This document shows, piece after piece, positions 1 to 64,000 of a DNA stretch of 64,000 nt. The DNA is from Dokdonella sp. Lineage in GTDB: Bacteria > Pseudomonadota > Gammaproteobacteria > Xanthomonadales > Rhodanobacteraceae. The stretch spans positions 46,244-110,243 of the forward strand of contig JAHCAR010000013.1 in assembly GCA_019634795.1 (NCBI GenBank). The letters are read 5' to 3'. The translations under genes were made by a program, and so were the position numbers. Every line of letters begins with the position of its first letter. Position 1 is the stretch's first letter. The notes beneath the pieces were generated by a model. It searched no databases, was not told where the DNA came from, and saw nothing but the letters and a program-made list of their open reading frames with translations.

Positions 1-2
1 AC

Positions 3-368
3 CTCGACGACAAGGCCCACGTGCTCAATCCAGCGATGGTCGAAGACACCGCGCGCGATCGCATCGTCGTGGCCACCAGTGCCGGCCATCTGCTGATGTT
101 CTCGGTGGCCGAATTGCCGGAACTCGACAACGGCGGCAAGGGCAACAAGCTGATCGAGATTCCGAAACCGAAACTGGCCTCCGGCGAACGCGTGGTCGGC
201 ATCGCCGTGGTCGCCGAAGCCAGGGGCGAAGTCACCCTCTACGCCGGCCAGCGCAAGCTGATCCTCAAATGGGCCGACCTGGTTGAATACGGCGGCAATC
301 GCGCCACCCGCGGCAGCCTGCTGCCACGCGGATTCCAGCGCGTCGAGCGGATCGAAAGCAGCCTCTGA
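3..368 (+). CDS. parC: DNA topoisomerase IV subunit A, C-terminal end (5'-partial)
   Basis: Only the last 121 codons are present; the frame is open to the left edge, so the GTG at 21 is not the real start. ParC with ParE decatenates replicated chromosomes. The visible part is the end of the C-terminal beta-pinwheel domain. The run 'GNKLIEIP..KLASGERVVGIAVV', the strand 'LYAGQRKLILKWADL' and the tail 'GSLLPRGFQRVERIE' match the end of E. coli ParC as I remember it (GNKIINIP, RRGTLMRGLQRIDRVE). The catalytic tyrosine and breakage-reunion domain lie upstream of the window. A strong hairpin follows the stop. Confidence 0.9.
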   Translation, partial: LDDKAHVLNPAMVEDTARDRIVVATSAGHLLMFSVAELPELDNGGKGNKLIEIPKPKLASGERVVGIAVVAEARGEVTLYAGQRKLILKWADLVEYGGNRATRGSLLPRGFQRVERIESSL

Positions 369-404
369 AAGCGGGACCTTGCACGGCGCCGCCACGACCA
401 AAAT

Positions 405-432
405 GAAACGGGGGCCTCGCGGCCCCCGTTTC
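405..432. terminator. Hairpin terminator between convergent parC and IPTL-CTERM gene
   Basis: A perfect 12-bp stem (gaaacgggggcc / ggcccccgtttc) with a 4-nt loop (tcgc) lies 37 bases after the parC stop and 22 bases beyond the end of the opposing gene. There are A residues on the left side and pyrimidines on the right, so it probably terminates transcription in both directions. Confidence 0.85.
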
Positions 433-453
433 GACTTTCCTACCGCAATGCGG

Positions 454-2118
454 TCAACGCTGGATCGAGCGACGACGCAGGACCAGCGCGCCAAACGCGA
501 TGGCGAACAGGCCGAGGGCCAGTTTGCTCCAGGTCGACAGGGTCGGCAGATCGATGGCCGCCGTCGGCGGACCGCCGCCACCCTGGCAAACCGTGCAGAC
601 GCCCGACAGGCCAGGCGTCGGCAGCAGACCCCAATCGACGATGTCGCCGGTATCGCCCCCGGCCGAGTCGGAGACCGATAGGGTCCAGGTGCCGAGTGTA
701 CTTTCGCCGGCAAAGGCGGCCAGGGCCTGGGCCGGAAGCACGGGGCCACTGAGCCAGGGCGTCGTGCCCGGGCAGCTGGTTTCCGGATCGACGCTGGCGC
801 TGTCGCTGAAGACGACGTCCATGTTGTCGTTGTTGCAACCAAAGGTGCCCGCGGGGACGCCCGGACGATCAAGCAGGGTGACCGTCGTGCCTCCCGGACT
901 GGTCAGGCTGATCGTGAGATCGCCGACCCAGGTGTGGTTGATGGCTACGGCAACCGAAAGATCGGTGAGGGTGAGGTCTTCGCCGACCGTGATCGTGGAG
1001 GTCGCCGGCGTTCCAGGCGCATTGTCGGGAATCGCGATCGGCAAGGTTTCATTCGGCGTCACGTTGCCGCTTTCGCCGATCTGCGAAGCGACCGAGCCGG
1101 AAGCCGTGGCGCCTTCGTTGCTGGTGACATTGATCGGCAGCGAGAATCCGGTGACGCAGGTCGCCCCGGCATCCGCGGTGACGGTGAAGGTCGCCGTGGC
1201 ACTGTTGCCATCGGCCAGCGAGCCGATGTTCGAGGTCGAATTGACGTAGGTGATGCCCGCCGGAGCCGGTATGCCCAGGGTCGCCACGACGCCGGTGAAG
1301 CTGCCGCCCGCAGCACTGATCGGTACCTGCACGGTGACCGTCTCGCCCGGTTCGATCACCCCATTGGCCTGGCCCGGGTTGCTCGCGCACTGGTCGACCA
1401 GAGTCGCCTGGGCCGAACCAACGCTCAGTGAGGGTCCGCCCGGATTGCCGACCACGTTCATGACGATGTTCATGCCCGGGAAGCCGATGCTGCCCGTCGT
1501 TGCGGGCGAGGTTACGCCACAATCCGCCGCCTGCAGGTAGCTGGGCGCGGATTCACCCGACGCATTCGAACCGATGAAGAACGAATTTCCCGCGGTCTGG
1601 CCATCCGGCGTGAACACCTCGACGACCAGATTCGATCCCGCGGTCGCCAGGCCGCTGACGGTTGCCGGGAAGATCGTGGCTGCCTGGTCCGGCACGTTGA
1701 GCGAGGCCGTTCCGATCTGCGTATACGACCCCGGGAAAGTACCCGGAAACGCTCCGGTACCGCTGTAGAGGTTGACCGTCACCGGCTGTGTTCCACTCGC
1801 TCCGGTTGCCGTTTCTATGCCGAACTGGACTTCGCAGACATTGATATCGGCTGCCAGCGGGAAGGACCGGAAGTACGAATTGTCGGAGTGCAACCCTCCG
1901 GCATTGCACGAAACCGAGTTGGCGGCCGTGATCGATTGCGAAGTCGACTGGGTAAGGACGATGGATCCACATGACGTACCCGCCGGCACGAAGGTTTGCC
2001 GCTCCGGCTTTGGAATCTCGAATGTCGAGGAAGAAAACGACTGGGCTACAACGGCCGTTGCGCACATGCTCAGCGCCATTGCAGCGGGTGCAACGAAGTA
2101 TCGAATCGATCTTGGCAT
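454..2118 (-). CDS. Secreted P-domain protein with IPTL-CTERM surface-sorting tail
   Basis: 554 aa. Residues 1-26 form a signal peptide ending AVVAQ. A serine/threonine-rich region follows to about 230, then a beta-sandwich-like stretch (about 230-345, 'NGVIEPGETVTVQVPI') of the type found in CARDB or DUF11-like domains. Residues about 356-505 resemble a proprotein-convertase P domain ('VAINHTWVGDLTISLTSP', 'LGTWTLSVSDSAGGDTG'). The end is a sorting signal: 'IDLPTLSTW' (522-530), a hydrophobic helix, then RRR. This matches the IPTL-CTERM class thought to be handled by an exosortase-like system. No protease domain is visible, so an adhesin or surface structural role is inferred. The start is supported by a GGGGA ribosome site 8 nt upstream. 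Confidence 0.8.
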   Translation of the reverse strand: MPRSIRYFVAPAAMALSMCATAVVAQSFSSSTFEIPKPERQTFVPAGTSCGSIVLTQSTSQSITAANSVSCNAGGLHSDNSYFRSFPLAADINVCEVQFGIETATGASGTQPVTVNLYSGTGAFPGTFPGSYTQIGTASLNVPDQAATIFPATVSGLATAGSNLVVEVFTPDGQTAGNSFFIGSNASGESAPSYLQAADCGVTSPATTGSIGFPGMNIVMNVVGNPGGPSLSVGSAQATLVDQCASNPGQANGVIEPGETVTVQVPISAAGGSFTGVVATLGIPAPAGITYVNSTSNIGSLADGNSATATFTVTADAGATCVTGFSLPINVTSNEGATASGSVASQIGESGNVTPNETLPIAIPDNAPGTPATSTITVGEDLTLTDLSVAVAINHTWVGDLTISLTSPGGTTVTLLDRPGVPAGTFGCNNDNMDVVFSDSASVDPETSCPGTTPWLSGPVLPAQALAAFAGESTLGTWTLSVSDSAGGDTGDIVDWGLLPTPGLSGVCTVCQGGGGPPTAAIDLPTLSTWSKLALGLFAIAFGALVLRRRSIQR

Positions 2119-2529
2119 GGTGAAATCCCCAGGTGTTGAAACTCGATTTTCTCGGCGGACGGGTCCGCTAAGCCAACAGGAACCGACCGTCCTGTAAGAC
2201 CGGGCAGCGGTTTTGAAACGGAATCACAACGGCCGAAACGGATGGCCGCAGACGACACGCTACCACTGCTCGCGCATTAATTGAAGGCGTCGACCCGAAT
2301 CTTTGACCCGTTCAGCCTTCACCCGCAAGATGTCGCCCATTTCCGACCCTCCCAGCCCCTTATCCAAGCCCATCCGTTCCCGGAGATTCCCCTTGAACCG
2401 AAGATTCCCGAGGTCTTTTCCAAACCCGCCGGTCGCCGATGACGCCCCGGCGCGATCAACCCGGCCGGCACGCCGCCAGGTTCTGCGGCCTTGCGGGCTC
2501 TGGCAAATGGAGTGGAGTGAAGCGTCGAC
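2119..2529. other. 411-bp divergent intergenic region
   Basis: This separates the minus-strand IPTL-CTERM gene from the plus-strand acylase gene, so it should hold promoters for both. I see no convincing -35/-10 pair, operator or RNA gene. An AT-rich patch (cattaattg, near 2275) and a small palindrome (ggacgggtcc, near 2157) are the only notable spots. Confidence 0.4.
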
Positions 2530-4938
2530 ATGAACGCCGGCAATCGCAATCGGACCCTGTTGCGGACGCTTTCCCGGCTCGCACTGGTCGTCGTACTGGT
2601 CGTTGTGGCCGTTCTGGCGGGCGGCTGGCTGGCGTTGCGCGGAAGCCTCCCGCAACTGGACGGAATGATACGTTCCTCGGCATTGACCGCCGACGTGTCG
2701 GTCCAGCGCGACGCGCTCGGCACCGTTACGGTGACAGGCCGCAATCGCGACGACGTGACCTGGGCGCTCGGATTCGTGCACGCCCAGGAGCGCTTCTTCG
2801 AGATGGACCTGATGCGACGCAGTGCAGCCGGGGAGCTGGCCGAGTTGTTCGGCAAGGCGGCCTTGCCGATCGACCGCCGTGCACGCGCCCATCGCATGCG
2901 CGCGCGCGCCGAGGCCAGCCTTGCGCTGGCCACTGCCCAGGAACGGCAATCGGTCGAGCGCTATCGCGACGGCGTCAACGCGGGCCTCGCCGCGCTGAAA
3001 GTGCGTCCGTTCCCTTACCTGTTGACCGGCACGACGCCGCGGCCATGGAGTAGTGAAGACACGGTTCTCGTTGTCGATGCGATGTATTTTTCGCTCAACG
3101 ACGCGGGCAACCGGCGCGAACTCGCGTTCTCGACGATGAAGGCCGCCCTGCCCGACTCCGCCTGGCGGTTTCTCTCGGCGACCGGCGGCCCCTGGGATGC
3201 ACCCTTGAGCGGGCCGCCGATGCGCTGGCCAGATCCGCCACCACCCGGCGATCTCGACCTGCGCGCCATCGATGCATCCTTGCTGCGCGGCACCGACGCA
3301 TCCAGCGGAAATGTTCCGGGCAGCAACAGTTTTGCCGTCGGCGGCGGCCTGACCGGCGGCGCCGGCATGATCGCCAACGACATGCATCTCGAGCTGCGCG
3401 TGCCGGACATCTGGTTCAGGGCCCGTCTGATATTCCCGAACCCGCGACGCGCGGGTGAGACCACAGATGTCAGCGGCGCCAGCCTGCCCGGCACGCCGGC
3501 GATCATCGCCGGCAGCAACCGGGCGATCGCCTGGGGTTTCACCAACAGCTATGCGGATCTGACCGACTGGGTGCGCGTGATCGCCGACCCGGCCGACCCG
3601 AAGCGTTATCGCACGGCCGATGGCAGCGAACCGATCAGCACCTACACCGAGTCTATCCGCGTCAAGGGCGAGCCCGCCGAGCCCCTGGAAATCCGCGAAA
3701 CGCGCTGGGGCCCCATACTGGCGGACGACGTCGATGGCACGCCGCTGGCCCTGGCCTGGACCGCGCACCGCGAGGGTGCGGTCAATCTCGACCTGATGCG
3801 CCTAGAAACCGCCGAAACCGCGGACGAAGGGGTCGCGATCGCCCAGCAGGCCGGCATGCCGGCGCAGAATTTCCTCGTCGCCGACCGTTTCGGCAATATC
3901 GCCTGGAGCATCGCCGGGCGCATACCGAGGCGCAGCGGCGGGTTCGATCCACGCCTGCCCTCGGACTGGAGCACCCCCGATACCGGCTGGCAGGGCTGGC
4001 TGAGGCCGGAGGAACTGCCGCTGATCTCGAACCCGCCCGACAAGCGCCTGTGGACGGCCAACGCCCGCATCGTCGATGAGGGGCCGTTTCTGGACCGGCT
4101 GGGCGATGGCGGCTACGACCTTGGCGCCCGCCAGGGACAGATCCGCGACGACCTGCGTGCGCGCGACCACTTCACGAGTGCCGACATGCTCGCCATCCAA
4201 CTCGACGATCGCGCCGTATTTCTCGAGCGCTGGCATCAACGTCTCGTCAGCCTGCTCGAACACAGCCCCAGCACGCCGCTGCGCTCCAGCGTGCGTACGG
4301 CGCTCGAAGACTGGGATGGCCATGCCTCGACCTCGTCGGTCGTGTACCGCATCGTTCGGGCCTGGCGCAACGAAGTGAAGGACACGGTACTCGACGGCTT
4401 CGCCGCCGCCGTCCGGGTCCACTACCCGGAGTTCGAGCTTCCCAAGCTCGGGCAAGCGGAACATGCGGTCTGGATGCTGCTCGAACGCCGTCCGCCGCAC
4501 CTGCTGCCGGCCGGCTACGCCAGCTGGGAAGGGCTGCAGGAAGCCTGCCTGGACCGTGTCGCCGAACGCCTGCAGTCGCAGACGGGCGGCATTGCCGAGC
4601 GCAGCTGGGGTGAACGCAACACCGCGCGCATCGCGCATCCGCTGTCGCGTGCGCTGCCCGGGTTCCTTGCCGCCTATCTGGACATGCCGGCCGACCCGCT
4701 ACCGGGCGACAGCAACATGCCGCGCGTGCAGGGCCCGAAGTTCGGTGCCTCTGAGCGATTCGCGGTCGCCCCGGGTGACGAGGCGCATGGCTATTTCGAA
4801 TTGCCCGGCGGGCAGAGCGGGCACCCACTGTCACCGTTCTACGGCGCCGGACACGAGGACTGGGTGCAAGGAAAGCCGACACCGTTCCTTCCCGGCCCGG
4901 CAATCCATGAACTGCGTTTCGAACCCGGCCCGGGCTAA
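2530..4938 (+). CDS. Penicillin acylase family protein (Ntn hydrolase, possible AHL acylase)
   Basis: 802 aa, the usual length for the penicillin/cephalosporin/acyl-homoserine-lactone acylase family, which self-cleaves into alpha and beta chains and hydrolyses an amide. An N-terminal hydrophobic segment (about 17-38) exports or anchors it. The alpha chain shows 'WALGFVHAQERFFEMDLMRR' and 'AAGELAELFG'. The predicted beta-chain N-terminal nucleophile is Ser265 in 'PGSNSFAVGGG', followed by 'ANDMHLELRVPDIWF' (family form 'NDPHL'). Near the end come 'GPKFGASERFAV' and 'PGGQSGHPLSPFYG', both family-typical. The substrate cannot be read from sequence: beta-lactam, AHL or another N-acyl compound are all possible. 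It stands alone, convergent with the next gene across a terminator. Confidence 0.88.
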   Translation: MNAGNRNRTLLRTLSRLALVVVLVVVAVLAGGWLALRGSLPQLDGMIRSSALTADVSVQRDALGTVTVTGRNRDDVTWALGFVHAQERFFEMDLMRRSAAGELAELFGKAALPIDRRARAHRMRARAEASLALATAQERQSVERYRDGVNAGLAALKVRPFPYLLTGTTPRPWSSEDTVLVVDAMYFSLNDAGNRRELAFSTMKAALPDSAWRFLSATGGPWDAPLSGPPMRWPDPPPPGDLDLRAIDASLLRGTDASSGNVPGSNSFAVGGGLTGGAGMIANDMHLELRVPDIWFRARLIFPNPRRAGETTDVSGASLPGTPAIIAGSNRAIAWGFTNSYADLTDWVRVIADPADPKRYRTADGSEPISTYTESIRVKGEPAEPLEIRETRWGPILADDVDGTPLALAWTAHREGAVNLDLMRLETAETADEGVAIAQQAGMPAQNFLVADRFGNIAWSIAGRIPRRSGGFDPRLPSDWSTPDTGWQGWLRPEELPLISNPPDKRLWTANARIVDEGPFLDRLGDGGYDLGARQGQIRDDLRARDHFTSADMLAIQLDDRAVFLERWHQRLVSLLEHSPSTPLRSSVRTALEDWDGHASTSSVVYRIVRAWRNEVKDTVLDGFAAAVRVHYPEFELPKLGQAEHAVWMLLERRPPHLLPAGYASWEGLQEACLDRVAERLQSQTGGIAERSWGERNTARIAHPLSRALPGFLAAYLDMPADPLPGDSNMPRVQGPKFGASERFAVAPGDEAHGYFELPGGQSGHPLSPFYGAGHEDWVQGKPTPFLPGPAIHELRFEPGPG

Positions 4939-4945
4939 TCCATCG

Positions 4946-4974
4946 CCTCGACGGGTGCGCGGCACCCGTCGAGG
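4946..4974. terminator. Bidirectional hairpin terminator
   Basis: A perfect 13-bp stem (cctcgacgggtgc / gcacccgtcgagg) with a 3-nt loop sits in the 54-bp gap between the convergent acylase gene and the 671-aa secreted-protein gene. Confidence 0.75.
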
Positions 4975-4992
4975 TCGAGTCGGAAACGAGAC

Positions 4993-7008
4993 CTACGGCG
5001 ATTCGAATCCGTCAACGAAGATCGTGTCGCTGAGCGGCCCGAGCAGATCGGCGGTCATCGTCTGTGGCGTACCGGATTCTGCGACATGCAGGCTGGTCGC
5101 GACCTGCTGCGGACCGCCATCGGCGACAAACGAGAACCGGAACATCGTTCCCCAGTTGAGCGGATTGCGTACCGGCGGCACGTTTGCTTGCGGTGCGGGA
5201 TCGACCGGTGCTGCCCAGGTCAACTTCCCACCCAGAATCGAACTGGTCCAGTCGTTTCCGCTGTCGCTGTCGCCGTCCTTGAAAAGGATGTTGCTGACGT
5301 TGACCCCGGGCGCGATCGGCACCATGAAGCGATCGAAGCCGAAATTGTGCACGACACGCAGGTTCGGCTCGCTGCCTTCGGTGTAGGCGCGCGCGAAGTC
5401 GAAGTTCATGATGACGAAGTCATAACGCCAGGAACCCCCACCGAGGTCGAATACCTTGACCGCGGCCTTGACATGCCCCTCGCTGCTCACGAGCTCCTTG
5501 GAGGCCACCGCGCCACCGGGTACCGCGACATCGAGCCAGCGGTCGATGGCGGGCCCCAATCGATAGGCAGCGCCGCTGCCGACGTTCCAGCTCGTGCCGC
5601 TGCGGGTCGGTGAAAGACCGCGGGTCGCCATCGAGTTGTAGATGTTGATGTCTTCGCGGGCCAGGTACCACGACTCGAACAGGTAGGTGGCGCCGACCTG
5701 CACGGCCGGGTCCATGTCCGATTCGACGACGATCAGGCGCTGGGAAAAATTGCCATTGCCCGAAGAGTTCGAGTTGCCGTCGCAATTGGTGTCGTAGATC
5801 GAGCCGCAGCGACCCCACTGGTTGGTGGCCGGGATGATCTCGGAGCGCGGGCCCAGATCGTTGTTGCTGTCATTGTTGCCGGTTCCGTAGGTGTCCGAAC
5901 ACTGGCGACCGAGAATATGCGAGTTGGTGCCGTGGCCCGGAGCACAGCCCTGGTTGGTGGTCAGGAACGCATGCTTGACGCCGGAACGACCGATCGGATC
6001 GATGCTGCCATCGGGATTGAAGCGATACATGTTCCAGATCAGGTACGGATGCTGGTCATTGTTGTAGGGTGGCGAAGGCGAGGTGAACTTGCTGTACCAC
6101 GGAATATCCGCGGTCCAAAGCGCCGTGCTCGTACCGAGCGGATCACCGGGTATGGTGGCGACCGCAGCACCGTCGTTGACGTTGTTCTGCAGGGTCGAGC
6201 TCGGCGTGAACACGACCTGGCCGGTACTCGATGAGCCCGTGCATCCATTGCAGCGACTGTACTGCACACTGAACGTCTTCATGAACAGGTCGGCCTGGAA
6301 GACCGTACCCTTCGGTTGGCCCGGCACCTGGGTGCCAGCCCAGTCGTAGACGCCGCCACCCGCCGGTACCGCGCCGCTGCCCTGGGTCAGCACCTGGGTC
6401 GTCATTTCCATGTCGGCGATCGCCCAGTTGGCCATGTCGGGATGGCCGAGGCGAGTCGCCAGGTCCGGACTCACACGCAGATCCATGGTGCGAACGGCGA
6501 GCACCCTGTTTTCGTCGACCAGCTCGTACATGAGGCGATCGACATAGAACCAGGCCTTGCCGTCGGCACCGACGAGGTCGAGGACCAGCGGATTGTCGGC
6601 GCGCGTCTTGAGGCGGAAATCGGTGAGGTCGATGTCGCCGCTGGCGGTCTTGAGCACATAGCCGCCACGGGCCTGCACCGAACCTCCGACGAACGATTGC
6701 AGATTGCCGTTGGCAACGCGGAAATCGAGACTGCCGGCCTGTCGAACGGCGAAGCGCTCATGCTCGCGCCAGCTCGGACCCTCGAGGCGCCCGCTCGGTT
6801 CGGCGAACCGGATGCCCATGTCGGACGCGAGTTCACGGTTCCAGCGAATACCGATTTCGCCGCCCCAAGCCGACCAGAGCTGGTCAGAGCCCGGACTCGA
6901 AGCGGATGGACGAGTCTGTCCGGCATTTGCGCTTACCCCGTACGAGCAAGCGAGGACTGCGGCCACGGCGAGGGCCACGGCCCGAACATTTGACATCAGC
7001 GTGATCAT
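4993..7008 (-). CDS. Large secreted protein of unknown function, 'IFVDGFESP' tail
   Basis: 671 aa. A signal peptide occupies about 1-29 (LACSYGVSANAG). The mature protein is rich in Gly, Asn and Asp and has cysteines likely to form disulfides ('SRCNGCTG', 'RCGSIYDTNCDG'). The stretch 'VKHAFLTTNQGCAPG', then 'CSDTYGTGNNDS' and 'LGPRSEI', resembles a family of secreted proteins I recall from planctomycetes and other environmental bacteria ('VKHGF..', 'CSDPY..GLN', 'LGPRSEV'); its function is unknown to me. The C-terminus 'DTIFVDGFESP' matches tails on the neighbouring amine-oxidase-like proteins. An AGGTGG ribosome site 7 nt before the ATG fixes the start. It lies 89 bp downstream of the amine-oxidase-like gene on the same strand and may be the last gene of that operon. 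Confidence 0.6.
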   Translation of the reverse strand: MITLMSNVRAVALAVAAVLACSYGVSANAGQTRPSASSPGSDQLWSAWGGEIGIRWNRELASDMGIRFAEPSGRLEGPSWREHERFAVRQAGSLDFRVANGNLQSFVGGSVQARGGYVLKTASGDIDLTDFRLKTRADNPLVLDLVGADGKAWFYVDRLMYELVDENRVLAVRTMDLRVSPDLATRLGHPDMANWAIADMEMTTQVLTQGSGAVPAGGGVYDWAGTQVPGQPKGTVFQADLFMKTFSVQYSRCNGCTGSSSTGQVVFTPSSTLQNNVNDGAAVATIPGDPLGTSTALWTADIPWYSKFTSPSPPYNNDQHPYLIWNMYRFNPDGSIDPIGRSGVKHAFLTTNQGCAPGHGTNSHILGRQCSDTYGTGNNDSNNDLGPRSEIIPATNQWGRCGSIYDTNCDGNSNSSGNGNFSQRLIVVESDMDPAVQVGATYLFESWYLAREDINIYNSMATRGLSPTRSGTSWNVGSGAAYRLGPAIDRWLDVAVPGGAVASKELVSSEGHVKAAVKVFDLGGGSWRYDFVIMNFDFARAYTEGSEPNLRVVHNFGFDRFMVPIAPGVNVSNILFKDGDSDSGNDWTSSILGGKLTWAAPVDPAPQANVPPVRNPLNWGTMFRFSFVADGGPQQVATSLHVAESGTPQTMTADLLGPLSDTIFVDGFESP

Positions 7009-7097
7009 TTGATTTCCACCTGCTTGGTATTGTCAGCAGCCGCCCCTGGCAATCGTGCGCCACAACTCCAACCGCCTGAATCCGGTGTGCGGCACTA

Positions 7098-8276
7098 CTA
7101 CTCGAAACTGTCGCGGAAGATCGGCCAGTCGCCAATTCTACTGATCGTCGGCCCGACATGCTTGCAGACCATCGAATTCTGCGGCTCGCAGGTCGCGCCA
7201 CTGCATCCTGGCGGCCAGTTATTGCCATTGGCGTCGCGCACGCTGGCACGGTACCAGAAGACGACATCGGAATTCGAAATACTCTGGCTATTCGCGATGT
7301 TGGCCGATGCCATCACGCAGTCGCTCAGATTGTTGTCGCTGTGATCGGCGTACTCGTTGTTGATGAACAGGCTTCCGATGACATCGACCGAATGCAAGCC
7401 GCGGCCGGACTGGTTGGGCGGATTGTAGTCACCCGAACCGGAGACGATGCGGTAGCCGAAGCCACCCTTGTTGGTGATCACGTCCCAGTAGGTTGGACCG
7501 CCACCCGGGCCGCCGGTAGCGCTGCGCAAACCGGTGAACTCGGTGGACTGTGGAACGCCGTTGGCCAGTATTGAATTGTCGTTGGCGCCGTCGATGTCGA
7601 AATCGAAGCGCCAGTAGTTGTGGTGCCAATGGGTCAGGCCATTGTTCGTTCCATTCGAATTGCCGAATCCGAACTCGGGCTGGATGTCACCATTGTCCCA
7701 GAACGCATAGCGGCTGGTGTACTGGTACCAGGCGGCCGAATACTGGGTCGTCAGCACGACGTGGTCGCCCATGTCTTCGATGGCCACGCCGCCGGGCGAT
7801 CCGATGCAATCTGCACTGACAAAGTTGAATCCAGGGGCGCCGGTGAATGGGCAACTCCCATACGAAGCGGTTGGCGCCTGCGAGACATCGCAGCTTGTCG
7901 TTGCGATGAACGGCGTCGGCACACCGAGCATGTTGCGCACCGGGGGCGACGCGACGAAGCGCGCGTCGGCATCCTTCCAGTCCCGGTAACAGGTACTGGT
8001 GTTGCGATATTCGGCGAAGAGGATCGGCGCGTGCATGCGCTTGGCGACGAGAATGCCCTTGTAGTGGACATCCCGAAGCTCCAGTCCGGAACCGTCCGCC
8101 GCCACACTCTGGCTCGGCGGCACCCAGCACATTTCCCAGACCGGGTTCGCAGCCGGCCATTTGAGCAAGGATCCGCCCCAGAGCGAACAGTTGGCCCCGG
8201 CCGCCAGCGCGTTGGAAACGAGACCGATCCCCATCAGCAAAACACCCGCACTTGCCTTCAACACGAGACTTCGCAT
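7098..8276 (-). CDS. Secreted copper amine oxidase-like protein, copy 1 (catalytic-domain homologue only)
   Basis: 392 aa from the ATG at 8276, chosen for its AGGGGA site and for following the upstream stop by 10 nt; a longer reading from 8339 would overlap that gene. Residues 1-26 are a signal peptide. The rest follows the C-terminal catalytic domain of copper amine oxidases as I recall E. coli TynA: 'GLELRDVHY', 'FWDNGDI' (TynA FHDNGTI), 'THWHHNYWRFDFDIDG' (TynA THQHIYNFRLDLDVDG), 'SDVVFWYRASVRD' (TynA TDAVVWMTTGTTH). The topaquinone tyrosine position is kept (Tyr184 in WYQY, canonical NYDY) and so is the His-x-His copper pair (His216, His218). The third ligand position falls on Asp348. The N2/N3 domains are absent. 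The protein ends 'WPIFRDSFE'. Amine oxidation is not assured. Confidence 0.7.
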   Translation of the reverse strand: MRSLVLKASAGVLLMGIGLVSNALAAGANCSLWGGSLLKWPAANPVWEMCWVPPSQSVAADGSGLELRDVHYKGILVAKRMHAPILFAEYRNTSTCYRDWKDADARFVASPPVRNMLGVPTPFIATTSCDVSQAPTASYGSCPFTGAPGFNFVSADCIGSPGGVAIEDMGDHVVLTTQYSAAWYQYTSRYAFWDNGDIQPEFGFGNSNGTNNGLTHWHHNYWRFDFDIDGANDNSILANGVPQSTEFTGLRSATGGPGGGPTYWDVITNKGGFGYRIVSGSGDYNPPNQSGRGLHSVDVIGSLFINNEYADHSDNNLSDCVMASANIANSQSISNSDVVFWYRASVRDANGNNWPPGCSGATCEPQNSMVCKHVGPTISRIGDWPIFRDSFE

Positions 8277-8286
8277 CTGCTTTCCC

Positions 8287-8955
8287 CTATGAGTGACCTG
8301 GAATCGGATCGGGCTTCCGATCCGGATCGAGCGACGCATGGATGACGCGCCTGGACATCAGGTCGACGATCGCGTGCGCAACGTGACGCTGACCGTCGCC
8401 GGCTGAAACAATGACGTGGACACAACGCGAGCCGGCGCTGCAATCCGGCTCCTTGGCTTCGCGATAGGCAAAGCCTGCGTAGAAATTGAGGTCGCTCGCG
8501 GACAGGCGCTCATGCAGCGAAGGCTCTTCCCGCGCAAGCGCTATGGCGAGTTCGAGCTCTTCATTCGAAAAATTGAGGGTAAAGCCGGGCTTCTCGGTCC
8601 GGCTCAGCCGATCGCCGTTTTCGTCGTAAACGGTCTCGACAACGATGCCCTGGTGGTAGTCCCACCCGTACTCGACGATGACCTTGCGATTCACGCCATC
8701 CGTCGTGAATACGTCGCCATATCGGCGAACGGGTACGTAATCGGGCAGCACGATTTCGTTCGAGGCGAGGTCCGTGCGCAGCTTGTCGCCGCCGACGCCC
8801 GGCGAAGCCGAGAGGAGAGCCAGCCTGCTCCCGTCATGAGCCGGCACCGTCGATTCCGAAACATTCGTGGTGGGTCTCGACCCACCGACATGGCACGCCG
8901 ACAGCAGCACCATGATCAGGACAACCAGCGTGCCGGTAAACTTGTCTGTTGTCAT
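8287..8955 (-). CDS. Small lipoprotein paired with amine oxidase-like copy 1
   Basis: 222 aa from the ATG at 8955 (an ATG at 8970 is also possible; a longer reading from 9027 would run into the preceding gene). The lipobox is LSAC with Cys21 after a hydrophobic stretch. It is paralogous to the lipoprotein at 10184-10801: 'DYHQGIVVETVYDENGD' against 'DYSRGVTVVRTYDPNGA', and 'GSRCVHVIV...IVDLMSRRVIH' against 'GSRCIRVIA...VVDLMTDRVVY'. The C-terminal half resembles the N2/N3 domains of copper amine oxidases, with an acidic helix then the 'VDL...(K/R)V(I/V)' strand. That is a weak, from-memory resemblance. If real, the pair would be one enzyme split into a membrane-anchored accessory chain and a secreted catalytic chain. 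No other function is recognisable. Confidence 0.6.
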   Translation of the reverse strand: MTTDKFTGTLVVLIMVLLSACHVGGSRPTTNVSESTVPAHDGSRLALLSASPGVGGDKLRTDLASNEIVLPDYVPVRRYGDVFTTDGVNRKVIVEYGWDYHQGIVVETVYDENGDRLSRTEKPGFTLNFSNEELELAIALAREEPSLHERLSASDLNFYAGFAYREAKEPDCSAGSRCVHVIVSAGDGQRHVAHAIVDLMSRRVIHASLDPDRKPDPIPGHS

Positions 8956-8983
8956 TGCGATGCTCGCCATACTCGTGGAAAAA

Positions 8984-10180
8984 CTACAGGTGCGCCCCGG
9001 GAACCAGCACGTCGAAGCCGTTGGCAAAGATGTAGTCCGCCCAAGGCCCTATCGGCACCAGGGTCGGACCCGCCTTCTTGCAGACCATCGAATCCTGCGG
9101 CAGGCAGCTGCCGCCGCTGCATCCGGGCGGCCAGCTGTTGGCGGTCGTGTCGCGCACGCTGACATGGTAGTAAAGCGCCTGGTTGGTGTTGGCGATGCTC
9201 TCGCCGTTGACAAGGTTTTCCTTGTGCATTTCGCAGTCGAACAGGTCGTAGCTCGGGGTATCGCCGTATTCGCCGACATGGGCTTTCGTGGCCATGAAGT
9301 CGACGGTATGGAAACCCCGGCCCGACTCGTTGGTCTGGAAAGCGTAGTCGCTCGCACCGGGAACGAGCCGATAACCATTTCCCGAGACGGCATTGCGCAC
9401 GGACCATGTGCGCGGCCCTCCCCCAATGCCACCGCCGACGTTGCGAACGTCGCTGAACTCGACCGACTGGTCGGTGTTGTCGATGCTGACGACGTTGTTG
9501 CCCAATCCGTCGATGTCGAACTCGAACCGCCAGTAGTTGTGGTGCCAATGCGTGACGTCATTGAAGGTTCCATTCCGGTTGCCGAAGCCGAAGGAAGGCT
9601 GCATTCGCCCATCGGAATAGAACACGAAACGCGACGAGTACATGTACCAGTCCGCGATGTACTGCGCGGTCAGTCTGACGCTGTCGCCGAGGTCTTCGAT
9701 CGTGACCCCGTTCGCACAGGTGTAGCCCGGATTGCTGAGAGCGAATGGACAAGTCCCGTATGACTGCGTGGGTTGATCGGAGCGATCGCATGAGGTGATG
9801 GCCGCCGGCGAGTTGGGATCAGGAACTGTGCCGAGCTGATTCTGCACCGCAGGAAGCGAAAAAATCGGCGTCCTGATGTCCTTCCAGTCCCGGTAGCAGT
9901 CGCCACCGAAGCCATCCTTGTACTCGGCGAACAGCATCGGCGCATGCGCCCTGCGCATGACCAGCTGCCCGTTCCAGTAGACGTTTCGCAATTCCATGCC
10001 GGAGCCGCGCGGACCCACGCTCTGATCCGGTCCCAGCCAGCACATCTCCCAGATCGGATTCGTGCTCGGCCAGCTCAGCTTGACCTCCGGCGCCACGCAG
10101 GTGGGCGATGCCGCCCGCGCGACCGGGACTGCCGCCGGGACGAGGAGAACCAATGCAAACAGGTAACGCAGCCGGAACAT
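8984..10180 (-). CDS. Secreted copper amine oxidase-like protein, copy 2
   Basis: 398 aa, a paralogue of the 7098-8276 product with the same architecture: signal peptide (1-23, ARAAS), 'NPIWEMCW' entry motif, 'GMELRNVYWNGQLV', then catalytic-domain motifs. The topaquinone-site tyrosine is Tyr179 in WYMY, the His-x-His pair is His211/His213 in 'THWHHNYW', and the third-ligand position is Asp344 in 'SVRDTTANSW'. 'GGPRTWSVRN' echoes TynA GGPRTSTMQV. Extra cysteine pairs (PPGCSGGSC, SMVCKK) are shared with copy 1. The tail is 'DYIFANGFD' plus eight residues. A strong GGAGG site 8 nt upstream overlaps the end of the lipoprotein gene at 10184, so the two are probably translationally coupled. Confidence 0.7.
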   Translation of the reverse strand: MFRLRYLFALVLLVPAAVPVARAASPTCVAPEVKLSWPSTNPIWEMCWLGPDQSVGPRGSGMELRNVYWNGQLVMRRAHAPMLFAEYKDGFGGDCYRDWKDIRTPIFSLPAVQNQLGTVPDPNSPAAITSCDRSDQPTQSYGTCPFALSNPGYTCANGVTIEDLGDSVRLTAQYIADWYMYSSRFVFYSDGRMQPSFGFGNRNGTFNDVTHWHHNYWRFEFDIDGLGNNVVSIDNTDQSVEFSDVRNVGGGIGGGPRTWSVRNAVSGNGYRLVPGASDYAFQTNESGRGFHTVDFMATKAHVGEYGDTPSYDLFDCEMHKENLVNGESIANTNQALYYHVSVRDTTANSWPPGCSGGSCLPQDSMVCKKAGPTLVPIGPWADYIFANGFDVLVPGAHL

Positions 10181-10183
10181 CTT

Positions 10184-10801
10184 TCAACCTCCATCCGAAT
10201 GACGGGCGACGGTCTTTCCGGAAGGAACATATCTCGGATAGACCACGCGATCGGTCATCAGGTCGACAACGGAATGCAGAATGACGTCGTCGCCTCCGTG
10301 AATCGCGGCGATGACGCGAATGCAACGCGAACCCCGATCGCAATACTTGTCTCCAGGCTCCCTCATGACGAAACCGCCGTGCCAAAGTACGACGCCGGGT
10401 GCATTGACGATATCGCTTATTCGCGGATCGGCGCGAACGAGGGCTTCGACCCGGGCCTGCTCGACGTCGGTCAGGCTCACGTCGGCACCGGGCGGCTCCT
10501 GGGTCGCGATGAGAGCGCCGTTCGGATCATAGGTTCGAACCACGGTGACGCCGCGTGAGTAGTCGAAGCCCCGGGTCACGATGCAGCGCTCGTCATCCCT
10601 GCGGCTGGCCTGACCCGGACAGAAATCCGTGACCCGCTTTGCCTCGATGTAGCCGCGCATCCTGCCGCTGTGATCAATGCCTGTCAGCGCATCGTTGCCG
10701 GACTTCGGGCCCGTCGCGCATCCGCATAGCAGGAACAGCACGGAGCCCAGCAGGGCGCATTGCCTGCCGATGTGTGCCCGTTTGAAGTTCCTGCGTGACA
10801 T
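10184..10801 (-). CDS. Small lipoprotein paired with amine oxidase-like copy 2
   Basis: 205 aa. A positively charged N-terminus, hydrophobic helix and lipobox 'LCGC' (Cys28; the Cys at -2 is unusual) mark a lipoprotein. It is paralogous to the 8287-8955 product and keeps the same position, immediately before its amine-oxidase-like partner (3 nt apart). Shared features are the 'RGSRC' cysteine, the D-Y-x-x-G strand and the 'VVDLMTDRVVY' strand. It starts 10 nt after the stop of the pentaheme cytochrome gene with only a weak ribosome site, suggesting coupling. Function unknown; an accessory or N-terminal-domain chain of the oxidase is inferred from order and resemblance. Confidence 0.6.
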   Translation of the reverse strand: MSRRNFKRAHIGRQCALLGSVLFLLCGCATGPKSGNDALTGIDHSGRMRGYIEAKRVTDFCPGQASRRDDERCIVTRGFDYSRGVTVVRTYDPNGALIATQEPPGADVSLTDVEQARVEALVRADPRISDIVNAPGVVLWHGGFVMREPGDKYCDRGSRCIRVIAAIHGGDDVILHSVVDLMTDRVVYPRYVPSGKTVARHSDGG

Positions 10802-10811
10802 GGCGATGGAC

Positions 10812-12722
10812 TCAGTTGGGCGTGGTCACGGTGGAGACGTTGCCGGCCGTTTCCGGAGGCGACCTGCCGTAGGTCGGGTTGTTCCACAGCGCGTACATGT
10901 ATTCGCCGCGCGAGGCCGATTGTGGACCGATGTCGAAGGGCCGACCCGGACCGCCCGCACACAATGTGTTTTCCGCCGGAATCGCCGGCGGCTCGGTCGC
11001 CTGGTCGCGCAGGAACTCGATGTAGTCCTTGCTCGACATCTGGAACTTCAGCTCGGCGTCGACATGGACCGGCCGATCGGTGCCGGCCGGCAGCGTAAAG
11101 GTGTAGTCGGTCGTGTCGTAGTTGACCAGGACGCCCGAGCCCGGCGAGGTCTCGGGGTAGCTGTAGCCGACCGGTCGCAGCTCATCGCCATTCGGATCTC
11201 CCGGGGTGACCGGGCGGAAACCCAGCGGCGGGATGCGGTTGTCCTTGCGGATGCAGTTGTTGAGGACGAAGTGGAACTGGGCCTTGCCGGCCTCCTCGAT
11301 CTTGCACTCGCCCGGCGAGCCCGGTGTCCAGATTCCCTGCAGGGTCTCGTAGATCTTGGCCTGGGGATCGATGGTCAGATCGGCAGTCAGCGGATCGTAG
11401 GCGGCGCTTTCCGCGACCACGGCGTCGGTTGCGCTGACCGCCTTGACGTTGAGCCACATGCGGCGGCCCTCGGCGTAGCCGGTCGGCAGCTTGTGTCCGC
11501 TCAGGTTGGTGACCTTGACGCGGACGCTGATGGAGCCCGCGGCACCTGCGGTCGGCGCCGTATAGGCGAGGATGCTCGTCTCCACGCTCGCACTCGAGGC
11601 AAGCATGGCCCGGGCGCTGGTGATCGTGCGCTCATAGTCGGCCTCGCGGCCGAAACCGGTCACGTTGTTGGCGTATTCGACCTTGATGATGCCGGGGATC
11701 CAGGTGTTCGCACCGACGAATTCGTGGACCGGCAGATTGCCGGTACGCGAACCGTCCGGGTTCTGGTTGCAGGCCTTCGCGGTCGGATCCTGGCTCGAAC
11801 GCATGTGGCAGCTCTGGCACTGCTGGGCGCGCGCGAAAGCGGGCGTGCCCGATGGGCCTTCACCGAGGCCATCGCGATAGATCGTGTCGGCGAACAGGCT
11901 GCTGCTCCATTCCGAATAGGTACGCTCGACCGGCATCGGACGGGTGGTCGCCACGCCGCCTTCGAGAACGAGGGTCTTGAGTGGGCCCTCGTCGGTATCG
12001 GGCGTGGACACGTCGTGGCACGAGCCGCAAATCTGCGACTGCTCGTGGTATTCGGATTTGACCCAGCCATGCGGCGGCTCGAGCATGCCGGTGGTATAGG
12101 TGTAGGGGCCGCGCCGGCACGGTCCGCCATACTGGGATCCGTCCGGATTCGTGCACGTGGTCGTGTTGTCGATCCAGGTATTGGCATTGCCGATCATGCC
12201 GGGCTCGCCGTTCGGACCGGTCGGCATCATGCGATGGCAAAAGTGACAGGTCAGCCCCGAGTAATCGTTGCCCTTGCTGTCGAAGTTGTCGTAATCGCCG
12301 GTCAACTGGCAGCCACTGGCACCGCCGGGACCACTGGTACCGCCACCGACGGCCTTGACCACGCGCCCGTTCAGCCAACCTGGCGGCGTGTGGCAGCGCA
12401 GGCAGAAGTCGCCGACCCCGGGGAAGTCCTTGTTGGCCACGTCGAGCGCCGCCCAGAACAGCGGATCGCGGGTCGCATTGGCCATCATCGAGCCGCTCCA
12501 TGTGCTGTGCGGCATGTATTCCGGCGCGGTTCCACTGAAGCCGCGATGGCAAGAGCTGCAGGCATCGGGCTCTTCCAGCGCCCAGAGCAGGCCGGGCTGG
12601 GTGCCATGTGGCGTGAAATCAAGAGCCAGCGCGTGCGTGGAAACGAGCAATGCACCGATCAGCAGCAAAAACTGCGATACGCGACGGACTGAGGGCCGGC
12701 TGGCCGGGAAACTGGATCGCAA
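10812..12722 (-). CDS. Secreted pentaheme c-type cytochrome
   Basis: 636 aa from a TTG start at 12722. The frame is open to an ATG-equivalent at 12938, but that reading puts 72 non-signal-like residues first, whereas TTG gives a clean signal peptide (ending THALA) behind a GAGG. Five CxxCH heme sites: CSSCH (55-59), CLRCH (107-111), CHFCH (159-163), CGSCH (232-236) and CQSCH (302-306). The layout resembles the cytochrome c554/multiheme group. A C-terminal beta-rich region begins with 'VTNLSGHKLPTGYAEGRR', a motif I associate with secreted multiheme cytochromes, whose His may ligate heme. It is the first gene of the lipoprotein/amine-oxidase-like run, so it is a natural electron acceptor for that pair. 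That role is inference. Confidence 0.8.
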   Translation of the reverse strand: MRSSFPASRPSVRRVSQFLLLIGALLVSTHALALDFTPHGTQPGLLWALEEPDACSSCHRGFSGTAPEYMPHSTWSGSMMANATRDPLFWAALDVANKDFPGVGDFCLRCHTPPGWLNGRVVKAVGGGTSGPGGASGCQLTGDYDNFDSKGNDYSGLTCHFCHRMMPTGPNGEPGMIGNANTWIDNTTTCTNPDGSQYGGPCRRGPYTYTTGMLEPPHGWVKSEYHEQSQICGSCHDVSTPDTDEGPLKTLVLEGGVATTRPMPVERTYSEWSSSLFADTIYRDGLGEGPSGTPAFARAQQCQSCHMRSSQDPTAKACNQNPDGSRTGNLPVHEFVGANTWIPGIIKVEYANNVTGFGREADYERTITSARAMLASSASVETSILAYTAPTAGAAGSISVRVKVTNLSGHKLPTGYAEGRRMWLNVKAVSATDAVVAESAAYDPLTADLTIDPQAKIYETLQGIWTPGSPGECKIEEAGKAQFHFVLNNCIRKDNRIPPLGFRPVTPGDPNGDELRPVGYSYPETSPGSGVLVNYDTTDYTFTLPAGTDRPVHVDAELKFQMSSKDYIEFLRDQATEPPAIPAENTLCAGGPGRPFDIGPQSASRGEYMYALWNNPTYGRSPPETAGNVSTVTTPN

Positions 12723-13007
12723 AGCGCATACCTCACAAATGATGGGGCCAGGGACAGGCCTATGGCCACGTCCGGTTCGATCGACGCCGCTGGACCGGCC
12801 CCCGCAAGACTGTCCGGCATGCCCTGGCAAACAGCGGTGCTTTCGAACCCGGCAGAAGTGCAGCGCGGGTCGACCCCGGATTCCATTCGAAAATGCGCCG
12901 AACGGCAAAACACTCCAATTATTACCACGAACCGGCAACCAATATCACCTTGAAGCCGGCGTCTCCGTGTTCAAATTGCGTAAATTCGGCCCTCCAGGCA
13001 ACCCGAA
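12723..13007. promoter_or_regulatory. Likely promoter region of the cytochrome/amine-oxidase-like operon
   Basis: 285 bp between dapE and the cytochrome start, conspicuously AT-richer than its surroundings around 12905-12985. On the minus strand TAATAAT (12918-12924) is a reasonable -10 element, but no good -35 is present at 16-18 bp. If it is used, the 5' leader is about 190 nt. Confidence 0.35.
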
Positions 13008-14150
13008 TCAGGCCGGGCGCTTGCCGCCCAGGAGCCGCTCGGCCACCTCAAGGTAGAGGGCCGGCAAGCGTTCGAGCTCGTCGACGCCGACATGTTCGTC
13101 GATCTTGTGGATGCTGGCGTTGACCGGCCCCAGCTCGACCACCTCCGCACCCAGCGGCGCAATGAAGCGTCCGTCCGAAGTACCGCCGGCCGTGCTCGGC
13201 TCGGGCTGGCGACCGCAGACCGCGCCGACCGCCTCGTTGACGGCGGTCCGCAAGGCGCCCTCGGCGGTCAGGAACGGTTCCCCGGAAAGTTCCCAGGTGA
13301 TCGAGAAATCGAGCCCGTGCCGGCGCAGACAGGCTTCGACGCGCTCGCGCAGGGCGTCCGCCGTGCTCGCCGTGCCGTAGCGGAAATTGAACGAAGCGGT
13401 CAGGTGCCCCGGAATGATGTTGTTGGCGCCGGTCCCGGAATGGATGTTTGAGACCTGGAACGAGGTCGGCGGGAACCCCTCGTTGCCCTCGTCCCAGCGG
13501 GCTGAAGCCAACTCGGCGAGAGCCGGGGCGAGGGCATGAATCGGATTCAGCGCCTTGTCCGGATAGGCGACATGGCCCTGGATGCCGCGCACCTCGAGAT
13601 GGCCGTGCAGTGAGCCGCGCCGACCGACCCGAATCAGGTCGCCCAGTGCGGTCTGCGAGGACGGCTCGCCAACCAGGCACCAGTCGATGCGCTGGCCGCG
13701 CCGGCGAAACTCCTCTGCGACCCGGCGCACGCCATCAATCGACGGGCCCTCCTCGTCGCTGGTCAGCAACAGGCCTAGCGTGCCGGCATGGTGCGGATGA
13801 CGCTCGACAAAGGCCTCAAGGGCCAGGGTCATTGCAGCCACGCCCGACTTCATGTCGGCGGCGCCACGCCCATAGAGTCGGCCATCGCGCAGCGTCGGCT
13901 CGAACGGCGGACTCGACCAGGCCGTCTCCGGACCGCTCGGAACGACGTCGGTGTGACCGAGAAAGACCAGCACCGGTCCGCCCTCGCCATGCGTGGCCCA
14001 GAGGTTGCAGACCTCGCCATAGCGCAGGGTCTCTACGGCGAACCCGGCGCGCGAAAGGCGGTCGCCGAGCAGGGCCTGGCAACCGTGGTCATCAGGGGTG
14101 ACCGATGCACGCCGGATCAGTTCACTGGTGAGTTCGAGGACTGCTGACAT
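13008..14150 (-). CDS. dapE: Succinyl-diaminopimelate desuccinylase
   Basis: 380 aa from the ATG at 14150 (MSAVLEL). The longer frame to 14210 adds residues not typical of the family. M20-family zinc peptidase that converts N-succinyl-LL-diaminopimelate to LL-DAP for lysine and peptidoglycan. Visible zinc-ligand and catalytic motifs: '[11 protein letters not shown]' (His, then Asp), '[11 protein letters not shown]' (bridging Asp), '[11 protein letters not shown]' (catalytic Glu pair), 'GEPSSQ', and near the end '[14 protein letters not shown]' (His). The dimerisation insert carries '[12 protein letters not shown]'. It lies 117 bp downstream of the ArsC-like gene and dapD on the same strand. 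Confidence 0.95.
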
Positions 14151-14267
14151 GGGATTCGGACTGTGGAGACAGGATGTCGAAACGAACAGCGAAGCTGGCC
14201 CGCAGGGCAATCCGCAGGATGCGGCGCGTCATTCGGACTCGGGAAGGGTCCAGGCGATTGCCGGCGA

Positions 14268-14630
14268 TCATGCCTTGGCCGCAAACAGGCGCGCATAGAG
14301 CTTGTCGCTGAAACCGAGATGGACCGAACCGTCATCAAGCACCAGCACCGGGCGCCGCACCAGGGCTGGATACTCGCGGATCAGCAGGCTCCATTCGGCG
14401 GTCGACCCCGGCGACTTGCGCGACGGCGACAGGCTGCGCCAGGTCGTTCCACTGCGGTTGACCAGGGCTTCGAACCCGCCCACGGCCTGGGCCCACTGTT
14501 TGAGGGTCGCCGGCGTCGCCGGTTGCTCGCGATAGTCGATGAAGCGGTAGTCGATCGCATGGCGGTCGAGCCAGTTACGTGCCTTGCGGCAGGTGTCGCA
14601 CTTGTTCAGCCCGAAGATTTCGATACTCAT
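14268..14630 (-). CDS. ArsC/Spx-family thioredoxin-fold reductase (YffB-like)
   Basis: 120 aa. Starts ATG at 14630, overlapping the dapD stop by 4 nt. The N-terminus '[17 protein letters not shown]' has a CxxC (Cys11/Cys14) at the usual ArsC/Spx position. 'IDYREQP' and '[10 protein letters not shown]' follow, then the C-terminal '[11 protein letters not shown]' cis-proline strand. The family includes glutaredoxin-linked arsenate reductases and the uncharacterised YffB group; length and the dapD-dapE setting favour YffB. No arsenic genes are nearby, so arsenate reduction is not claimed. Confidence 0.88.
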
Positions 14631-15448
14631 GCGCGCAGCAACTCGTTGATGCCGGTCTTGGCCCGGGTCTTCTCGTCGACGCGCTTGACGATGACCGCCG
14701 CATACAGGCTGTGACTGCCATCGGCGGCCGGCAAGGAACCGGCCACGACCACGCTGCCCGCAGGCACGCGCCCATAGCCGACCGCGCCGGTGGCGCGATC
14801 GTAGATCTTGGTCGACTGGCCGAGGAAAACGCCCATGCCGATCACGCTGCCGCGTTCGACGACGACCCCTTCGACCACTTCCGAGCGCGCGCCGATGAAG
14901 CAGTCGTCCTCGATGATGGTCGGGCCGGCCTGCAATGGTTCGAGCACGCCGCCAATGCCGACCCCGCCGGACAGGTGCACGCGAGCGCCGATCTGCGCGC
15001 AGGAGCCGACCGTGGCCCAGGTATCGACCATGGTCCCGGCGCCGACGTGGGCGCCGATGTTGACGTAGCTCGGCATCAGCACGGCGTCGGCGGCCACATG
15101 CGCGCCGCGCCGGACCAGTGCGCCGGGCACGACCCGCGCGCCCGCCGTGCGGAAGGTCTGCGCATCGGCATCGACGAAGCGAAGCGGTACCTTGTCCCAG
15201 GCCTGCATCGGACCACCGTCCATGACCCTGTTCTCGTTCATGCGGAAGTACAGCAGGACCGCCTTCTTGAGCCACTGGTGGACCTGCCAGCCGCCACCCG
15301 GCAGCGGCTCGGCCACGCGTGCCTCGCCGCTTTCGAGCAGGTCGAGTGCCGCTTCCACGGCCGGACGGATGTCGCCTGCGATTTCTTGCGGGGTCAGTTC
15401 GGAGCGGCGTTCCCACGCCGATTCGATCAGGGTATCAAGACTTGGCAT
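14627..15448 (-). CDS. dapD: Tetrahydrodipicolinate N-succinyltransferase
   Basis: 273 aa from the ATG at 15448 ([15 protein letters not shown]), which overlaps the end of glnD by 14 nt; the frame runs far upstream but only inside glnD. It transfers succinyl from succinyl-CoA to tetrahydrodipicolinate, the step before aminotransfer and DapE in lysine/DAP synthesis. After an alpha-helical N-domain (1-100) comes a left-handed beta-helix of hexapeptide repeats ('[19 protein letters not shown]', '[16 protein letters not shown]') and the family block '[16 protein letters not shown]'. It ends 'KTGINELLR', as in homologues. Overlaps at both ends imply translational coupling with glnD and the ArsC-like gene. 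Confidence 0.96.
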
Positions 15449-18125
15449 GCATGACCTTCTGTTGTTCGGGCTGGCGCAGGTCCAGTTGTTCGAGCAGCGC
15501 CGCACGCAGCGCTTCCTGACCAGCCTCATCGAGCAGGCGGTCATTTTCGTCGCTGATTCGGAAAAAGTCCTCGACGCGTTCGCCGAAGGTGGCGATGCGC
15601 GCATCATGCACGCGTACGCCCAGCGAGCGGAAGGTTTGCGCGACCGAGGCGAGCAGGCCCGGGCGATCGGTGCAGACCAGCCCGAGCCGCGTGCGTCCGC
15701 CGACCACGCTGAAGACGATGCGCGGAACGATGTGGAAATGTCGCAAGGTGCGAGGCAGGGCGCGGCGCACCGGCTGCTCGCTGAGGACCTGCATGCCGAG
15801 CGCGGTGCGCAGTGCGTCCTCGATGGCTTCGACGCGCTCGCCTTCGAGCAAGGGCTTGCCGGCCGCGTCGAGGACGTAGAAGGTGTCGAGGACCATGTCC
15901 GAATGGGCCGAGATGACCCGCGCCTCGACCACATTGAGCTGGGCCCGGTCGAGCACGGCCGTGATCGTGGCGAACAGGCCGTCGCGATCGGGCGAGTAGA
16001 CGAACACTTCGCTGGTACCGCGGACGCCGAGCGGATTGACGCGCACCAGCGCACCGGAAGCCGCATCGTGGTTGGCGATGGCCGCAGTCTGCCAGGCGAT
16101 CTGTTCGGGGCGGTAGCGCAGGAAGCTTTCTTCGGGGAAGTCCGCCCAGATGCGCGCGATGACCGAGGCGTCGAGGCCCTTCTGCTCGAGCATCGATTCG
16201 GCGCGTGCGCGTGTCTCGGCCACGCGTTCCTCGGCCTTGGGCAGCTCGCCGGACTCTTCGCGCAACACATAGCGCGTGGCCGCGTAAAGATCCGAGAGCA
16301 GGCGGTCGCGCCAGGTATTCCACAATTTCGGGCTGGTTCCGTTGATATCGGCGACGGTCAGCAGATACAGGTAGTCGAGCCTTTCCCAGTCGTCGACCTG
16401 CTCGGCGAAGCGGTGCACGACGGCCGGATCGGTGATGTCCTGGCGCTGTGCGGTGACGCTCATGAGCAGGTGCTGGCGGACCAGCCAGGCGACCCGGTCG
16501 ACCGCGGCAGGGCGCAGGCCGAGGCGTGCGCAGAAGGCGCGCGCATCTTCCTCGCCAAGCACCGAGTGATCGCCGCCGCGGCCCTTGGCGATGTCGTGGA
16601 AAAGTCCGGCCAGCAAGAGCAGGGCCGGCTGCGGGATGCGCTGGTAGACCGTGTGCGCGAGCGGAAAATCGCGCGCTCCGTCCTCGCTCGCGAAGCGGGC
16701 CATGAAGCGCAGTACGCGCATCGTGTGTTCGTCGACCGTGTAGACGTGGAACAGGTCGTACTGCATGCGCCCGGTAACCCGCGCGAAGCCGGGAATCAGC
16801 CGGGCAAGCACACCATGGCGGGCCATCGCGGCGAGCGCCTCGACCGCTGCGGCGCCGCGTTCGAGCAGTTCACGCAGCGCGGCGAACACTTCGGGGCGAT
16901 CGAGGTCGAACGCCGGATTGGCCATGGCCAGGCGTACCTGGCGCAGGGCATTCGCGCGCAGCCCGCGGATTCCCGGCTCGGTGGCGATCAATGCATAAAG
17001 CGCAATCAGGGTCTGCGGCTCTTCCTGCAGGCGGTGGCTGGCATCGACGTCGAGGCGATCGCCGATGCGCAGGAAGCCATCGCCGAGGTCGCGAACGTCG
17101 CCGGCCGAAGTCGCCAGCATCTCGCTGCAGCGTGCGATCAGCTCCTCGTTGGTGCCGGCGACACGACGGGCGGCGCGATAGTAGTCCTGCATGCATTGCT
17201 CGACACCGAGGTTGTCGGCATGCTCGTCGCGATAGCCGAGCAGGCGGGCCAGCTCGCGCTGGTAGTCGAACAGCAGGCGCTCTTCGGCGCGACGGGCGAG
17301 CAGGTGCAGGGCATAGCGGATGCGGAACAGCGTGGTCCTCGCCGAGGCCAGGGCTTCGGCTTCGGTGGCGTCGAGCAGTCCGGCCTCGACCATCTGCACC
17401 GGATCGCCCGAACCGGCGATTTCGCGACCGAGCCAGCCGATCAGCTGCAGGTCGCGCAGGCCGCCGGGGCCTTCCTTCAGCTGTGGCTCGAGGTTGTAGG
17501 CGGTGTCGCCGAAGCGCAGGTGCCGGGCCGATTGCTCGGCCCGCTTGGCCTCGAGGAAGCGCGCCGGCGTCCACAGCGACTCGTCCGGAAGATGGGCGAG
17601 CAGGCGCTCGGCCAGCTCGCGCGACCCGACCAGGTAACGCGCCTCGATCAGGTTGGTGTAGACACTGACGTCCTGGCCAGCCAGCTCGCGACAGCAGCCG
17701 AGGTCGCGCACGGCCATGCCCGGCCTGATGCCGAGGTCCCAGAGTCCGGCGCAGAATGCTTCGATTGCGCGCATCACGCGCGGCTGCGGCGCATCGACGG
17801 TCAGGATCAGCAGGTCGACGTCCGAATACGGAAACAGTTCGGCGCGGCCATATCCGCCAACCGCGATCAGGGCCGCATCGTCGGCCTCGCCGAGCCAGGA
17901 ATGCCAGGCATAGTCGAGCACGCGATCGACCGCCGCCGAACGCGCGGCGACGATCTGCTCGGCATCGGCGTGTTCGCGAAACGCACCGCTGAGGTCGCGG
18001 TCGTAGTCGACCAGGTACTGTCGCAGGGCCAGCTTGGCCGGCCCGACCACGCCGACGCGATTGGCCGGCCGCGCCAGGCGCGGCAACACCGGCACGCGCG
18101 TGGCAGCTTCGGCGGTCGGCGTCAC
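15435..18125 (-). CDS. glnD: PII uridylyltransferase / uridylyl-removing enzyme
   Basis: 896 aa from a GTG at 18125, 11 nt after the map stop, with GAGG 9 nt upstream overlapping that stop. The longer ATG frame to 18206 would invade map. It senses glutamine and modifies PII proteins. Nucleotidyltransferase motif '[18 protein letters not shown]' is followed by the HD phosphohydrolase region ('[12 protein letters not shown]', '[14 protein letters not shown]') for deuridylylation. Two C-terminal ACT domains follow: '[16 protein letters not shown]' and '[15 protein letters not shown]'. The length is normal for the family. Confidence 0.96.
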
Positions 18126-18136
18126 CGCGGCGCGCC

Positions 18137-18904
18137 TCAGGCGGCCGCTGGCCAGGGCGTCAGGATCTCGTGGCCATCGTCGGTGACGGCAATGGTGTGT
18201 TCCCACTGCGCGGACAGCGAATGGTCGCGCGTAACCACGGTCCAGCCGTCCGGCAGCAGGCGCGTATGCGGCTTGCCGGCATTGATCATCGGTTCGATCG
18301 TGAAGGTCATGCCCTTCTGCAATTTGAGGCCGGTACCGGCGGTGCCGTAGTGCAGGACCTGGGGATCTTCGTGATAGACGCGGCCGATGCCGTGTCCGCA
18401 GTATTCGCGAACGACCGAGAAATTGCGCGCTTCGGCGTATTTCTGGATGGTCTCGCCGATGTCGCCCAGGGTGACCCCCGGTCGCACGATCGAGATCGCC
18501 GCGAGCATCGCGTCGCGCGTGGTCTCGACCAGGCGCTTGGCCAGCACCGAAGGCTCGCCGACGTAATACATGCGGCTGGTGTCGCCATGCCAGCCATCCT
18601 TGATCACAGTGACGTCGATATTGATGATGTCGCCGTCCTTGAGCACCTTGGAATGGGTCGGGATGCCGTGGCAGATGACGTGGTTGACCGAGGTACAGAC
18701 CGTCTTCGGGAAGCCCTTGTAGCCGACATTGGCCGGAACCGCCTGCTGCACGTTGACGATGTGCTCATAGCAGCGTCGGTCGAGCTCCTCGGTGGTCACG
18801 CCGGGCTTGACATGGGGGGCGATCATTTCGAGCACTTCGGCGGCCAGGCGGCCGGCAACGCGCATCTTTTCGATCTCGTCGGGGGTCTTGATCGTTACGG
18901 ACAT
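18137..18904 (-). CDS. map: Methionine aminopeptidase, type I
   Basis: 255 aa. Removes the initiator Met from nascent proteins. All five metal ligands are visible: Asp pair in 'NIDVTVIKDGWHGDTSRM', His in 'GHGIGRVYHEDP', Glu in 'FTIEPMIN', Glu in 'AQWEHTIAV'. The substrate-pocket block 'SVNHVICHGIP' is standard. It is divergent from rpsB across 57 bp to the rpsB promoter; the same map/rpsB arrangement is widespread in gammaproteobacteria. It is probably co-transcribed with glnD. Confidence 0.97.
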   Translation of the reverse strand: MSVTIKTPDEIEKMRVAGRLAAEVLEMIAPHVKPGVTTEELDRRCYEHIVNVQQAVPANVGYKGFPKTVCTSVNHVICHGIPTHSKVLKDGDIINIDVTVIKDGWHGDTSRMYYVGEPSVLAKRLVETTRDAMLAAISIVRPGVTLGDIGETIQKYAEARNFSVVREYCGHGIGRVYHEDPQVLHYGTAGTGLKLQKGMTFTIEPMINAGKPHTRLLPDGWTVVTRDHSLSAQWEHTIAVTDDGHEILTPWPAAA

Positions 18905-18926
18905 GGTTTCTCGTCGTGCTGGGCGC

Positions 18927-18956
18927 TTGTGGCGGGCGCCGGGGACAGGCTACAAT
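18927..18956 (+). promoter_or_regulatory. Candidate sigma-70 promoter of rpsB-tsf
   Basis: TTGTGG (18927-18932) and TACAAT (18951-18956) are separated by 18 bp. Transcription would begin near 18963, giving an rpsB leader of about 250 nt. Confidence 0.45.
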
Positions 18957-18962
18957 TCTATG

Positions 18963-19213
18963 GCTAAGCCGACCCACTTGCTTAAGTGGTTGCCGGCAAA
19001 CGAAATAAGGCCTCGCAGCGTCACCGCAAGGCCTTCACTGGCGGACAAGGGTAGTCACTTGCCTGCGTTACGCCAAATCCGCACACGTATCGTCACCGTT
19101 TTCGGGGTGCCTCCCAGGAGGTCGCAGACGGCGGATACGTGGAGGTCTCAACCCCGGGCATCACCGCGCATCACGCCAATGGCCGTGCGGCTGCCCACGA
19201 TTGGAGTTACACC
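18963..19213 (+). promoter_or_regulatory. Long structured 5' leader of rpsB
   Basis: About 250 nt with paired segments: cacgtatc (19084-19091) pairs with gatacgtg (19134-19141), enclosing a cctcc/ggagg-like core near 19110. Ribosomal protein S2 is known to repress its own rpsB-tsf mRNA in gammaproteobacteria through a leader structure; this region is a plausible equivalent, judged by position and foldability only. Confidence 0.4.
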
Positions 19214-20128
19214 ATGCCTCAGGTCACCATGCGCCAGATGCTCGAAGCGGGCGTCCATTTCGGCCATCAGACACGTTACTGGAATCCCCGCATGGCGCCG
19301 TACATCTTCGGCGCACGCGGTCGCATCCACATCATCAATCTCGAAAAGACCCTGCCGTTGTTCAACGACGCGATGAATTTCGTGTCCGGACTGGCGCAGA
19401 AGCGCGGCACCCTGCTGTTCGTCGGCACCAAGCGTTCGGCCCGCGAAGCGGTCAAGGAAGACGCCACGCGTTGCGGCCAGCCCTACGTCGCCGCACGCTG
19501 GCTCGGCGGCATGCTGACCAACTTCCGCACGGTCAAGCAGTCGATCGCCCGGCTCAAGGAAATCGAGGCCATGGCGACCGACGGCCGCTTCGAGAAGCTG
19601 GTCAAGCACGAAGTGCTGCAGCTCAGCCGCGAACGCGAGAAGCTCGAGCGCTCGCTCGGCGGCATCAAGGACATGGGCCGCCTGCCCGACGCACTGTTCG
19701 TGGTCGACATCGGTCACGAGAACATCGCCATCCAGGAAGCCAAGAAGCTCGGCATCCCGGTCGTCGCCGTGGTCGATACCAACTACGACCCGAGCCTGGT
19801 CGACTATGCGATTCCGGGCAATGACGACGCCATCCGCGCGGTGCAGCTGTACACCAGCGCCGTGGCCGATGCCGTGCTCGAGGGCAAGGCCGCGGCGCCG
19901 CACGTTGCCGTCGGCGCCGACGAATTCGTCGAAATGGATGCCGAGGGCAACCCGGTCGCCAAGGACAATGATCGCCGCAAGCAGGCGCCACGTGGCAAGC
20001 CTGCAGCCAAGCGCGGCGCTCCGCCGGCCGGACGTCGCAGTGGCCCGGCCAAGCCGCGCTCCGAGGCCAAGCCGGCCGAGGGCGATGCCAAGCCGGCCAA
20101 GGCTGAGGAAGCCCCGGCTGCCGAGTAA
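19214..20128 (+). CDS. rpsB: 30S ribosomal protein S2
   Basis: 304 aa from ATG 19214 ([19 protein letters not shown]) with a GGAG 9 nt upstream; the open frame to 19139 is leader. Core S2 signatures: '[17 protein letters not shown]', '[13 protein letters not shown]', '[17 protein letters not shown]', '[19 protein letters not shown]', '[13 protein letters not shown]'. The normal fold ends near residue 235. It then carries about 65 extra residues rich in Lys, Ala, Pro and Arg ('[12 protein letters not shown]', '[14 protein letters not shown]'), a low-complexity basic/acidic tail longer than in E. coli S2 (241 aa). Co-transcription with tsf is expected. Confidence 0.97.
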
Positions 20129-20175
20129 GTCACACGCCTGCCATCCCGAACAGGGAAGGTAGCGGTCAGGCCGTG

Positions 20176-20200
20176 CTGTCCCGCGCAACCCGCGGGGCAG
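20176..20200 (+). other. Strong hairpin between rpsB and tsf
   Basis: A 10-bp stem (ctgtcccgcg / cgcggggcag, one G-U pair) with a 5-nt loop lies in the 218-bp rpsB-tsf gap. There is no U-tract, so it may be an attenuator or an mRNA-processing/stability structure rather than a full terminator. Confidence 0.4.
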
Positions 20201-20346
20201 ACCGGCGCAAGGTGCCCGCTTTCGGCATCGATCCGGCCAGCAATGCGGGCGCAATTCGCCACCCCGCGCCGGCCAGGTCCGGACCGCAGGCGTCCCGTTT
20301 CCCATTCGCGCGACTTTGCGTTGCGCCAAGCTGTGAGGTTTTACCG

Positions 20347-21219
20347 ATGGAAATCACTGCCCAGATGGTCAAGGAACTGCGCGAGCGTTCCGGTGCCGGC
20401 ATGATGGAATGCAAGAAGGCCCTGACCCAGAACAACGGCGACATCGACGTCGCCATCGAGTGGCTGCGCAAGCAGGGCCTGGCCAAGGCCGACAAGAAGG
20501 CCGACCGCGTCGCCGCCGAAGGCCGCATCGTGCTGGCCCAGGTCGGCCACAAGGCCGCCCTCGTCGAAATCAACAGCGAGACCGATTTCGTCGCCAAGGA
20601 CGAGAACTTCATCGCCTTCGCCGACCAGGTCGCCACGGCCGCCCTCGACGTGAACGACGTCGATGCGCTCAAGGCCGCCCCGTTCCCGGGCGGCGGCACG
20701 GTCGAGGAAGCGCGCGCGGCGGTCATCGCCAAGGTCGGCGAGAACGTGCAGATCCGCCGCATGGTGCATATCGACAGCAAGAACGAAGTGGCCGGCTACC
20801 TGCACGGTGGTCGCATCGGCGTGCTGGTCGAGGTCAAGGGCGGCTCGCCGGACCTGGCCCGCGGTCTGGCCATGCACATCGCCGCGATGAACCCGCCGCA
20901 CATTTCCGAAAAGGACGTGCCGGCCGAGTTCATCGCCAAGGAAAAGGAAATCGAGCTGGCCAAGATGTCCGAGAAGGACAAGTCCAAGCCACCGGAAATC
21001 CTCGAGAAGATCATCAGCGGCAAGATCAACAAGATCATCAACGACGTCACCCTGACCGGCCAGCCCTACGTGCTCGATACCAACGAGACGGTCGGCGCGG
21101 TACTCAAGAAGGAAGGCGCCGAAGTGCTCTCGTTCCATCGCCTCGTGGTCGGCGAGGGCATCGAGAAGGTGGTCGAGGACTACGCCGCCGAAGTGATGAA
21201 GCAGGCCGGTCTGGCCTGA
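20347..21219 (+). CDS. tsf: Elongation factor Ts
   Basis: 290 aa from ATG 20347, GAGG 9 nt upstream. Exchange factor regenerating EF-Tu-GTP. N-terminal UBA-like domain '[20 protein letters not shown]' followed by the Tu-contact motif '[14 protein letters not shown]' with the conserved TDFV. The two core subdomains and the coiled coil are of normal length (E. coli 283 aa). It lies downstream of rpsB with its own terminator. Confidence 0.97.
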
Positions 21220-21242
21220 TCCGCTACATCATGCAAGTCCCC

Positions 21243-21275
21243 GGAAAGCCGCAGTCATCTGCGGCTTTCCTGTTT
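21243..21275 (+). terminator. Rho-independent terminator of rpsB-tsf
   Basis: A perfect 12-bp stem (ggaaagccgcag / ctgcggctttcc) with loop tcat, followed by tgttt, starts 24 bases after the tsf stop. Confidence 0.88.
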
Positions 21276-21344
21276 CCGGGCCGCGCAAACTCCAGCCGGC
21301 GGAGGCGATGCTAGTATCGACCCGGCACCCTTGGGGAGTTACTT

Positions 21345-22907
21345 ATGCGTGAATTCTTGCTGGCTTCCTGCCTGTTGCTTTCGTGTTCGTGGCTGGAGAC
21401 CTCCCAGGCCCAGGATACCGCGGCCCCGTCGGGCGACCAGACCGCCGCACTCGATGCCTATATCGAAAAGGCCATGGCCGACTGGAAGCTTCCCGGCCTT
21501 TCGATCGCCATCGTCAAGGACGGCCAGGCAGTCTATGTGAAGGGCTTCGGCGTGCGCGAACTGGGTCGCCCGGAGCGCGTCGACGCGCATACCCGGTTCG
21601 GCATGATGTCGACGACCAAGGCGATGACCGCCCTGGCCGTGGCCATGCTGGTCGACGAGGGCAAGCTGGCCTGGGATGAGCCGGTACAGAAGGTGCTGCC
21701 GTGGTTCGAGATGCCCGACCCGGCCTTCAGCCGGACGATCACGGTGCGTGACACCCTGCGTCACAATGCCGGTCTGGGGCCCGAGGCCGATCTGCTCTGG
21801 CTGCGCGGCGACCTCGATTCGCGACAGATCCTCGAGCGCGTTCGCGAGCTGACACCTGCCTACCCGCCGTATTCGAGTTTCAGCTACGCCAACGTCATGT
21901 ACCAGCTGGCCGGCGAACTCGTTGCCAAGGCCTCCGGAATGCCCTGGGACCGATTCGTCGAGACCCGGATCATGGCTCCGCTCGGCATGAACGAGTCGAG
22001 CGCAACCTACGCCAGCATGAAGGCCCGGGGCAGCGACAACGTCTCGGCGCCCTATTTCGAGATCGAAGGCAAGCTCGTGCGCGTCAGGGACGGCTCGGTC
22101 GACGGTGTTCCGGCCGCCGGCGCGGCCTGGTCGAGTGCGCACGACATGGCGCTCTGGCTCGGGTTCCTGCTCGACGATGGCCAGGTCGGCGGCAAGCGCC
22201 TGGTCAGCGAGAAGAATTTCCACGAACTGTTCCGGCCGCAGGCGCTGGTTCCCGAGGAGCAGTTCTATCCGACCGCGAAACTGACCCGGCCGCACTGGAT
22301 CAGCTACGGACTTGGCTGGTTCGAGCAGGACTATCGTGGGCACTTCGTGGCCATGCACACCGGCAGTATCGACGGTCGCACCTCGATCATCGGCCTGATG
22401 CCCGACGCGAAGCTCGGCGTCTATGTGTTCGGCAACGCCGATCATGTCGAATTGCGCCACGCCCTGTTGTGGAAGGTCATGGACCTTTACACCGGCGCGC
22501 CAGCCCGCGACTGGAGCGCCGAACTGCTCGAACTCTACGCCGAGGGCAAGGCCGAACAGAAGAAGCTCGAAACCGAGGCTGATGCCAAACGCGTCAGCGG
22601 AACCCGTCCCTCCCACGCCCTGGCCGACTATGCCGGCAGCTACGCTCATCCAGCCTTCGGCGACGTCGAGGTGGCCGTAACGGACGGCGTCCTGTCCATG
22701 CACTTCGGTCCGCTGCCGGAAAATGCCGGTCCGCTGTCGCACTGGCAGTACGACGCGTTCCGCTGGCACAGCGGTGACGGCCGCGGCGGCGATACCGCTG
22801 TCCAGTTCGGCCAGGCGGGTGACGGCAGCATCGCCTCGGTGACCCTGGGCGGCGGCGATGGCCGCGTGCGATTCGAACGCAAGGCGCAGCTGGCGAAAAC
22901 GCAATGA
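21345..22907 (+). CDS. Serine beta-lactamase-fold hydrolase (class C/esterase type)
   Basis: 520 aa, exported: hydrophobic N-terminus with either a lipobox-like LLSC (Cys14) or signal cleavage near AQA. Catalytic motifs of the beta-lactamase/penicillin-binding fold: Ser89-x-x-Lys92 in 'MMSTTKAMT', Tyr181-Ala-Asn183 in 'SYANVMYQ', and His338-Thr-Gly in the KTG position. The domain ends near 385; a C-terminal beta domain (about 410-515) resembles DUF3471 in similar proteins. Likely an esterase, peptidase or carboxypeptidase rather than an antibiotic beta-lactamase, but the substrate is unknown. GGGGAG lies 7 nt before the ATG. Single gene between the tsf terminator and pyrH. Confidence 0.88.
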   Translation: MREFLLASCLLLSCSWLETSQAQDTAAPSGDQTAALDAYIEKAMADWKLPGLSIAIVKDGQAVYVKGFGVRELGRPERVDAHTRFGMMSTTKAMTALAVAMLVDEGKLAWDEPVQKVLPWFEMPDPAFSRTITVRDTLRHNAGLGPEADLLWLRGDLDSRQILERVRELTPAYPPYSSFSYANVMYQLAGELVAKASGMPWDRFVETRIMAPLGMNESSATYASMKARGSDNVSAPYFEIEGKLVRVRDGSVDGVPAAGAAWSSAHDMALWLGFLLDDGQVGGKRLVSEKNFHELFRPQALVPEEQFYPTAKLTRPHWISYGLGWFEQDYRGHFVAMHTGSIDGRTSIIGLMPDAKLGVYVFGNADHVELRHALLWKVMDLYTGAPARDWSAELLELYAEGKAEQKKLETEADAKRVSGTRPSHALADYAGSYAHPAFGDVEVAVTDGVLSMHFGPLPENAGPLSHWQYDAFRWHSGDGRGGDTAVQFGQAGDGSIASVTLGGGDGRVRFERKAQLAKTQ

Positions 22908-23042
22908 CGGCGCTGCGGCCGGCGCCGGGCGAATTCCGTCCCTGGCGGTCCGGCGCACACCGGACCGGCCCGGACGGCCACGATCGGCGCGCCGCACGGA
23001 CGGCGCAGTGTCGCAATGCGTGGCGCCAGCTCCGCAGTTCCT

Positions 23043-23048
23043 TACAAT
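23043..23048 (+). promoter_or_regulatory. Candidate -10 element of pyrH
   Basis: TACAAT stands 32 bp before the pyrH ATG, in the extended form ccTTACAATag. No good -35 is present at 16-18 bp. Confidence 0.35.
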
Positions 23049-23080
23049 AGGTTCGTTTTGCCACCCTGCCGGAGCGCCGC

Positions 23081-23803
23081 ATGCCTGCGATCATCTACAA
23101 ACGCATCCTCCTGAAGCTCTCCGGCGAAGCCCTCATGGGCGAATCGGACTACGGCATCGACCCCAAGGTCATCGGCCGCCTGGCCCGCGAGATCATCGAC
23201 GTGCGCAATGCCGGCGTCCAGGTCGGCGTGGTCATCGGCGGCGGCAACATTTTCCGCGGCGCCGGCCTGGCCGCCTCGGGCATGGACCGGGTCACCGGCG
23301 ACCACATGGGCATGCTGGCCACGGTCATGAACGCGCTGGCCATGCAGGATGCGATCGAACGCGCCGGCGGCACCGCGCGCACCATGAGCGCGATCAAGAT
23401 CAACGAGGTCTGCGAGGATTTCATCCGTCGCCGCGCGATCCGCCACCTCGAGAAGGACCGCGTGGTCCTGTTCGCCGCGGGCACCGGCAACCCGTTCTTC
23501 ACGACCGATTCGGCCGCGGCCCTGCGCGCCATCGAAATCGGCGCCGACCTGCTGCTCAAGGCAACCAAGGTCGATGGCGTGTATTCGGCCGATCCGTCGC
23601 GGGACCCGAACGCGACGCGCTACGAAACGCTGAGCTACGATGACGTGATCCAGCGCAACCTGCAGGTCATGGACACCAGCGCGATCGCGCTCTGTCGCGA
23701 CCACCGCATCCCGCTGCGCATCTACAACATGTCGCGCGAGGGCGACCTGATGCGGATCATGCAGGGCGAGCAGATCGGCACCCTGGTCGGCGGCCCGGCC
23801 TGA
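23081..23803 (+). CDS. pyrH: Uridylate kinase (UMP kinase)
   Basis: 240 aa. Phosphorylates UMP to UDP; a hexameric amino-acid-kinase-fold enzyme. Motifs: '[13 protein letters not shown]', '[11 protein letters not shown]' (phosphate loop), '[18 protein letters not shown]', '[16 protein letters not shown]', '[13 protein letters not shown]'. The length equals E. coli PyrH (241 aa). GGAG 8 nt upstream. It heads the conserved pyrH-frr-uppS-cdsA-dxr run; a small hairpin (ccggctc / gagccgg, 23814-23835) follows without a U-tract. Confidence 0.97.
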
Positions 23804-23982
23804 GCCCGACCTGCCGGCTCCGCTCGCCGAGCCGGGCCAGCGCGGAATCTTGCCGGCCTTCGAAGCCCTCGAGCGGCCGCCCCCGCCTCATTCCCGTCCA
23901 CCTCTGCACGCGCGCGGCGATACGCGATCAAACCTCGGCCATACAGGCTCGACTGCTGTTCTGGGCAGGTCCACGCCACTGC

Positions 23983-23988
23983 TATACT
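23983..23988 (+). promoter_or_regulatory. Candidate -10 element of frr
   Basis: TATACT, 37 bp before the frr ATG in the 222-bp pyrH-frr gap. The -35 candidate (ttctgg, 18 bp upstream) is poor. Confidence 0.3.
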
Positions 23989-24025
23989 TCGCGGCCGACA
24001 GCAATGCACAACGGGTGACCGCACC

Positions 24026-24583
24026 ATGCTCGAAGCCATCAAGAAAGATGCACAGACGCGTATGACCAAGAGCGTCGAATCCCTGCGCCAGGATCTCACC
24101 CACCTGCGCACCGGCCGCGCCAGCGTGGCCCTGGTCGACCAGCTGCTGGTTCCCTACTACGGATCCGACGTACCCCTGCCCCAGGTCGCCAGCATCGCCG
24201 TTGCCGATGCGCGTTCGCTGACCATCACGCCGTTCGAGAAGACCATGGTGGCCGTTGTCGAAAAGGCCATCCTCGGCTCCAACCTCGGCCTGACCCCGAC
24301 CACGGTCGGACAGGTCATCCGCATCAACCTGCCGGCGCTGACCGAACAGCGTCGCAAGGAATTGTCCAAGCAGGTCTCCGGTGAAGGCGAAAACGCCAAG
24401 GTGGCGATCCGCAACATCCGCCGCGATGCGATCCATCACGTCAAGGAACTGCTCAAGGACAAGCAGATCAGCGAGGACGAGGAGCGCCGCGGCGAGGACG
24501 ACATCCAGAAGCTGACCGATCGCTTCGTCAAGGAGGTCGACGGCGTGGTCAAGGCCAAGGAAGAGGAATTGATGGCGATTTAG
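24026..24583 (+). CDS. frr: Ribosome recycling factor
   Basis: 185 aa, the standard length. With EF-G it splits post-termination ribosomes. Diagnostic: 'LRTGRASVALVDQLLVPYYG', 'LTITPFEKTMV', 'LPALTEQRRKEL', 'RNIRRDA', and the C-terminal coiled coil 'DDIQKLTDRFVKEVD'. The stop codon TAG is the second to fourth base of the left arm of a long palindromic element (24581-24746), so the element abuts or even sets the 3' end of the gene. Confidence 0.97.
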   Translation: MLEAIKKDAQTRMTKSVESLRQDLTHLRTGRASVALVDQLLVPYYGSDVPLPQVASIAVADARSLTITPFEKTMVAVVEKAILGSNLGLTPTTVGQVIRINLPALTEQRRKELSKQVSGEGENAKVAIRNIRRDAIHHVKELLKDKQISEDEERRGEDDIQKLTDRFVKEVDGVVKAKEEELMAI

Positions 24584-24746
24584 GAGTTTGTCGGACTTGA
24601 ATCGAACGGGCTGCAAATCCGTCTGCACAGTCTATATTTCCGCCGCTTCTTGGCCCATGGAACCACTATGGGCCTGCGAATCGTCGGAAATCTGCCCACA
24701 CGCAGCAGAATTTTCGCCTCGACCTCTCAAGTCCGACAGACTCCTA
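24581..24746. mobile_element. 166-bp MITE-like imperfect palindrome between frr and uppS
   Basis: Left arm TAGGAGTTTGTCGGACTTGA (24581-24600) is the inverse complement of TCAAGTCCGACAGACTCCTA (24727-24746) with one mismatch. Inner blocks also pair: atttccgccgcttc (about 24635) with the gaatcgtcggaaat stretch, and ggcccat with atgggcc at the centre (near 24653-24675). The whole unit could fold into one long hairpin. TA at both ends fits a TA-target non-autonomous element of IS630/Tc1 or similar type, but no transposase is present and I do not recognise the family. Confidence 0.65.
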
Positions 24747-24772
24747 GGCCGTCGACTCGCTTGCGTCCCGAC

Positions 24773-25540
24773 ATGAATCCGACTCCAGAGAGCGCCAATC
24801 CGCCGCGCGCTCCGCGCCATGTCGCCATCGTCATGGACGGCAACGGGCGCTGGGCGCAGCAGCGCCGGCGGCCGCGCAGCTTCGGCCACCGCGAAGGCCA
24901 GAAGGCCTTGCGCGCGACCGTCGAATACTGCCTGCGGCACGGCATCGAGGCGCTGACCCTGTTCGCCTTCTCGAGCGAGAACTGGAAGCGGCCCGAGGAT
25001 GAAGTCGGTGCGCTGATGCAGCTTTTCCTCAAGGCGCTAGACCGCGAGGTGGACGAACTGCACGGTCACGGCGTGCGCATCGAATTCATCGGTGATCTGG
25101 GCGCGTTTTCCCCGGAACTGCGCGAACGCATGCACAAGGCCATGGACAAGACCCGGGCAAATCGCGCGCTGTTCGCCAATGTCGCGGTCAACTACGGTGG
25201 CCGCTGGGACATCGCCCAGGCGGCGAACCGGGCCGCTGCGGCGATGCTGCGCGGCGAATTGCCGGCGGATGGCATCACCGAGGACAGCCTCGCCCCGTTC
25301 TTCGCCCTGGCCGGCCAGCCGCCGGTCGACCTGTTCATCCGCACCGGCGGCGAATTGCGCATCAGCAACTTCCTGCTCTGGCAGCTGGCCTATGCGGAAC
25401 TGGTTTTCATCGATACGCTGTGGCCCGATGTCGATGCCGGCGTGCTCGATGACGCGATTGCGGAGTTTGCCCGCCGCGAACGGCGTTTCGGGCGGACTTC
25501 TGCCCAGGTCGCGGCCGTTTCGAACCAGGGACCCGCATGA
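24773..25540 (+). CDS. uppS: Undecaprenyl diphosphate synthase
   Basis: 255 aa from ATG 24773 (MNPTPESANPP); the frame continues upstream to 24650 only through the palindromic element. Adds eight isoprene units to FPP to make the C55 carrier for peptidoglycan and O-antigen. Motifs: 'VAIVMDGNGRWAQQR' (catalytic Asp), 'LFAFSSENWKRPEDEV', and the C-terminal signature 'IRTGGELRISNFLLWQ' with 'AYAEL'. Its stop overlaps the cdsA start by 4 nt. Confidence 0.96.
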   Translation: MNPTPESANPPRAPRHVAIVMDGNGRWAQQRRRPRSFGHREGQKALRATVEYCLRHGIEALTLFAFSSENWKRPEDEVGALMQLFLKALDREVDELHGHGVRIEFIGDLGAFSPELRERMHKAMDKTRANRALFANVAVNYGGRWDIAQAANRAAAAMLRGELPADGITEDSLAPFFALAGQPPVDLFIRTGGELRISNFLLWQLAYAELVFIDTLWPDVDAGVLDDAIAEFARRERRFGRTSAQVAAVSNQGPA

Positions 25541-26364
25541 AACAACGCATCTTGACCGGTCTGATCCTCGCAGTCATCGCGGTCTCATTCATCCTGCTTG
25601 CGTCCGGTCCGCTGTTTGCCGGGCTGCTCGCCGTGGTCTGGCTGCTGGCGTACTGGGAGTGGACCCGCCTGATCGGCATGCCGCTGCTGGTGACGCGCCT
25701 GCTCGCAGTGGCGGCCAATGCGCTGCTCATCGCCGGCCTCTGGAGCGTGCGCGGCGAATCGACCTGGTGGGTCGCGATCACCGCCGGCCTGCTCTGGTGG
25801 CTGCTGAGCCTGCTCTGGATGCGCCATTTCTCGTTCGCGGCCTCGCCGACCCGCGGCAACCGCCTGCTCAAGCTGGCCGCCGGCACCCTGGCCCTGGTGC
25901 CGGCCTGGGCCGCCCTGGTCGAGATCCACGAGCATCCGCAGCTCGGCCCGCTGTGGACCCTGTTCGCCCTGCTCCTGGTCTGGGTCGCCGACAGCTTCGC
26001 CTACTTTGCCGGCAGCCGCTTCGGCCGCAACAAGCTGGCCCCGCGGATCAGCCCCGGCAAGACGCTCGAGGGAGTCTGGGGTGCCCTGGCCGGCAGCGGG
26101 CTGGTCGCCGCGATTGGCGGCTGGTGGCTCGGTGAACGTGAATGGGCGCTGGCCCTGCTGATCGCGCTCGGCCTGCTCTGCGTGGTCTATTCGGTCATCG
26201 GCGACCTGTTCGAGAGCCTCATGAAGCGCCAGGCCAACGTCAAGGATTCCGGCGCGCTGTTTCCCGGCCACGGTGGCCTGCTCGACCGTCTCGACGGTGT
26301 CTTCGCGGCGATGCCGGTGTTTGCCGCCGGCAAGACCGTGATCGACCTGTTTTTCCCGTCATGA
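25537..26364 (+). CDS. cdsA: Phosphatidate cytidylyltransferase (CDP-diglyceride synthase)
   Basis: 275 aa, multi-pass inner-membrane protein with about eight hydrophobic segments. Makes CDP-diacylglycerol from phosphatidate and CTP for all phospholipids. The family signature is intact near the C-terminus: 'SLMKRQANVKDSGALFPGHG' followed by GLLDRLD. Overlapping ATGA junctions on both sides couple it to uppS and dxr. Confidence 0.95.
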   Translation: MKQRILTGLILAVIAVSFILLASGPLFAGLLAVVWLLAYWEWTRLIGMPLLVTRLLAVAANALLIAGLWSVRGESTWWVAITAGLLWWLLSLLWMRHFSFAASPTRGNRLLKLAAGTLALVPAWAALVEIHEHPQLGPLWTLFALLLVWVADSFAYFAGSRFGRNKLAPRISPGKTLEGVWGALAGSGLVAAIGGWWLGEREWALALLIALGLLCVVYSVIGDLFESLMKRQANVKDSGALFPGHGGLLDRLDGVFAAMPVFAAGKTVIDLFFPS

Positions 26365-27539
26365 TGCGCATTGCGCTGCTCGGCGCGACCGGCTCGATCG
26401 GCGCGAGCACCCTCGACGTCGTCGCCCGCCATCCCGACCGCTTCCGCATCACCGCCCTCAGCGCCCATCGCAATGTCGCCGGCCTGGCCGAACTGTGCCG
26501 GCGGTTCAATCCCGAATTCGCAGTTATCGCCGATCCGGCCGGCGTGGACGAGCTGACCCGGCGCTTGCGCGAGTCCGGGGTCGACTCGCGCGTCATGGCC
26601 GGTCCGCAGGGCCTGATCGAGGCGGCAGGCGGCGCCCATGCGGATTGCGTGGTTGCCGCGATCGTCGGTGCCGCCGGGCTCGAATCGACCCTGGCCGCGG
26701 CCCGGGCCGGCAAGCGCCTGCTGCTGGCCAACAAGGAATCTGTGGTCATGGCCGGCCCGCTCCTGAAAGCGGCGCTGGCCGAAGGCGGTGGCGACCTGCT
26801 GCCGCTGGATTCCGAGCACAACGCCGTCTTCCAGTGCCTGCCGGGCGGGCGCCCGGACCTGGCCAGGGTCGGCGTGCGCCGCATCGTCCTGACCGCATCC
26901 GGCGGACCGTTCCGCGGGCGCACGCGCGCCGAACTGGCCGATGTCACCCCGGACATGGCCTGTGCCCACCCGAACTGGAGCATGGGGCGCAAGATCTCGG
27001 TCGATTCGGCAACCCTCATGAACAAGGGCCTCGAAGTCATCGAGGCGCACCTGCTGTTCGGCGCGGCAGCCGCCGACATCGACGTCGTCGTGCATGCGCA
27101 GAGCATCATCCACTCGATGGTCGAATACGTGGACGGCTCGGTGCTGGCCCAGCTCGGCAATCCCGACATGCGCACCGCGATCGCCCACGCCCTGGCCTGG
27201 CCCGAGCGCATCGAGGCCGGCGTCGCCGCCCTGAACCTGGTCGATATCGCCCGGCTCGATTTCGAGCCTGCAGACCGCGCGACCTTTCGTTGCCTGGACC
27301 TGGCCTACCAGGCCATGGCTGCCGGCGGCACCGCGCCGATTACCCTGAATGCGGCCAACGAAGAGGCGGTAGCGGCGTTCCTTGCCGGAGCACTGCCTTT
27401 TCTCGCCATCGACCGGGTCATCGCAGACTGCCTGGACCGGCTGCCGGCCGGCGTCGTGCAGGATCTGCCAGGCCTGCTTGACAGTGATTTAACCGCGCGA
27501 AGGGAAGCACAACGTATCATTGCGGCCCTGGCGGCCTGA
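26361..27539 (+). CDS. dxr: 1-deoxy-D-xylulose 5-phosphate reductoisomerase
   Basis: 392 aa from ATG 26361 (a second ATG follows at once at 26364). Second step of the MEP isoprenoid pathway, making MEP from DXP with NADPH and a divalent metal. 'RIALLGATGSIGASTL' is the NADPH loop; 'LLANKESVVMAG' and 'PLDSEHNAVFQCL' hold metal-site residues; 'LTASGGPFRG' and 'PNWSMGRKISVDSATLMNKG' form the active-site and flap region. Feeding UppS, its place between cdsA and rseP fits the common proteobacterial order. Confidence 0.97.
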   Translation: MMRIALLGATGSIGASTLDVVARHPDRFRITALSAHRNVAGLAELCRRFNPEFAVIADPAGVDELTRRLRESGVDSRVMAGPQGLIEAAGGAHADCVVAAIVGAAGLESTLAAARAGKRLLLANKESVVMAGPLLKAALAEGGGDLLPLDSEHNAVFQCLPGGRPDLARVGVRRIVLTASGGPFRGRTRAELADVTPDMACAHPNWSMGRKISVDSATLMNKGLEVIEAHLLFGAAAADIDVVVHAQSIIHSMVEYVDGSVLAQLGNPDMRTAIAHALAWPERIEAGVAALNLVDIARLDFEPADRATFRCLDLAYQAMAAGGTAPITLNAANEEAVAAFLAGALPFLAIDRVIADCLDRLPAGVVQDLPGLLDSDLTARREAQRIIAALAA

Positions 27540-27615
27540 TTTTCACGCCGCGACCGCGCCTGGCCGGCCCGCGAACGGCCGCGGCGCCGACCGAAGCAAC
27601 GCGAGAGATGTCTGG

Positions 27616-28962
27616 ATGAACGAGTTTTTTGGTTCCGTGTGGTGGCTGATCGTCACCCTCGGTCTGCTGGTTACCTTCCACGAGTTCGGCCATTTCATCG
27701 TGGCCCGGCTGTGTGGGGTCAAGGTGCTGCGTTTCTCGGTCGGCTTCGGCAAACCGTTGTGGATGCGCCGTGACCGGCGCGGTACCGAATTCGCCGTCGC
27801 CGCGATTCCGCTCGGCGGCTACGTCAAGATGCTCGACGAGCGCGAGGGCGAGGTTGCGCCCGAGGAACTGGACCAGGCGCACAACCGCAAGCCGGTCGGC
27901 CAGCGCATGGCGATCGCCGCGGCCGGCCCGGCCTTCAACCTGATCTTCACCGTATTTGCGTTCTGGCTGATGTTCGTCGTCGGCAAGCCCGATTACCTGC
28001 CGATCGTCGACACACCGACCGGTGTCGCCGCCGAAGCCGGCATGCGGGCCGGCGACCGCATCACCTCGATCGACGGCGCGGCCGTGGATTCCTGGAGCGA
28101 TGCCCTGCAGAAACTCGGCGAGGATGCGGTCGGTCGCTTCGACGCCGTGGTCGGCGTGACCACGGCCGACGGGGCCATGGCGACGCGCACGCTGGCCTTC
28201 AGCGCCATGCCAGGCAGCGTCGGCGAGGACCAGCTGTTCGATGCGATCGGCCTGCGCCTGCAGCCGCGCGATCGCGAGCCGGTAATCGGCCGCGTCGGCG
28301 ACGGCATGCCGGCCAAGGCGGCCGGGCTCGAGGTCGGCGACCGCATCCTGCGCATCAACGGCCGCGACATCGCGAGCTTTGCCGACATCGAAACGATCGT
28401 TCCCGAGGAAGCGGCGAAGGATCCCGAGCTTTCCCTGGTCATCCGGCGCGGTGACGAGCAGCGCGACATTCGCCTGGCCGCCACCGAGACCGCCGGCGCC
28501 GACGGCAAGAAGCGCTACGTGATCGGCATCGGCAGCACCGATGCCCACGACGCCCTGCAGCAGTACGGCCCGCTGGCCGCCATTCCGCAGGCCTTCGCCA
28601 AGACCTGGGACGTGACCAAGAGCTCGCTCGGCATGCTCAAGATGCTGGTGGTCGGCCGGGCCAGCCTTGAAAACCTGTCCGGACCGATCACCATAGCCCG
28701 CTTCGCCAACGGATCGGCGCAACTGGGCCTGCCCTGGTTCCTCAATTTCCTCGCCATCATTTCCCTGTCGCTGGCGATTATCAACCTGCTGCCGATCCCG
28801 ATCTTGGACGGCGGCCACCTGCTGTATTACCTTATCGAACTGGTCAAAGGCAGTCCGGTGAGTGAACGCACCCAGATTTTCGGCCAATATGCCGGCCTGA
28901 TGATGTTGGTGGCCCTGATGGGGCTCGCGTTCTACAACGATATTCTTCGGCTCTTCACCTGA
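27616..28962 (+). CDS. rseP: RIP site-2 zinc metalloprotease RseP
   Basis: 448 aa from ATG 27616. Cleaves anti-sigma factors such as RseA within the membrane to release sigma-E. HEFGH zinc motif at residues 22-26 in the first transmembrane helix; two periplasmic PDZ domains (about 115-215 and 215-305, 'GMRAGDRITSIDGAAV', 'GLEVGDRILRINGRDI'); C-terminal 'NLLPIPILDGGH' supplies the third zinc ligand Asp. The length matches E. coli (450 aa). Followed 73 bp later by bamA, itself a classic sigma-E-linked gene. Confidence 0.97.
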   Translation: MNEFFGSVWWLIVTLGLLVTFHEFGHFIVARLCGVKVLRFSVGFGKPLWMRRDRRGTEFAVAAIPLGGYVKMLDEREGEVAPEELDQAHNRKPVGQRMAIAAAGPAFNLIFTVFAFWLMFVVGKPDYLPIVDTPTGVAAEAGMRAGDRITSIDGAAVDSWSDALQKLGEDAVGRFDAVVGVTTADGAMATRTLAFSAMPGSVGEDQLFDAIGLRLQPRDREPVIGRVGDGMPAKAAGLEVGDRILRINGRDIASFADIETIVPEEAAKDPELSLVIRRGDEQRDIRLAATETAGADGKKRYVIGIGSTDAHDALQQYGPLAAIPQAFAKTWDVTKSSLGMLKMLVVGRASLENLSGPITIARFANGSAQLGLPWFLNFLAIISLSLAIINLLPIPILDGGHLLYYLIELVKGSPVSERTQIFGQYAGLMMLVALMGLAFYNDILRLFT

Positions 28963-29035
28963 GCCGGTTCTGCCCAATAACAACGGATGCGGTGTGCCCT
29001 CACCGCAAGCCGACCCTGTCTCAATGGAAGTGACG

Positions 29036-31390
29036 ATGAAACGTATCGCCGCCCTGCTCTTGCTTGCCTGGCTAAGCACCCAGAACGCCTTCGCCTTCGA
29101 CACATTCACCGTGTCGGACATTCGCATCGACGGCTTGTCGCGCATCGCGCCGGGTACGGTGTTCACCTACCTGCCGGTCGAGAAGGGCGACGTGCTGACC
29201 CCGGACCGCGCCGAACAGGCCATCCGCGCGCTCTACAAGACCGGCTTCTTCAATGACGTCTCGCTGAGCCGCCAGGGCGATATCCTGGTCGTCACGATCG
29301 TCGAGCGCCCCTCGATTTCGAAGATCGCGATCCGCGGCAACAAGGATCTCAAGGACGAGGACCTGCGCAATGGCCTCAAGGGCATCGGCCTGGCCGAGGG
29401 CGAAACCTTCAATCGACTCAAGCTCGATTCGGTGCAGCAGGAGCTGACCCGTCAGTACTACAACCGCGGCAAGTACAACGTTTCGGTCAAGACCTCCGTG
29501 GTCAACCTCGACCGCAACCGTGTCGAAGTGGCGATCAACATCGCCGAGGGCAAGCCGGCCAAGATCAGCCACCTGAACATCGTCGGCAACGAAACCTTCA
29601 AGACCAAGAAGATCCTCGAGGATTTCCAGTCCGACACGACCAACTGGACCTCCTGGTACTCCAAGGACGACCAGTACTCGCGCGAGAAGATGTCCGGCGA
29701 CCTCGAGCGCCTTTCCTCGTTCTACCTCGATCGCGGCTACGTGGACTTCAGCGTCGATTCCACCCAGGTCTCGATGAGCCCCGACAAGCGCAAGATGTAC
29801 GTGGTCGCCAACATCAAGGAAGGCGAGGTCTACTCGGTCACCGACATCAAGCTGACCGGCGACCTCATCCTCAAGGACGAAGACCTGCGCAAACTGCTGC
29901 AGATCAAGTCGGGCGAAATCTTCTCGCGGCGCAAGGTCGAACAGTCGGCCGATGCGATCACCTCGGCGCTGTCCAACATCGGCTACGCCTTCGCCGAGGT
30001 CAATCCGATTCCCGAGATCGACCGCGAGAAGCGCGAAGTCTCGCTCAACTTCCAGGTGGTGCCCGGCCAGCGCGTGTACGTGCGCCGGATCACCTTCAAG
30101 GGCAACCTGCATACCGAGGACCAGGTGCTGCGTCGCGAAATGCGCCAGCTCGAGGGTGCCTGGTACTCGCAGGCCGCGATCGACCGCTCCAAGATCCGCC
30201 TGCAGCGCCTCGGCTATTTCAAGACCGTGACCATCGACACGCCGCGCGTGCCGGGCCAGGAAGATCAGGTCGACGTCGCCGTGACGATCGAGGAACAGCC
30301 GTCAGGCAGCTTCACATTCGGTGTCGGCTACTCGCAGGTGCAGGGCCTGATCACCAGCATCGCCCTGCAGCAGAACAACTTCTTCGGAACCGGCGACCGC
30401 GTCGGCCTGACCCTGCAGCGCAGCTCGTACCTGAAGACCTACAGCATTTCCTACTTCGAGCCGTACCTGACCGACGACAGCATCGGCCTCGGCTACGACA
30501 TCAGTCATCGCGAGCTCGATTCCGGCCAGGCCAACATCGCCAACTACCTGACCAATTCGGATAATTTCAGCACCTACGTCGGCCTTCCGCTGACCGAGAG
30601 CGATACGCTGAATACCCGGATCGGGCTGAGCAAGACCACCATCCGGACCTTCAACGGCACGACCCCGCAGGTATTCATCGATTACCTGCGCGCGCTCAAC
30701 CACAACACCTTCCACACGGGCAGCCTCGAGTTTTCCTGGGCCCATGACACCCGCAACAAGTTCTACAACCCGACCCGCGGCTCGCTGCAGACCGTTTCCT
30801 TCGAAACGACCCTGCCCGGCTCCACCGTCGAGTACTTCAAGTTCAGATACCTGTATTCGCAGTACATTCCGATCACCGACAAGCTGACCTTCTTCGGCAG
30901 CGCGTCGCTCGGCTATGGCGGCAGCTACAAGGGCGTCTATCGCACCGGCGTCGACAATGGCCAGGATCCGCCCGTTGTCACCGAATACGGTGCCCGCGGC
31001 CTGCCGTTCTTCGAGAACTTCTTTGCCGGCGGCAGCTCCGACGTCCGCGGCTTCCGCGACAATACCCTCGGCCCGGTCGATTTCACCGGCGGATTCCGCC
31101 AGCCGCTCGGCGGGGCATTCAAGACCGTCGCGACGGCCGAGATCATCTTCCCGACACCCTTCGTCAAGGAAAACGACACCACCACGCGTCTGTCCTGGTT
31201 CGTCGATGTCGGCAACGTGTTCAAGGACTACAACGCCTGGAGCGCAAAAGAGCTGCGCGCGTCGACCGGCCTTTCGTTCCAGTGGCGCGCGCCGATCGGT
31301 CCGATCATCATCAGTTTCTCGAAGCCCTTGCGCAAGAAGCCCGGAGACGAAACGGAATCCATCCAGTTCACCTTCGGTCCTCAGTTCTAG
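29036..31390 (+). CDS. bamA: Outer membrane protein assembly factor BamA
   Basis: 784 aa from ATG 29036 (MKRIAALLLLAW), giving a 20-residue signal peptide ending AFA. Central Omp85 protein of the BAM complex. Five POTRA domains (about 22-420) begin 'FTVSDIRIDGLSRIAPGTVF'; the 16-strand barrel fills about 430-784. The conserved lid-loop motif is present as 'SDVRGFRDNTLGP' (VRGF), and the chain ends in Phe (FTFGPQF), the usual beta-signal. It sits between rseP and skp, the standard order. Confidence 0.97.
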   Translation: MKRIAALLLLAWLSTQNAFAFDTFTVSDIRIDGLSRIAPGTVFTYLPVEKGDVLTPDRAEQAIRALYKTGFFNDVSLSRQGDILVVTIVERPSISKIAIRGNKDLKDEDLRNGLKGIGLAEGETFNRLKLDSVQQELTRQYYNRGKYNVSVKTSVVNLDRNRVEVAINIAEGKPAKISHLNIVGNETFKTKKILEDFQSDTTNWTSWYSKDDQYSREKMSGDLERLSSFYLDRGYVDFSVDSTQVSMSPDKRKMYVVANIKEGEVYSVTDIKLTGDLILKDEDLRKLLQIKSGEIFSRRKVEQSADAITSALSNIGYAFAEVNPIPEIDREKREVSLNFQVVPGQRVYVRRITFKGNLHTEDQVLRREMRQLEGAWYSQAAIDRSKIRLQRLGYFKTVTIDTPRVPGQEDQVDVAVTIEEQPSGSFTFGVGYSQVQGLITSIALQQNNFFGTGDRVGLTLQRSSYLKTYSISYFEPYLTDDSIGLGYDISHRELDSGQANIANYLTNSDNFSTYVGLPLTESDTLNTRIGLSKTTIRTFNGTTPQVFIDYLRALNHNTFHTGSLEFSWAHDTRNKFYNPTRGSLQTVSFETTLPGSTVEYFKFRYLYSQYIPITDKLTFFGSASLGYGGSYKGVYRTGVDNGQDPPVVTEYGARGLPFFENFFAGGSSDVRGFRDNTLGPVDFTGGFRQPLGGAFKTVATAEIIFPTPFVKENDTTTRLSWFVDVGNVFKDYNAWSAKELRASTGLSFQWRAPIGPIIISFSKPLRKKPGDETESIQFTFGPQF

Positions 31391-31608
31391 TCTGGGCAAG
31401 CGGCGGTCGGGGCGTCGAAACGAGATCGGGAGAACTCGCTTGGCTGTTTCACGGCTTCACTTTTTCTGGGCTCCGCAAGTCCCGCCGAAATGTGCAGGAC
31501 TGGGCCCAGCGCACAGACCGGGCGCCTCGGCCGGGGCAGCATTGACGGCAATTGCGGGGCCGGATCGGGCGGCTCCCCCGGGACGAGCCGCCGGATGGGC
31601 CGATTAAG

Positions 31609-32166
31609 GTGAAACGCTCCATCTGCGCAAGCGGAACCACGCTGTCGGGCGCATTGCTGATGACGCTCGTGCTCGGCCTGGCATCCTCCGCCGGCGCGCA
31701 GTCGCCAGCCATGCGCATCGGTTACGTCGACATGAAGCGCTTGATCGACAATGCCCCCCAGGTGATCACCGGCAGGCAGAAGCTCGAACGCGAATTCGCG
31801 CCGCGAGACGCCGCCCTGAATGCCGACGAGACACGCCTGGCCGCGTTGCGCTCGCGCTACGAGCGAGATAGCGCGAGCATGAGTCGGGCCGATGCGGAAA
31901 GCCTGCGTCGCGAGATCGATGCGCTGGACCGTTCGATCAAGCGCAATCGCGAGAACCTGCGCAGCGAGCTGAAAACCCGCAGCGATCAGGAACTCGACCG
32001 CAGCTGGCGCGAAATCAACAACGCCGTGATCGAATTCGCCCGCGAACAGGGCATCGACCTGATCGTGCCGAGCCCGGTGGTCTATGCGAGCCCGCGCATC
32101 GACGTGACCGACCAGGTCCTCGAAAGGCTCCGGCGCGAACATGCATCGAGGGGCGGCACCCCATGA
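31609..32166 (+). CDS. skp: Periplasmic chaperone Skp/OmpH
   Basis: 185 aa from a GTG at 31609; an ATG at 31552 in frame would place 19 unusual residues ahead of the signal peptide. The ribosome site is weak, so the start is uncertain. Signal peptide ends SSAGAQ. 'MRIGYVDMKRLIDNAPQV' opens the trimerisation core; a long charged coiled-coil (about 60-140) forms the tentacle arms; 'NNAVIEFAREQGIDLIV' returns to the core. It escorts unfolded outer-membrane proteins to BamA. Its stop overlaps the lpxD ATG by 4 nt. Confidence 0.9.
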   Translation: MKRSICASGTTLSGALLMTLVLGLASSAGAQSPAMRIGYVDMKRLIDNAPQVITGRQKLEREFAPRDAALNADETRLAALRSRYERDSASMSRADAESLRREIDALDRSIKRNRENLRSELKTRSDQELDRSWREINNAVIEFAREQGIDLIVPSPVVYASPRIDVTDQVLERLRREHASRGGTP

Positions 32167-33206
32167 GCCTGCAAGCGCGCATGTATTCACTCGGTGAAAT
32201 CGCCGAACGCTTCGGGCTCGAATTGAAGGGGGATGCCTCGAGGCAGATCCGCGGCGTCTCGACGCTGGCCTCGGCTGGCCCCGACCAGCTCGGATTCCTG
32301 GCCAATCCCCGCTACCGTTCGCAGCTGGCCACGACCGCCGCCGGCGCGGTGATCGTCGGTCCCCAGGACGCCGGCGAAATCGACGGCCGGAAGACACCGG
32401 CGCTGGTCGCCGACGAGCCGTATGTCGCTTTTGCCCGGGTCGCGTCGCTGTTCGAATCCCGGTCGGCGCCTGCTGCAGGCATCCATTCAAGCGCCGTTGT
32501 CGCCGAATCGGCCCATGTTTCGGCAGCGGCTTCGATCGGCCCGCTCTGTGTGGTCGAAGAGGGTGCCGTGATCGAGGATGGCGCGGTCATCGGCCCGCAA
32601 TGCTGTATCGGTCCGGAATGCCGGGTCGGCGCGCAATCGCGGCTGTCGGCCCGGGTCGTGCTGGTCGACCGGGTCCGACTGGGCCGGCGCGTGATCGTGC
32701 ACGCCGGGGCCGTGATCGGAGCGGACGGATTCGGACTCGCCTTCGACCGCGACCACTGGATCAAGGTCCCGCAGCTGGGTGGCGTCAGCATCGGCGACGA
32801 TTGCGAGATCGGCGCGAATACGACCATCGACCGCGGCGCACTCGAGGATACGGTACTCGAGGAGGATGTCCGCCTCGACAACCAGATCCAGATCGCACAC
32901 AACGTGCGCATCGGCGCGCACACCGCGATTGCCGGCTGCGCAGCCATTGCCGGCAGCTCGAAGATCGGCCGCTACTGCCTGATCGGCGGCGGTGCTGGCA
33001 TAATTGGCCATTTGACGATCGCCGACCGCGTGACGATCACGGCGATGAGTCTGGTCACCCATTCGATCCGCGAACCCGGCGAATACTCGTCCGGAACCCC
33101 CATCCAGGAAAGTCGGCTCTGGCGACGCAATGCCGCGCGCTTCAAGCACCTCGACCAGCTGGCACGACACGTTGCAGACAAGAACAAGGGACATCCGCAT
33201 GAATGA
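32163..33206 (+). CDS. lpxD: UDP-3-O-(3-hydroxyacyl)glucosamine N-acyltransferase
   Basis: 347 aa. Third lipid A enzyme: N-acylates UDP-3-O-acyl-GlcN. N-terminal uridine-binding domain (1-100), then a left-handed beta-helix of hexapeptide repeats. The catalytic/substrate block 'VIGADGFGLAFDRDHWIKVP' and 'NTTIDRGALEDTVLEEDVR' match the family; 'HNVRIGAHTAIAGCAAIAGS' follows. The C-terminal helix covers about 310-347. Overlaps skp by 4 nt and fabZ by 8 nt. Confidence 0.96.
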   Translation: MSLQARMYSLGEIAERFGLELKGDASRQIRGVSTLASAGPDQLGFLANPRYRSQLATTAAGAVIVGPQDAGEIDGRKTPALVADEPYVAFARVASLFESRSAPAAGIHSSAVVAESAHVSAAASIGPLCVVEEGAVIEDGAVIGPQCCIGPECRVGAQSRLSARVVLVDRVRLGRRVIVHAGAVIGADGFGLAFDRDHWIKVPQLGGVSIGDDCEIGANTTIDRGALEDTVLEEDVRLDNQIQIAHNVRIGAHTAIAGCAAIAGSSKIGRYCLIGGGAGIIGHLTIADRVTITAMSLVTHSIREPGEYSSGTPIQESRLWRRNAARFKHLDQLARHVADKNKGHPHE

Positions 33207-33672
33207 AACGAATCCAACGCCCGCGCATGGCCCGATCGACGTGCGCCGCATCACCCAGTTGCTGCCGCACCGGTTCCCGTTCCTGCTGATCGATCGCGTG
33301 CTTTCCTGGGAACCCGGCAAGCGCCTGACCGCGATCAAGAACGTGACCTTCAACGAGCCGTTCTTCCAGGGCCATTTCCCGGGCCATCCGGTCATGCCCG
33401 GCGTGCTCGTGATCGAGGCCCTGGCCCAGGCTTCCGGCGCGCTGGTGCAGCTCTCGGCCAGCGACGACCCGAACCAGCCGGCCCTGTTCTACCTGGTCAA
33501 GATCGACAAGGCGCGCTTCAGCCGCATCGTCGTGCCGGGCGACCAGCTCGTGCTCGAAGTCGAGCAGAAGCGCACCCTGCGCCGCATGGGCCTGTTCGTC
33601 GGCCAGGCCAAGGTCGACAACGAAGTGGTCGCCGAGGCCGAACTGCTCTGCGCCGAACGGAGGGAAGGATGA
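33199..33672 (+). CDS. fabZ: 3-hydroxyacyl-ACP dehydratase FabZ
   Basis: 157 aa from ATG 33199. Dehydrates 3-hydroxyacyl-ACPs in fatty acid elongation, competing with LpxA/LpxD for hydroxyacyl-ACP. Hot-dog fold with 'ITQLLPHRFPFLLIDRV' and the active-site helix 'FFQGHFPGHPVMPGVLVIEA' (His and, on the next turn, Glu). Overlaps lpxD by 8 nt and lpxA by 4 nt. Confidence 0.97.
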   Translation: MNETNPTPAHGPIDVRRITQLLPHRFPFLLIDRVLSWEPGKRLTAIKNVTFNEPFFQGHFPGHPVMPGVLVIEALAQASGALVQLSASDDPNQPALFYLVKIDKARFSRIVVPGDQLVLEVEQKRTLRRMGLFVGQAKVDNEVVAEAELLCAERREG

Positions 33673-34439
33673 TCCATCCCTCAGCCCTGATCGATCCGAG
33701 CGCGAAAATCGGCAGCAATGTCAGCATCGGCGCGTTCAGCATCATAGGTCAGGACGTTGAAATCGGGGACGGTACGACAATCGGGCCGCACGTGGTCATC
33801 GAAGGACCGACCCGGATCGGCCGCGACAACCGGATCTGGCAGTTCGCCTCACTCGGCGCGGCGCCGCAGGACAAGAAGTTCCACGGTGAGCAGTCGCGCC
33901 TGGAGATCGGCGACCGCAACATGATCCGCGAATTCGTCACCTTCAATCGCGGCACCGAAGAAGGCAGCGGGGTGACCCGCATCGGCAACGACAACTGGCT
34001 GATGGCCTATGTGCACATCGCCCATGATTGCGTGGTCGGCAACAACGCAATCTTCTCCAACGCCTCGTCGCTGGCCGGCCATGTGACCGTCGACGACTGG
34101 GTCATCCTCGGCGGCTTCACCCTGGTCCACCAGTTCTGCCAGGTCGGCGCGCACGCCTTCACGGCCATGGGCGCGATCATCAACCGCGACGTACCACCCT
34201 ACGTCACCGTTGCCGGCAGCTTCGCCGAACCCAAGGGCATCAACTCCGAGGGCCTGCGTCGCCGCGGCTATTCGTCCGAAAGGATCATGTCGATCAAGCG
34301 CGCCTACCGAACCCTGTACAACTCCGGACTGCCGCTGTCCGAAGCGCGCAGCGAACTCGCACGCGCCGCCGAAGGCGCTCCCGACGTCAAGCTGATGCTC
34401 GATTTCATCGAGCGCTCGCAGCGCTCGTTGGTGCGCTGA
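33669..34439 (+). CDS. lpxA: UDP-N-acetylglucosamine O-acyltransferase
   Basis: 256 aa, close to E. coli LpxA (262 aa). First lipid A step, transferring 3-hydroxyacyl from ACP to UDP-GlcNAc. Hexapeptide beta-helix begins 'IHPSALIDPSAKIGSNVSIG'; the catalytic His is in 'VHIAHDCVVGNNAIFSN'; 'GGFTLVHQFCQVGAHAF' sits by the acyl ruler; the C-terminal helical domain has 'GLRRRGYSSERI'. The gene is directly followed by the first GGGAATGG-type repeat arm. Confidence 0.97.
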   Translation: MIHPSALIDPSAKIGSNVSIGAFSIIGQDVEIGDGTTIGPHVVIEGPTRIGRDNRIWQFASLGAAPQDKKFHGEQSRLEIGDRNMIREFVTFNRGTEEGSGVTRIGNDNWLMAYVHIAHDCVVGNNAIFSNASSLAGHVTVDDWVILGGFTLVHQFCQVGAHAFTAMGAIINRDVPPYVTVAGSFAEPKGINSEGLRRRGYSSERIMSIKRAYRTLYNSGLPLSEARSELARAAEGAPDVKLMLDFIERSQRSLVR

Positions 34440-34441
34440 GA

Positions 34442-34638
34442 GCCGGGAATGGGGAATGGAGAATGGGGAATGGGTTTGGCATTGCCCGCCTACCGATATT
34501 GAGTTAGTTGTGGAAATCGCCGGTTCTGCGCGTAATCCACAGGGGCGAGCATTGGTGTTTACGGGGAATAATCGCGCTGTCCCACGGAATCGCACGACAT
34601 CATGACCGATTCCCCATTCCCCATTCCCCATTCCCGGC
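34442..34638. repeat. Inverted GGGAATGG-type repeat element spanning lpxA-lpxB gap
   Basis: The left arm 34442-34474 is made of 8-bp ggggaatg-like units; the right arm 34606-34638 is its near-exact inverse complement (ccattcccc units, ends ccggga / tcccgg match). The 131-bp interior has an AT-richer centre. The right arm begins 4 nt after the lpxB start codon and encodes lpxB residues 3-12. A second, shorter element of the same family lies inside lpxB. Confidence 0.75.
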
Positions 34639-35852
34639 CTCACGCCCAATCCCCGCTGTTCGTGCTTGTCGCCGGCGAAGCCTCGGGCGACCTGCTCGGC
34701 GCGGGTCTGATCGATTCCTTGCGATCTCGCTTCCCGGATGCGCGCTTCGCCGGCATCGGCGGGCCGAAGATGGTTGCTGCGGGTCTCGAGGCGTGGTTTC
34801 CGGCCGAACGCCTGGCCGTGATGGGCCTCGCCGAAGTGCTGCGCCACCTTCCTGGCTTGCTGCGGATTCGCCGTGAGGTGCGTCGGCGCACGCTGGCGCT
34901 GCGGCCGGACGCCTTCATCGGCATCGATGCGCCGGACTTCAACCTCGCCCTCGAACGCTCGCTCAAGCGGGCCGGGATCCGCACGATCCACTACGTCAGC
35001 CCGTCGATCTGGGCCTGGCGCGAAAAGCGCGCGGAGCGGATCGGCGAGAGCGCCGACCGCGTGCTCTGCCTGTTCCCGATGGAACCGCCAGTCTATGCCC
35101 GCCATGGCGTCGACGCGCGCTTTGTCGGCCACCCGCTGGCCGATGCGTTCGCCATGGAGCCCGACCAGGCCGCCGCGCGGGCGGCGCTGGGCCTGGCCGC
35201 CGACGCGCCGGTGCTGGCCATGCTGCCCGGTAGCCGGCTCGGTGAAATAGCCCGGCTCGGCGCCGATTTCATCGGCGCCGCCCGCATCCTCGCCACCCAG
35301 GTCCCGAATCTCCACGTCGTCGTGCCAATGGCCAATGCGGCCTGTCGGGATGCTTTCGCCAGCGCGCTGGCGAAGGCGGGAATCGGGAATGGAGAATGGG
35401 GAATGGTTGAAAGCAAGGCTCCAGCGAGGGGCGTTCTGACCATTCCCGATTCCCCATTCCCCATTCTCGTCCTGGATGGCCAATCCCACACCGCGATGAT
35501 CGCCGCCGATGCGATCCTGCTGGCCTCGGGCACGGCCGCGCTCGAAGCCATGCTGGCCAAGCGCCCGATGGTGGTCGCCTACCGCATTGCCCGGCTGACC
35601 TACTGGATCGTCATGGGTCTCGGCCTGCTCAAGGTCGACCGTTACTCGCTGCCGAACCATCTGGCCGGGCGCGACCTGGTTCCCGAACTGATGCAGGATG
35701 ACTGCACGCCCGAAGCACTGGCCGCCGCGCTGCGCGGCCCCTTGCTCGAGCGCCGCATCGATGCCGACCTGCTGGCCGAGTACCGTCGCCTGCATGAGCG
35801 CTTGCGGGGCGACCCCGATGCCGATGCTGCGGCCGCGGTGATCGATGCATAG
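34602..35852 (+). CDS. lpxB: Lipid-A-disaccharide synthase carrying an in-frame repeat insertion
   Basis: 416 aa against about 380 usual. GT19 enzyme joining UDP-diacyl-GlcN and lipid X. Family motifs are intact: 'LVAGEASGDLLGAGL', 'GIDAPDFNLALERSLKRAG', 'HYVSPSIWAWREKRAERI', 'FVGHPLADAF', 'LPGSRLGEI', 'LLASGTAALEAMLAKRPMVV', 'SLPNHLAGRDLVPEL'. Two parts are repeat-derived: the N-terminus 'MTDSPFPIPHSR' and, between Rossmann strands near residues 260-290, 'GNGEWGMVESKAP...TIPDSPFP'. The insertion preserves frame and falls in a surface linker, so activity is probably kept; a defect cannot be excluded. The ribosome site for ATG 34602 is weak. Confidence 0.93.
   Translation: MTDSPFPIPHSRPHAQSPLFVLVAGEASGDLLGAGLIDSLRSRFPDARFAGIGGPKMVAAGLEAWFPAERLAVMGLAEVLRHLPGLLRIRREVRRRTLALRPDAFIGIDAPDFNLALERSLKRAGIRTIHYVSPSIWAWREKRAERIGESADRVLCLFPMEPPVYARHGVDARFVGHPLADAFAMEPDQAAARAALGLAADAPVLAMLPGSRLGEIARLGADFIGAARILATQVPNLHVVVPMANAACRDAFASALAKAGIGNGEWGMVESKAPARGVLTIPDSPFPILVLDGQSHTAMIAADAILLASGTAALEAMLAKRPMVVAYRIARLTYWIVMGLGLLKVDRYSLPNHLAGRDLVPELMQDDCTPEALAAALRGPLLERRIDADLLAEYRRLHERLRGDPDADAAAAVIDA
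35378..35468. repeat. Second GGGAATGG-type palindromic element, inside lpxB
   Basis: Left arm gggaatcgggaatggagaat... (35378-35406) and right arm ...attcccgattccccattcc (35439-35468) are inverse complements around a 32-bp spacer. It adds about 30 codons to lpxB without a stop. Same unit sequence as the element at 34442-34638. Confidence 0.78.
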
Positions 35853-35923
35853 GCGCGGACGTCGAGACATGTTGACGGCCGGGTCCCGTGCGCCCACGAT
35901 TTCGCTTTCAGGCAGGAAACACG

Positions 35924-37720
35924 ATGCGACCGGATCCGGTCATCGAACCCTCTGACAGCCCGAACCCGGCCGCACCCGTTGCGCGGAAGCCTTCCGCGCG
36001 GAACGCGAGACGACGCAGCCTCCTGCGCGCCTTCGCCTTGCTCGCCTTCCTCGCCATGCTGGCTTGCGTCCCGTTGGCCGAAAAGCTCGATCTGGAAAAG
36101 GAATTCGCCCTGGCCGTGGTCTGTGCCGGCACCCTTGTGCTGCTGTTCGCCACCGCGCGGACCTCGTTCGCGCTGCTCCTGGTCGCCGTGCTCGTCGGCA
36201 CCCTGGCCACGGCCAGCATGTTCAAGCTCGAGTTCCTGCTGACTCCGGTGCTGGCACCGGACCTCGAGTACTACATCAATACGCAATCGCTCGAGTGGCT
36301 CGGCCGCTATCCGGTGCTGCTCGCCTTCGTCGTGGTCACCCTGGTCCTGGTGCCGTTGCTGCTGGTGCCGGCCTGGCGCTGGGATCCGGTGCCGCCGACA
36401 TGGCAACTGCGGCACGGGCGCGCCCGACTGATCCGCGCCATCGGCGTGCTCGGTGCGACCGCCGTTCTCGCCGCGTGCCTGTCCCCGCGGGGGCCATTCA
36501 GCGGTGCATTCAACAAGCCGATGTGGGCGACCATCACCGACCGCAGCTACCTGACCGCCTTCCTCGCCTCCTTCAGCGATACCGAAGTGCGGATCCCGAC
36601 GACGCCTCCGAAGGTCGACACGACGATCAGCTGGAAGCTCGATGCACCGCTGAAGGCGCCCCAGCATCGACCCGACGTGGTCGCCATACTCGAGGAAAGC
36701 ACCTTCGATCCGCGCATGCTCGATGTCTGCACGATTCCGCAGTGCAAGCTGTCGATGTTTACGCCCGACGCACGCACGCGCGCGAGCGGACCCCTCGTCG
36801 TGCATACCTTCGGTGGCGGTACCTGGACCAGCGAGTTCGCCCTCGAAACCGGTCTCGCCGATGTCCTGTTCGGCAATGCCGGACTGTACGCGCCGTACAG
36901 CCTTGCCCCACGCGTCGTGCATACCCTGCCGCGCGCGTTCAAGGCGGCCGGCTATCGCGCGATCGCCGTGTATTCCCACAGCGGTGAATTCCTCAACGCG
37001 CGCAACGCCTATGCCAACTACGGTTTCGACATGTTCTACGACGGTACCGACCTCGGCCTCGGCTGGGACAGCACCGACGCCGACCTGCTGCGGGTCCTGC
37101 GCCAGATCTACTCCGACGAGACCGAGGCGCATCCGGACCAGCCGCTGTTCGTGTTCACCCTGACCCTGCACCAGCACGGTCCGCACATGACGCCGCTTGA
37201 GGAATTGCCGGCACCGTTCGACAAACCGCTGTTCAGCGGCAGGTTCAAGCCGCCGGACCTCGATCGCTGGCTCAACCTCAACCTCGGTAACTATCTGCAA
37301 CGTGCCGCACTCTCGAGCCGGATGCTGGACGAACTCGAATCGATGCTCTGGTCGAGTGGCCGCGAAACCGTGCTGATGCATTTCGGCGACCACCAGCCTT
37401 CCTTCGACGGCGCCATGCACGCGATACCGAAAACGGTGCCGAAGGCGGCGGGCCCGAACGCGAGCCGGGTCACCTACTTCATGCTCAAGACCAGCTTCCC
37501 GATGGCCAGGATGCGCCACTACGACGCCCTCGACATCGTCTACCTGGGCTCCCTGCTGCTCGATGCGGCCGGAGTGCCGAAAGACGCCTTTTACCAGGCC
37601 AATACCCTGCTGCGCGAACGCTGCGCCGGTCGCTACCTGACCTGCAAGGATTCCGGCATGCTCGCCTCGTATCACAACTACCTGTTCAACACGCTCAAGG
37701 ACCTGCGTGATGAGGAGTGA
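35924..37720 (+). CDS. Alkaline-phosphatase-superfamily membrane transferase (LtaS/MdoB-like sulfatase fold)
   Basis: 598 aa from ATG 35924, AGGA 8 nt upstream. About four to five membrane segments (33-50, 60-78, 80-98, 130-150, 170-186), then a large periplasmic sulfatase-fold domain. Metal and nucleophile motifs: '[12 protein letters not shown]' (acidic pair), '[15 protein letters not shown]' (Thr/Ser nucleophile region, as in LtaS), 'TLHQHGPHM', and '[13 protein letters not shown]' (Asp-His metal ligands). The family transfers phosphoglycerol or phosphoethanolamine, or hydrolyses such esters. It sits between lpxB and rnhB, normally adjacent, suggesting a role in lipid A, LPS or glucan decoration; the substrate is unknown. 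It overlaps rnhB by 11 nt. Confidence 0.82.
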
Positions 37721-38366
37721 TTCGCTGTTCCCCGAAACCGACGAGGGCAGCCGCTGCGTGCGTATCGCCGGCGTCGATGAAGCCGGACGCGGTCCGCTGG
37801 CCGGCCCGGTCGTCGTCGCTGCGGTGATTCTCGATGCGGCGCGTCCGATCCAGGGCCTGGCCGACTCCAAGGTCCTCGATGCGGAGCGGCGCGAACAGCT
37901 CGCGATACGGATTCGCTCGCGCGCCTTGGCCTGGTCGGTCTGCGCGGTCGAGGTTGACGAGATCGATCGCCTGAACATCCTCGCAGCCACCCTGGTCGGC
38001 ATGTCGCGTGCGCTGCGCAGCCTGAGGTTGGGGCCGAGCCTGGCCCTGATCGACGGCAACCGGCTGCCTCCCGACCTGCCCTGCCCGGGTCGCGCGATCG
38101 TCCGTGGCGATGCCAGCGAACCGGCGATCAGCGCCGCTTCGATCCTGGCCAAGACCGAGCGCGATCGGCTCATGCGCGAGCTCGACCGGCGCTACCCTGG
38201 CTACGGCTTCGAGCGACACAAGGGCTATCCGACTGCCGCTCACGTGCGTGCGCTTGGCGAGCTTGGCCCCTGCCCCGAGCACCGGCGCAGTTTCGCCCCG
38301 GTGCGTGCCTGTCTCGGCAATGGCGTCCGGGTACCGGTGCCCGGTTGTTTCGAGGACATGAGCTGA
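37710..38366 (+). CDS. rnhB: Ribonuclease HII
   Basis: 218 aa from ATG 37710 (a GTG at 37707 is the alternative). Removes ribonucleotides from DNA and RNA-DNA hybrids. Active site: '[17 protein letters not shown]' (Asp-Glu), '[14 protein letters not shown]', 'LIDGNRLP' (Asp), 'KTERDRLM' (Asp region), '[15 protein letters not shown]'. Overlaps the end of the preceding transferase gene; dnaE follows after 142 bp. Confidence 0.96.
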
Positions 38367-38508
38367 AGCCAGGCCGGGCCGATGCGTGATCGGCCGGGAC
38401 ACCGGCGTTTGGCATCAGGTGGTTCGTTGCAGAGTTGCACCGGGTGCGCAAGCTTGTCCGCCTCCGGCCGCCCCGCTACCCTGTCGGTTCCCTACGTTCG
38501 TTGCCGCC

Positions 38509-41500
38509 ATGCCCGCGGACTTTGTCCATCTGCACGTCCACAGCGAGTACTCGCTGGTCGATTCGACGATCCGCATCGATCAGCTCGTGGCGGCCTGCGC
38601 GGCTGCCGGCATGCCGGCGGTGGCGCTGACCGACCAGGTCAACCTGTTCGCCCTGGTCAAGTTCTACTCGGCCGCCGAGAAGGCCGGCATCAAGCCGATC
38701 GCCGGTTGCGACGTCTGGATCGATGATCCGCTCGAGCGCAGCAAGCCGCACCGGCTGACCCTGCTCTGCCAGGATCTCGAAGGCTATCGCAACCTGTCGC
38801 GCCTCGTGTCGCGCGCCTGGGCGGATGGCCGGCATGGCGATTTCGCCCTGATCGAGAGCGCCTGGCTGATCGAGGCCAATCGCGGACTGATCGTGCTTGC
38901 CGGTCGCGACAGCGAACCGGGCCGGATGCTGGTCAGCGGCCGCGACGAGGCCGCGCGCGAAAGCGTGCGCGAATGGCAGCGCCATTTCGGCGACCGCTTC
39001 TATCTCGAGCTGGTGCGCACCCAGCGCGCCGACGAGGAGGCCTTCGTATCGGCCGCGGTGGCCCTGGCCGTCGAGCTCGACGTCCCGGTCATCGCCAGCA
39101 ACGACGTGCGCTTCCTCGAGCACGAGGATTTCGAAGCGCACGAGGCGCGCGTCTGCATCCACGACGGCCGCGTGCTGGCCGACCCCAAGCGGCCGAAGCT
39201 GTATTCGGCCGAGCAATACCTGAAATCGCCGGCGCAGATGCGCGAGCTGTTCGCTGACCTGCCGCAGGCGCTCGAGAACAGCGTCGAACTGGCCAAGCGC
39301 TGCAACCTCGAGCTGAGCTTCGGCACCTACTTCCTGCCCGACTTCCCGATTCCCGATGGCTATACGCTGGACTCGTGGATCCGCACGCAGTCACGCGAGG
39401 GCCTGGCCAGCCGCCTCGACAGGCAGGCCCCGGCCGCGGGCTTCACGCGCGAGGACTATGCACGCCGGCTCGAAACCGAGGTCGACGTCATCGTCGAGAT
39501 GGGCTTCCCGGGCTATTTCCTGATCGTCGCCGACTTCATCAACTGGGCCAAGCAGCACGACATCCCGGTCGGTCCCGGACGCGGTTCGGGTGCCGGCTCG
39601 GTGGTCGCCTGGGCGCTCGGCATCACCGACATCGACCCGCTCCGCTACGGCCTGCTGTTCGAGCGCTTCCTCAATCCCGAACGCGTGTCGATGCCGGACT
39701 TCGACATCGACTTCTGCATGGACAAGCGCGACCGCGTGATCGAGTACGTGGCGGCGAAATACGGGCGCGACCATGTCAGCCAGATCATCACCTTCGGCAC
39801 GATGGCGGCCAAGGCCGTGCTGCGCGACAGCGGACGCGTGCTCGGCATGCCGTATGGCCAGGTCGACCGCATCGCCAAGCTGATTCCGATGCGGCCGCTC
39901 GATCTGAGCCTCGGCGACGTCCTCGGCCGCAGCGAAAAATCGCGCAAGGAACCGGACCGCGTGGTCGCCGAGTTCAGGGAACTCTACGAGACCGACGACG
40001 CCGTGCACGACCTCGTCGACCTCGCCCTCAAGCTCGAGGACCTGACCCGCAACGCCGGCAAGCATGCCGGCGGCGTCGTCATCGCGCCGGGACCGCTGAC
40101 CGACTACGCGCCGCTCTACAGCGAAGCCGGCGGCGACGGCGTGGTCACCCAGTTCGACAAGGACGATGTCGAGAAGGTCGGTCTGGTCAAGTTCGACTTC
40201 CTCGGCCTGCGCACGCTGACCATCATCGACTGGACGGTCAAGGCGATCAACGAGCGTCGTGCCAGGACCGGCGAGGCTGCGCTCGACATCAGCCAGCTGC
40301 CGCTCGACGACGAGGCCGTGTACGCCCTGTTCAAGCGCGCCCAGACGATCGCCGTGTTCCAGTTCGAATCGCGCGGCATGCAAGGCATGCTCAAGGACGC
40401 CAAGCCGGACCGCTTCGAGGACCTGATCGCGCTCGGCGCACTCTATCGACCAGGTCCGATGGACCTGATTCCGAGCTATTGCAAACGCAAGCACGGCAGC
40501 GAGGCCATCGAATACCCCGACCAGCGCGTCGAGCCGGTCCTGCGCGAGACCTACGGCATCATGGTCTACCAGGAGCAGGTCATGCAGATGGCCCAGATCG
40601 TCGGCGGCTATTCGCTCGGCGGTGCCGACCTGCTGCGCCGGGCCATGGGCAAGAAGAAGGTCGAGGAGATGGCCCGCCACCGCGCCATCTTCCGCGAAGG
40701 CGCGGCGAAGAACGGCGTCGACGAACGCATGGCCGATGCGGTCTTCGACACCATGGAGAAGTTCGCCGGCTACGGATTCAACAAGTCGCATGCGGCGGCC
40801 TATGCGCTGGTGTCCTACCAGACCGCCTGGCTCAAGACCCATTATCCGGCCGAGTTCATGGCCGCGGTGCTGTCGGCCGACATGGACAACACGGACAAGG
40901 TGGTCAACCTGCTCGGCGAGGCGCGCGCGCTCGGCCTCGAGGTCCTGCCACCCGACATAAACAGCTCCGGATACAAGTTCCACGCCCTCGATCCAGCCGA
41001 TCGGGCGACCGCCTCGAAGACGATCCGCTATGGCCTCGGCGCGATCAAGGGCGTCGGCGAAGGCGCGATCGACAACGTCGTGCAGGCGCGCGAGCGCGGC
41101 GGCCCGTTCCGCGACCTCGGCGATTTCTGCGTGCGCGTCGATGCCCAGAAGATCAACAAGCGCACGCTCGAAGCGCTGATCCTGTCCGGGTCGATGGATG
41201 CGCTGGCGAAGAACCGCGCGAGCCTGTTCGCGCAGCTGCCGGAGGCGATGCGCGCGGCCGAGCAATTGGCCCGCGACGCGCTGGCCGGACAGAACGACAT
41301 GTTCGGCAGCAGCAGCCCGGCCGCCGCCCCGCTCGAGCTCGTCGAAGTCGACGACTGGCCCGCCGAACGCCGCCTGGCCGGCGAGCGCGACACCCTCGGC
41401 CACTATCTTTCCGGGCATCCGACCGATGCCTGGCGCGAGCTGCTGGCGCGCGTGACGACCTGTCCGGTCGGAGAACTCGGCAGACTCTACAAGCCCCAGG

Positions 41501-42024
41501 AAGGGCGCGGCCGCTATGGCGGCAGCCAGCAGGCCTTCATCCTGGCCGGTTCGGTCGTCAGCCTGCGCAAACAGGGCGAGTCGCGCGCTTTCGTCCAGGT
41601 CGAGGACTATTCGGGCCGCTTCGAAGCCGTCCTCTACCGCGAGTCCTGGACCGAGTTCGCGCCGCTGCTGACCCGCGACGCGATTCTCGTCTTCGAGGGC
41701 TCGCTGTCGATCGACGATTTTTCCGGCAACTACCAGCTGCGCACGCAACGCGTGGCGACGATCGAATCGGCCTGCGAGCGCCAGGCGCGCGTGCTGCGCG
41801 TGCGGGTCAACGGCATCGGCAGTGACTTCGCCTCGCGCCTCTATGAAGTTCTCGAAGCCTGTCGCGGCGGCAGCACCACGGTCAGGATCGCCTTCAGCAA
41901 CCAGAGCGGGCGCGGCGAAATCGAGCTCGGCCCGGAATGGCGCGTGCGCGCGAGCCCGGCCCTGGCCCGCACGGTCGGTGCGCTGGACGGAGTCCTCGAT
42001 GCCGAATTCGTTTACGGCCAATGA
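38509..42024 (+). CDS. dnaE: DNA polymerase III alpha subunit
   Basis: 1171 aa from ATG 38509 (MPADFVHLHVHSEYSL); the frame runs back to 38386 without typical sequence. Replicative polymerase. N-terminal PHP domain 'LHVHSEYSLVDST'; palm with 'GRGSGAGSVVAWALGITDID' and the catalytic aspartates in 'MPDFDIDFCMDKRDRVIEYV'; 'TRNAGKHAGGVVIAP'; fingers 'YGIMVYQEQVMQMAQ' and 'YGFNKSHAAAYALVSYQTAW'; an HhH region; an OB-fold near 985-1080; and the C-terminal tau-binding domain. E. coli DnaE is 1160 aa. Confidence 0.98.
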   Translation: MPADFVHLHVHSEYSLVDSTIRIDQLVAACAAAGMPAVALTDQVNLFALVKFYSAAEKAGIKPIAGCDVWIDDPLERSKPHRLTLLCQDLEGYRNLSRLVSRAWADGRHGDFALIESAWLIEANRGLIVLAGRDSEPGRMLVSGRDEAARESVREWQRHFGDRFYLELVRTQRADEEAFVSAAVALAVELDVPVIASNDVRFLEHEDFEAHEARVCIHDGRVLADPKRPKLYSAEQYLKSPAQMRELFADLPQALENSVELAKRCNLELSFGTYFLPDFPIPDGYTLDSWIRTQSREGLASRLDRQAPAAGFTREDYARRLETEVDVIVEMGFPGYFLIVADFINWAKQHDIPVGPGRGSGAGSVVAWALGITDIDPLRYGLLFERFLNPERVSMPDFDIDFCMDKRDRVIEYVAAKYGRDHVSQIITFGTMAAKAVLRDSGRVLGMPYGQVDRIAKLIPMRPLDLSLGDVLGRSEKSRKEPDRVVAEFRELYETDDAVHDLVDLALKLEDLTRNAGKHAGGVVIAPGPLTDYAPLYSEAGGDGVVTQFDKDDVEKVGLVKFDFLGLRTLTIIDWTVKAINERRARTGEAALDISQLPLDDEAVYALFKRAQTIAVFQFESRGMQGMLKDAKPDRFEDLIALGALYRPGPMDLIPSYCKRKHGSEAIEYPDQRVEPVLRETYGIMVYQEQVMQMAQIVGGYSLGGADLLRRAMGKKKVEEMARHRAIFREGAAKNGVDERMADAVFDTMEKFAGYGFNKSHAAAYALVSYQTAWLKTHYPAEFMAAVLSADMDNTDKVVNLLGEARALGLEVLPPDINSSGYKFHALDPADRATASKTIRYGLGAIKGVGEGAIDNVVQARERGGPFRDLGDFCVRVDAQKINKRTLEALILSGSMDALAKNRASLFAQLPEAMRAAEQLARDALAGQNDMFGSSSPAAAPLELVEVDDWPAERRLAGERDTLGHYLSGHPTDAWRELLARVTTCPVGELGRLYKPQEGRGRYGGSQQAFILAGSVVSLRKQGESRAFVQVEDYSGRFEAVLYRESWTEFAPLLTRDAILVFEGSLSIDDFSGNYQLRTQRVATIESACERQARVLRVRVNGIGSDFASRLYEVLEACRGGSTTVRIAFSNQSGRGEIELGPEWRVRASPALARTVGALDGVLDAEFVYGQ

Positions 42025-42081
42025 CTTGCCGGGACATTCCCGGCGCCTTGGCAGGCTGCACTGCGCAGGCGTCCGACCCGT

Positions 42082-42087
42082 TATACT
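42082..42087 (+). promoter_or_regulatory. Candidate -10 element of accA
   Basis: TATACT (in ccgttatacttg), 28 bp before the accA ATG in the 91-bp dnaE-accA gap. No -35 at proper spacing; TTGGCA at 42048 is 28 bp away, too far. Confidence 0.3.
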
Positions 42088-42115
42088 TGCCCTCTTCTGA
42101 TTCAAACATCGCTGA

Positions 42116-43075
42116 ATGAACCCGAACTTCCTCGAATTCGAAGCACCGATTGGCGAACTGGAGGCCCGAATCCAGGAGTTGCGCCACGCCAGCCATGGCC
42201 AGGCCTTCAACATCGAGGACGAAATCGGCAAGCTGCAGGCCAAGCTCAAGACACGCACGGCCGAGATCTTCCGCAACCTCAGTGCCTGGCAGATCGCGCA
42301 GATCGCACGCCACCCGGCCCGCCCGTTCACACTCGACTACATCAAGGTCATGTGCGAGGAGTTCCATGAGCTCGCCGGTGACCGCGCCTATGCCGACGAC
42401 GCCGCGATCGTCGGCGGCATCGGCCGCATCGACGGCCGCAGCGTGGTCATCATCGGTCACCAGAAGGGCCGCGACACCAAGGCCAAGATCCGGCGCAATT
42501 TCGGCATGCCGCGACCGGAAGGCTATCGCAAGGCCCTGCGCCTGATGAAGCTGGCCGAGCGCTTCAAGTTGCCGCTGCTGACCTTCATCGACACGCCGGG
42601 CGCCTATCCGGGAGTCGGTGCCGAGGAACGCGGCCAGTCCGAGGCGATCGCGCGCAACCTGATCGAGATGTCGGAACTGAAGGTGCCGATCCTGTGCACG
42701 GTGATCGGCGAAGGCGGCTCGGGCGGTGCACTCGCAATCGGCGTCGGCGATCGCACGATCATGCTGCAGTACTCGACCTATTCGGTGATTTCACCGGAAG
42801 GCTGCGCATCGATCCTCTGGAAGACCGCCGAAAAGGCCAAGGACGCCGCCGACGCGCTCAGCATCACGGCGCCGCGACTGCTCGAACTCGGCCTGATCGA
42901 CAAGGTCGTGCGCGAACCGCTCGGCGGTGCCCACCGCAACCCGCATTCGATGGCGGTGCGCCTCAAGGCGGTCCTGCTCGGCCAGCTGAACAGCCTCGAG
43001 CAGCTCGACACCGCGACCCTGCTCGAGCAGCGTTACCAGCGCCTGCGCAGCTACGGTGCGTTCAAGGTCAGCTGA
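42116..43075 (+). CDS. accA: Acetyl-CoA carboxylase carboxyltransferase subunit alpha
   Basis: 319 aa, equal to E. coli AccA. With AccD it moves CO2 from carboxybiotin to acetyl-CoA. N-terminal helical part '[18 protein letters not shown]'; crotonase core '[16 protein letters not shown]', '[16 protein letters not shown]', '[20 protein letters not shown]', '[16 protein letters not shown]', '[15 protein letters not shown]'. Last gene of the long plus-strand core run, following dnaE as in E. coli. Confidence 0.98.
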
Positions 43076-43180
43076 GCCCGAGCGCGCGGATCAACCGGCA
43101 GAGATCCACGCCGCGACCTGCGCAATGGGCGCGACTGCCCGACCCGCCGGTCGGTGGCAGCCGCACCGCCCTTTCGACGA

Positions 43181-44008
43181 TCAATCCGAATCGGGCACGT
43201 CGACCTTGCCGCCGACGTTGCGGTGATACACGTCCCCGCTGCCGCTCGATCGCACGGTCAGGTTGCCGCGCACATCGACCGCATCGACATCGCCCGAACC
43301 GATCGAGTCGATCGTCACGTCGCCGCTGACACCGCGCAGGTCGACATCGCCCGAACCGACGTGATCGATGCGCACGCTGCCGCCGACCTTGCTCAAGGTC
43401 AGGTCGCCCGAGCCGACACCGCCGACCTCGGCATCGCCGTGGATGTCATCGAGCGTGATGTCGCCCGAACCGGTCGACTTGAGCCGAAAGCGGCCGATGT
43501 CCGAACCCTCGACGTCGCCCGAACCGACGCTGACGACCAGTTCGCCGGCGATGTTTTCCACATTCAGATCGCCGGAGCCGGCATCGAAATCGAGGCTGGC
43601 CAGATCACGCGCGTCGATGTCGCCGGATCCGCTGTCGACTTCGACGGCCAGGCTGGCCGGCATGCGGATCTCGATATCGAGGTAGGCGTAGTGCGAACCG
43701 AAGATCGAGAACGAGAACGAGCCGCGGTGGCGCTCGCTTTCGACGACCAGGCGGTTGCCATCGACGCGGTGATTGAGCGTGAGCCGATCGAGATCGTCGG
43801 CATCGGACGCGCAGGCGCGCGCGCGGACCTCGACCTTGGCCAGGCCGGGAACACCGCGCAGGCGCAGGTCGGTAGAGCCGAAATGCGTGGCCAGGGTGCG
43901 CAATCCGGCAGCATCGACATCGAATGAACGGTCGGCTTCATGTTCGCAGTTCGTTGCCAGGGCGGGCGCGGAGGCGATCAACAGGGAGACAAGGACTATC
44001 CGGCGCAT
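43181..44008 (-). CDS. Secreted GSGD-repeat beta-solenoid protein (DUF4097/DUF2807 type)
   Basis: 275 aa. Signal peptide 1-19 (APALA). After an N-terminal part with a probable disulfide (Cys21, Cys66), residues 120-262 contain eight GSGD motifs at 127, 144, 162, 180, 199, 218, 237 and 256, a regular 17-19 residue period, as in the 'putative auto-transporter adhesin, head GIN' / DUF4097 families. Each turn has the form x-GSGD-hydrophobic-x-hydrophobic, consistent with a right-handed beta-helix with Asp-lined edges. Function unknown; cell-surface or periplasmic structural or adhesive roles are inferred. AGGAAAC 7 nt upstream fixes the start. Divergent from the permease gene. Confidence 0.82.
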   Translation of the reverse strand: MRRIVLVSLLIASAPALATNCEHEADRSFDVDAAGLRTLATHFGSTDLRLRGVPGLAKVEVRARACASDADDLDRLTLNHRVDGNRLVVESERHRGSFSFSIFGSHYAYLDIEIRMPASLAVEVDSGSGDIDARDLASLDFDAGSGDLNVENIAGELVVSVGSGDVEGSDIGRFRLKSTGSGDITLDDIHGDAEVGGVGSGDLTLSKVGGSVRIDHVGSGDVDLRGVSGDVTIDSIGSGDVDAVDVRGNLTVRSSGSGDVYHRNVGGKVDVPDSD

Positions 44009-44310
44009 GGGAGTTTCCTGGGGAATGGGTCCCGCATTGGATACGACGGAAGCGCAAATGGTTTAAGCCCGGGCCGCGCTCGGCCAATGCCCGCTCCGGA
44101 CGAATCGCGGTCAGGCCAGCGCGGTGTCCGCTGTGGATCATCTGGCTGCACGATTCCGGACAGGTGCGGGTGCAACCGTGCAATACCGCCCGCGGCGCAA
44201 TGCGGATTCGCCCCCCGCTTCCGGCTGGCACGGATCCTGCCATCTGCATGGGAGCCGGGGCAGCGTTCCTGCCCTTCGTGACGGCGGCCTATTCGCCAAC
44301 GGGAGAGTCC
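44009..44310. other. 302-bp divergent region carrying a sigma-54-type promoter
   Basis: Between the GSGD-repeat gene (minus) and the ABC permease gene (plus). It holds the sigma-54-like element at 44226 and an inverted pair TGCACG (44147-44152) / CGTGCA (44177-44182) about 45-75 bp upstream of it, where an activator could bind. No RNA gene seen. Confidence 0.45.
44226..44240 (+). promoter_or_regulatory. Sigma-54 (RpoN) -24/-12 promoter of the permease gene
   Basis: TGGCACGGATCCTGC agrees with the consensus TGGCACG-N4-TTGC at every fixed position except the first T of the -12 block, with correct GG-to-GC spacing. The predicted start near 44252 gives a 59-nt leader to the ATG at 44311. Confidence 0.5.
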
Positions 44311-46731
44311 ATGGACGTTTTCTTGAACGATCTGCGAGCCGGCTGGCGCTCGGCCTGGCGGCGTCCCGGTGCGAATGCGCTGCTGATCACGGTGCTCGCC
44401 CTCGGCATCGGCAGCGCCACGGCCATGTTCAGCGTGTTGCGGCCCGTGCTCATGCAGGCCCTGCCCTATGCGGATCCCGAGCGACTCGTCTACGTCTGGG
44501 AGACCGACCTCGCCAACGGCGAACTGACCGGTGGCGCCTCGTTTCCGGACCTGGCCGACTGGCGCGCACGGACCCGGACATTGTCCCGCATCGGTGCCTA
44601 TGCACGAAGCAACGCCAGCCTTGCCACGCCCGGCGGATCGCCGAGGCGGATACTGGCCCTCAACGTGACCCACGATCTGGCGGCCACCCTCGGCGTGAAC
44701 CCGATCCTCGGTCGCGATTTCCGAGACAGTGACGACAGGCTCGGCGCGGCGCCCGTGGCGATGCTCAGCGAGAGCCTGTGGCGCGGGTCCTTCGGTGCCG
44801 ATCCGGCGCTTGTCGGCACACGTCTCGAGATCGATGGCGCCTCGACCGAGATCATCGGCGTGATGCCCGCAGGCGGCCCATGGGCCTTGCGCGGCGACAT
44901 CTGGCGGCCGGTCGTGCCGACCCAGAAGAACTTCATCGAGCAGCGTGGCGTGCACAGCCTCAGCGTGGTCGCCCGGCTCGCCGCGGGCGCGAGCATCGAC
45001 CAAGCCGACCAGGACATGCGCCGCATCGCCGCGGCGCTGGAGTCGGAGTATCCCGAGGAAAACGTCGGTCGCAATGCCCGCGTGGTCGGCATGCACGCCT
45101 TTCTGCTGGCCGACATCAAGCGCCCGCTCGGCATGCTCGCCGCCGCCGTCGGAATTCTCCTGCTGCTGACCTGCTGCAACGCGGCCATGTTGCTGCTCGC
45201 GCGGGCCAGTGCGCGTGAAGCCGAACTCGGACTGCGCAGCAGCCTTGGCGCCGGAAGGACGAGGTTGCTGCGCCAGTTCGCCGCCGAGAGTCTGATCCTG
45301 GCCCTTATCGGCGGTTTGCTCGGCGTCGCCCTTGCCTACGCATCATTGCAGGTCATGGTTGCGCTCAATCCCTTGCCGTCGCTGGCACCCGATCGTTGGC
45401 GCGTGGACCTCGCCGCCCTCGCCTTCACCCTGCTGGTCTCGGTGTTGGCAGCCCTGCTGGCCGGTACGATGCCGGCCTGGATCTACTCGAAGATCGATCC
45501 CGCTCGCGCACTCGGCAATGCGCGTGGTGCGACCGCGATCGGCGGCGAAGCGGCGCGGCGCATCCTCGTCAGCGTCCAGGTGGCCGTGGCCATGACCCTG
45601 CTCCTCGGCGTCGGCGTCCTGCTGCGCAGCTACATCCACCTCGCCCATGTCGATCCCGGCCTGCGCGCCGAAGGGGTCGCCACGGTGTCGCTCGATCTGC
45701 CGCCGAGCGACTATCCGATGCCGCCCCTCGATCAATACCCGCGATGGCCTGAAGTGGTCCAGTTCATGGACAAGCTGATCGAGCGCGCGCGGGCGATTCC
45801 GGGAGCGCAATCGGTGGCCCTGACCCAGCACGCGCCGCTGGCGCCGGCATGGACCACGAGCCTCGAGGTCGAAGGGCGGTCCGTGCCCGAGGGAACGCAC
45901 GAGGAGATCCAGCTCAACGGATTCAGCCCGGGCAGCCTGGCCACGCTTGGCATCCCGCTGCTCGCTGGTCGCGACTTCGATGCGCGCGATCGTGCCGACT
46001 CGGCGAAGGTCCTGCTGATCAACGCAGCGGCTGCACAACGCTATTTTCCCGGGCAGGATCCGGTCGGACGGCGCATCCGCTTCTGGGGAACCTGGCGCGA
46101 AGTCGTCGGCGTCGTCGGCGACGTCCGCAGCGACGGCCTGACCGAACCCGCGCAACCGATGCTGCACGCCCCGCTTGCGCAGATGCCGATGTCGTCGATG
46201 ACGCTCAGTGTGCGCACCAGCGGCGACCCGGAGCTGCTGCTGAAGCCGATGCGCGACGCAATCTGGGCCGTCGAGCCGGTGGCGGTCCCGTTCGACGAAG
46301 GCAGCGTTGCCCAGCGCCTCGACCGCCTGCTTGCACCCCGGCAATTCGCCTTCGCCCTGACCGGCCTGCTCGCCCTGCTGGCCGGGCTGCTTGCGCTATC
46401 CGGGCAGATCGGCCTGATCGCCCTCGAGGTGCAGCGCCGCCGCAGCGAGATCGGCGTCCGCGTCGCCCTCGGAGCTAAACCGAAGCATGTGCTGTCGACG
46501 ATACTCGAACGCTCGCTGCGCGCGACGGCGCTCGGCATGGGACTGGGCCTTGCCGTCTATCTCGCCGCCGCGCCAGTGCTCGACCACTTCATCTATGGCA
46601 TCGCCTCACGCGATGCCTTGTCGTCGATCTGCGTCGTCCTGGTTTTTCTCGGCACGGCCCTGATCGCCGCTGCGATACCGGCATGGCGTGCGCTGCGACT
46701 CGATCCGATGCAGGCCCTGCGCGCGGAGTAG
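44311..46731 (+). CDS. ABC transporter permease, MacB/FtsX duplicated type (ADOP-like)
   Basis: 806 aa from ATG 44311, GGGAGAG 6 nt upstream. Two FtsX-type modules, each with a periplasmic MacB-like core. The N-terminal helix is followed by 'ALLITVLALGIGSATAMFSV', a periplasmic domain (about 50-260), three helices ('LLLTCCNAAMLLLARASARE'), a second periplasmic domain (about 430-660), and C-terminal helices with 'QRRRSEIGVRVALGAKPKHV'. This is the 'orphan duplicated permease' architecture; no ATPase gene is adjacent, so its partner is elsewhere or shared. Likely export of peptides, lipids or antibiotics. The sigma-54-type promoter upstream is unusual for this family. Confidence 0.85.
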   Translation: MDVFLNDLRAGWRSAWRRPGANALLITVLALGIGSATAMFSVLRPVLMQALPYADPERLVYVWETDLANGELTGGASFPDLADWRARTRTLSRIGAYARSNASLATPGGSPRRILALNVTHDLAATLGVNPILGRDFRDSDDRLGAAPVAMLSESLWRGSFGADPALVGTRLEIDGASTEIIGVMPAGGPWALRGDIWRPVVPTQKNFIEQRGVHSLSVVARLAAGASIDQADQDMRRIAAALESEYPEENVGRNARVVGMHAFLLADIKRPLGMLAAAVGILLLLTCCNAAMLLLARASAREAELGLRSSLGAGRTRLLRQFAAESLILALIGGLLGVALAYASLQVMVALNPLPSLAPDRWRVDLAALAFTLLVSVLAALLAGTMPAWIYSKIDPARALGNARGATAIGGEAARRILVSVQVAVAMTLLLGVGVLLRSYIHLAHVDPGLRAEGVATVSLDLPPSDYPMPPLDQYPRWPEVVQFMDKLIERARAIPGAQSVALTQHAPLAPAWTTSLEVEGRSVPEGTHEEIQLNGFSPGSLATLGIPLLAGRDFDARDRADSAKVLLINAAAAQRYFPGQDPVGRRIRFWGTWREVVGVVGDVRSDGLTEPAQPMLHAPLAQMPMSSMTLSVRTSGDPELLLKPMRDAIWAVEPVAVPFDEGSVAQRLDRLLAPRQFAFALTGLLALLAGLLALSGQIGLIALEVQRRRSEIGVRVALGAKPKHVLSTILERSLRATALGMGLGLAVYLAAAPVLDHFIYGIASRDALSSICVVLVFLGTALIAAAIPAWRALRLDPMQALRAE

Positions 46732-46732
46732 C

Positions 46733-46772
46733 CGCTCGCCGCACCGACCCGCCTGCGCCGTATCGGCGAGCG
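46733..46772. terminator. Inverted repeat between convergent permease gene and mazG
   Basis: cgctcgccg (46733-46741) and cggcgagcg (46764-46772) could form a 9-bp stem with a 22-nt loop in the 42-bp gap. No U-tract, so termination is uncertain. Confidence 0.35.
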
Positions 46773-46773
46773 C

Positions 46774-47559
46774 CTACTCGTCGCGTTTGGCCCGCTCCCA
46801 TAACGCCTCCTGCCCGGCCAGCGAGTGCGCGGCCAATTCACCGCCGTCTTCGGCGGCGAGCGCCTCCATGCGCCGGAAGCGCCGCTCGAACTTGGCGTTG
46901 GCGTGGCGCAGGGCCGCCGAGACGTCGACCCGCGCATGCCGGGCCAGGTTGGCGCAGACGAACAGCACGTCGCCGATCTCGTCGATCAGGCGCTGCGGAT
47001 CGGCGCCTGCGGCGAACTCCTCGCGAACTTCCTCGATTTCCTCGTGCAGCTTGTCGAATACCGGATTCACGTCGGGCCAGTCGAAGCCGACCGTGGCGGC
47101 GCGCTTCTGCAGCTTGATCGCACGCTGCCATTCGGGCATGCCGCGCGCGATGCCGGACAGCGCGCTGGTATCCTCGTCGCCGCGGGCGGCGCGTTCCTGG
47201 CGCTTGATCGCCTCCCAGTTGGTCAGCACCTCGTCGGCGCTCTCGGCCTCGGCGTCGGCAAAGACATGCGGATGCCGCGCGATCATCTTTTCGCAGATCG
47301 AGGCGACGACGTCGGCGAAGCGGAAATGCCCGGCTTCCTCGGCCATGCGCGCATGGAACACGACCTGCAGCAGGAGGTCACCGAGTTCGCCGCAGAGGTC
47401 GCGGTAGTCGCGGCGGTCGACCGCATCGGCGACCTCGTAGGCCTCTTCGATGGTATAGGGGACAATGCTGTCGAAATTCTGTTTGACGTCCCAGGGACAC
47501 CCGTTCACGGGATCGCGCAATCGCGCCATGATGGCGAGCAGGTCGTCAATCGTATGCAT
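46774..47559 (-). CDS. mazG: Nucleoside triphosphate pyrophosphohydrolase MazG
   Basis: 261 aa (E. coli 263). Hydrolyses all canonical NTPs and dNTPs to NMP and PPi; housecleaning and (p)ppGpp modulation. Tandem MazG domains: N-terminal 'LRDPVNGCPWDVKQNF', 'YTIEEAYEVADAV' and 'GELGDLLLQVVFHARMA' (metal-binding EExxE...ExxD pattern), C-terminal 'EEIEEVREEF' with 'DEIGDVLFVCANLARH'. GGAG 6 nt before the ATG. Divergent from the MFS gene across 125 bp. Confidence 0.97.
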   Translation of the reverse strand: MHTIDDLLAIMARLRDPVNGCPWDVKQNFDSIVPYTIEEAYEVADAVDRRDYRDLCGELGDLLLQVVFHARMAEEAGHFRFADVVASICEKMIARHPHVFADAEAESADEVLTNWEAIKRQERAARGDEDTSALSGIARGMPEWQRAIKLQKRAATVGFDWPDVNPVFDKLHEEIEEVREEFAAGADPQRLIDEIGDVLFVCANLARHARVDVSAALRHANAKFERRFRRMEALAAEDGGELAAHSLAGQEALWERAKRDE

Positions 47560-47684
47560 TGCAACTCCATGGATTCAGCGAAAGCGCCGCGAGGCCAAGA
47601 GTGCGGGAATCGGTGCCAGCCTGCCAAGCCCGTTGATCGACTGGCCTTGGCCGTGGACAGGCCTCGGCGCAGAGGCTGCCGACG

Positions 47685-48959
47685 GTGAGCGGCACCTTCC
47701 GCTCGCTGCGTGGCACGAATTTCCGCATCTGGGCGGCCGGTGCGTTCGTTTCCAATATCGGCACCTGGATGCAGCGCACCGCGCAGGACTGGCTGGTGCT
47801 CGCCGAACTGACCGACCGCAACGCGACCGCGGTCGGCATCGTCATGGCCCTGCAGTTCGGTCCGCCCCTGCTCCTGCTGCCGCTGACCGGGTTCGTCGCC
47901 GACCATTTCGATCGGCGCCGCCTACTGCTCGTTACCCAGACCTGCATGGGCGTGCTCGCGCTCGGGCTCGGCCTGCTGACCGTCAGCGGTCTCGCCGAGC
48001 TCTGGCATGTGCACGTCTTCGCCTTCCTGCTCGGTTGCGTGACCGCCTTCGACGCCCCGGCCCGGCAGACCTTCGTCTCCGACATGGTCGCCGAGTCGGA
48101 ACTCTCGAACGCGGTGGCCCTCAATTCGACCTCGTTCAACGCGGCGCGGCTGATCGGCCCGGCCGTGGCCGGACTGCTGATCTCGGTGATCGGTTCGGGC
48201 TGGGTCTTCGTCCTCAACGCGGCCTCGTTCGCCGCCGTGATCGCCTCGCTGAGCCTGCTCCGCGTCGGTGAGCTGCGCCGCCACGCGCGCGCCGTGCGTT
48301 CGCGCGGCAGCCTGCTCGAAGGCTTCCGCTATGTCTGGAAACGACCGGACCTCGTCGCGATCCTGAGCATGCTGTTCCTTGTCGCGACGTTCGGCCTGAA
48401 CTTTCCGATCTTCATCTCGACCATGTCGGTGACCGTCTTCCACGGTGGCGCCGGCCAATACGGCCTGCTGATCTCGACCATGGCGGTTGGCTCGGTGGCC
48501 GGCGCGCTGCTGTCCGCGCGCCGCGCGCGTCCGCGCCTGTCGCTGTTGCTGACCGGTGCCGGCGTGTTCGGCCTCGGCATGATCCTCGCCGCGGCCATGC
48601 CCAACCATGTGTTGTTCGGCCTTGTATTGGTGCTGGTCGGCGTATCGGCGCAAACCTTCATGACCACGGCCAACAGCATCGTGCAACTGTCCACCGAACC
48701 GGCGATGCGCGGTCGCGTGCTCGCGATCCTGCTGGCCCTGGCCCTTGGCGGAACGCCGATCGGCGCGCCGATCGTGGGCTGGGTGGCGGACACCCTGGGG
48801 CCGCGCTGGGCGATGGGCATCGGCGCGTCGGCCGGATTGCTCGCGGCGCTGGTCGGCATCCGCTATCTGGTCCGTTACCGGAACCTGCGCATCCGCTTCG
48901 GCAATGGCCGCATACGGCTGGCTCTTGACGAATCAGCTTCGCCGCCACCGCCTTCCTGA
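47685..48959 (+). CDS. MFS transporter, MFS_3/EntS-like exporter
   Basis: 424 aa from a GTG at 47685 with GAGG 9 nt upstream. Twelve predicted helices. Typical of the MFS_3 group: 'FRIWAAGAFVSNIGTWMQRT' at the N-terminus, loop 2-3 'GFVADHFDRRRLLL' (motif A), and 'AFDAPARQTFVSDMV' with 'NAVALNSTSFNAARLIGPA' (motif C-like). The family exports siderophores, drugs and metabolites; no siderophore gene is nearby to define the substrate. Confidence 0.9.
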   Translation: MSGTFRSLRGTNFRIWAAGAFVSNIGTWMQRTAQDWLVLAELTDRNATAVGIVMALQFGPPLLLLPLTGFVADHFDRRRLLLVTQTCMGVLALGLGLLTVSGLAELWHVHVFAFLLGCVTAFDAPARQTFVSDMVAESELSNAVALNSTSFNAARLIGPAVAGLLISVIGSGWVFVLNAASFAAVIASLSLLRVGELRRHARAVRSRGSLLEGFRYVWKRPDLVAILSMLFLVATFGLNFPIFISTMSVTVFHGGAGQYGLLISTMAVGSVAGALLSARRARPRLSLLLTGAGVFGLGMILAAAMPNHVLFGLVLVLVGVSAQTFMTTANSIVQLSTEPAMRGRVLAILLALALGGTPIGAPIVGWVADTLGPRWAMGIGASAGLLAALVGIRYLVRYRNLRIRFGNGRIRLALDESASPPPPS

Positions 48960-49023
48960 GCGCCACAGCCGAGACCTCGCCGACGGCAGACAGCCTGCGA
49001 GCGCAGGTCAATGGCTCCGTTGC

Positions 49024-51615
49024 TCAGGTCCCGGTCGCCACCGGCTGTTCCTCGAACAGGGTCGTACCGAAGGTCGGCAGGGTTCGCGGCAGATGCAGGC
49101 GCGGCACACCGACGAAGAATCCCTGGGCCATGTCGACGCCGCATTCGTAGAGCGTGCGCAGCATCGGAAAGTCCTCGACGCACTCGGCGACGGTCTTCTT
49201 GCCGGCGCTGCCGGCGATCGATGTCAGCGCAGAGATGATGGTGCGGTTCAGGTTGTCGGCCGGCAGGCCCTGGATCAGCGATCCGTCGATCTTGAGGATG
49301 TCGGCCTCGATCTGCCTCAGGTAGACGAAGGTCGAGAAGCCCGTACCGAAGTCGTCGACCGCAATCCGGCAACCGAGAGCGCGCAATTCGCTCAACTGGC
49401 GCCGGGCATTGTCGAGGTCGTCGATCGAATGCGACTCGGTGATTTCGAGGACCAGGGCCGCCGGATTGATGTCGTATTCGACGATTTTCGCCGTCACGTA
49501 CGCGGCGAGACCGCCCTTTTCCAGGGTCTGCGCCGAAATGTTCAAGGTCAGCGCGATCGGGCGCGGACTTTCGCGGGCTTCGCGCAAGGCCTTCAACGCA
49601 TGGTCGATCACCCAGAAATCGATTTCCTGCATCATCCCGAAGCGCTCGGCGGCGGGCAGGAATGCGTGCGGCGATATCAGCTCGCCCTGGCCGTCACGCA
49701 GGCGCACGAGCACTTCGAACAAGGCTTCCTCGTAGGGATTGCGTTCGAGCTGGCGCAGCCAGATGTCCTTGCTGTTCCTGCTGTCGGCCTTGTCGTTCTC
49801 CATGCCCTTGAGTGGAACGATCGGCTGGTAGCAGAGCACGAAACGGTCCGTGCGCAAGGCTTCCTCGAGGCGCACCGACCAGCCGAGATCGACATCGAGC
49901 GCGGCGCGGCGACCGGTTTCGGGCGAGTAGAGCTGGCACTGGTTGCGACCGGAGCGCTTGGCCATGTGGCAGGCGATGTCGGCGAAAGCCATGACTTCGC
50001 CCGGAGAATGGGTGGTCTGGTCGATCTTCGCGCAACCGATCGACAGGGTGATGCGATAGCCCTTGCCGCCGTAGGTGAACGGCGTCGCGGTGAGTACGCG
50101 CCGGAAGCCCTCGGCCAGGGTCATCAGGTCGCCGTTGCCAACGTTGCTGAGCAACACCGCAAACTCGTCGCCGCCCATGCGCGCCAGCGAATCGCTGCCG
50201 CGCAGCCGCGACTTCAGGCGCTGGCTGACCTCGACCAGCAAGCGGTCGCCGGCGGCATGTCCGGCGGTGTCGTTGATGTACTTGAAGCGATCGAGATCGA
50301 TGAACAGGAGCAGGGACACCTGGCCGGAACGCCGGACCCTGCTGCACTCCTGCTCGAGCTGCGATTCGAACCAGCCACGGTCGTGCAGCTTGGTCAGGCT
50401 GTCGTGCTCGGCCTGCCAGCGCAGTTCCTGTTCGAGCGCGCGACGCTCGGAAATGTCGCGGAAGGCAACCACTGATCCGCTCAGTTCGGAATCGAGGCGC
50501 AGCGGATGGATGTTGCATTCGACTGGAATGCCGCGCTTGCTCGAGGTCCAGAACCGCGTTTGCCAGGCCGAGACCTGGCTGCCGTTGGCGTAGCAGGAAT
50601 TGAGGTAGGACGCGCCGCGCTGCATCGGATGGCCGTCTTCGTCCGCATAGTGGAAGGCGTGGAAGGCGCACTGGCCGACGAGCTCGGCCGGATCGCCGTA
50701 GCCGAGCAATTCGAGCGCGGCCGGATTGACGAACTGGATGACGCCCTCCGCGTCGACGCCGTAGACGCCCTCGCCGACCGAGGACAGGATGTCCTGCAGG
50801 CGGCGGCGTTCCTTGTCGATTGCCTTCTGGTCGTTGATCGTGCGCGCCAGCGAAGCCAGCCTGGCCAGGAGCAGGTCCTTCGACTCGCTCTTGAACAGGC
50901 ACTCGAGGGCGCCGCAGGCCAGCGATTCGGCAATGACCGCGTCGGAGTAGGTCCCGGTGATCGTCGCCGTCAGGATGTGCTGGGTTTCGGGATTGTTGCG
51001 GATCATCGTGATCAGCGCGGTGCCGTTCTGCACCGGCATCAGGTAGTCGATGATGGCGATGTCGTAGCTGTTGGCGGTGACCTTCTTCCAGCCTTCGGCC
51101 ACGCTCTCGGCGGTGTCGACCTGGTAGCCGTGCTTCTGCAGCAGCTTCGAATAGCCCGCGCGCACGGTTGCCGAATCGTCGACCAGCAGGATCCGGATCT
51201 GCTGGTCGTGCACGCTGCGGGCCGGCTCGATGCTTTGGTCCGGCCGCAACAGATGGCCGATCGCGCTCGGTGCCTCGAGGTATTCCGACCAGAACGTCAA
51301 GGCGGTGCGCGGCCGCGACATGCGCCAGTTGACCGCATTCGCGTTGCTCGAGTCGGCCATGACGAGAACCGGCAGATGCTCGAAACGCTCGCCGTGCAGC
51401 AGACCGAATACATCCTCGGCCACGCCCTCCGAATACTCGGGCCAGCCGAGGACCACCGCATCGAGGTTGCCGTGACCGATCCGCGCCCGCATCAGCGCCT
51501 CGTAGGCCTCGGCCAGGCCCTCCACGGCAGTCACGCCGAAACCGGCATTGCTGAGCGCGGCGGAAAGCGCGCGACGGCGCGTCTGCGAAGTATCTGCGAG
51601 CAGGATCATTTTCAT
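49024..51615 (-). CDS. Dual-receiver PAS-GGDEF-EAL c-di-GMP protein
   Basis: 863 aa from ATG 51615, with GGAG 10 nt upstream; a start at 51663 is possible. Domains: degenerate receiver 1 (about 1-125, phospho-acceptor Asp replaced, 'AVVLGWPEY'), intact receiver 2 (138-262, Asp145/146 and Asp190 in 'IAIIDYLMP'), PAS (270-395), GGDEF (400-565, GGDEF at 481-485, 'IDLDRFKYIND'), EAL (590-850). The GGDEF site is intact. The EAL signature reads E-V-L (634-636), while 'EITES', 'DDFGTGFS', 'LKIDGSLI' and 'KKTVAECVE' keep the metal and catalytic residues. It is probably phosphorylation-controlled, with both activities possible. No partner kinase is adjacent on its strand. Confidence 0.92.
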   Translation of the reverse strand: MKMILLADTSQTRRRALSAALSNAGFGVTAVEGLAEAYEALMRARIGHGNLDAVVLGWPEYSEGVAEDVFGLLHGERFEHLPVLVMADSSNANAVNWRMSRPRTALTFWSEYLEAPSAIGHLLRPDQSIEPARSVHDQQIRILLVDDSATVRAGYSKLLQKHGYQVDTAESVAEGWKKVTANSYDIAIIDYLMPVQNGTALITMIRNNPETQHILTATITGTYSDAVIAESLACGALECLFKSESKDLLLARLASLARTINDQKAIDKERRRLQDILSSVGEGVYGVDAEGVIQFVNPAALELLGYGDPAELVGQCAFHAFHYADEDGHPMQRGASYLNSCYANGSQVSAWQTRFWTSSKRGIPVECNIHPLRLDSELSGSVVAFRDISERRALEQELRWQAEHDSLTKLHDRGWFESQLEQECSRVRRSGQVSLLLFIDLDRFKYINDTAGHAAGDRLLVEVSQRLKSRLRGSDSLARMGGDEFAVLLSNVGNGDLMTLAEGFRRVLTATPFTYGGKGYRITLSIGCAKIDQTTHSPGEVMAFADIACHMAKRSGRNQCQLYSPETGRRAALDVDLGWSVRLEEALRTDRFVLCYQPIVPLKGMENDKADSRNSKDIWLRQLERNPYEEALFEVLVRLRDGQGELISPHAFLPAAERFGMMQEIDFWVIDHALKALREARESPRPIALTLNISAQTLEKGGLAAYVTAKIVEYDINPAALVLEITESHSIDDLDNARRQLSELRALGCRIAVDDFGTGFSTFVYLRQIEADILKIDGSLIQGLPADNLNRTIISALTSIAGSAGKKTVAECVEDFPMLRTLYECGVDMAQGFFVGVPRLHLPRTLPTFGTTLFEEQPVATGT

Positions 51616-52132
51616 CGGTACCGCACTCCAGGGGATCGAACCACGCTTGGGCTGATCGATCACCGGGCGGATCCGGGGGTCAGGCGGCGCCGCTCCGGCC
51701 GCAGCTGCGCCAGAGGCTCACGCTTGATCGTCCCCCGGGCATGGTCGCCGCCCTCTTGTCGATCATGTCTTCAACGCCCCCTCCCCCGCCTTCGCGGGAT
51801 GCGGACGCTTAGCCTCCATGGCCGCGCCGACCCGATCTCACCGACCGGGCCAGGGTGGGTGGTGGATGCACGTTTCATGCCCGATTTCCGGCCGGGCCGC
51901 CAGCTCGGACCTGCGTTGCAGGCCGCGCCATGGCGGCGATTTATTGCGAATGAACCCCTGCAAGGCCCCGGGCGGGCCATGCGTCGGCAAAGGAGGCGTT
52001 CCGCAGTCCCGCCGCGGGCCGCCCCGAGTCTGTCCAGCAGGCCTTGCCGGCCCCGGCAATCCGACAATATTTGGGCTATCCGGCCACTTCTGGCACAGCC
52101 CGGCCGCGCCGCTCCGCGGTGATATCGGCGCC
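51616..52132. other. 517-bp intergenic region upstream of the c-di-GMP gene
   Basis: Both flanking genes are on the minus strand, so this should hold the c-di-GMP gene promoter and the end of the lytTR transcript. There are open frames on both strands, but none has a domain or a ribosome site. A small cccgc-cttc-gcggg hairpin lies near 51791. No clear promoter. Confidence 0.4.
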
Positions 52133-52918
52133 CTACATCTGCCGGAAATGGTGGAGATAGCGACGGCTGACCGGCAGCACCTCGCCGCGTTCCTTCAGAT
52201 GGATGCTGGCGGTCTCGTTGTCGCCGCGCGTAACGTGGCTGATGGCGTGCAGGTTGACGACCACGGCGCGGTGGACCTGGATGAAGCGCTCCGGGTCGAG
52301 CTGACCGACCAGCTCCTTGAGCGGGGTGCGGATCAGCGCTTCGCCGGGTCTGCCTTCGTCGCCGTGCCAGGCGATGCGCGTGTACTTCTCGTCGGAGCGC
52401 AGGTAGTCGATTTCGTCGACCGGAATCAGGCGGACAGTCGATCCGACCGAGGCGCGGATCCAGCGCAGCGGCGAAGGTGCGGCATTGCGACTCAGATGCG
52501 CCGCCAGCTGCTCGATCAGCGCATCGGTATCGGCCGCCGGCTGGGCCGCACCGAGCCGATCCTGCAGGCGCGCGACCGTTTCGGCCAAGCGCGCGGGCTC
52601 GACCGGCTTGATCAGATAGTCGAGCGCGCCGCGTTCGAATGCCTCGACCGCGTACTGGCTGAAAGCCGTGACGAAAACGAGATGGGCGCGCCGGCCGATG
52701 TAGCGAGCCGCTTCGACGCCGGAGAGCCCTGGCATCTGCACATCGAGGAAGCAGATGTCCGCTTGCAGGGCCTCGAATTTCTCGACCGCCTCGCGACCGT
52801 TGCGCGCCTCGGCCACCACGTCGAGTTCGGGCCAGGCTTCGGCCAGCAGGCGGCGCAGCGACTTGCGCAGCAGCGGCTCGTCATCGGCAATCAGCGCGGT
52901 AGCGGTCACGCTCTTCAT
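52133..52918 (-). CDS. LytTR-family response regulator (AlgR/LytR type)
   Basis: 261 aa. Receiver domain 1-125 with acidic pocket 'IADDEPLL', phospho-acceptor Asp59 in 'ICFLDVQMPGLSG', Thr in 'VFVTAFSQYAVEAF' and Lys in 'YLIKP'. LytTR DNA-binding domain about 150-258 ('LIPVDEIDYLRSDEKYTRI', 'FIQVHRAVVVNL', 'VSRRYLHHFR'). Overlaps the upstream sensor kinase by 4 nt, forming a two-component pair. LytTR regulators control exopolysaccharide, alginate, biofilm or autolysis genes; the target is unknown here. Confidence 0.93.
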   Translation of the reverse strand: MKSVTATALIADDEPLLRKSLRRLLAEAWPELDVVAEARNGREAVEKFEALQADICFLDVQMPGLSGVEAARYIGRRAHLVFVTAFSQYAVEAFERGALDYLIKPVEPARLAETVARLQDRLGAAQPAADTDALIEQLAAHLSRNAAPSPLRWIRASVGSTVRLIPVDEIDYLRSDEKYTRIAWHGDEGRPGEALIRTPLKELVGQLDPERFIQVHRAVVVNLHAISHVTRGDNETASIHLKERGEVLPVSRRYLHHFRQM

Positions 52919-53994
52919 TCGGCGCTCCGCGCAGCGGGAAAATCGAGCTCGGCCGAAACCCCGTGCGGCGCGATGCGGACCAGCTCGAGCCGGGCCGCTT
53001 CACCAAACAGCAGTTGCAGGCGTTCGCGCAGGGTCGCCAGGCCGGTGCCTCCGGCGCCGGCCGGCTGCCACAGTCCGGCGCCGGTGTCGACGACGCGAAC
53101 CTTGCAGTGAAGGCCATCCGTCTCGACGCGGACGTCGATGCGACCGCCTTTCTCGCTCGGATCGATGCCATGACGTACGGCATTTTCGACCAGGGTCAGC
53201 AGGGCCATGGGCGGGCAGTCCAGGTGTTGCGCCGCGGAGTCCGCATGCAGGGAATACTGCAACCGGTCCGGGATGCGCATGTGCATGATTTCGAGGTAGG
53301 CGCGAACCAGTTCCAGTTCCTCGCGGATCGTCGTGGTCGGCTTCTGCAAGCGCGGCACCGCAGCCCGCAGATACGCAATCAGGCTACCGAGCAGGGTCGA
53401 CGCCTGGGTCGAACCCGAATCGACCAGTTCGCGCACGTTGGCCAGCGTGTTGAACAGGAAATGCGGTTCGACCTGGGCCTGCAGCAGGCGCAGGCGCGCG
53501 TCGATGGCCTTGCGCTCGAGTTTGCTGCGTTCGAGTTCGAAGGCCAGTGCCTGCTTCTGGGCCGCGCCACTGATCTGGCCGAACAGCGCCGATACCGCCA
53601 TCCACGGGCCCAGGATCAGGCCGAGTATGCTCATGGTGGCGAAGCCTTCGAGGCGGTCCTTGTCCTTCCAGAACGGCACTGGATCGCCGAGCGTGGTCAG
53701 CCGATAGGCGACCCAGGCCGCGATCGGCATGACGATGGCGACGGCGAGCACCTGCAGGACCCAGCGCGCGAGCCAGCGCGGCAGGCGCCGCGGCCGGCGC
53801 TCGACCAGGCCGAAAGCGAGCACGCCCATGGCGGCGATGAAGAACAGGCGCCCGAACAGGACCGCGTAGGACACCTTCCAGCCCGGCACGAGCAGCAGAC
53901 CGAACAGCAGCGCAACGGCAAACGGATAGCGCACGCGACGCCAGCCGAACAGGGGTGGCAGGTCGGATCGGCTGGCGGGTTGCTGGGCGGACAT
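52915..53994 (-). CDS. Sensor histidine kinase, LytS/YpdA (His_kinase PF06580) type
   Basis: 359 aa. Four transmembrane segments (about 24-40, 45-62, 78-98, 118-140), no large periplasmic domain. The phospho-acceptor His178 lies in 'LQAQVEPHFLFNTLANVREL', the family hallmark; ATP-binding part with 'LTLVENAVRHGI' (N box), 'DTGAGLW' and 'GTGLATLRERLQLLFG'. It phosphorylates the LytTR regulator it overlaps. No sensor domain hints at the signal; membrane state or a membrane-embedded ligand is inferred. Confidence 0.92.
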   Translation of the reverse strand: MSAQQPASRSDLPPLFGWRRVRYPFAVALLFGLLLVPGWKVSYAVLFGRLFFIAAMGVLAFGLVERRPRRLPRWLARWVLQVLAVAIVMPIAAWVAYRLTTLGDPVPFWKDKDRLEGFATMSILGLILGPWMAVSALFGQISGAAQKQALAFELERSKLERKAIDARLRLLQAQVEPHFLFNTLANVRELVDSGSTQASTLLGSLIAYLRAAVPRLQKPTTTIREELELVRAYLEIMHMRIPDRLQYSLHADSAAQHLDCPPMALLTLVENAVRHGIDPSEKGGRIDVRVETDGLHCKVRVVDTGAGLWQPAGAGGTGLATLRERLQLLFGEAARLELVRIAPHGVSAELDFPAARSAE

Positions 53995-54416
53995 CAGGCA
54001 AGGACGATAGCAGCGAACGGCGCAGTGGCGAGCGCGGATTCCTGTCTGCGGACCAGGTCAGGACGCGGACTGACCATGAGCGCTGCGCCGCATGGCCTGG
54101 AACCGGCGATCGCGCAGAGCCGGTCGAAGCACGGGCTGGTCGACCGGCATGCGCTCGGTGCCCGTGCCGGGCGATACTCGATGGCGATGTCGGGGCCTTG
54201 TTGCATGGTCGTTCCAGGGAAGACGGATTTGCCGCGCGCAGACCGGCAGGTCTGACCCGATGCGGCGGCGGGATCGCCAGGCGAGCCCGGTCAGTCCGAA
54301 GTATGGCCCGCACGGCATTGCGGGCGGAACCTCCGTGCGACCTGGCGACGATCGACCGGCATGAAACGCGGCAGCCGGCGACCGGCCGCGATTCGCAGTC
54401 GTCCGCGATCGCCGTG
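53995..54416. other. 422-bp intergenic region between lytS-like gene and cysQ
   Basis: Flanked by two minus-strand genes. No RNA gene, promoter pair, terminator or repeat could be supported. Frames on either strand have low-complexity Arg/Ala/Pro translations typical of GC-rich noise. Confidence 0.4.
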
Positions 54417-55223
54417 CTAGGAAACCGGCGCCGTGCCCAGTACGCGCGCCCAGTCCTGGTCGGGATCGCCGCAGGCGATGAATTCGGGATTGAGCAGGGA
54501 GTCCTTGCGGTTATAGCGCAGCGGCTGGCCGTTCAGGTCGATGACGGCGCCACCGGCCTCCTCGAGCACGCATTGCGCAGCCGCCGTGTCCCACTCCGAG
54601 GTCGGTCCGAGGCGCACGTACAGGTCAGCCTCGCCGGCCGCGATGCGCAGGAATTTGAGCGAGGATCCGAGTGGCGTCAATTCGTAGGAACCGACGCGCT
54701 CGAGCATATCGACGAGGCGCGGATCGCCGTGCGAACGGCTGCCGGCGACGACGAGTGTCTCGCCGCGTTCGCGGGTCCGGCACGATCGCGGCGCTTCACC
54801 GGGTCCGGCGATCCAGGCGCCGCCACCCTGCCAGGCCCAGGAGAATTCGCCGGTCACCGGCGCCTGCACCATGCCGAGTACCGGACGATCGCCATCGATC
54901 AGTGCGATATTGACCGTGAACTCGCCGTTGCGCTTGACGAATTCGCGGGTGCCATCGAGCGGGTCGACCAGCCAGTAGCGACTCCACCTCTGGCGCTCGC
55001 TCCAGGCAATGGCGGCGGACTCCTCGGACAGGATCGGCAACTCGGGCGTGAGTCGTCGCAATCCGTCGACGATGACCCGGTGCGCGGCCAGGTCGGCTTC
55101 GGTCAATGGCGATCGATCGGTCTTGCGCTCGACGTCGAAATCCTCGCCGTAGACCGCGAGGATCGCAGCGGCGGCATCGAGCGTGATGCCTCGCAGGGCC
55201 GGGATCAGAGACTCGAGGTTCAT
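54417..55223 (-). CDS. cysQ: 3'(2'),5'-bisphosphate nucleotidase CysQ
   Basis: 268 aa from ATG 55223 (MNLESLIPALRG). The open frame to 55340 only overlaps nudE. Converts PAP to AMP, recycling a by-product of sulfate assimilation. IMPase-fold metal sites: 'KTDRSPLTEADLAAH', 'ILSEESA', 'WLVDPLDGTREFVKRNGEFT', 'TSEWDTAAAQCVLEEAGG' and 'NPEFIACG'. Start overlaps the nudE stop by 4 nt; cysQ-nudE pairing is common in gammaproteobacteria. Confidence 0.95.
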   Translation of the reverse strand: MNLESLIPALRGITLDAAAAILAVYGEDFDVERKTDRSPLTEADLAAHRVIVDGLRRLTPELPILSEESAAIAWSERQRWSRYWLVDPLDGTREFVKRNGEFTVNIALIDGDRPVLGMVQAPVTGEFSWAWQGGGAWIAGPGEAPRSCRTRERGETLVVAGSRSHGDPRLVDMLERVGSYELTPLGSSLKFLRIAAGEADLYVRLGPTSEWDTAAAQCVLEEAGGAVIDLNGQPLRYNRKDSLLNPEFIACGDPDQDWARVLGTAPVS

Positions 55224-55783
55224 GCACTCGGCCGGAAGCGGCCGGCGAGGAATTCGCGGGCGATGAACAGTGCGGCGATCGATCGGCCTTCGCTGACTTC
55301 GGGCTCGAGCAGCAGGGTATGCAGTTCGCTGAGCTTCCATGGCACGACCTCGAGTTCCTCGGGTTCGTCGCCCTGCAGGCGCTCGGGATAGAGATCACGG
55401 GCCAGCACGACATGGGTCATCGCGCTCATGTAGGTCGGCGACAGCGACAGCGTGGCCAGGATGTGCAGGTCGCGGGCGCCGTAGCCGATCTCTTCCTTGA
55501 GTTCGCGGTTGGCGCCCTGGGCAACCGTCTCGTCGCGATCGAGGCGGCCCTTGGGCAGACCGAGCTCGTAGCTTTCGATGCCCGTGGCGTACTCGCGCAC
55601 GAGCAGCACGGTGTCTTCATCGAGCATCGGCACCATGATGACGGCGCCGAATCCGGACGTGCGCAGGCGCTCGTGGGTGCGGCGTTCGCCGTTGGAGAAT
55701 TCCAGGTCGATCTGTTCGGCCTTGAGGAAGCGGCTTTGTTCGACCAGGCGCCGGGCCAGGATCGTGGGAGATTTCTTGCGCAT
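55220..55783 (-). CDS. nudE: ADP compounds hydrolase NudE (Nudix)
   Basis: 187 aa from ATG 55783 (MRKKSPTILARR). The ATG at 55813 would place the start in front of the likely promoter. Nudix box 'GLPKGRLDRDETVAQGANRE' then LKEEIGYGA satisfies GX5EX7REUXEEXGU. Hydrolyses ADP-ribose, Ap3A, NADH and similar to relieve toxic build-up. TACAAT at 55790-55795, ending 6 nt before the ATG, could be its -10, which would make a leaderless transcript. Followed by cysQ with overlap. Confidence 0.94.
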   Translation of the reverse strand: MRKKSPTILARRLVEQSRFLKAEQIDLEFSNGERRTHERLRTSGFGAVIMVPMLDEDTVLLVREYATGIESYELGLPKGRLDRDETVAQGANRELKEEIGYGARDLHILATLSLSPTYMSAMTHVVLARDLYPERLQGDEPEELEVVPWKLSELHTLLLEPEVSEGRSIAALFIAREFLAGRFRPSA

Positions 55784-55789
55784 CCTCGA

Positions 55790-55795
55790 ATTGTA
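55790..55795 (-). promoter_or_regulatory. Candidate -10 element of nudE
   Basis: On the minus strand TTACAATtcgaggATG: TACAAT then 6 nt to the ATG. If used, transcription starts at the start codon. No strong -35 is visible. Confidence 0.3.
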
Positions 55796-55867
55796 ACCGC
55801 ATGCACGCCGCACGACCCGGCCGGCGGCAGGTATGCTTGGACGCTCCGCCCGCTCAACCCGAACGCC

Positions 55868-57322
55868 ATGACCGTGTTCCGTCCGCGCCTGCGCGGCCTC
55901 GTCTCCAAGCTGGCCCTGTTCTACGTGCTGCTCTCGCTGCCGACGCTGATCGTGGTCGAATCGGCGATTCTGATCTATGAGTTCCAGCGCTTCACGAGCG
56001 GGGTCCGCGACAGCAGCCTGGACCGCGCCGCGCAGCGCGGCGCCCTCGAACTAAGCGACCTCTGGCCGCATTTGCGCGGGACTGGCGCCGGTGACACGAC
56101 CGCGCTGCAACTCTGGCTGGACGCCTGGATCCTGCGCCTGCAGCAGCCACATGGTGGATTGACGCCCGACGAATCCTACGTGCTCCTCGAACTGACCGAC
56201 GTGCCGCTCGGTGCGGCCATTGTCGATGCCGACGCCAGCGTCCTCGCGAAAACCGGCGGCGACGTCAACTGGCGCCTCGACCTGCCGAGCCGCGAAGAGA
56301 TTGCCGCGGCGCTGCAACGCCAGGAAACCTCGGCCATCGAGCTGTCGGGCAGCAGCGGGTCCTACACGATCCAGCGCGTGCTCGTTCCGCTGCAACCCGC
56401 GTCGGGAAAGCCCGGCGAGTTCCTCTTCGTCGAGCTGCGCGTGCCTTCGCCCTGGCGGCACCTTCTGTTCGACACCAGTTTCGAGTCGCCGACCGTGTTC
56501 GCCTTCCTGATCGTGTTCGGGCTGGCCTCGTCGATCTTCCTCGCCGCCTGGGTCACGCGGCGACTGAGCCGCATCGCGCGCGCCGCGACCGCGTGGAGCC
56601 GCGGCGATTTTTCCAATCGCATCGATGATCGCTCGGGCGACGAAATCGGCGGTCTGTCGCGCATGCTCGATGGCATGGCCCTCGATCTGAAGAGCCTGCT
56701 GCGCTCGCGCGCGCAACTGGCCACCCTGGCCGAGCGCCAGCGCCTGGCCCGCGACCTGCACGACACGGTCAAGCAGAAGGCCTTCGCCCTGAACCTGCAA
56801 CTGGCGACGGTACGCCGCATGCTCGGCGACAGTGCCGACGGCGCGCGGCTCGAGCCGGCCCAGCGCCTGACCCAGCAGATCCAGCAGGAACTCGGCCAGA
56901 TCCTCGACGAAATGCGCGCGTCCGATGCCGAATTGCCGTTCGCCGAGCGCGTGCGCATGCGCGCCAACGACTGGGCGCATACCAGTGGCGCCAGCCTCGG
57001 CTTCGCCATCGACGACATCCCCTCGCTGGCAGCGGCCGACGAGGACTCGCTGCTGCGCGTCATCGACGAGGCCTTGTCCAACGTGCTGCGCCACAGCGGC
57101 GCCCAGCATGTGGACCTGAGCCTCCGCCGCACGGCGGAACGCGTCAGCCTCGTCATCGCGGATAATGGGCAGGGCGCGACGGACGAATCCGGCGGCGGCA
57201 TGGGCCTGCGCAACATGCGTGAACGCGTCGAGGCCCTGCCGGGCGGACGCTTCGAATTCGAAAGCAGTCCCGGTCAGGGCGCGCGCGTGACCGTCAGCTT
57301 CAGGATCGAGGAACCAAGATGA
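55868..57322 (+). CDS. HAMP/HisKA_3 sensor histidine kinase (NarX/LiaS type)
   Basis: 484 aa from ATG 55868 (MTVFRPRLRGL); the earlier frame is antisense to nudE. Transmembrane helices at about 16-40 and 208-230 flank a periplasmic sensor domain of about 165 residues with no known fold. HAMP about 229-285 ('RRLSRIARAATAWSRGDF'). HisKA_3 dimerisation with phospho-acceptor His298 in 'ERQRLARDLHDTVKQKAF'; HATPase with 'VIDEALSNVLRHSGA', 'IADNGQG' and 'GGGMGLRNMRERVEAL'. Stop overlaps the next gene by 4 nt. Confidence 0.93.
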   Translation: MTVFRPRLRGLVSKLALFYVLLSLPTLIVVESAILIYEFQRFTSGVRDSSLDRAAQRGALELSDLWPHLRGTGAGDTTALQLWLDAWILRLQQPHGGLTPDESYVLLELTDVPLGAAIVDADASVLAKTGGDVNWRLDLPSREEIAAALQRQETSAIELSGSSGSYTIQRVLVPLQPASGKPGEFLFVELRVPSPWRHLLFDTSFESPTVFAFLIVFGLASSIFLAAWVTRRLSRIARAATAWSRGDFSNRIDDRSGDEIGGLSRMLDGMALDLKSLLRSRAQLATLAERQRLARDLHDTVKQKAFALNLQLATVRRMLGDSADGARLEPAQRLTQQIQQELGQILDEMRASDAELPFAERVRMRANDWAHTSGASLGFAIDDIPSLAAADEDSLLRVIDEALSNVLRHSGAQHVDLSLRRTAERVSLVIADNGQGATDESGGGMGLRNMRERVEALPGGRFEFESSPGQGARVTVSFRIEEPR

Positions 57323-57975
57323 GCAAACCCATCCGCATCGTCATTGCCGATGACCACGACCTGGTCCGCCAGGGCATCCGCGCCTTCCTCGAGACGCATG
57401 CCGATCTGTCCATCGTCGGCGAAGCCAACGATTCGGCTTCGGCGGTCGAACAGTGCAGCCTGCAGAAGCCCGACGTCGCCCTCGTCGACCTCGTCATGCC
57501 GGGCGGCGGCATCGAAGCCACGCGCGCGATTCGTGCGGCCAGCCCGGACACCCAGGTCGTGTTGCTGACCTCGTTCGAGGATGTCCAGCAGATCGTCTCC
57601 GCGGTCCAGGCCGGCGCCCTCTCCTGCCTGCTCAAGGACGTCGATGCCGATGCCCTGGCCGATGCCTTGCGCAAGGCGGCCAAGGGCGAAGCCGTGCTGC
57701 ACCAGCGCATTGCCGCGCGCCTGATGGATGCCTTGCGTCGCGGCGTCGAACCGGGCAGTGGCGTGCTCGAGTCGCTGAGCCAGCGCGAGCGTGAAACCCT
57801 GACCCTGGTCGCCGAGGGACTGAGCAACCAGATGATCGCCGAACGCCTCGGCATCGGCGAAAAGACCGTCAAGACTCATGTCAGCAACGTGCTCGGCAAG
57901 CTCAACGTCAGCGACCGTACCCAGGCCGCCGTCTACGCCTGGAAAAGCGGCATGAAGCAGCGCCCGCCGCAGTAG
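57319..57975 (+). CDS. NarL/LuxR-family response regulator
   Basis: 218 aa. Receiver 1-120: 'IVIADDHDLVRQGI' (acidic pair), phospho-acceptor Asp57 in 'DVALVDLVMPGG', Thr/Ser in 'VVLLTSFEDV', Lys in 'CLLKDV'. LuxR helix-turn-helix about 150-212: 'LSQRERETLTLVAEGLSNQM', 'GEKTVKTHVSNVLGKL'. Partner of the upstream kinase, with which it overlaps. The pair resembles LiaSR/VraSR-type envelope-stress systems in layout; the target genes are not visible. Confidence 0.95.
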   Translation: MSKPIRIVIADDHDLVRQGIRAFLETHADLSIVGEANDSASAVEQCSLQKPDVALVDLVMPGGGIEATRAIRAASPDTQVVLLTSFEDVQQIVSAVQAGALSCLLKDVDADALADALRKAAKGEAVLHQRIAARLMDALRRGVEPGSGVLESLSQRERETLTLVAEGLSNQMIAERLGIGEKTVKTHVSNVLGKLNVSDRTQAAVYAWKSGMKQRPPQ

Positions 57976-58013
57976 CACCCGCTGCGAAGAAAGCCGCAAC
58001 AGCCAATTCCTCC

Positions 58014-58040
58014 GTAGGAGCGCCTTCAGGCGCGATGCTT
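58014..58040 (+). repeat. REP-type palindrome (GTAGGAGCG class)
   Basis: gtaggagcgccttcaggcgc followed by gatgctt: a GTAG-headed hairpin (gcgcc-ttca-ggcgc). This is the form of REP elements mobilised by RAYT transposases in Pseudomonas and Stenotrophomonas. It lies 38 bases after the response regulator gene. Confidence 0.75.
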
Positions 58041-58181
58041 CCGCGCCCCTCCGCAGGAAGATTCCAAATTGCGAGTCAAGCCTCCCCGGCAGGAACGGCA
58101 GTCCATGGGCGACGCAGGATTCGATGGCAGTCCACGCGTTGCCGCTTTGTTGCTGCCTTCAGGTCGGGGAATGCAAAGCCG

Positions 58182-59051
58182 TCAATAGCGCCGCCGCTCG
58201 GCAATCAGCTGGGCAAGGATGCTGACTGCGATCTCGTGCGGCGTCTCGGCATCGATGTCGAGCCCGACCGGCGCGACCAGTCCGCGCAAGGCTTCGCGGC
58301 ATCCGGGCAGGGCCTTCACGACCTCGCCGATGCGCCGACGGCTGCCGAGCATGCCGAGAAACCGCGGCGGTCTTGCGCAGAGCACCTCGAGCGCGGCAAC
58401 GTCGGCGTGGAAATCACGATTGAGCAGGATAGCCTGCACGTCGCGCTCGCTGTCGAGCAGGGCGCCGAGCTGGGCGACGTCGCCGGCATGCCTGCACGCC
58501 GCGGCGAAGGCCGATTGGCCGAGGCATTCGCGACGCGCATCGAAAACGTGGATATCGAAGTCGAGCCGGGCCGCCAGCTCGCACAGGGCGGCGCCACAGT
58601 GGCCGGCGCCGACGATCAGCAGACGCACATCGGGATTCGCCACGTTGCCGACGCCTGGCGCACCGAGATCGCCCGCACCTAGCACGACCCGATGACCCGC
58701 GGCCAGCGCATCGCGGATGGCGCGCGCGCGTTCGAGATCGTCCACCGTCGACCAGCGCCGCAGCGCGATACGCATGCTGCCGCCGCAGACGCCGGCGGAG
58801 TCGGCCCCGCCGCCGAGGTCGATGTCGACGCTGCCCTGCACGGGACTCGAACCGAGCAGGCGGCGTGCCGCCTCGAGCACGCGCACTTCGGCGAGGCCGC
58901 CACCGATGCTGCCGAGGCTCGATGCGGCCGTCACCAGCATGCGACTGCCGGGCCTGCGCGGCGTCGCTCCGCGGGCCTCGACGACACTGGCCAGGACCAC
59001 GGCTTGCTGCTCGAGCCAGCCAGCGAGTCGGGCAAACAGGCGCTCGTCCAT
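58182..59051 (-). CDS. xdhC: XdhC/CoxF-family molybdenum cofactor maturation protein
   Basis: 289 aa. Inserts or sulfurates the molybdenum cofactor for xanthine dehydrogenase. N-terminal XdhC domain: 'VLASVVEARGATPRRPGSRM', 'GSIGGGLAE', 'GVCGGSM'. C-terminal Rossmann-like domain 'VRLLIVGAGHCGAALCELAA' and 'FLGMLGSRRR'. Its start overlaps the xdhB stop by one base (TGATG), placing it last in xdhABC. Confidence 0.93.
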   Translation of the reverse strand: MDERLFARLAGWLEQQAVVLASVVEARGATPRRPGSRMLVTAASSLGSIGGGLAEVRVLEAARRLLGSSPVQGSVDIDLGGGADSAGVCGGSMRIALRRWSTVDDLERARAIRDALAAGHRVVLGAGDLGAPGVGNVANPDVRLLIVGAGHCGAALCELAARLDFDIHVFDARRECLGQSAFAAACRHAGDVAQLGALLDSERDVQAILLNRDFHADVAALEVLCARPPRFLGMLGSRRRIGEVVKALPGCREALRGLVAPVGLDIDAETPHEIAVSILAQLIAERRRY

Positions 59052-61393
59052 CAGACCGGTATGGCGCTGGCCGCGGCCGGCCGGTCCGCAACGCCTGCGC
59101 GCACCGCGGCGATCGCGCGGAAGATCGCTTCAGGCGTCGCCGGTGAAGCCAGGTCGACACGCGCGGTTTTGCCGAATGCGGCGACCGCATCGCGCAGGGC
59201 TTCGCGAATGCTCAGGGCCAGCATCAGCGGCGGCTCGCCGACCGCCTTGCTGCCGTAGATCACCTGTGCCGTCGGCACACGCTCGCTGCGATGCAGCTCG
59301 ACGCGAAAATCCTCCGGCACCTCGCCGATGGTCGGGATCTTGTAGGTGCTCGGCGCGTCGGTGAGCAATCGCCCCTGCGCATCCCAGCGCAGTTCTTCGC
59401 AGGTCAGCCAACCCATGCCCTGGACGAAGCCGCCCTCGATCTGGCCGCGGTCGATCGCCTCGACCAGCGAGTCGCCGACGTCGTGCAGCACGTCGATGCG
59501 GCGCACGCGATGCACACCGGTGAAGGCGCAGACCTCGACCTCGCTGACCGCGGCCCCGCAGGCAAAATAGTAGAACGGCTGGCCGCGCCCGGCCTGGGCG
59601 TCCCAGGACAGGCCCGGCGTGCGGTAATAGCCGGTGGCGGAGAGGCTGACCCGCGCGTTGTAGGCCGCCTGCACGACATCGGCGAAACGCAGGCGCACGT
59701 CCGGGGCGCTCGCGGCGAACACCGCGTCGTCGGCGAACACCACGGCCTCCACCGCACAGCCGAGCAGGCCGGCGGCGACCTGTGCGAGGCGGCCGAGCAG
59801 GGTTTCGCAGGCCGCGCGGACCGCCTGGCCATTGAGATCGGAACCGCTGCTCGCCGCCGTGGCCGAGGTGTTCGGCACCTTGTCGGTGCTGGTCACCATG
59901 ATCTGGATACCCGCGACATCAATGCCGAGCGTGCGGCTGGCCACCGCGAGCATCTTCGAATGCAGGCCCTGGCCCATCTCGGTGCCGCCGTGATTGAGCT
60001 GGACGCTGCCATCGGTATAGATGTGCACGAGCGCGCCGGCCTGGTTGTACTCGGTCTTGTTGAAGGAAATGCCGAACTTGACCGGCGTGATGGCGATGCC
60101 GCGCCGGGCGTGCGCATGGCTTGCGTTGAAGTCCTCGATCTCGCGGCGACGCGCCTCGAAGTCGCTGGATTGCACGAGTCGGCGCCAAATCTGCGGAATC
60201 GCGAAGTCGCGGATGACCTGCCCGTAGGGGGTGAGGTTGCGCCCGCCCTCGGCACCCTCGGCGTAGAAGTTGCGTTCGCGCACCGTCTCGGGCCGCAATC
60301 CGAGGTGGCGCGCCACACGATCGAGAATCTCCTCGCCGACCAGCATGCCCTGTGGACCGCCGAAACCGCGAAAGGCGGTATTCGACGGCAGGTGGGTCTT
60401 CGCGATCAGGCCCTCGACATGCACGTGCGGGCAGAAATAGGCATTGTCGACATGGACCATCGCGCGCATCAGGACCGGCGGCGAAAGATCGGTGCTCCAG
60501 CCGCCGTCGGCGAACAGCTGCACGCGGATCGCCGCGAGCAGGCCGTCGTCGTCGAAGCCGACCTCGTAGCGGGCCAGGAACGGGTGCCGCTTGCCGGTCA
60601 TCTGCATGTCGATGCTGCGCGGCAGCTTGATGCGCACCGGACAACCGGTTGCCTGCGCGGCGAGCGCGGCGACTGCCGCATACGGATTGGCCTGGGTTTC
60701 CTTGCCGCCGAATCCGCCGCCCATGCGCAGGCTGCGGCAGACCACGCGATTGGCCGGCAGGCCCAGCACCCGGGCCACGATGATCTGGGTCTCGGTCGGA
60801 TGCTGGGTCGAGGAGGTGACCTGGACGATACCCTCGGAATCGATCTGCGCCCAGCTGGCCTGGGTTTCGAGATAGAAATGGTCCTGGCCGCCGATCGCGA
60901 TTTCGCCGTGCAGCCGATGCGTCGCTGCGGCCAGTGCCGCATCGGCATTGCCGCGGCTGACCGCGACCGGCGGCCGCAACCAGGCTTGCTGGCGGATCGC
61001 CTCGGCGAGCTCGAGACAGGCCTCGAGCGGCTCATAGCGTACCTCGACCCGGGCCGCGGCCGCGGCCGCGCAGGCTTCGTCGACGGCAACGACCCAGGCC
61101 ACGGCCTGGCCATGGAACTGGACCCGATCGCGCGGAATCAGCGCTTCATCATGGACGATCGGGCCGCTGTCGTTCTCGCCCGGAATGTCGGCAGCCGTGA
61201 GCACGGCGCGCACACCCGGCATCGCGCCTGCGGCCGCGACGTCGATGGCGAGAATGCGCGCATGCGCATGCGGCGCCTGCACGGGAAACACGCTGAGCAT
61301 GCCGAGTGGCAGATGCTGCTCGTCGGTGTAGACGGCGCGTCCGCTGACATGACCGACGGCGCTCTCGTGCCGGCTGACGGGTGCAGGCTTCAC
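59051..61393 (-). CDS. xdhB: Xanthine dehydrogenase molybdopterin-binding subunit
   Basis: 780 aa. Oxidises hypoxanthine and xanthine to urate. N-terminal 'GRAVYTDEQHLPLGMLSV' and then the Moco-binding domains: 'LRMGGGFGGKETQANPYAA', 'AFRGFGGPQGMLVGE', 'NHGGTEMGQGLHSKM' (Gln at the Moco), 'SGSDLNGQAV', and the catalytic Glu in 'KAVGEPPLMLALSIREAL'. The length matches proteobacterial XdhB. It overlaps xdhA by 4 nt. Confidence 0.96.
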   Translation of the reverse strand: MKPAPVSRHESAVGHVSGRAVYTDEQHLPLGMLSVFPVQAPHAHARILAIDVAAAGAMPGVRAVLTAADIPGENDSGPIVHDEALIPRDRVQFHGQAVAWVVAVDEACAAAAAARVEVRYEPLEACLELAEAIRQQAWLRPPVAVSRGNADAALAAATHRLHGEIAIGGQDHFYLETQASWAQIDSEGIVQVTSSTQHPTETQIIVARVLGLPANRVVCRSLRMGGGFGGKETQANPYAAVAALAAQATGCPVRIKLPRSIDMQMTGKRHPFLARYEVGFDDDGLLAAIRVQLFADGGWSTDLSPPVLMRAMVHVDNAYFCPHVHVEGLIAKTHLPSNTAFRGFGGPQGMLVGEEILDRVARHLGLRPETVRERNFYAEGAEGGRNLTPYGQVIRDFAIPQIWRRLVQSSDFEARRREIEDFNASHAHARRGIAITPVKFGISFNKTEYNQAGALVHIYTDGSVQLNHGGTEMGQGLHSKMLAVASRTLGIDVAGIQIMVTSTDKVPNTSATAASSGSDLNGQAVRAACETLLGRLAQVAAGLLGCAVEAVVFADDAVFAASAPDVRLRFADVVQAAYNARVSLSATGYYRTPGLSWDAQAGRGQPFYYFACGAAVSEVEVCAFTGVHRVRRIDVLHDVGDSLVEAIDRGQIEGGFVQGMGWLTCEELRWDAQGRLLTDAPSTYKIPTIGEVPEDFRVELHRSERVPTAQVIYGSKAVGEPPLMLALSIREALRDAVAAFGKTARVDLASPATPEAIFRAIAAVRAGVADRPAAASAIPV

Positions 61394-62760
61394 GACGCAT
61401 GCTCCGCGACGAACTGCAGGAACAGATTGGCGCAGAGGGCGCGTCGATAGTCGGCGCCGGCACGGTGGTCACTGAGCGGCGTGAACGCCTCGCCGAGGAG
61501 GCCTGCGGCCTGGGTAAGAGTCGTCTCATCGAGACGGCGACCGAGCAGGAAATCCTCGACCGCGCGCGCCCGCAACGGCATAGCCGCAACGCCACCATAG
61601 GCCAGGCGCACGTGCACGACCCGGCCCGCGTCGTCGAGGCCGAGCGCGAACACGGCGGCGACGATGCTGATGTCGTCGCTCTGGCGCTTGGCCACCTTGT
61701 ACGCTGCCGTTCTCCATCCCCGGACCGGAATGCGCACGGCGACGATCAGCTCGTCCTCTTCGCGCACGGTCTCGCGATAGCCGGTGAAATAATCCTCGGC
61801 GGCAAGCATGCGCCGGCCACCGGGACCCTCGAGCTCGATGCGCGCATCGAGGGCGAGCAGCACCGGCAACAGGTCGCCGATCGGCGAGGCCGTGCCAAGG
61901 TTGCCGCCGAAAGTGGCCCGGTTGCGCACCTGGCGCGCGGCGAACCAGCGCAGCATCTGGTCAAGCGCGGGGATCCTTCCGCCCAGGGTCCGCTCGATCG
62001 AGGCAAGGCTGGCCGCGGCGCCGATGACCGTTTCATCTTCGTCGGCGCTGATCCGGCGCAGCGCATCGATGCGATCGAGCGCGATCCAGGCCGTCGCATC
62101 GGCGCGGCCGCGACTCAGTTCGACACCGAGGTCGGTCGCCCCGGCGATCCAGCGGGAACCTGGATGGGCGCGCTTGAGGGCAATCGCCGTGGCAATCTCG
62201 GTCGGCAGGAAGTACTTGCCGAGCGCCGTCGCCGGACAGGGTTCGGGCGCGCCTTGCAGGGCCGCGGCAAAACGGTCGCGGCCGGGCTGCATGCCGCACA
62301 GGGCGCGCGTCGCGCGGCGGATCGGGGCATAGCCGGTGCAGCGGCACAGGTTGCCTTCGGTGGTCGCATCATCCAGCTCGCCGGCGTAGAAGCCGGCGAA
62401 CAGGCTCATGACGAATCCCGGCGTGCAGTATCCGCATTGCGATCCCGACGCCTCGACCAGGGCGCGCTGGACCGGATGCAGGTCGGCGCCGTCGGCCAGG
62501 TGCTCGACCGTGACGACCTCGCGCCCGCTCAGAGCGCCCAGCGGCAACAGGCAGCTGTTGACTGCCCGGTAGTGGCGCTGGCCGGCGGCATCCGCTTCGA
62601 CAATGGCCACCGTGCAGGCCCCGCAATCCCCGTCGGCGCAGCCTTCCTTGGTGCCGGTCAGGGCATGCCGCTTGAGCCAGCGCAGCAGCGACTCGGTGGG
62701 CGGGCTGTCGGTCAGGGCGACCTTGGCGCCATTGAGCCGGAACGCGACTTCGTTGTGCAT
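61390..62760 (-). CDS. xdhA: Xanthine dehydrogenase small (2Fe-2S / FAD) subunit
   Basis: 456 aa from ATG 62760 (MHNEVAFRLNG); a GTG 36 nt upstream is less likely. 2Fe-2S cluster I 'EGCADGDCGACT' (Cys41, 46, 49) with Cys70 in 'AVNSCLLPL'; cluster II 'GSQCGYCTPGFVMS' and 'LCRCTGYAPI'. FAD domain (about 180-345) with 'TFGGNLGTASPIGDLLPVLL', then the CO dehydrogenase flavoprotein C-terminal domain. Passes electrons from XdhB. First gene of xdhABC, divergent from uraH across 100 bp. Confidence 0.96.
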   Translation of the reverse strand: MHNEVAFRLNGAKVALTDSPPTESLLRWLKRHALTGTKEGCADGDCGACTVAIVEADAAGQRHYRAVNSCLLPLGALSGREVVTVEHLADGADLHPVQRALVEASGSQCGYCTPGFVMSLFAGFYAGELDDATTEGNLCRCTGYAPIRRATRALCGMQPGRDRFAAALQGAPEPCPATALGKYFLPTEIATAIALKRAHPGSRWIAGATDLGVELSRGRADATAWIALDRIDALRRISADEDETVIGAAASLASIERTLGGRIPALDQMLRWFAARQVRNRATFGGNLGTASPIGDLLPVLLALDARIELEGPGGRRMLAAEDYFTGYRETVREEDELIVAVRIPVRGWRTAAYKVAKRQSDDISIVAAVFALGLDDAGRVVHVRLAYGGVAAMPLRARAVEDFLLGRRLDETTLTQAAGLLGEAFTPLSDHRAGADYRRALCANLFLQFVAEHAS

Positions 62761-62820
62761 CAGGGGAATGTAGCGCAGTGCGCTGCCGCCGTGCACGCGT
62801 GACAGACGCCGGATCGCGCG

Positions 62821-62848
62821 TCACTATCCGGCTATCGTCACTACCCGG
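62821..62848. promoter_or_regulatory. Direct repeat in the xdhA-uraH divergent promoter region
   Basis: TCACTATCCGG (62821-62831) and TCACTACCCGG (62838-62848) are 10 of 11 identical and 17 bp apart, 12 bp before the uraH ATG. They could be operator half-sites for a purine-responsive regulator; no regulator gene is in the window. Confidence 0.35.
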
Positions 62849-62860
62849 TTTCCGGCTCCA

Positions 62861-63214
62861 ATGGGAAAACTGACCACCCACGTGCTCGACACGATGCGCG
62901 GCAAGCCCGGTGCGGGTATTGCGATCGAGCTCTTTCGCCTGCATGCGGATCGCCGCGAGCTGCTCATGCGCGGCCTGACCAATAGCGATGGCCGCAGTCA
63001 TGCGCCGCTGCTGGCCGAAGGCGCGATGCAGGTCGGACTCTACGAACTGGATTTCCATGTCGGCGACTATTTCGCCACGCTCGGCGTCGCCCAGACCGAA
63101 CCGCGCTTCCTCGACGTGGTCACCGTGCGCTTCGGCATCGCCGACGACAGGGCGCACCTGCATGTACCGCTGCTGGTTTCGCCCTACGGCTACAGCACAT
63201 ATCGGGGCAGCTGA
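62861..63214 (+). CDS. uraH: 5-hydroxyisourate hydrolase (transthyretin-like)
   Basis: 117 aa. Hydrolyses 5-hydroxyisourate, the product of urate oxidation, to OHCU. N-terminal 'LTTHVLDTMRGKPGAGIAIE' (active-site His), middle 'GLTNSDGRS' (Arg), and the diagnostic C-terminal 'HVPLLVSPYGYSTYRGS' ending in YRGS. Cytoplasmic, no signal peptide. Next to puuD, the likely urate oxidase. Confidence 0.97.
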   Translation: MGKLTTHVLDTMRGKPGAGIAIELFRLHADRRELLMRGLTNSDGRSHAPLLAEGAMQVGLYELDFHVGDYFATLGVAQTEPRFLDVVTVRFGIADDRAHLHVPLLVSPYGYSTYRGS

Positions 63215-63253
63215 GTCGATGCACGAGGACCGGACAGCCGGCGGAGCCGGTCG

Positions 63254-64000
63254 ATGAGCGCCTATCTGCTCGAATGCCTGGGCCTGAGCCTGCGTGCGTT
63301 GCACGTGATCGCCGCGATCGCCTGGATCGGCGAGTCGTTCTATTTCGTCATGCTCGATCGCGCCCTGAAACCGCCAGCGCGGCCCGACGACGCCGTGGTC
63401 GGCGAACTCTGGTCGGTGCACGGCGGCGGCTTCTACCACAAGCAGAAATACCGGATCGCCCCGGCGCAGATGCCGGCCGACCTGCACTGGTCGAAGTGGA
63501 AGGCCTATACGACCTGGCTTTCGGGCTTTGCCCTGTTCAGCCTGAGCTACCTCGCCGCTCCATCCATCCACCTGGTCGATCCGGCGGTGGCTGCGCTGTC
63601 GGAGCGCAACGCGGTCTTGCTGGCGCTGGCGTTCCCGCTCGTGGCCTGGGTCGGCTACGACCTGCTGTGCCGGCTGGCCGGCTTCCGCGAGCGCCTGCTC
63701 GGCGCGTCGATCAGCCTGTTCGTGCTCGGCCTCTGCTACGCGGCCACCCATCTGTTCGCCGGGCGCGCCGCGTTCCTGCTGGTCGGCGCCGCGATCGGCA
63801 CGATCATGGCGGCAAACGTGTTCTTCGTCATCATTCCGGGACAGAAGCGCATGGTTGCGGCGATGGCGCGCGGCGAAGACCCGGATCCGTTGCCCGGTCT
63901 TCGCGGCCGCCAGCGATCGGTGCACAACACCTACTTGACCCTGCCGGTCGTGTTCGCGATGCTGAGCATCCACTACGCTGCAGCGACCGTGCATGCGCAG
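63254..64000 (+). CDS. puuD: Urate hydroxylase PuuD, N-terminal membrane part (3'-partial)
   Basis: 249 codons, open to the right edge. PuuD is a membrane urate oxidase with a C-terminal cytochrome c domain (not in the window), unlike the soluble copper-free uricase. Family motifs: 'ALHVIAAIAWIGESFYFVML', 'LWSVHGGGFYHKQKYRIAP', 'LHWSKWKAYTTWLSGFALF', and 'NVFFVIIPGQKRMV'. About seven hydrophobic segments; the histidines His17 and His57 are plausible heme or metal ligands. Completes xanthine to OHCU with xdhABC and uraH. Confidence 0.93.
   Translation, partial: MSAYLLECLGLSLRALHVIAAIAWIGESFYFVMLDRALKPPARPDDAVVGELWSVHGGGFYHKQKYRIAPAQMPADLHWSKWKAYTTWLSGFALFSLSYLAAPSIHLVDPAVAALSERNAVLLALAFPLVAWVGYDLLCRLAGFRERLLGASISLFVLGLCYAATHLFAGRAAFLLVGAAIGTIMAANVFFVIIPGQKRMVAAMARGEDPDPLPGLRGRQRSVHNTYLTLPVVFAMLSIHYAAATVHAQ

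Follow-up and report, generated by a model that had tools for sequence, protein, structure and literature searches.

Paired lipoproteins and copper amine oxidase homologues beside a pentaheme cytochrome in Dokdonella: a possible split relative of the copper amine oxidases

Background

Two kinds of described system come closest to the locus reported here. The first is the copper amine oxidases (CuAOs), with the catalytic domain PF01179, among them the E. coli enzyme and Arthrobacter AGAO; according to PMC3382800 these enzymes are O2-dependent and their three copper-binding histidines are strictly conserved. The second is the family of pentaheme cytochromes, to which PMC11976967 assigns Geobacter ExtKL, Thermochromatium tepidum c552 and cable-bacteria PHC; there a separate gene downstream of ExtK encodes a partner protein with an Ig-like domain.

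The window analysed is a stretch of 64,000 nucleotides from Dokdonella sp. (assembly GCA_019634795.1, contig JAHCAR010000013.1, positions 46,244 to 110,243). No system of the kind proposed below is described in the titles and abstract openings that we screened, nor did we find a report linking any two of CuAO, multiheme cytochrome and Dokdonella; most subscription journals and bioRxiv preprints lie outside the coverage of this search.

Organization of the locus

The list of open reading frames and their translations bear out the initial annotation in that six genes lie on the minus strand and that the first of them starts with TTG. This gene (10812..12722) encodes an exported pentaheme c-type cytochrome of 636 aa with five CXXCH motifs and a match to Cytochrome_C7 (E 7.4e-7). 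It is followed by A2 (10184..10801; 205 aa, lipobox LLCGC), a lipoprotein resembling CuAO domains N2-N3, and by B2 (8984..10180; 398 aa, with the C-terminal end IFANGFDVLVPGAHL), an exported protein homologous to the catalytic domain of CuAOs. The same arrangement is then repeated with A1 (8287..8970; lipobox LLSAC), a lipoprotein paralogue of A2 that fits the same A-family profile, and B1 (7098..8276; 392 aa), again an exported catalytic-domain homologue. The sixth gene, D (4993..7008), encodes a large exported protein of 671 aa that ends in DTIFVDGFESP. Literature on the C-terminal tag was looked for within the coverage given above and none was found.

The gaps measure 10 nt between the cytochrome and A2, 3 nt between A2 and B2, 13 nt between B2 and A1 (or 28 nt, given that an alternative start of A1 is possible at ATG 8955), 10 nt between A1 and B1 and 89 nt between B1 and D, so the spacing of 3-28 nt given earlier for the first five genes is correct. 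A consensus scan of 4700-13200 returned no sigma70-like promoter against a shuffle mean of 1.9, and four terminator-like sites, none of them between genes, against a shuffle mean of 5.4; since both counts fall below the shuffle means, the scan is weak evidence.

Relationship of B and A to copper amine oxidases

Searches with single proteins against Pfam and NCBIfam return almost nothing for A, B2 and D. In the search against PF01179 that the initial annotation had proposed, B1 reaches 16.8 bits (E 0.0033), under the curated cut-off of 27, and B2 has no Pfam match at E up to 1, but 22 of the 34 aligned B rows do match PF01179 at E up to 1, the best at 6.3e-7. When the B profile is aligned by hhalign with the catalytic domains of 21 canonical CuAOs, the set used in these comparisons, the match extends over 298 columns with a probability of 96.2% and E 2.4e-9, so that the HMM-HMM match to Cu_amine_oxid on which the earlier proposal had been staked is indeed present. 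A fold search likewise gives B the CuAO catalytic-domain fold over about 287 residues. Searching the PDB with the B profile placed two antibody chains above CuAO (E 0.033 and 0.047 vs 0.27), and for this reason we rest the case on hhalign and on the fold search, the collinear CuAO pieces lending further support; B1 alone and the cytochrome alone found nothing useful in the PDB. Given that row matches, profile comparison and predicted fold agree, the homology of B to CuAOs is real, and the earlier description of B as exported and as corresponding to the catalytic domain of CuAOs alone is supported.

The N2-N3 domains are absent from B, and it is the neighbouring A that matches them by profile. 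The A family (28 rows) aligned with the N2-N3 regions of the 21 canonical CuAOs with a probability of 95.4%, E 1.9e-8 and a score of 57.8, whereas the best of 30 column shuffles scored 17.2 and the reversed profile 11.7; before the set was widened from four CuAOs to 21, the probability was 32%. PF02728 has no match in the window's own genome at E up to 10, and the A and D profiles gave chance-level matches when searched against the PDB. The assignment of A as the N2-N3-like part is thus supported by sequence profiles only. An ORF at a further locus (L066) had been considered as a natural A-B fusion and was dropped, the A family matching its N-terminal part with a probability of 0.05%.

Because A matches CuAO N2-N3 by profile, each A-B pair looks like one CuAO split in two. 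The duplicated pairs noticed earlier are certainly present, but their description is to be amended: the lipoprotein appears to be a relative of N2-N3, and the duplication (48% identity between B1 and B2, 29% between A1 and A2) looks old rather than recent, judging from the tree.

The active site of B

Residue conservation was assessed over the 34 aligned B rows, whose identity to B1 goes down to 40%. AGAO numbering was placed on B by motif and spacing, AGAO itself lying outside the alignments; its identity to B is about 15%. In B1 numbering, Tyr90, Asp99, Trp183, Tyr184, Tyr186, His216, His218 and Asp348 are invariant. B shares with the E. coli and Arthrobacter enzymes the predicted fold, the metal-ligand HxH, which aligns with His216-Trp-His218 (7623..7631, minus strand) in 34/34 rows, the tyrosine that is the topaquinone precursor in CuAOs (Tyr184, 34/34), and two further active-site tyrosines. 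For the catalytic base there are two candidates in B: near the aligned position, in a loop that is shorter than in CuAOs, lie both the invariant Asp99 and the variable Asp102.

The third of the copper-binding histidines, by contrast, is replaced by Asp348 (7233..7235, minus strand) in every row, so that B lacks the full CuAO triad, and in the quinone motif the Asn that precedes the precursor tyrosine is Trp183 in all 34 rows (Trp183-Tyr184, 7725..7730, minus strand). Because of these two replacements a normal copper/topaquinone site, that is, topaquinone formation or normal copper chemistry, cannot be assumed for B. Further unlike a canonical CuAO, A and B are two genes, and they are adjoined by a multihaem ORF.

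Arrangements resembling A-B, in which a small ORF accompanies catalytic-domain ORFs that are separate from it, occur in two other gammaproteobacterial genomes, G500 and G220 (loci L067, L068 and L131). The A family aligns with the small ORFs of L067 and L068 with a probability of 74% and E 3.3e-6; taken alone, these ORFs align with canonical N2-N3 with a probability of 0.07% and have no Pfam match. Both HxH and the third His are retained, unlike in B, by one catalytic ORF in L067 and L068 and by two in L131, and the CuAO-like matches of these clusters exceed the PF01179 cut-off, which B1 and B2 do not reach. The clusters also contain degenerate CuAO-like ORFs in tandem with intact-looking ones. 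In G220 the haem protein ORF near the split cluster is of the di-haem CCP_MauG type (E 1.9e-42) rather than a pentaheme cytochrome, in a single cluster.

The cytochrome and its partners

The cytochrome alignment consists of the window protein and 25 of the 41 relatives called. Exactly five CXXCH motifs and a Cytochrome_C7 match are found in 26/26 rows, and a weak CCP_MauG match in one. With an E limit of 0.1, 22 of the 26 show similarity to ExtKL (NF040886) that stays below the cut-off, the lowest E being 6.2e-8; the window protein itself reaches 22.1 bits against a cut-off of 250, and matches cytochrome c552 (5ze8) at E 0.032, as a sequence profile. With both of these proteins the alignment lies around a GHKLPTG region. 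Unlike ExtKL, this family of about 620-640 aa falls far under the NF040886 cut-off and is linked to A-B and D. In the tree, A-adjacent cytochromes form no clade separate from the others.

The order cytochrome-lipoprotein-B, whose recurrence in other genomes had been set out as decisive, is kept in 31 of 34 loci, and wherever the flank was readable, in 32 loci, A-B has a multihaem ORF next to it (31 upstream, one downstream). Flank clustering revealed no further partner common across lineages and no gene pointing to an amine substrate, as far as the names of the flanking genes go; one scan of viral contigs gave no match. Among 147 family genomes the cytochrome occurs with D in 29 and with B in 17. 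Cytochrome and D are present without a B match in 12 of the 147, and 13 of the 30 cytochrome-bearing genomes have no B match; the cytochrome is thus not dependent on B. These searches used profiles for the cytochrome and D (E up to 1e-20) and a single protein for B (E up to 0.001), so that very divergent copies of B could have been missed. In this family sample D is the cytochrome's wider partner.

Presentation of the hypothesis and its alternatives

Our leading interpretation, which we put forward tentatively, is that A-B is a split relative of CuAOs that acts as a dehydrogenase. A, usually a lipoprotein, would supply the N2-N3-like part and B the catalytic domain, both being exported and perhaps forming a complex. 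B would bind a metal through His-His-Asp, possibly together with a modified tyrosine, and A-B would oxidise an extracytoplasmic substrate, for example an amine. The pentaheme cytochrome, whose gene lies upstream, would then receive the electrons, which would not go directly to O2, so that the fold of an oxidase would serve a dehydrogenase. D would be another partner of this cytochrome. Against this interpretation stand the two replaced hallmark residues, the cytochrome-bearing genomes with no B match and the lack of a flanking gene suggestive of an amine substrate; nor is conserved gene order in itself a demonstration of electron transfer.

Somewhat unlikely, in our opinion, is that A-B has no catalytic role and serves the cytochrome as a scaffold or by binding metal, for instance in assembly or surface attachment, with the CuAO fold reused as a pseudoenzyme. 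The loss of both the third His and the motif Asn in B would fit this well, as would the degenerate ORFs of the G500 and G220 clusters and the separate Ig-like partner of ExtK already mentioned (PMC11976967). However, Tyr184, His216, His218, Asp99 and Asp348 remain invariant across rows as distant as 40% identity, and a dead site does not usually show such conservation.

We give distinctly less credit to the possibility that B is simply an amine oxidase of the usual kind, which depends on O2 and produces H2O2 but has an unusual copper site, His-His-Asp, and that the cytochrome is a separate component for respiration or for handling peroxide, co-transcribed by chance. Indeed the predicted fold and most active-site residues are as in the oxidases, but a histidine that is strictly conserved in CuAOs (PMC3382800) is replaced in all B rows, and the adjacency of the pentaheme cytochrome is kept in nearly all loci.

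MauG matures a quinone cofactor, and an altered metal site such as that of B might not support self-processing, but that the cytochrome acts on B as MauG does on its target, maturing a tyrosine-derived cofactor instead of accepting turnover electrons, we consider improbable, despite the CCP_MauG ORF of G220, since the cytochrome is mainly Cytochrome_C7- and ExtKL-like and occurs with D in genomes that have no B match.

Implications of the hypothesis

The dehydrogenase interpretation may be carried further, to a claim that we regard as rather doubtful: that a branch of the CuAO superfamily turned from O2-using oxidases into two-subunit, surface-exposed dehydrogenases with a His-His-Asp site and a nanowire-related pentaheme outlet, coupling the oxidation of amines or protein side chains to extracellular electron transfer. 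If this is true, the fold of a quinoenzyme would have exchanged oxygen for a respiratory electron carrier as its acceptor, in a conserved split lineage marked by an invariant Asp. Two paralogous pairs together with one cytochrome are also a ready system in which to probe the roles of the third ligand and of the motif Asn.

Gene cluster and its conservation

The six minus-strand genes that the initial annotation placed between 12722 and 4993 are confirmed by the open reading frames of the window and their translations. They encode an exported pentaheme c-type cytochrome (10812-12722), lipoprotein A2 (10184-10801), B2 (8984-10180), lipoprotein A1 (8287-8970), B1 (7098-8276) and a large exported protein, D (4993-7008), where B1 and B2 are exported homologues of the catalytic domain of copper amine oxidases (CuAO; PF01179). 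From the cytochrome to D, the intergenic gaps are 10, 3, 13 (or 28), 10 and 89 nt. The A-B unit is indeed duplicated, as had been proposed, with 48% identity between B1 and B2 and 29% between A1 and A2. The genome amounts to 3.87 Mb in 51 contigs (85% complete); at the locus, the named organism closest to it is Dokdonella immobilis (B1 identity 93%).

With B1 as query, 34 loci (L025-L058) were retrieved from a genome collection and 39 B (two of them from one broken B), 37 A, 41 cytochrome and 30 D rows were called. For the alignments, 32 B, 26 A, 25 cytochrome and 24 D rows were combined with the proteins of the window; the remainder, including near-duplicates and truncated or broken sequences, was omitted. 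The suggested order of cytochrome, lipoprotein and B does recur elsewhere: it is found on one strand in 31 of the 34 loci, which are related lineages rather than independent cases (L041 and L044 share one assembly) and which, being retrieved through B, are uninformative on cytochromes without B. In L031 and L041 the contig ends at A, and in L046 an ORF carrying five CXXCH motifs comes after A-B. D is present in 20 of the loci. In L050, from a Dokdonella MAG, B is split across two overlapping frames (8001-9227 and 8839-9201), and likewise in genome G099; either the gene is disrupted or the assembly is at fault.

In a midpoint-rooted tree of 34 B rows and one distant row, Dokdonella B1 clusters with the single Tahibacter B (support 100/100) and B2, with weaker support (83/78), with D. 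fugitiva-type copies. Since each copy clusters with those of other lineages, the sequences suggest that the duplication predates the split of these genera. Given the midpoint root, lateral transfer is a possible alternative.

Active site of B

E. coli CuAO aligns with B in three collinear pieces, and the multiple alignment is concordant. Unchanged in all 34 B rows (B1 numbering) are Tyr184, aligned with the topaquinone precursor, His216 and His218, aligned with copper ligands, and Tyr90 and Tyr186, which correspond by motif to Tyr284 and Tyr384 of the Arthrobacter enzyme AGAO. Asp99, one of two candidate catalytic-base residues, is also invariant. Just as uniformly (34/34), Trp183 substitutes for the motif Asn and Asp348 for the third copper His.

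Five more distant relatives, all exceeding the PF01179 cut-off, vary in the third-ligand region. In L066, L067b and L068b, HxH is present and a His aligns with the third-ligand position; L068a retains a single His of HxH, and a His sits one residue ahead of that position; L067a has none of the three ligand His. We read the Asp of B, from these sequences, as a probably derived change. L067 belongs to genome G500. The genome carrying L068, L131 and L132 (G220) has 11 PF01179 matches, some of them in tandem clusters where a small ORF accompanies degenerate and intact-looking catalytic ORFs; one cluster has a di-haem CCP_MauG ORF (E 1.9e-42) and also a YtkA-like ORF nearby.

Resemblance of A to CuAO N-terminal domains

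The A family (28 rows), compared with 21 canonical CuAOs, matches the second half of N-terminal domain N2 together with N3 (probability 95.4%, E 1.9e-8, score 57.8, 101 columns). The best of 30 column shuffles scored 17.2 and the reversed profile 11.7, and the B, D and cytochrome profiles reached only 0.1-0.6% probability against the same set. Further, the A family matches a small ORF that adjoins the catalytic-domain ORFs of L067 and L068 (74%, E 3.3e-6). Against this count the absence of a PF02728 match in the source genome and of any match between these small ORFs alone and canonical N2-N3. In our opinion A resembles N2-N3 at the sequence level. A lipobox is found in 20 of 28 A rows by pattern and in three more by eye; five Marinicella/Alcanivoracaceae rows lack it. 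The CuAO-like ORF of L066 (986-2653, 555 aa), which has the HxH and third-position His noted above, is longer at the N-terminus by about 200 residues; this N-terminal part did not match the A family.

A C-terminal tag

D (4993-7008), B1 (7098-8276) and B2 (8984-10180) carry at the C-terminus a tag of the form I-F-x-(D/N/S/G)-G-F-(E/D), which also occurs genome-wide. Its DNA pattern is found 57 times in the source genome and 0 times read backwards, and 28 of 30 inspected sites lie within 25 codons of a stop. In the family sample (n=127), 96 genomes have no more than two sites, against 12-143 in the remaining 31; in the class sample (n=185), no genome apart from the source genome exceeds three. 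Among the 25 C-terminal residues, 21/34 B, 11/25 D and 0/26 cytochrome rows show the strict form, and 34/34, 18/25 and 0/26, respectively, a looser one. NCBIfam models did not match the ends of B1, B2 or D, and a literature search found no description; the motif is possibly a tag for export or attachment that has yet to be described.

In some B proteins (L053, L057, L033, L034, L038, L039 and others), additional domains resembling Ig, cadherin or BACON lie at the C-terminal end, with an IFxxxFE-type tag still terminal. Two further cytochrome ORFs outside the alignment (L034 4-1044, L038 11-1051) contain tag-like VFADGFD and FTDGFD about 20-30 residues ahead of the C-terminus, unlike the 26 aligned cytochromes. 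A 554-aa exported ORF of the window (454-2118) ends near IPTLSTWSKLALGLFAIAFGALVLRRR, an end that resembles IPTL-CTERM, a different, known C-terminal signal.

The cytochrome and its candidate partners

All 26 aligned cytochromes have exactly five CXXCH motifs. The closest described relatives are the Geobacter pentaheme cytochrome ExtKL, whose model NF040886 matches 22 of the 26 rows (E <=0.1), although the window protein scores far under its cut-off, and, by sequence profile, cytochrome c552 of Thermochromatium tepidum (5ze8, E 0.032). A study of cable bacteria places pentaheme cytochromes of the ExtKL type in one group, notes structural similarity to this c552 and cites a suggested connection with archaeal cytochrome nanowires (PMC11976967).

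Among 147 family genomes, B was matched in 17, the cytochrome in 30 and D in 30; cytochrome and D occur together in 29, including all 17 with B. In the 12 that have both and no B match, cytochrome and D lie within 1.7 kb on one contig. The B profile matched 5 of 369 genomes of the class sample (the source genome, G014 from its family, and three that are distantly related) and 3 of 398 of the phylum sample, every one in the family of the source genome. Because cytochrome-D pairs also occur without a B match and all B genomes carry both, the cytochrome looks like a hub that is partnered by A-B and D, jointly or separately.

The active-site residues of B are invariant in rows down to 40% identity, which argues for function. 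B may be a scaffold, or the cytochrome may be its maturation partner. B may also be an ordinary oxidase, but the replacement of the copper His and the motif Asn speaks against the usual O2 chemistry. The most economical reading, in our opinion, is that A-B would form an exported oxidoreductase passing electrons to the co-encoded cytochrome.
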